DNA from: Parafilimonas sp.
GTDB taxonomy: Bacteria; Bacteroidota; Bacteroidia; Chitinophagales; Chitinophagaceae
Assembly (NCBI GenBank): GCA_023251275.1
Contig: JAHEZC010000023.1
Coordinates: 1-11,961, forward strand
Direction: 5' to 3'
DNA: 11,961 bases
Shown here: positions 1-11,961 of the stretch, piece by piece
Position numbering within the stretch: the stretch's first letter is position 1
Layout: the number at the start of each line of letters is the position of its first letter
Made by a program: the position numbers and the translations under genes
Notes under the pieces: model-generated
Told to the model about the DNA's origin: nothing
Database searches by the model: none
The model's input: the letters and a program-made list of their open reading frames with translations, nothing else

Positions 1-20
1 TTATTATTGTTTGTCTCCAT
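1..20 (-). CDS. 5' end of a second four-helix-bundle suffix gene (partial)
   Basis: Read on the minus strand, these bases give ATG followed by codons for E-T-N-N-N, the same six N-terminal residues as the complete four-helix-bundle gene that starts at 793. The match is part of a 220-bp direct repeat with a 773-nt offset, so the rest of the gene is expected beyond position 1. Only about six codons are visible. Whether the second copy is intact cannot be judged here. Confidence 0.5.
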
Positions 21-41
21 TTATTTCTTCAATTCTTTTGT

Positions 42-89
42 GGGACTTTTGTGACACCTGCGACGTGTCGCACCAGTCGCACCTGTCCC
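42..89. repeat. REP-like palindromic element, copy A
   Basis: A GC-rich block stands out in an AT-rich setting. The outer arms GGGAC and GTCCC are inverted, and an inner arm TGCGAC with 2-nt loop faces GTCGCA; a further GTCGCACC-like half repeat lies next to it. It sits between an hsdR-tail remnant and the start of a 4HB gene on the minus strand. It could be a REP-type element, a transcript-stabilising hairpin or an attenuator; it lacks a directly adjacent T-run that would make it a clear terminator. The same element recurs at 815-862. Confidence 0.6.
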
Positions 90-101
90 TAAATTTTTAA
101 A

Positions 102-217
102 CTACGCAACCAGCTCTTCACTTAGTTCATTAATGATTTTATCAGTATCGTCACCAGACAACTGCTGCATTTTTCCCAATCTTTTGGTAACCCATTTATA
201 TTTTGTTCTTCAATCAT
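102..217 (-). pseudogene. Chimeric remnant A: hsdS start joined to hsdR end
   Basis: On the minus strand an ATG at 217 begins M-I-E-E-Q-N-I-N-G-L-P-K-D-W, which resembles the usual N-terminus of HsdS specificity subunits (…LPxGW…). It lies 3 nt after the 4HB stop codon (TAA-GCA-ATG). After the W codon the sequence switches to the 3' end of an hsdR gene: 102-179 aligns without gaps to the true hsdR end at 1919-1996, about 67 of 78 bases by eye, in another frame, and ends at TAG (102-104). The hsdS frame stops at 122. At the switch both parents can share TTGGGAAA. The differences from hsdR are all transitions and many are silent in the hsdR frame, suggesting descent from another hsdR allele rather than decay of this one. 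Confidence 0.75.
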
Positions 218-220
218 TGC

Positions 221-793
221 TTAATTTCTATTTCGTTTTTCTATTCTAACTCTTGTCATTCTTTCCCTCAATCCTCCCTCGTTAATAAATGCCTTTTCCA
301 AAGATTTTATTTGCTGGCTTAAGAGGTGAGTCACAATTTTTATCAGGCAAATCATTGAGTTGGCACAAATTTCCTGCTCCGGATTTTCAATAGCTTTAAT
401 ATAGGTTTGGTAAGTGGCGTTGGGGGTTCTGTTCAGCTCACGAAATCGCATCGTAAAGCGGTGGTCTTTTTCCCAGAGTTTTAATTTGTTGGTTCTCAAA
501 AAATCCTGGTAGTCAATCAGCAATTCCTCCAGGCTTGCCCGTGCCACATTGGTAAGCTTAATTTCCGTCTCCTTAGAAGTGGCTGAGGCCATGCTTGCTT
601 CTGCAATATTTTGCTTGCCCGATCTTGCAGCCTGTACCATTTGATCAATGGTGCGGTCATATTTTTGAAAAAACCTTTTTGTAAAATAAACCGTCCCATC
701 ATAAATAATTTCTGCTTTCTGGTAGGTTATCAGGTTTCGGTAACCGCCATGCACCGGTATAAAGCCTTCGTTTTTATTATTGTTTGTCTCCAT
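221..793 (-). CDS. Four helix bundle suffix domain protein
   Basis: The 190-residue product has the S23/IVS-type four-helix-bundle core: LITYQKAEIIYD at about 21-32 and the typical DQMVQAARSGKQNIAEA at 50-66, followed by helical segments to about 170 and a basic tail. A C-terminal extension beyond the ~115-residue core fits the 'four helix bundle suffix' variant common in Bacteroidota. The molecular function of this family is not known; members are often encoded between type I restriction genes. Here the gene is preceded and followed by hsdR-tail remnants, and its stop codon is 3 nt from an hsdS-like start, implying it once sat directly upstream of hsdS. The ATG at 793 is supported because the repeat preserves it at position 20. 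A soluble oligomeric helical protein is expected; a role in the restriction complex is only inference. Confidence 0.85.
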   Translation of the reverse strand: METNNNKNEGFIPVHGGYRNLITYQKAEIIYDGTVYFTKRFFQKYDRTIDQMVQAARSGKQNIAEASMASATSKETEIKLTNVARASLEELLIDYQDFLRTNKLKLWEKDHRFTMRFRELNRTPNATYQTYIKAIENPEQEICANSMICLIKIVTHLLSQQIKSLEKAFINEGGLRERMTRVRIEKRNRN

Positions 794-814
794 TTATTTC
801 TTCAATTCTTTTGT

Positions 815-862
815 GGGACTTTTGTGACACCTGCGACGTGTCGCACCAGTCGCACCTGTCCC
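815..862. repeat. REP-like palindromic element, copy B
   Basis: Second copy of the element at 42-89, with the same inverted GGGAC/GTCCC outer arms and TGCGAC/GTCGCA inner arms. It lies between the hsdR-tail remnant (stop at 875-877) and the 4HB start at 793. The two copies are identical by eye, in contrast to the flanking hsdR-tail segments, which differ at several positions. Confidence 0.6.
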
Positions 863-874
863 TAAATTTTTAAA

Positions 875-990
875 CTACGCAACCAGCTCTTCATTTAGTT
901 CATTAATAACTTTATCGGTATCGTCACCAAACAACTGCCACATTTCATCCAATCTTTTGGTAGCCCATTTATATTTTGCTCTTCATTCAT
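875..990 (-). pseudogene. Chimeric remnant B: hsdS start joined to hsdR end
   Basis: On the minus strand an ATG at 990 begins M-N-E-E-Q-N-I-N-G-L-P-K-D-W, again like an HsdS N-terminus, and then runs out of frame into an hsdR 3' end. The hsdR-frame reading gives MWQLFGDDTDKVINELNEEL and stops at TAG (875-877); the hsdS frame stops at 895. The segment 875-952 matches the true hsdR end in about 69 of 78 bases by eye. Most base changes are silent in the hsdR frame. Unlike remnant A, it follows the DinD gene rather than a 4HB gene. Confidence 0.75.
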
Positions 991-1066
991 TGCTCAATAA
1001 TGTTCTTTTCTCAATAACTAACTTTCTTTTCAACAACACCGACGAAACAGCGGAGTTATACCTGCG

Positions 1067-1909
1067 TTAATTCCCTTTCTTTTTATTGCCCTTGATAATT
1101 TTCTTATCCTCGCTTTCTATTCTTCGTGTAACTTTCTTTAAGTCTTCAGCAGGCGGCAAAGCTTCAGGTTGAACACCTCTTTCCTTAAGCATTTTGCGCA
1201 CTGCAAGATTATTTTCAATATGCTCATTCGAAATAGGTGCTTCTCCTTTTAAATCCTTCTCAATAACATTATGGCTCGTTAACTCATTGGCAAAATCTTT
1301 TGCCTTAATAGTAAGTGTAGGTAAAAAATCGGCTAAAGGTCTCACAGAAGAAACGCCCAGTTTTCTTTTCATATCGCCGGTAGAAAACCCTCCGAACAAA
1401 GCCTGGTCGCCTTTGGATTTTATGATGGCAAAACCTGCACTATCAACGCCTCTTTCATATAAAACTCCTGAAAGTTTTTTCTCACTTTTTGTTAGTTTTT
1501 CTCTTGCGGATACCCTTGCAATGTCCAGCAGGCGCTGTTCGATAATTTCCTGTTTCCTTGTCTGTACGGCAAAATAAGTTTGGGCAAATGCTACAGATTG
1601 TTTTGAAGGATCACCGTTTTGGGCAACAATATAACAGGCATAACGCGTTAATGCAATATCTTCAAGTTCCCTTTGAGCCCCGCTGCCTAACTCCACCATT
1701 TTGTTGACGTCAACGAAATGGTCAGAAAGCTTTTCTCCAGCATTTATACACGCATCTTTTGCTTTATCTATAACTTTTAAAAAATTGCGCCAATCAGTGT
1801 AGGAAAATATTTCTTGCAATTCCCTTGCACTCCAGCATTCAATGCCTTTATAATCGTACGCTGCCAGTTCAAATTGCAAGAACAATTCTGCTATTAATTC
1901 TTTTTTCAT
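1067..1909 (-). CDS. dinD: DNA damage-inducible protein D (DinD) family
   Basis: The 280-residue product matches the DinD family over its length (E. coli DinD is about 275 residues). Visible landmarks are WSARELQEIFSYTDWRNF at 26-43, HFVDVNKMVELGSGAQREL at 64-82, LTRYACYIVAQNGDP at 87-101 and FAQTYFAVQTRKQE at 108-121, then a charged C-terminal half ending in a lysine-rich tail. E. coli DinD is SOS-induced and inhibits RecA filament activities; whether this homologue does so is untested. The ATG at 1909 lies 9 nt after the hsdR stop, so the gene is probably co-transcribed with hsdR rather than controlled by its own LexA box, and none was seen. Downstream, 994-1066 shows no gene and leads into the hsdS-head/hsdR-tail remnant. 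Confidence 0.85.
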   Translation of the reverse strand: MKKELIAELFLQFELAAYDYKGIECWSARELQEIFSYTDWRNFLKVIDKAKDACINAGEKLSDHFVDVNKMVELGSGAQRELEDIALTRYACYIVAQNGDPSKQSVAFAQTYFAVQTRKQEIIEQRLLDIARVSAREKLTKSEKKLSGVLYERGVDSAGFAIIKSKGDQALFGGFSTGDMKRKLGVSSVRPLADFLPTLTIKAKDFANELTSHNVIEKDLKGEAPISNEHIENNLAVRKMLKERGVQPEALPPAEDLKKVTRRIESEDKKIIKGNKKKGN

Positions 1910-1918
1910 AAATACATT

Positions 1919-4717
1919 TTATGCAACCAGTTCTTCATTTAGTTCATTAATAATTTTATCGGTATCGTCACCAAATAACTGCCACATCTTTCCCAAACCG
2001 CCAACTGCATTAAACGGGTTGAGTTCAAAATCATCCCTCTCAATATGAAAGCTGGTGGCAATATAATCTTTTATCATGCGCAGCCATTGCATCTGTTCAT
2101 CAGTAAACCGGTTGTGCTGCCCGGCATTCTGCTTTAATATCCACTGTTGAAAATTCTTGTCAACCGTTTTATCATACACCGTAAGCTGTTTATCAATGCC
2201 GGTTATATTGCGTATTAAAGAAACCAGCGCCACGAGTTCATTTTTCGGGGAACCGTTGGCAGCAGACAGGTGTTCATAAGCCCGCCATATATTGAGCGGC
2301 GCCAGTAAAGGCTTTTCTGTTTTAAGCGTGGTGAGCAGGTCTTTGAGCATGGAATAAGTAAGCTGTCTGCGGCGGTAAGGCTGGTCATAAAACAACTGCA
2401 AAGCGGTTATCTCATCTTTATGCGTTTCTATCCATTGCTTAAAATTATTTACGAGCTCGTTGCTTTTATTGGTAAGGTCAGCATCCCACCCAACATTCAG
2501 TAATGAATCGGGGCTAATCACATCCATTAGCTGTTCATGCGCTTTGCGTACATTTTCAATATAGGTGTTTAGTTCACCGGTGAAAGGTGCGGCGGCAGAT
2601 TCGATTAATCGTGAGTGATGAGCCGTGAATGATGAATGGATTTCTTCCGGTGATGCATCTGGCTTTTCGCTTTCAACCTTATGCCTTAAGCCTTCCATCG
2701 TATCCGGGTCATAAGCATTCAGCAAAGCTTTGGCAATATCGCTGAATGTTTTGCCATTTGTTTTCTCTGTGAAGACGGCTTTCTCTTTATCGGTCAGTTG
2801 CTTTTCGAGCCTTGTTAAACGGTTGGCCAGCGAAGTAAACAATTCTTCATCTCTTGCACCAACAGCCACAGCGCCAAGCAAATTCTTTAAAGGGATGCCC
2901 GGCTTTTTTTCCAATGGCCTGCTATCTGTTTTTAAAGATTGGGTGATACCGATGGCATCTACAATTACAAAATGGTCTTTCACCTGTTTTGCATTGGGCG
3001 ATACTTTTTTTAAATCATCTAAAGAAATGGTACGTGTGCCCCTGCCTTTCATCTGTTCAAAATAATTCCTGCTTTTTACATCCCGCATAAACAGCAAACA
3101 TTCCAACGGCTTTACATCGGTGCCTGTGGCGATCATATCTACGGTAACGGCAATGCGCGGATAATACTCATTCCTGAAATTCTGCAAGGTGCCTTTTGCA
3201 TCATCAACGCTGTATGTAATTTTTTTACAGAACTTATTTTCTTCTGCAAACTCTTCCCGAACTATTTGAATGATGTCGTCTGCATGACTGTCATTTTTTG
3301 CGAAGATGAGGGTTTTGGGAGTTTCGAAGTCCGCCTCACCCTGACCCTCTCCACGAGGAGAGGGAAGAAGAAAGCGATCAGGAAACATTTCGGGTAAATG
3401 TTCTTTAAATGTTTTTATGATAAGCCTTATCTGGTTTGGGTTTACTACTTCATTGTCCAGCTTCTTATTCGTGTAGGCATAATCATCATCTAATTGCTGC
3501 CAGCGTTTTTTACGACTCAGCTTTTCACGATGGTCAACATATTCGCCTTTCCATATAACGCCGCCTTGTTTGCTTACCTGTGTTTCTATCATATATACAT
3601 CATAGCCTACATTCACACCATCGAGTACTGCCTGTTCATGCGCGTATTCGCTTACTACATTGCTATTGAAGAAACCAAACGTTCTGTTATCGGGAGTAGC
3701 CGTTAAGCCAATCAGGAAAGCATCAAAATAATCGAGCACTTGTTTCCATAAGTTATAAATACTTCGGTGGCATTCATCAATTACGATAAAATCAAAATAT
3801 TCAATGGGCAGCTTTGCATTGTAAGCAACAGGTATCGGTTCTTTAGGCTGCCATCTTTCATTGGGATTTTCTTCTTCAGCAGTTTCATCCAGTTCTTCAC
3901 CTTTTAAAATAGAATACAATCTTTGAATCGTGCTGATATAAACCTGATTGCCCGGCGGAACGTAAGAAGATTTTAAACGCTGTATATTATACAGTTCAAT
4001 AAACTTGCGGTTATCGTCATTGGGCAGGTAAGCCATGAACTCCTGCTCTGCCTGTTCGCCCAGGTTTTTTGTATCTACCAAAAACAAAATTCTTTGTGCG
4101 CCTGCATATTTAAGTAAGCGATAAATAGATGTAATGGCAGTAAAAGTTTTACCCGAACCCGTTGCCATTTGTATCAAGGCTTTTGGTTTGGCTTTTTTAA
4201 ATGATCTTTCAAGATTGTTGATAGCTGTTATTTGACAATCTCTCAAATGCTCCGTTGGTAAAGCAGGAAGGTTGTGTAGTCTTTTACGAAGCGAATCATC
4301 ATATCTCATCCATTCCATAAATGTTTCAGGGCGATGAAAGCTGAAAACTTCTCTTGAACGTGGCTTAGGGTCGCGGTAATCTGTAAAGCGTGTTACTTCA
4401 CCGTTGCTTTCGTATAAGAATTCAAGCGGCTTAGTGTTTAAGTATTTAAGTTTTGCTTTTGCATAATCTTCTGTCTGGTCTTCGTGTGCCGTTAAATGTA
4501 AACCTTCTTCAGCACGTTTTGCTTCAATGACACCAACAGGTTTTTTATCAACAAATAAGATATAATCTGCAGGGCCAACATCAGTTTGATATTCCCTAAC
4601 GGCAATACCCGTGCCTGCCGCAAGATTGATGCTGGATTTGTATTGAATGATCCATCCGCAATCCCTGAGTTGTTTATCAATATTATCTCTTGCTATTTGT
4701 TCAGGGTTTTGATTCAT
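1919..4717 (-). CDS. hsdR: Type I restriction endonuclease subunit R
   Basis: The 932-residue motor and nuclease subunit of a type I restriction-modification enzyme: it translocates DNA with ATP and cleaves unmodified DNA together with HsdM and HsdS. The N-terminal PD-(D/E)xK nuclease shows D51 and E65-A-K67. The helicase has Walker A ATGSGKT (185-191), the DECH Walker B box (314-317), GLTATP (337-342) and a C-terminal helicase lobe with MIATGTDVKPLE and QMKGRGTRT (about 528-562). The rest fits the EcoEI-type C-terminal region that contacts the methylase. All catalytic motifs look intact. Residues about 448-466 are an unusual Pro/Gly-rich insertion encoded by a palindromic repeat. The 123-nt gap upstream (4718-4840) may hold its promoter; no convincing element was found. 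hsdM and hsdS are not in the window. Confidence 0.95.
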   Translation of the reverse strand: MNQNPEQIARDNIDKQLRDCGWIIQYKSSINLAAGTGIAVREYQTDVGPADYILFVDKKPVGVIEAKRAEEGLHLTAHEDQTEDYAKAKLKYLNTKPLEFLYESNGEVTRFTDYRDPKPRSREVFSFHRPETFMEWMRYDDSLRKRLHNLPALPTEHLRDCQITAINNLERSFKKAKPKALIQMATGSGKTFTAITSIYRLLKYAGAQRILFLVDTKNLGEQAEQEFMAYLPNDDNRKFIELYNIQRLKSSYVPPGNQVYISTIQRLYSILKGEELDETAEEENPNERWQPKEPIPVAYNAKLPIEYFDFIVIDECHRSIYNLWKQVLDYFDAFLIGLTATPDNRTFGFFNSNVVSEYAHEQAVLDGVNVGYDVYMIETQVSKQGGVIWKGEYVDHREKLSRKKRWQQLDDDYAYTNKKLDNEVVNPNQIRLIIKTFKEHLPEMFPDRFLLPSPRGEGQGEADFETPKTLIFAKNDSHADDIIQIVREEFAEENKFCKKITYSVDDAKGTLQNFRNEYYPRIAVTVDMIATGTDVKPLECLLFMRDVKSRNYFEQMKGRGTRTISLDDLKKVSPNAKQVKDHFVIVDAIGITQSLKTDSRPLEKKPGIPLKNLLGAVAVGARDEELFTSLANRLTRLEKQLTDKEKAVFTEKTNGKTFSDIAKALLNAYDPDTMEGLRHKVESEKPDASPEEIHSSFTAHHSRLIESAAAPFTGELNTYIENVRKAHEQLMDVISPDSLLNVGWDADLTNKSNELVNNFKQWIETHKDEITALQLFYDQPYRRRQLTYSMLKDLLTTLKTEKPLLAPLNIWRAYEHLSAANGSPKNELVALVSLIRNITGIDKQLTVYDKTVDKNFQQWILKQNAGQHNRFTDEQMQWLRMIKDYIATSFHIERDDFELNPFNAVGGLGKMWQLFGDDTDKIINELNEELVA
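3331..3370. repeat. Palindromic repeat inserted in frame in hsdR
   Basis: Within hsdR an 8-bp inverted repeat, CCCTCTCC (3345-3352) and GGAGAGGG (3357-3364), encloses the 4-nt loop ACGA and is preceded by CCTCACCCTGA. This layout is that of the dispersed 'CCTCACCC…CCCTCTCC' intergenic palindromes seen in many bacterial genomes. On the minus strand it encodes LLPSPRGEGQGEAD, a composition unlike the surrounding helicase. The ends of the insert are approximate, since they were judged from the composition break. Confidence 0.65.
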
Positions 4718-4840
4718 AAACTTTTCAGAATGAAGAATTCCTGACCAATTTAGTAAAAAAATATAAACGCGGGCAGCCTGAAAACGTGATAATTGTATAA
4801 AGCTCCTTTAAATCGCTAAATTCCGCGACATAAATATCCT

Positions 4841-7066
4841 TCATTCATGCAGATAATTTTCCCTTATCAATTTTTTATTACCTACGATCCACACCACATC
4901 GTTCCATTCAAAAACGGTATCCGATACAGGATTCAAAATGCGCTCATTATTTCTTTCTATGCCCGCCACCAGCCCCTTCGTTTTTTCCCTGATGCCTGAA
5001 GAGCGTATGGATAATTCTTTTAGGCGGTTATGCTCATCCACCACAATTTTCATCAAAGCGATGTTCTCTTTATCTTCTTCAAATTTTTCTTCATCTCTCA
5101 TCTCAAGCGCAGGCTTCAGTTGCTGCAACTGGCTGTCTGTTGCAATGACGCCGATGGTATCATGCGGGTATAATTTTTCATAGCGGCTTGGCGCATAAAT
5201 TATTTTTTCACCTCTTTCAATGAAAGCGATATTGATGCCGTATTGTTCCCGCCATGCGAGCTCCTGCAGCGCTTTGCCCGCAAAGGCTGCAAAAGGACTG
5301 ATGGTAAAACCGGCAAGATGTACATCCCAGGGGGACAGGTAAGATTGTGTTTGCTGCTCTTTTTCTTTTTGATTAAGGTTGTGCAAAAAACGGGTTTGAA
5401 TTCTTTCATAAAACATTTCCAGTCTCTGCCTGAAAATATACAATACTACAGGCATCACGATCAATGATCCGCCCAAAGCAATGCTTATTGAAAATAATTG
5501 TCTCAACAAAAATCCAAGTAAAACAACTGCAATCACATTTCTTATTACTTCCAGCAATACAAGCGGACCGCGGTTATATTTTTTATCGAGCCAAAGCGTG
5601 GCGTAAGCAGTGCCTTTCATTTTTTTTACAGTTAGCGCCCACGCAAAAGGCGCCATTGCAGAAAGCGTGATCACGGCTGTAAGAATTTTGGCGAAGAGCG
5701 CATTGCTGAGCCTGTCAATAAGAAAGGGAGTAATATAATGTGTGGTGAGTAATATAAGGGCGATGATAATAACAGTATTGATCAATATCAGTTGGATATA
5801 AGCGGTAAATACTTTTTTCCAGTTGCTCTCGCCTTCTATCGTTTGCATGCCTGTGCTGTAGCGGTCAATAGATTTAACCCATTTAGCTGGAAGGTGTTTT
5901 TCCAGGAAAAAATACAACGGATCTGCCAGCTTCATCATATAAGGCGTGGTAAATGTGGTGATGACTGATACGCCCACTGCAATCGGGTACAAATAATCAC
6001 TCGTTACTTTAAGCGATAAACCCAACGTGGCAATGATGAAAGAAAATTCTCCTATCTGCGACATGCTCGTTCCCGCCTGCACTGCCTGCTTCAGCGGCTG
6101 ACCCGCCAGGAGAGCGCCGGTGCTTACAAAAACTGTTTTACCAATTATAACCATCAGTGTGAGAATAATTACCGGTACAGCGTATTCCACCAATAAAGAC
6201 GGATTGATCAGCATACCGACCGACACAAAAAATATGGCGCCAAATAAATTTTTTACCGGGGTAACAAGGTGCTCAATTTTTTCAGCCTGTGCGGTTTCGG
6301 ACAAAATGGAACCCATGATAAATGCACCCAATGCTGCTGAAAATCCCACATTGTCTGCAAGTACCACCATCCCCAAACATAAAGCCAGTGCGACGATCAG
6401 CAGGGTCTCATTGGTTAACCATTTTGAAATTCTCTTTAAAAAAGTCGGCAACAAAAAAATGCCTGATAAAAACCATAAACTTAATAAAAAACCAAGCTTC
6501 ACAACGGAGAACAGCATTTCTTTACCTTCAAACCCTTTGCTTACGGCAAGTGTAGATAGCAACACCAGCATCAGGATGGCAATCAGGTCTTCTATGACCA
6601 ATACGCCGAGCACCAACCCGGTAAATTTTTTTGCTTTTAACTCCAGTTCCTCAAAGGCGCGGAAGATGATGGTAGTGGATGATATGGCAATGATGCCGCC
6701 GAGGAAAATACTGTCCATCACTGGCCAGCCAAACATTTTTCCGGCCAGGTAGCCTAATCCGAACATGAAGGCAATTTCAAACGGCCCTGTAATGGCTGCA
6801 CTGCCGCCAACGCTGACTAATTTTTTAAAGCTGAATTCCAACCCTAATGTAAATAGTAAGAATACTACGCCAATATCGGCCCATATCCTGATGCCTTCAA
6901 TATCTGAGATAGTGGGGAACAGAGAAAAGTTCGGGCCTACCAGCAGCCCGGCAATAATATATCCGAGCACCACAGGTTGCCTTAATCTTTTAAAAAGCAA
7001 AGTGGTGACTCCTGCCGCACCGAGTATCAGTGCAAGATCTTTTATAAGCTGGGGAATATGAGTCAT
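4841..7066 (-). CDS. CPA2-type cation:proton antiporter with RCK_C domains
   Basis: An integral-membrane monovalent cation/proton antiporter, Kef/CPA2-like. Numbering from the TTG at 7078, about twelve hydrophobic segments fill residues 10-385, with an acidic pair E163-D164 in the VIEDLIAI motif at the likely ion-binding site and SQIGEFSF at 340-347. A second membrane block of about four segments occupies 424-548. The cytoplasmic tail carries two regions resembling TrkA-C/RCK_C ligand-binding domains (about 585-660 and 672-742), without a Rossmann RCK_N domain. The reading frame opens at TTG 7078, but the ATG at 7066 four codons later is the more usual start and is chosen here. K+ or Na+ specificity cannot be read from the sequence. 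The gene is co-oriented with YkgJ, 88 nt downstream of it. No clear terminator was found before hsdR. Confidence 0.88.
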   Translation of the reverse strand: MTHIPQLIKDLALILGAAGVTTLLFKRLRQPVVLGYIIAGLLVGPNFSLFPTISDIEGIRIWADIGVVFLLFTLGLEFSFKKLVSVGGSAAITGPFEIAFMFGLGYLAGKMFGWPVMDSIFLGGIIAISSTTIIFRAFEELELKAKKFTGLVLGVLVIEDLIAILMLVLLSTLAVSKGFEGKEMLFSVVKLGFLLSLWFLSGIFLLPTFLKRISKWLTNETLLIVALALCLGMVVLADNVGFSAALGAFIMGSILSETAQAEKIEHLVTPVKNLFGAIFFVSVGMLINPSLLVEYAVPVIILTLMVIIGKTVFVSTGALLAGQPLKQAVQAGTSMSQIGEFSFIIATLGLSLKVTSDYLYPIAVGVSVITTFTTPYMMKLADPLYFFLEKHLPAKWVKSIDRYSTGMQTIEGESNWKKVFTAYIQLILINTVIIIALILLTTHYITPFLIDRLSNALFAKILTAVITLSAMAPFAWALTVKKMKGTAYATLWLDKKYNRGPLVLLEVIRNVIAVVLLGFLLRQLFSISIALGGSLIVMPVVLYIFRQRLEMFYERIQTRFLHNLNQKEKEQQTQSYLSPWDVHLAGFTISPFAAFAGKALQELAWREQYGINIAFIERGEKIIYAPSRYEKLYPHDTIGVIATDSQLQQLKPALEMRDEEKFEEDKENIALMKIVVDEHNRLKELSIRSSGIREKTKGLVAGIERNNERILNPVSDTVFEWNDVVWIVGNKKLIRENYLHE

Positions 7067-7154
7067 GGTTTCAATCAAATATAATTGATTATACCAAAAC
7101 CTGTGATGATAAATGTTTTCCGTGGAGTTTCAGAACAGGAGTAAGATGATTGAT

Positions 7155-7634
7155 TTATTCTGCCGAAAGTTTTTCCAGCACATAAAATACTATGGGACAG
7201 AATGCTGAATTTTTTAAAGTGATGGTTTGCCGCTTCAGCAATACATCTTCATTCGTATATGGGAAGCGCACACAATCTGAAGGACGCACTTCATAAATGC
7301 TGCAGAAATTATCGGTTCCTAAAAACGGACAAGGCGTTTGTTTTGCTACATAATCTCCGTCTTCGTCGAGGTGCAGGTATGTTTCAATAAATTCACTTTC
7401 ACGCATCTTTACATGCCTGCTGATGCGTTTAATATCCGGCGTTTTAAAACGTGGTGAATAATTTTTGCAACAGGCCGCACATTCAAGACAATTGATCCTG
7501 CTGAAAGCTTCTTCGTGTAAGGCGGGCAATTGCTTCAATACTTTATTCTTATCTGCTCTCTGCAAAAAGCGTTTGAATTTTTTTTGATGATCGCCGGTAT
7601 TTTTTTGGCTTTTGCCGTGATTTACTTCCGCCAT
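7155..7634 (-). CDS. YkgJ family cysteine cluster protein
   Basis: The 159-residue product is a small soluble protein of the CxxCxxCC (YkgJ, putative zinc- or iron-chelating) family. Eight cysteines are visible: C49, C52, C55 and C56 form the signature, followed by C102 (PCPFL), C111 (FCSIYEVRP), C121 (DCVRFPY) and C146 (FCPIVF). The pattern fits binding of a metal or Fe-S cluster; the physiological role of the family is not settled. The lysine-rich N-terminus (1-35) precedes the domain. The ATG at 7634 is the first in frame and leaves an 84-nt divergent spacer to the CapA gene. The same orientation and short gap suggest possible co-transcription with the antiporter, but no functional link is evident. 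Confidence 0.88.
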   Translation of the reverse strand: MAEVNHGKSQKNTGDHQKKFKRFLQRADKNKVLKQLPALHEEAFSRINCLECAACCKNYSPRFKTPDIKRISRHVKMRESEFIETYLHLDEDGDYVAKQTPCPFLGTDNFCSIYEVRPSDCVRFPYTNEDVLLKRQTITLKNSAFCPIVFYVLEKLSAE

Positions 7635-7685
7635 AAAAAGAAAATTATTTTTACAAAGTTGGTGTTTAATTTTCAGGAGAAAATT

Positions 7686-7692
7686 TACTTTG
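7686..7692 (+). promoter_or_regulatory. Candidate Bacteroidota -7 element (TAnnTTTG) for the CapA gene
   Basis: TACTTTG at 7686-7692 matches the Bacteroidota -7 consensus TAnnTTTG except that the match is counted over seven bases (TActTTG). It lies 26 nt before the ATG at 7719, giving a short leader. The nearest upstream TTG (7659-7661) is about 24 nt away, longer than the usual 19-21 nt, so the -33 half is weak. The 84-nt spacer must also carry the divergent promoter of the YkgJ gene. Confidence 0.35.
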
Positions 7693-7718
7693 CGGGAATT
7701 TAATCATGCTCAATAAGA

Positions 7719-9116
7719 ATGCGCAGCAATTTTGATAAGTACAGGCCCGTAATATCCATAACTTTTAAAGGAAAGGTTTTAATCTTCATTATCAGGCTTG
7801 TCTATCTGCTGAGAAAGTGGATAGGCCGGCCTCAGTGGGATGAAATTGTGTCAGCGCATCATGAAGACCCGCTTAAAATGACGTTTGCCGAAAAAGTGTA
7901 TATGGGCCATAAATATTATTATAAGGCAATGGTAAAGTCAGAAGCTAATTCGGGGCTGAAAGAACATTTCAAAAATCAGTCTTTACAATTTCATATTCCC
8001 GGCGGATTTATTCCGCAGCAATCATTCACGCTTGGAGCAGGCGGCGATCTTATTCCTTACGAATGTGTGAATACTGAAACCTGTAAAAATTTATGGGATG
8101 ATGTTGGCAGCTTTCTGTTCGGCAATGATCTTGTATTTGCAAATCTCGAAACACCTGTTGATACATCAATGACAAAAAGCGCCGCTCCTGAAATAATGCT
8201 GCATGATATGTATTTCAATGCAGACGAAGAAACTTTCAGTATATTTTCCGGCTTGGGAAAATACAAAGGCTATGATGTGCTGTCCATTGCCAATAATCAC
8301 TCACTCGATATGGGTATGAAAGGCCTGATCAATACGATGCATTTTCTCCGCTCAAAAAATATTGAATTTACAGGGGCTGCACCAAACGAAGCTGCAACAC
8401 ACAGCTTCCCCATTATCGAAAGAAATGGTATTAACACAGCTTTTTTATCTTACACCTATTCGCTTAATAAAGAAGAGTTGCCGGAAGATGCAAAATGGCT
8501 CTGCAATCATGTGCCGCTGAATGAAACAAATCCCGATATTTCATTGATTGTGCAGCAGGCGGCTATTGCAAGACAAAAAGGTGCAGACATTATTGTGGCA
8601 TTGCTGCATATCGGCTGTGCATACCAGGCCTATCCCAGCATGCATACAGTGCAAAACATCAGGAATATCTGTACACATACAGGTATTGATATTATATTGG
8701 CAAGCCATCCGCATAATGCGCAGCCCATTGAAATATTTACTTCACATGCTAAACAGCATTTGATTGTCTATTCTCCCGGCGACCTGGTAGGGTATGATAT
8801 TTTTAAGTGGTGCCATCTTTCGTTACTGCTGAAAATAACTGTTACAAAAGGAAGGATTGGAAACAAGGTGCATACACTTATAAGCCGCCTCGAAGTAATG
8901 CCAGTGTATATGCACGCTGAAGCAGTGAAGGGGCGAATAAAGTCTTTGCAGTTGCGTAATTATTATAATCTTGCAGAAGCTCCCGAAAACTTTTTTACAA
9001 AGAAAAAAGACCTGGAAAAGTTTCTTGAAATACAGATGTTTTTCAATGAGTTCATCAATATGCCTCTAAAAACAAATACAGGGAAATATTCTTTAGTGCA
9101 GGTGGAAGAAGAATAA
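7719..9116 (+). CDS. CapA/PgsA family protein (metallophosphatase-like fold)
   Basis: The 465-residue product has the PGA_cap (CapA) domain at about 104-395. Motifs typical of this calcineurin-like superfamily branch are AGGD (107-110), ANLETPVD (141-148), IANNHSLDMG (190-199), LLHIG (295-299, usually LHWG) and SHPHNAQP (329-336), followed by IVYSPGDLVG. In poly-gamma-glutamate producers CapA/PgsA takes part in polymer transport, but many homologues occur without capBC, as here, and their substrate is unknown. There is no cleavable signal peptide; a hydrophobic stretch at 20-31 flanked by basic residues could be a membrane anchor. A C-terminal helical extension (about 405-450) follows the domain. 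An upstream ATG at 7706 is out of frame, so 7719 is the start. It appears monocistronic, with a terminator at 9156-9190. Confidence 0.85.
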   Translation: MRSNFDKYRPVISITFKGKVLIFIIRLVYLLRKWIGRPQWDEIVSAHHEDPLKMTFAEKVYMGHKYYYKAMVKSEANSGLKEHFKNQSLQFHIPGGFIPQQSFTLGAGGDLIPYECVNTETCKNLWDDVGSFLFGNDLVFANLETPVDTSMTKSAAPEIMLHDMYFNADEETFSIFSGLGKYKGYDVLSIANNHSLDMGMKGLINTMHFLRSKNIEFTGAAPNEAATHSFPIIERNGINTAFLSYTYSLNKEELPEDAKWLCNHVPLNETNPDISLIVQQAAIARQKGADIIVALLHIGCAYQAYPSMHTVQNIRNICTHTGIDIILASHPHNAQPIEIFTSHAKQHLIVYSPGDLVGYDIFKWCHLSLLLKITVTKGRIGNKVHTLISRLEVMPVYMHAEAVKGRIKSLQLRNYYNLAEAPENFFTKKKDLEKFLEIQMFFNEFINMPLKTNTGKYSLVQVEEE

Positions 9117-9155
9117 GCATCCGAATGCACATCAGAAAATTCTCACCTGCGGGTC

Positions 9156-9190
9156 CCCGCTTTCGTAAGAAGACGGGCTTAGGTTTTTTT
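9156..9190 (+). terminator. Likely intrinsic terminator after the CapA gene
   Basis: Bases 9156-9164 can pair with 9169-9177 around a GTAA loop: four G-C pairs at the base, one mismatch, one G-T wobble and three more pairs. Seven T residues follow at 9184-9190, 6 nt after the stem. It lies 40 nt past the CapA stop codon. The T-run is slightly distant from the stem, so efficiency is uncertain. Confidence 0.55.
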
Positions 9191-9193
9191 AAT

Positions 9194-9220
9194 CGTCATG
9201 CCTGCGCAGGCAGGCGTCTC
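9194..9220. repeat. REP-like palindrome
   Basis: The centre TGCCTGCGCAGGCA (9199-9212) is a perfect 14-bp palindrome inside CGTCATGCC…GGCGTCTC, a layout found in dispersed intergenic palindromes of many bacteria. Only one copy is in the window. The surrounding 294-nt gap (9117-9410) otherwise holds the terminator on its left and the cassette-boundary repeat on its right. Confidence 0.55.
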
Positions 9221-9270
9221 ATGAATTGGAAACGTTACAAATAAAATCTCCTGGCATTTTTTCTTTTACA

Positions 9271-9356
9271 CAACGGTTAATGCAAAAAATGCAATAATGA
9301 AATGTTGAAATCAATAAGAATAAAATTTTTAGCTTCGTATAACAGCGTTAATCATC
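9271..9356. repeat. Cassette-flanking direct repeat, copy 1
   Basis: This 86-nt segment aligns with 9948-10034 on the other side of the VOC gene. Both begin CAACGGTTAAT and end CGTTAATCATC. The best-conserved block is 9311-9339 against 9989-10017, 27 of 29 bases, containing TAAAATTTTTA followed by RCTTCGTA. That TA-rich block ending TARCTTCG resembles a Bacteroidota -7 box with one mismatch and could drive the downstream gene. A short TTGA/TCAA inverted pair lies at 9305-9314. A degenerate form of the boundary motif (TGTAAACGAAA) follows at 9365-9375. Confidence 0.75.
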
Positions 9357-9410
9357 ACGTCGGCTGTAAACGAAACGAAAAGCCTTTCATAAAACAAAAA
9401 TCGTGACAAT

Positions 9411-9938
9411 ATGAAAAAGATAACATTAATAGCTCTGACACTTGTTACAACGTTCGGACTTGGTTACGCTTTTAAATCAATTACAACAAAGAATAATCAA
9501 AAACAGGAACCAATAAAAAAAGTAACAGGCATTGGCGGCATCTTTTTCAAATGCAAAGACCCGCAGAAAATGAGAGAATGGTATAAGTCCCATCTTGGTT
9601 TGAATACCAATCAGTATGGGGCAGTTTTTGAATGGAGGCAAGGGGCAGATACTACTAAAAAAGGATTTACGCAATGGAGCCCGTTTAGTGAAAAGACAAA
9701 ATACTTTGAACCTTCCGCAAAGGACTTTATGATCAATTACAGGGTAGAAAACTTAGAAGCACTTATTGATCAGCTTCAAAAAGAAGGTGTAACAATTACC
9801 GATAAAATTGAAACGGCTGAATATGGCAAATTTGTTCACATTGTTGATATAGAAGGAAACAAAATTGAACTGTGGGAACCTGACGATACAGAGTTTGAAA
9901 AGTTAGGTAAACAAATAGGCAGCGAGACCACAAAATAA
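9411..9938 (+). CDS. Exported or lipid-anchored-like VOC/glyoxalase-fold protein
   Basis: The 175-residue product starts with a basic-hydrophobic segment (MKK… to about residue 21) that looks like a signal peptide or single membrane anchor, followed by a Lys/Gln-rich linker and one vicinal-oxygen-chelate domain (about 38-157). Domain landmarks are IGGIFFKCKDPQKMREWY (41-58), HLGL (61-64), a central FMINYRVENLEAL strand-helix and DIEGNKIELWEP (146-157). E153 is the usual metal-ligand position; the first-strand ligand position holds no histidine, so an enzymatic glyoxalase activity is doubtful. An exported VOC protein is less usual than the cytosolic form. The gene lies between two direct repeats, which suggests it moved as a unit. 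Confidence 0.85.
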   Translation: MKKITLIALTLVTTFGLGYAFKSITTKNNQKQEPIKKVTGIGGIFFKCKDPQKMREWYKSHLGLNTNQYGAVFEWRQGADTTKKGFTQWSPFSEKTKYFEPSAKDFMINYRVENLEALIDQLQKEGVTITDKIETAEYGKFVHIVDIEGNKIELWEPDDTEFEKLGKQIGSETTK

Positions 9939-9947
9939 TGAATAATG

Positions 9948-10034
9948 CAACGGTTAATATAATAAACGCAACGGACATTGATTGAAAATCAATAAGGATA
10001 AAATTTTTAACTTCGTACACTAACGTTAATCATC
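9948..10034. repeat. Cassette-flanking direct repeat, copy 2
   Basis: Partner of 9271-9356; the repeat period across the VOC gene is about 678 nt. It contains an added perfect hairpin ATTGATT-GAA-AATCAAT (9980-9996), which is shortened in copy 1. It is followed directly by the boundary motif at 10038-10062 and the DUF1801 gene. Confidence 0.75.
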
Positions 10035-10037
10035 GCA

Positions 10038-10062
10038 TTACAGGCAATGCTAAACGAAAGCA
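10038..10062 (+). repeat. Boundary motif with embedded start codon, copy 1
   Basis: Contains GGCAATGCTAAACGAAAG, which recurs with one change at 11495-11519 before the RibD-C gene; over 25 aligned bases only one differs. The ATG inside it (10047) opens the DUF1801 frame with M-L-N-E-S. A looser version is seen at 9360-9375 before the VOC gene. Confidence 0.8.
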
Positions 10063-10478
10063 AACACGACAACATTCGGACGATAATGAACAAAGAAATT
10101 AAATCATACAACAACCAACAAACAGAAACAGACAAAGAAATTTGTGACTTGCTTGCTCAGACAATAGACAACGAATTGACCGAAGCAGAAAGTAAAATTT
10201 GGCACGCTCATCCAGTTTGGTTTTTGGACGGCAATCCGACAGTTGGTTACAGCAAACAGAAAAAGGGAATAAGACTTATGTTTTGGAGCGGAGCTGACTT
10301 TGACGAAGAAAATTTAAACATTAAAGGAGTGAAATTTAAAGACGCTTCCATTTTTTACAATGATGTGACAGAAATCAACACAAAAGACCTAATGGCCTGG
10401 CTTCAAAAATCAAAACAAATCCAATCGGACTATAAGAACCTAATAAAAAGAAAAGGAAAATTAGAAAAACTTAAATAG
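10047..10478 (+). CDS. DUF1801 domain protein (YdhG-like)
   Basis: The 143-residue product has the DUF1801 signature: paired helices up to about residue 50, then KIWHAHPVWFLDGNPTVGYS (50-69) and GIRLMFWSGADFDE (74-87), with a basic C-terminus. Family members are small soluble proteins of the CyaY/YjbR-like superfamily with no agreed function. The first ATG (10047) lies inside the boundary motif; an alternative ATG at 10086 would give MNKEIKSYNN… and a more typical N-terminus. The stop is one base before the DUF2200 start, so the two are translationally coupled. Composition is A-rich, like the rest of this right-hand block. Confidence 0.85.
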   Translation: MLNESKHDNIRTIMNKEIKSYNNQQTETDKEICDLLAQTIDNELTEAESKIWHAHPVWFLDGNPTVGYSKQKKGIRLMFWSGADFDEENLNIKGVKFKDASIFYNDVTEINTKDLMAWLQKSKQIQSDYKNLIKRKGKLEKLK

Positions 10479-10479
10479 T

Positions 10480-10842
10480 ATGCAGATAACACCTGAACAC
10501 AACGCAAGAATGGCAAAAATGACTTTTGCTATAGTGTATCCTCTCTATGTTACGAAAATTGAGAAAAAAGGCAGAACAAAACAAGAATTGCATCAAGTCA
10601 TTGAATGGCTAACAGGTTTTGACGAAAAAAAAATTCAAGAGATGATTGAAGAAAATGCAACTTTTGAAACATTTTTTAATAAAGCAAAATTGAACTCTGC
10701 TGCTGACCTGATTAAAGGAGTAATCTGTGGTTACAGAATTGAAGAAATTGAAAACACTTTAACCAGGCAAGTCCGGTATCTTGACAAGTTGGTGGACGAA
10801 TTAGCGAAAGGTAAAAAAATGGAGAAAATTTTAAGAAGTTAA
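10480..10842 (+). CDS. DUF2200 family protein
   Basis: The 120-residue product matches DUF2200 along its whole length: HNARMAKMTFAIVYPLYVTK (7-26), KKGRTKQELHQVIEWLTGFD (29-48), the helical middle and CGYRIEEIENTLTRQVRYLD (83-102), with a lysine-rich end. The function of the family is unknown. It follows the DUF1801 stop by one base and precedes the SRPBCC gene by 25 nt, so the three probably form one transcript. Confidence 0.85.
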   Translation: MQITPEHNARMAKMTFAIVYPLYVTKIEKKGRTKQELHQVIEWLTGFDEKKIQEMIEENATFETFFNKAKLNSAADLIKGVICGYRIEEIENTLTRQVRYLDKLVDELAKGKKMEKILRS

Positions 10843-10867
10843 CTATTCATCTATAAAATTGATTATT

Positions 10868-11326
10868 ATGAAAAAAATACAATTCACCGTTATAATTAAT
10901 GTCCCTTCAAAAAAAGTTTATGATGTAATGCTGGGCATTAGCAATAAATCAACTTATGAGCAATGGACTGCTATGTTTAACCCGACATCTACCTATGACG
11001 GGAGTTGGAATAAGGGCAGCAAAATGCTTTTTATAGGAGTTGATGAAAAAGGAGAAAAGGGTGGTATGGTTTCAGAGATAGCTGAAAACATTCCCAACCG
11101 ATTTGTTTCAATTCGACATTACGGACTTGTAAAAGCAAATTTAGAAATAACAGAAGGACCAGAAGTTGAAAAATGGGCAAATGGATTTGAAAATTATACT
11201 TTTGAAGAAAACAACGGAGCTGCCAAAGTTACTGTTGACTTAGACACCACAGAAGATTTTTTAGATTACATGAACCAGACCTACCCAAAAGCCCTCGACA
11301 AATTGAAAGAACTCTGTGAAAAATAG
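10868..11326 (+). CDS. SRPBCC (START/AHSA1-like) domain protein
   Basis: The 152-residue product fits a SRPBCC fold: MKKIQFTVIINVPSKKVYDVM opening strand and helix, WTAMFNPTSTYDGSWNKGSKMLFIG, GGMVSEIAENIPNRFVSIRHYG, a WANGFENYTFEENNGAAKVTVDLDT strand set and a long C-terminal helix. Such proteins bind hydrophobic ligands or act as co-chaperone-like or unknown small-molecule proteins; the ligand cannot be inferred. The frame opens at TTG 10859, but the ATG at 10868 gives the expected N-terminus and is chosen. It is followed by a 177-nt non-coding stretch containing a long inverted repeat. Confidence 0.85.
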   Translation: MKKIQFTVIINVPSKKVYDVMLGISNKSTYEQWTAMFNPTSTYDGSWNKGSKMLFIGVDEKGEKGGMVSEIAENIPNRFVSIRHYGLVKANLEITEGPEVEKWANGFENYTFEENNGAAKVTVDLDTTEDFLDYMNQTYPKALDKLKELCEK

Positions 11327-11376
11327 AATGATACAAATAGATTACAATTACGAAGAAAGAAACACAGCCTGAAACA

Positions 11377-11488
11377 GCGGTTTGGCAAAAGTGGCGGTTC
11401 AGTCCTCCGCAGACACATTTGTGGTTCAACAAACATTCGTTCTCCGCATCAACATTTGTGGTAAAAATCGCCACTTTCGCCAAGCCGC
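11377..11488. repeat. Long inverted repeat with 20-nt arms
   Basis: The arms 11377-11396 and 11469-11488 are complementary at 18 of 20 positions plus one G-T wobble, with a 72-nt loop. The layout resembles an attC-like hairpin or a miniature element, but the outer flanks do not show clean RYYYAAC and GTTRRRY core sites. The boundary motif and RibD-C start follow within 16 nt. The loop has its own direct repeat. Confidence 0.8.
11405..11462. repeat. Pair of 21-nt direct repeats inside the hairpin loop
   Basis: CTCCGCAGACACATTTGTGG (11405-11424) recurs as CTCCGCATCAACATTTGTGG (11442-11461), differing only in the middle. They sit side by side in the loop of the inverted repeat. Whether they bind a protein or arise from slippage is unknown. 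Confidence 0.7.
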
Positions 11489-11494
11489 AAAACG

Positions 11495-11519
11495 TTACAG
11501 GCAATGTTAAACGAAAGCA
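11495..11519 (+). repeat. Boundary motif with embedded start codon, copy 2
   Basis: Second copy of the motif at 10038-10062, one base different. Its ATG (11504) opens the RibD-C frame, again with M-L-N-E-S, although the two genes downstream are unrelated. Confidence 0.8.
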
Positions 11520-11961
11520 CAATCACTGCAGGCATATTTAAAGTAACCATACACATGGTTTCAAGTCTTGACGGAATTATTGCCAAAAAAGACAATAGCG
11601 TTTCATGGTTTGAGACATCTGACTATTATGAGAAAGGAGTTGAAGTTACTGAACAAGACGCGGAGGAATTTCTTAAAACAATAGATTGCTATGTAATGGG
11701 TTCACGGACATACGAACACGCCCAGGAACTTTCAAAATCTTATGGGTGGGCTTATGGAGATACACCGACAATTGTGCTAACTCAAAGAGACTTGCCGATT
11801 GACAGGCAGAATGTTGAAATTTATTCAGGCGACCTGAACAAACTTGTGAACGAACGACTAAAACCAAACTACAAAAATGTCTGGCTTGCAGGTGGGGCAA
11901 TGCTTGCCAAAGATTTCATTCGTTTAAAATTGGCGGACGAAATAAGATTATCAGTTATGCC
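11504..11961 (+). CDS. RibD C-terminal/dihydrofolate reductase-like protein (3' end missing)
   Basis: An open frame from the boundary-motif ATG runs to the window end for about 152 codons. It shows the RibD-C/DHFR-like pattern: FKVTIHMVSSLDGIIAKKD at about 12-30, YVMGSRTYE (63-71), TPTIVLTQRD (87-96) and VWLAGGAMLAKDFI (125-138), where the GG lies in the NADPH-binding region. These proteins are NAD(P)H-dependent reductases related to riboflavin-pathway RibD but mostly of unknown substrate. Since the conserved strand begins at about residue 12, a start in the repeat-borne ATG is reasonable; no later ATG before that strand exists. About 25-40 C-terminal residues should lie outside the window. 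Confidence 0.85.
   Translation, partial: MLNESTITAGIFKVTIHMVSSLDGIIAKKDNSVSWFETSDYYEKGVEVTEQDAEEFLKTIDCYVMGSRTYEHAQELSKSYGWAYGDTPTIVLTQRDLPIDRQNVEIYSGDLNKLVNERLKPNYKNVWLAGGAMLAKDFIRLKLADEIRLSVM

Follow-up and report, generated by a model that had tools for sequence, protein, structure and literature searches.

The stretch of DNA analysed here (the window; 11,961 nucleotides) represents one entire contig, position 1 being the contig end, and belongs to an assembly which consists of 645 contigs and is 83% complete. On its minus strand the order is hsdR, dinD, scar 1, a palindrome, a four-helix-bundle (4HB) gene, scar 2, the palindrome again and the start of a second 4HB gene (Table 1). In each scar, an HsdS-like start runs out of frame into 78 nt copied from the 3' end of hsdR. 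Overall, positions 1-225 and 774-998 of the window are 94% identical.

Table 1. Features of the window's type I restriction locus, given in the order of the minus strand.
Feature	Positions	Strand	Basis
hsdR, type I restriction subunit, intact, 932 aa	1919..4717	-	Pfam EcoEI_R_C, ResIII and HSDR_N above cut-off
Final 78 nt of hsdR, present again as a copy in each scar	1919..1996	-	sequence match
dinD, first cargo, start 9 nt past the hsdR stop	1067..1909	-	NCBIfam NF008573, E 7e-105; PADLOC PDC-S13, E 4e-116
Scar 1, HsdS-like head (MNEEQNINGLPKDW)	953..990	-	sequence; comparison with hsdS starts
Scar 1, hsdR tail copy, ends TAG	875..952	-	90% over 77 nt
GGGAC...GTCCC palindrome, separating scar 1 from the 4HB gene	815..862	-	sequence; DNA fold z -2.0, modest
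4HB gene with suffix domain, second cargo	221..793	-	TIGR04258, E 1e-19, and TIGR02436 above cut-off; Pfam PF05635 below cut-off
Scar 2, HsdS-like head (MIEEQNINGLPKDW)	180..217	-	sequence; comparison with hsdS starts
Scar 2, hsdR tail copy, ends TAG	102..179	-	87% over 77 nt
Palindrome, second copy	42..89	-	window 1-120 = 774-893
Second 4HB reading frame, first 20 nt, cut by the contig end	1..20	-	sequence

Next to the intact hsdR, the type I components of this genome comprise the 3' half of an hsdM gene, which locates to the end of another contig (C43; L223:1255-1827) and shares 77% identity over 190 residues with HsdM of genome G054. This hsdM half is probably the other flank of the window's hsd locus, and the assembly seems to break on either side of hsdS, for which a profile search of the assembly returned no PF01420 match; a match on contig C154 was rejected as the genome's hsdS, since upon inspection it proved not to be hsdS. 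As to the first cargo, a further match of the DinD protein (1067-1909) is with a model of 717 positions that is named Type I specificity subunit and is covered in its first part, which hints that dinD-hsdS fusions exist elsewhere. Genes with the 4HB suffix domain (TIGR04258 in the window) occur at many unrelated sites in genomes of the same family (L024-L040), several of them being flanked by GGGAC...GTCCC palindromes, and the one at L085 is flanked by 29-nt inverted arms; these genes may be small mobile cassettes. The idea that the 4HB gene is tied to hsd loci was dropped, hsd-like neighbours being present only at L027 among the 17 loci inspected by eye.

The out-of-frame junctions described in the sequence-only reading are present in the window: scar 1 (990-875, minus strand) reads MNEEQNINGLPKDWMKCGSC... 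and scar 2 (217-102, minus strand) reads MIEEQNINGLPKDWEKCSSC..., with the hsdR tail lying in another frame in each case. The two tail copies match the hsdR end with E values of about 1e-24 and 1e-22 and are not a product of chance, the three aligned tail stretches being located at 103-179, 876-952 and 1920-1996. The HsdS-like nature of the heads was confirmed by comparison with genuine hsdS starts, whereby 13 of 14 residues of the scar 1 head and 12 of 14 of the scar 2 head are identical to the hsdS start of L020, and 12 and 11 of 14, respectively, to that of L130. A short sequence shared at the crossover, TTGGGAAA, had been proposed; it is intact in scar 2 and in hsdR but altered in scar 1, and the hsdS starts of L020 and L130 contain only TTGG or TGG of it, which is why homology at the crossover has to be regarded as short and unproved. 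Five differences to hsdR are common to both scars, all of them silent and at the third codon position, and four further differences are found in scar 1 alone and six in scar 2 alone. The assertion that the tails differ mostly silently thus holds for the common differences but not for the 10 positions at which the scars differ from each other, of which 3 are silent and 7 non-silent. The common silent differences fit another or an older hsdR allele, although the functional hsdR may itself have acquired them; as proof of source alleles, for which they had been taken, they are insufficient alone, and better evidence comes from two other loci (L138 and L213, see below).

The junction position is identical in both scars, and since this junction and the five differences are common to them, the scars probably result from one joining event followed by duplication of the head/tail/4HB unit and subsequent drift, instead of two separate stackings of modules as initially envisaged. 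Two successive modules with a 4HB gene had been counted, of which one contains a full 4HB gene but the other only the 20 nt at the contig end; owing to this truncation, to the contig end and to the exact repeat of 774-893, the cargo of the third module is not established and, like the intact hsdS, lies past the contig end. The same repeat, comprising the 120 nt of the contig end, is in line with the array being an artefact of assembly or a strain mixture in a fragmented genome, and the number of contigs, the incompleteness of the assembly, the failure to find hsdS and the presence of hsdM merely as a 3' half elsewhere fit this explanation. However, 10 tail positions are not the same in scars 1 and 2, the former scar lies in the interior of the contig and like scars exist in other assemblies, and an artefact is hence considered highly improbable.

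Recurrence of the scars was analysed by a survey of hsdR loci, which was chosen because a search for the scar pattern itself (an LPKDW head of HsdS close to an MWQLF tail of hsdR), giving 0 matches in genome contigs, is narrow and requires the head. Relatives of hsdR were sought in 99 relatives, 396 genomes of the order and 394 genomes of the phylum (overlapping sets) and were identified in 7, 33 and 34 of these, respectively, the own genome included; further sources were 80 named contigs and the matches obtained at DNA level in 394 genomes belonging to the family. The genomes searched contained no close relative of the window, its nearest hsdR relatives in the own-family searches being about 70% identical. 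The sequence behind hsdR was taken from 71 regions and the 80 contigs, the latter being the best 80 of at least 574 confirmed loci and as such not a random sample. The resulting 151 hsdR loci, window included, were reduced to 126 by dropping four near-duplicates (L104, L145, L195, L207) and 21 others in which the end was incomplete, hsdR too short or the downstream sequence below 600 nt. In L112, no hsdR was usable. Among the 126 loci, hsdS follows hsdR directly in 45 (in 37 of them overlapping the hsdR stop or starting within 4 nt of it), a gap of more than 150 nt separates both genes in 71, and hsdS lies outside the retrieved sequence in 10, whereby the gap rule is a loose one as a few gaps of 153-241 nt are without a clear gene.

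An extra hsdR tail on the same strand behind an intact hsdR was identified in 16 of the 126 non-redundant loci, window included, namely in 14 of the 71 with a gap, in 2 of the 10 with hsdS outside the sequence and in none of the 45 with hsdS directly behind hsdR. Within hsdR the scars are specific to the tail: as controls, the hsdR tail was found on the other strand in 1 of 126 loci, and two internal 200-nt stretches of hsdR yielded matches in 3 of 252 cases for the same strand and in 1 of 252 for the other. Such segments are hence not unique to the window's genome, uniqueness being one of the findings by which the sequence-only reading would have been refuted. Not every one of the 16 loci represents an event of its own, since L162 and L205 seemingly possess the same scar and L211 and L212 belong to one genus and have similar scars, so that independent events perhaps number about 14. 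Their named hosts, which derive from the best 80 of at least 574 loci, belong to Bacteroidota, Chlorobiaceae, KSB1, ANME-2 and Methanosarcina. L149, L154 and L158 gave weak matches which failed the final rule and were not counted as tail-copy loci; the first copy of L128 (32 nt) and a 21-nt copy of L194 likewise lie above the final cut-off, the former being part of the list of 19 copies considered below and the latter not. Downstream of hsdR in L191, short stretches of an internal hsdR segment match several places on both strands, for which palindromic repeats are suspected. In an earlier round with 103 loci, hsdM tails gave 1 of 65; for hsdS tails, a further copy behind hsdS was present on the same strand in 9 of 89 loci and on the opposite strand in 1 of 89. 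Since hsdS tails recur in this way, the hsdS end rearranges, too, and displacement is perhaps not special to hsdR. Such copies of the hsdS 3' end, seen at L019, L021, L091, L121, L124, L166 and others, may represent partial hsdS genes or a second type of scar.

The cargo differs between loci. Relatives of GajA and GajB (Gabija-like) were identified in L095, SLFN_AlbA_2 in L138, YhcG in L191, ParE in L205, an ABC-3C pair in L202, DUF559 in L211 and, in L128, a DUF5131 gene (here named tcmP) with a PADLOC PDC-M41A partner; two proteins of L213 gave no Pfam match. DUF5131 was found in 22 hsdR-hsdS gaps (duplicates included; e.g., L128, L117, L148) and in none of the positions behind hsdS and is, by this distribution, a slot-specific partner of type I loci. 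Recurrence with differing cargo, which the initial reading named as support for a platform, culminates in L194, where three tail copies (one of them weak) alternate with different genes, a Y1 transposase, a PDDEXK_3 gene and an OLD-like ATPase being located between and after them; the first of these copies is interrupted by a short palindromic insert. The view of a platform collecting accessory genes is thus upheld in so far as varied genes occupy the hsdR-hsdS boundary (71 of 126 loci by the loose gap rule), but the hsdS head is not its recurrent mark. While tails recur, a joined HsdS-like head, for which related genomes were to be searched, was seen only in the window and in L174, where the head runs in frame into the tail, and the head was dropped as a general mark. 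As heads are joined in these two cases, the donor piece appears to have sometimes reached into its own hsdS. In L085, which belongs to a different family of the order, hsdR and hsdS are separated by a 4HB gene, behind which a broken hsdS-like start without a tail is found, this stretch containing two N.

A mobile element, e.g., a Y1 (REP-type) transposase acting on palindromes, which targets and restores the hsdR end, might be thought to have assembled these arrays, as Y1-like transposases are present in L194 and, with weak matches below cut-off, in L166 and L174, Y1 relatives were found in 6 hsdR-hsdS gaps (two queries), and palindromes adjoin 4HB genes both in the window and at other sites. 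However, the tail copies start at many points, 27-198 nt before the hsdR stop, and extend to the stop or to within a few bases of it, hence the far-side joins are variable and the fixed crossover point in the target that is a feature of site-specific integration into a gene 3' end, of the genomic-island or integron-like kind, is absent. Moreover, in the families scanned the other cargo is without transposase or integrase: none of 20 Pfam-scanned proteins (some of which are not cargo) is an integrase, and Y1-like transposases are confined to the three loci named. A mobile element is therefore deemed very unlikely.

In 7 of the 19 scar copies the start of the next gene overlaps the copy's stop codon (in L166 it is 1 nt away), and the displaced tail is thus still attached to a gene that probably followed hsdR in former times, the old junction having been kept. 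In L138 both joints overlap, i.e., that of the intact hsdR with the cargo and that of the displaced tail with hsdS. Within the Chlorobiaceae, the states before and after displacement can be compared: in L195 and L198 it is hsdR itself that tcmP overlaps, in L162 and L205 the displaced tail, and in these latter two loci other genes lie between hsdR and the displaced tail. Together with the 7 overlaps, this pair documents that older genes are kept and shifted back, which is a feature of displacement. Because a piece resembling the hsdR 5' end (E 3e-10) lies just upstream in L162, a whole older hsdR is suggested to have once stood there.

The origin of the tails was approached by comparing alleles. 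The displaced tail of L138 is identical to the hsdR tail of L145 at 87 of 100 positions and to its own hsdR at 74 of 100, and the HsdM proteins of both loci share 95.6% identity. Their HsdR proteins are 87-100% identical over residues of about 150-660 but 35-38% near 780-870, a region in which L145 and L124 share 82-90%; the first ~180 residues of L138 HsdR are lower, too (67-82%), the protein thus being reshaped at both ends. Given the drop in identity near 780-870 and the L145-like tail, the L138 hsdR is by sequence comparison a chimera and its displaced tail is of the older type. Likewise, the displaced tail of L213 agrees with L214 at 72 of 87 positions and with its own hsdR at 62 of 87, and its HsdM is nearest to that of L214 (89.5%). 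A chimeric anchor gene, as homologous exchange on the anchor side would leave it, is hence seen in L138 and is not clear in L213. L145 and L022 HsdR are 92-98% identical over the last ~180 residues and 35-92% over the rest, which points to an exchange of hsdR ends between lineages.

These data bear on the explanation that cargo entered at the hsdR end and that the local tail was copied, either by insertion with long target duplication or by microhomology tandem duplication, and that the copies then diverged. Two copies of the same local target would be expected in this case; in 8 of the 17 compared copies, both window scars included, the nearest tail is that of their own hsdR or is tied with its duplicate. 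Scar 2 of the window moreover resembles a duplicate of scar 1, and insertions of this kind have been reported for restriction-modification genes of H. pylori (Nobusato et al. 2000, as described in the available part of PMC1643837). The remaining 9 copies are nearer to the tail of another genome, by at least 10 points only in L138 and L213; for copies other than these two, local duplication is accordingly a possible origin. In L138 and L213, however, the tails correspond to another allele, and L138 hsdR is chimeric in addition. Differing cargo and HsdS heads require a second source, and silent differences exceed non-silent ones by 6 to 0 in L095 and by 7 to 2 in L174 (a count without the L213 row, which is out of frame), an excess over the prediction of drift which a functional hsdR changing silently would explain in part. 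Local copying as the general cause of the scars is consequently regarded as rather unlikely.

Taken together, it is suggested that the scars are resident hsdR 3' ends that were displaced by an incoming hsdR end together with its cargo, a reading which we consider moderately probable and for which we infer the route of recombination and the donor, and for the window also the succession of events. The suggested mechanism assumes that DNA from another type I locus, consisting of the 3' part of hsdR and the adjoining cargo, enters the cell and recombines by homology on one side into the resident hsdR, thereby replacing its end, whereas the far side would be closed by an illegitimate join within the terminal 27-198 nt of the resident gene. 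The product would be an intact, sometimes chimeric hsdR followed by the new cargo, the old tail and the former follower, i.e., hsdS or older cargo, whereby hsdS would remain that of the resident and the cargo would come to lie between hsdR and hsdS. As each event adds cargo adjoining hsdR, the array would be polarised. For the window, a donor piece comprising an hsdR end, dinD and the first codons of the donor's hsdS would have entered a resident hsdR-4HB-hsdS locus, and the head/tail/4HB unit would have been duplicated later, plausibly between two hsdS heads; an hsdR-dinD-hsdS donor locus was not found, dinD being absent from all other loci searched. Remnants longer than about 200 nt are absent, as judged with a 200-nt tail query, two further upstream 200-nt segments giving few matches, which may reflect selection for the translation start of the next gene and loss of the rest.

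As a tentative generalization, which is conceivable though short of probable, the hsdR 3' end may generally serve, without an integrase, as a docking point where defence genes accumulate one by one in bacterial and archaeal type I loci, the newest adjoining hsdR. The leftover tails would then record the order of arrival, keep the translation start of the next gene and provide direct repeats through which single modules could later be lost or exchanged. Defence genes are found in clusters, yet one can rarely see how they enter a functioning restriction operon and leave it unbroken. As a sequence mark of single insertion events, tail scars make the order of gene gain readable and the route testable, and genes between hsdR and a displaced hsdR tail become candidate defence genes. 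In the literature searched, mostly without subscription papers, no description of hsdR-tail scars was found; the class of mechanism and the slot are already known, the recurrent hsdR-tail mark being what was not found described.

With regard to the slot, the type I locus of C. jejuni is reportedly the subject of a paper by Miller et al. (2005). According to the available portions of the respective reports, rloA and rloB lie between hsdR and hsdS in C. jejuni (PMC2928727), and the same holds true for tgvAB in V. cholerae and for rloF (PMC11411939). These embedded genes resemble the cargo described here in occupying the same slot with defence genes or genes of unknown function; in contrast to the loci described here, the said portions of both reports make no mention of hsdR-tail scars for the genes of C. 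jejuni and V. cholerae. Translational coupling of neighbouring hsd genes has a precedent in EcoKI, whose overlapping hsdM and hsdS are coupled according to the part of PMC3510504 at hand. The H. pylori insertions are comparable, as far as the cited part describes them, in that the inserted genes lie between direct copies of the target and are tied to restriction genes, but in the loci described here the hsdR end itself serves as target, and the two copies in L138 and L213 derive from different alleles. Homology-facilitated illegitimate recombination has been described, in the accessible text of PMC3240628, in three competent species and, with low frequency, in E. coli upon conjugation, and was proposed together with sequential displacement for the T6SS immunity-gene arrays of V. 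cholerae (PMC5361080, available part). Going by that text, both kinds of array have a conserved upstream anchor to which the new module adjoins, older genes being shifted back together with the 3' end of a gene, and both were built by repeated events of the same polarity. Unlike in the T6SS arrays, whose anchor precedes toxin effector genes in the account given there, the anchor of the loci described here is hsdR, their cargo is mixed and defence-like, and the function of hsdS and hsdM behind the hsdR array is presumably kept.
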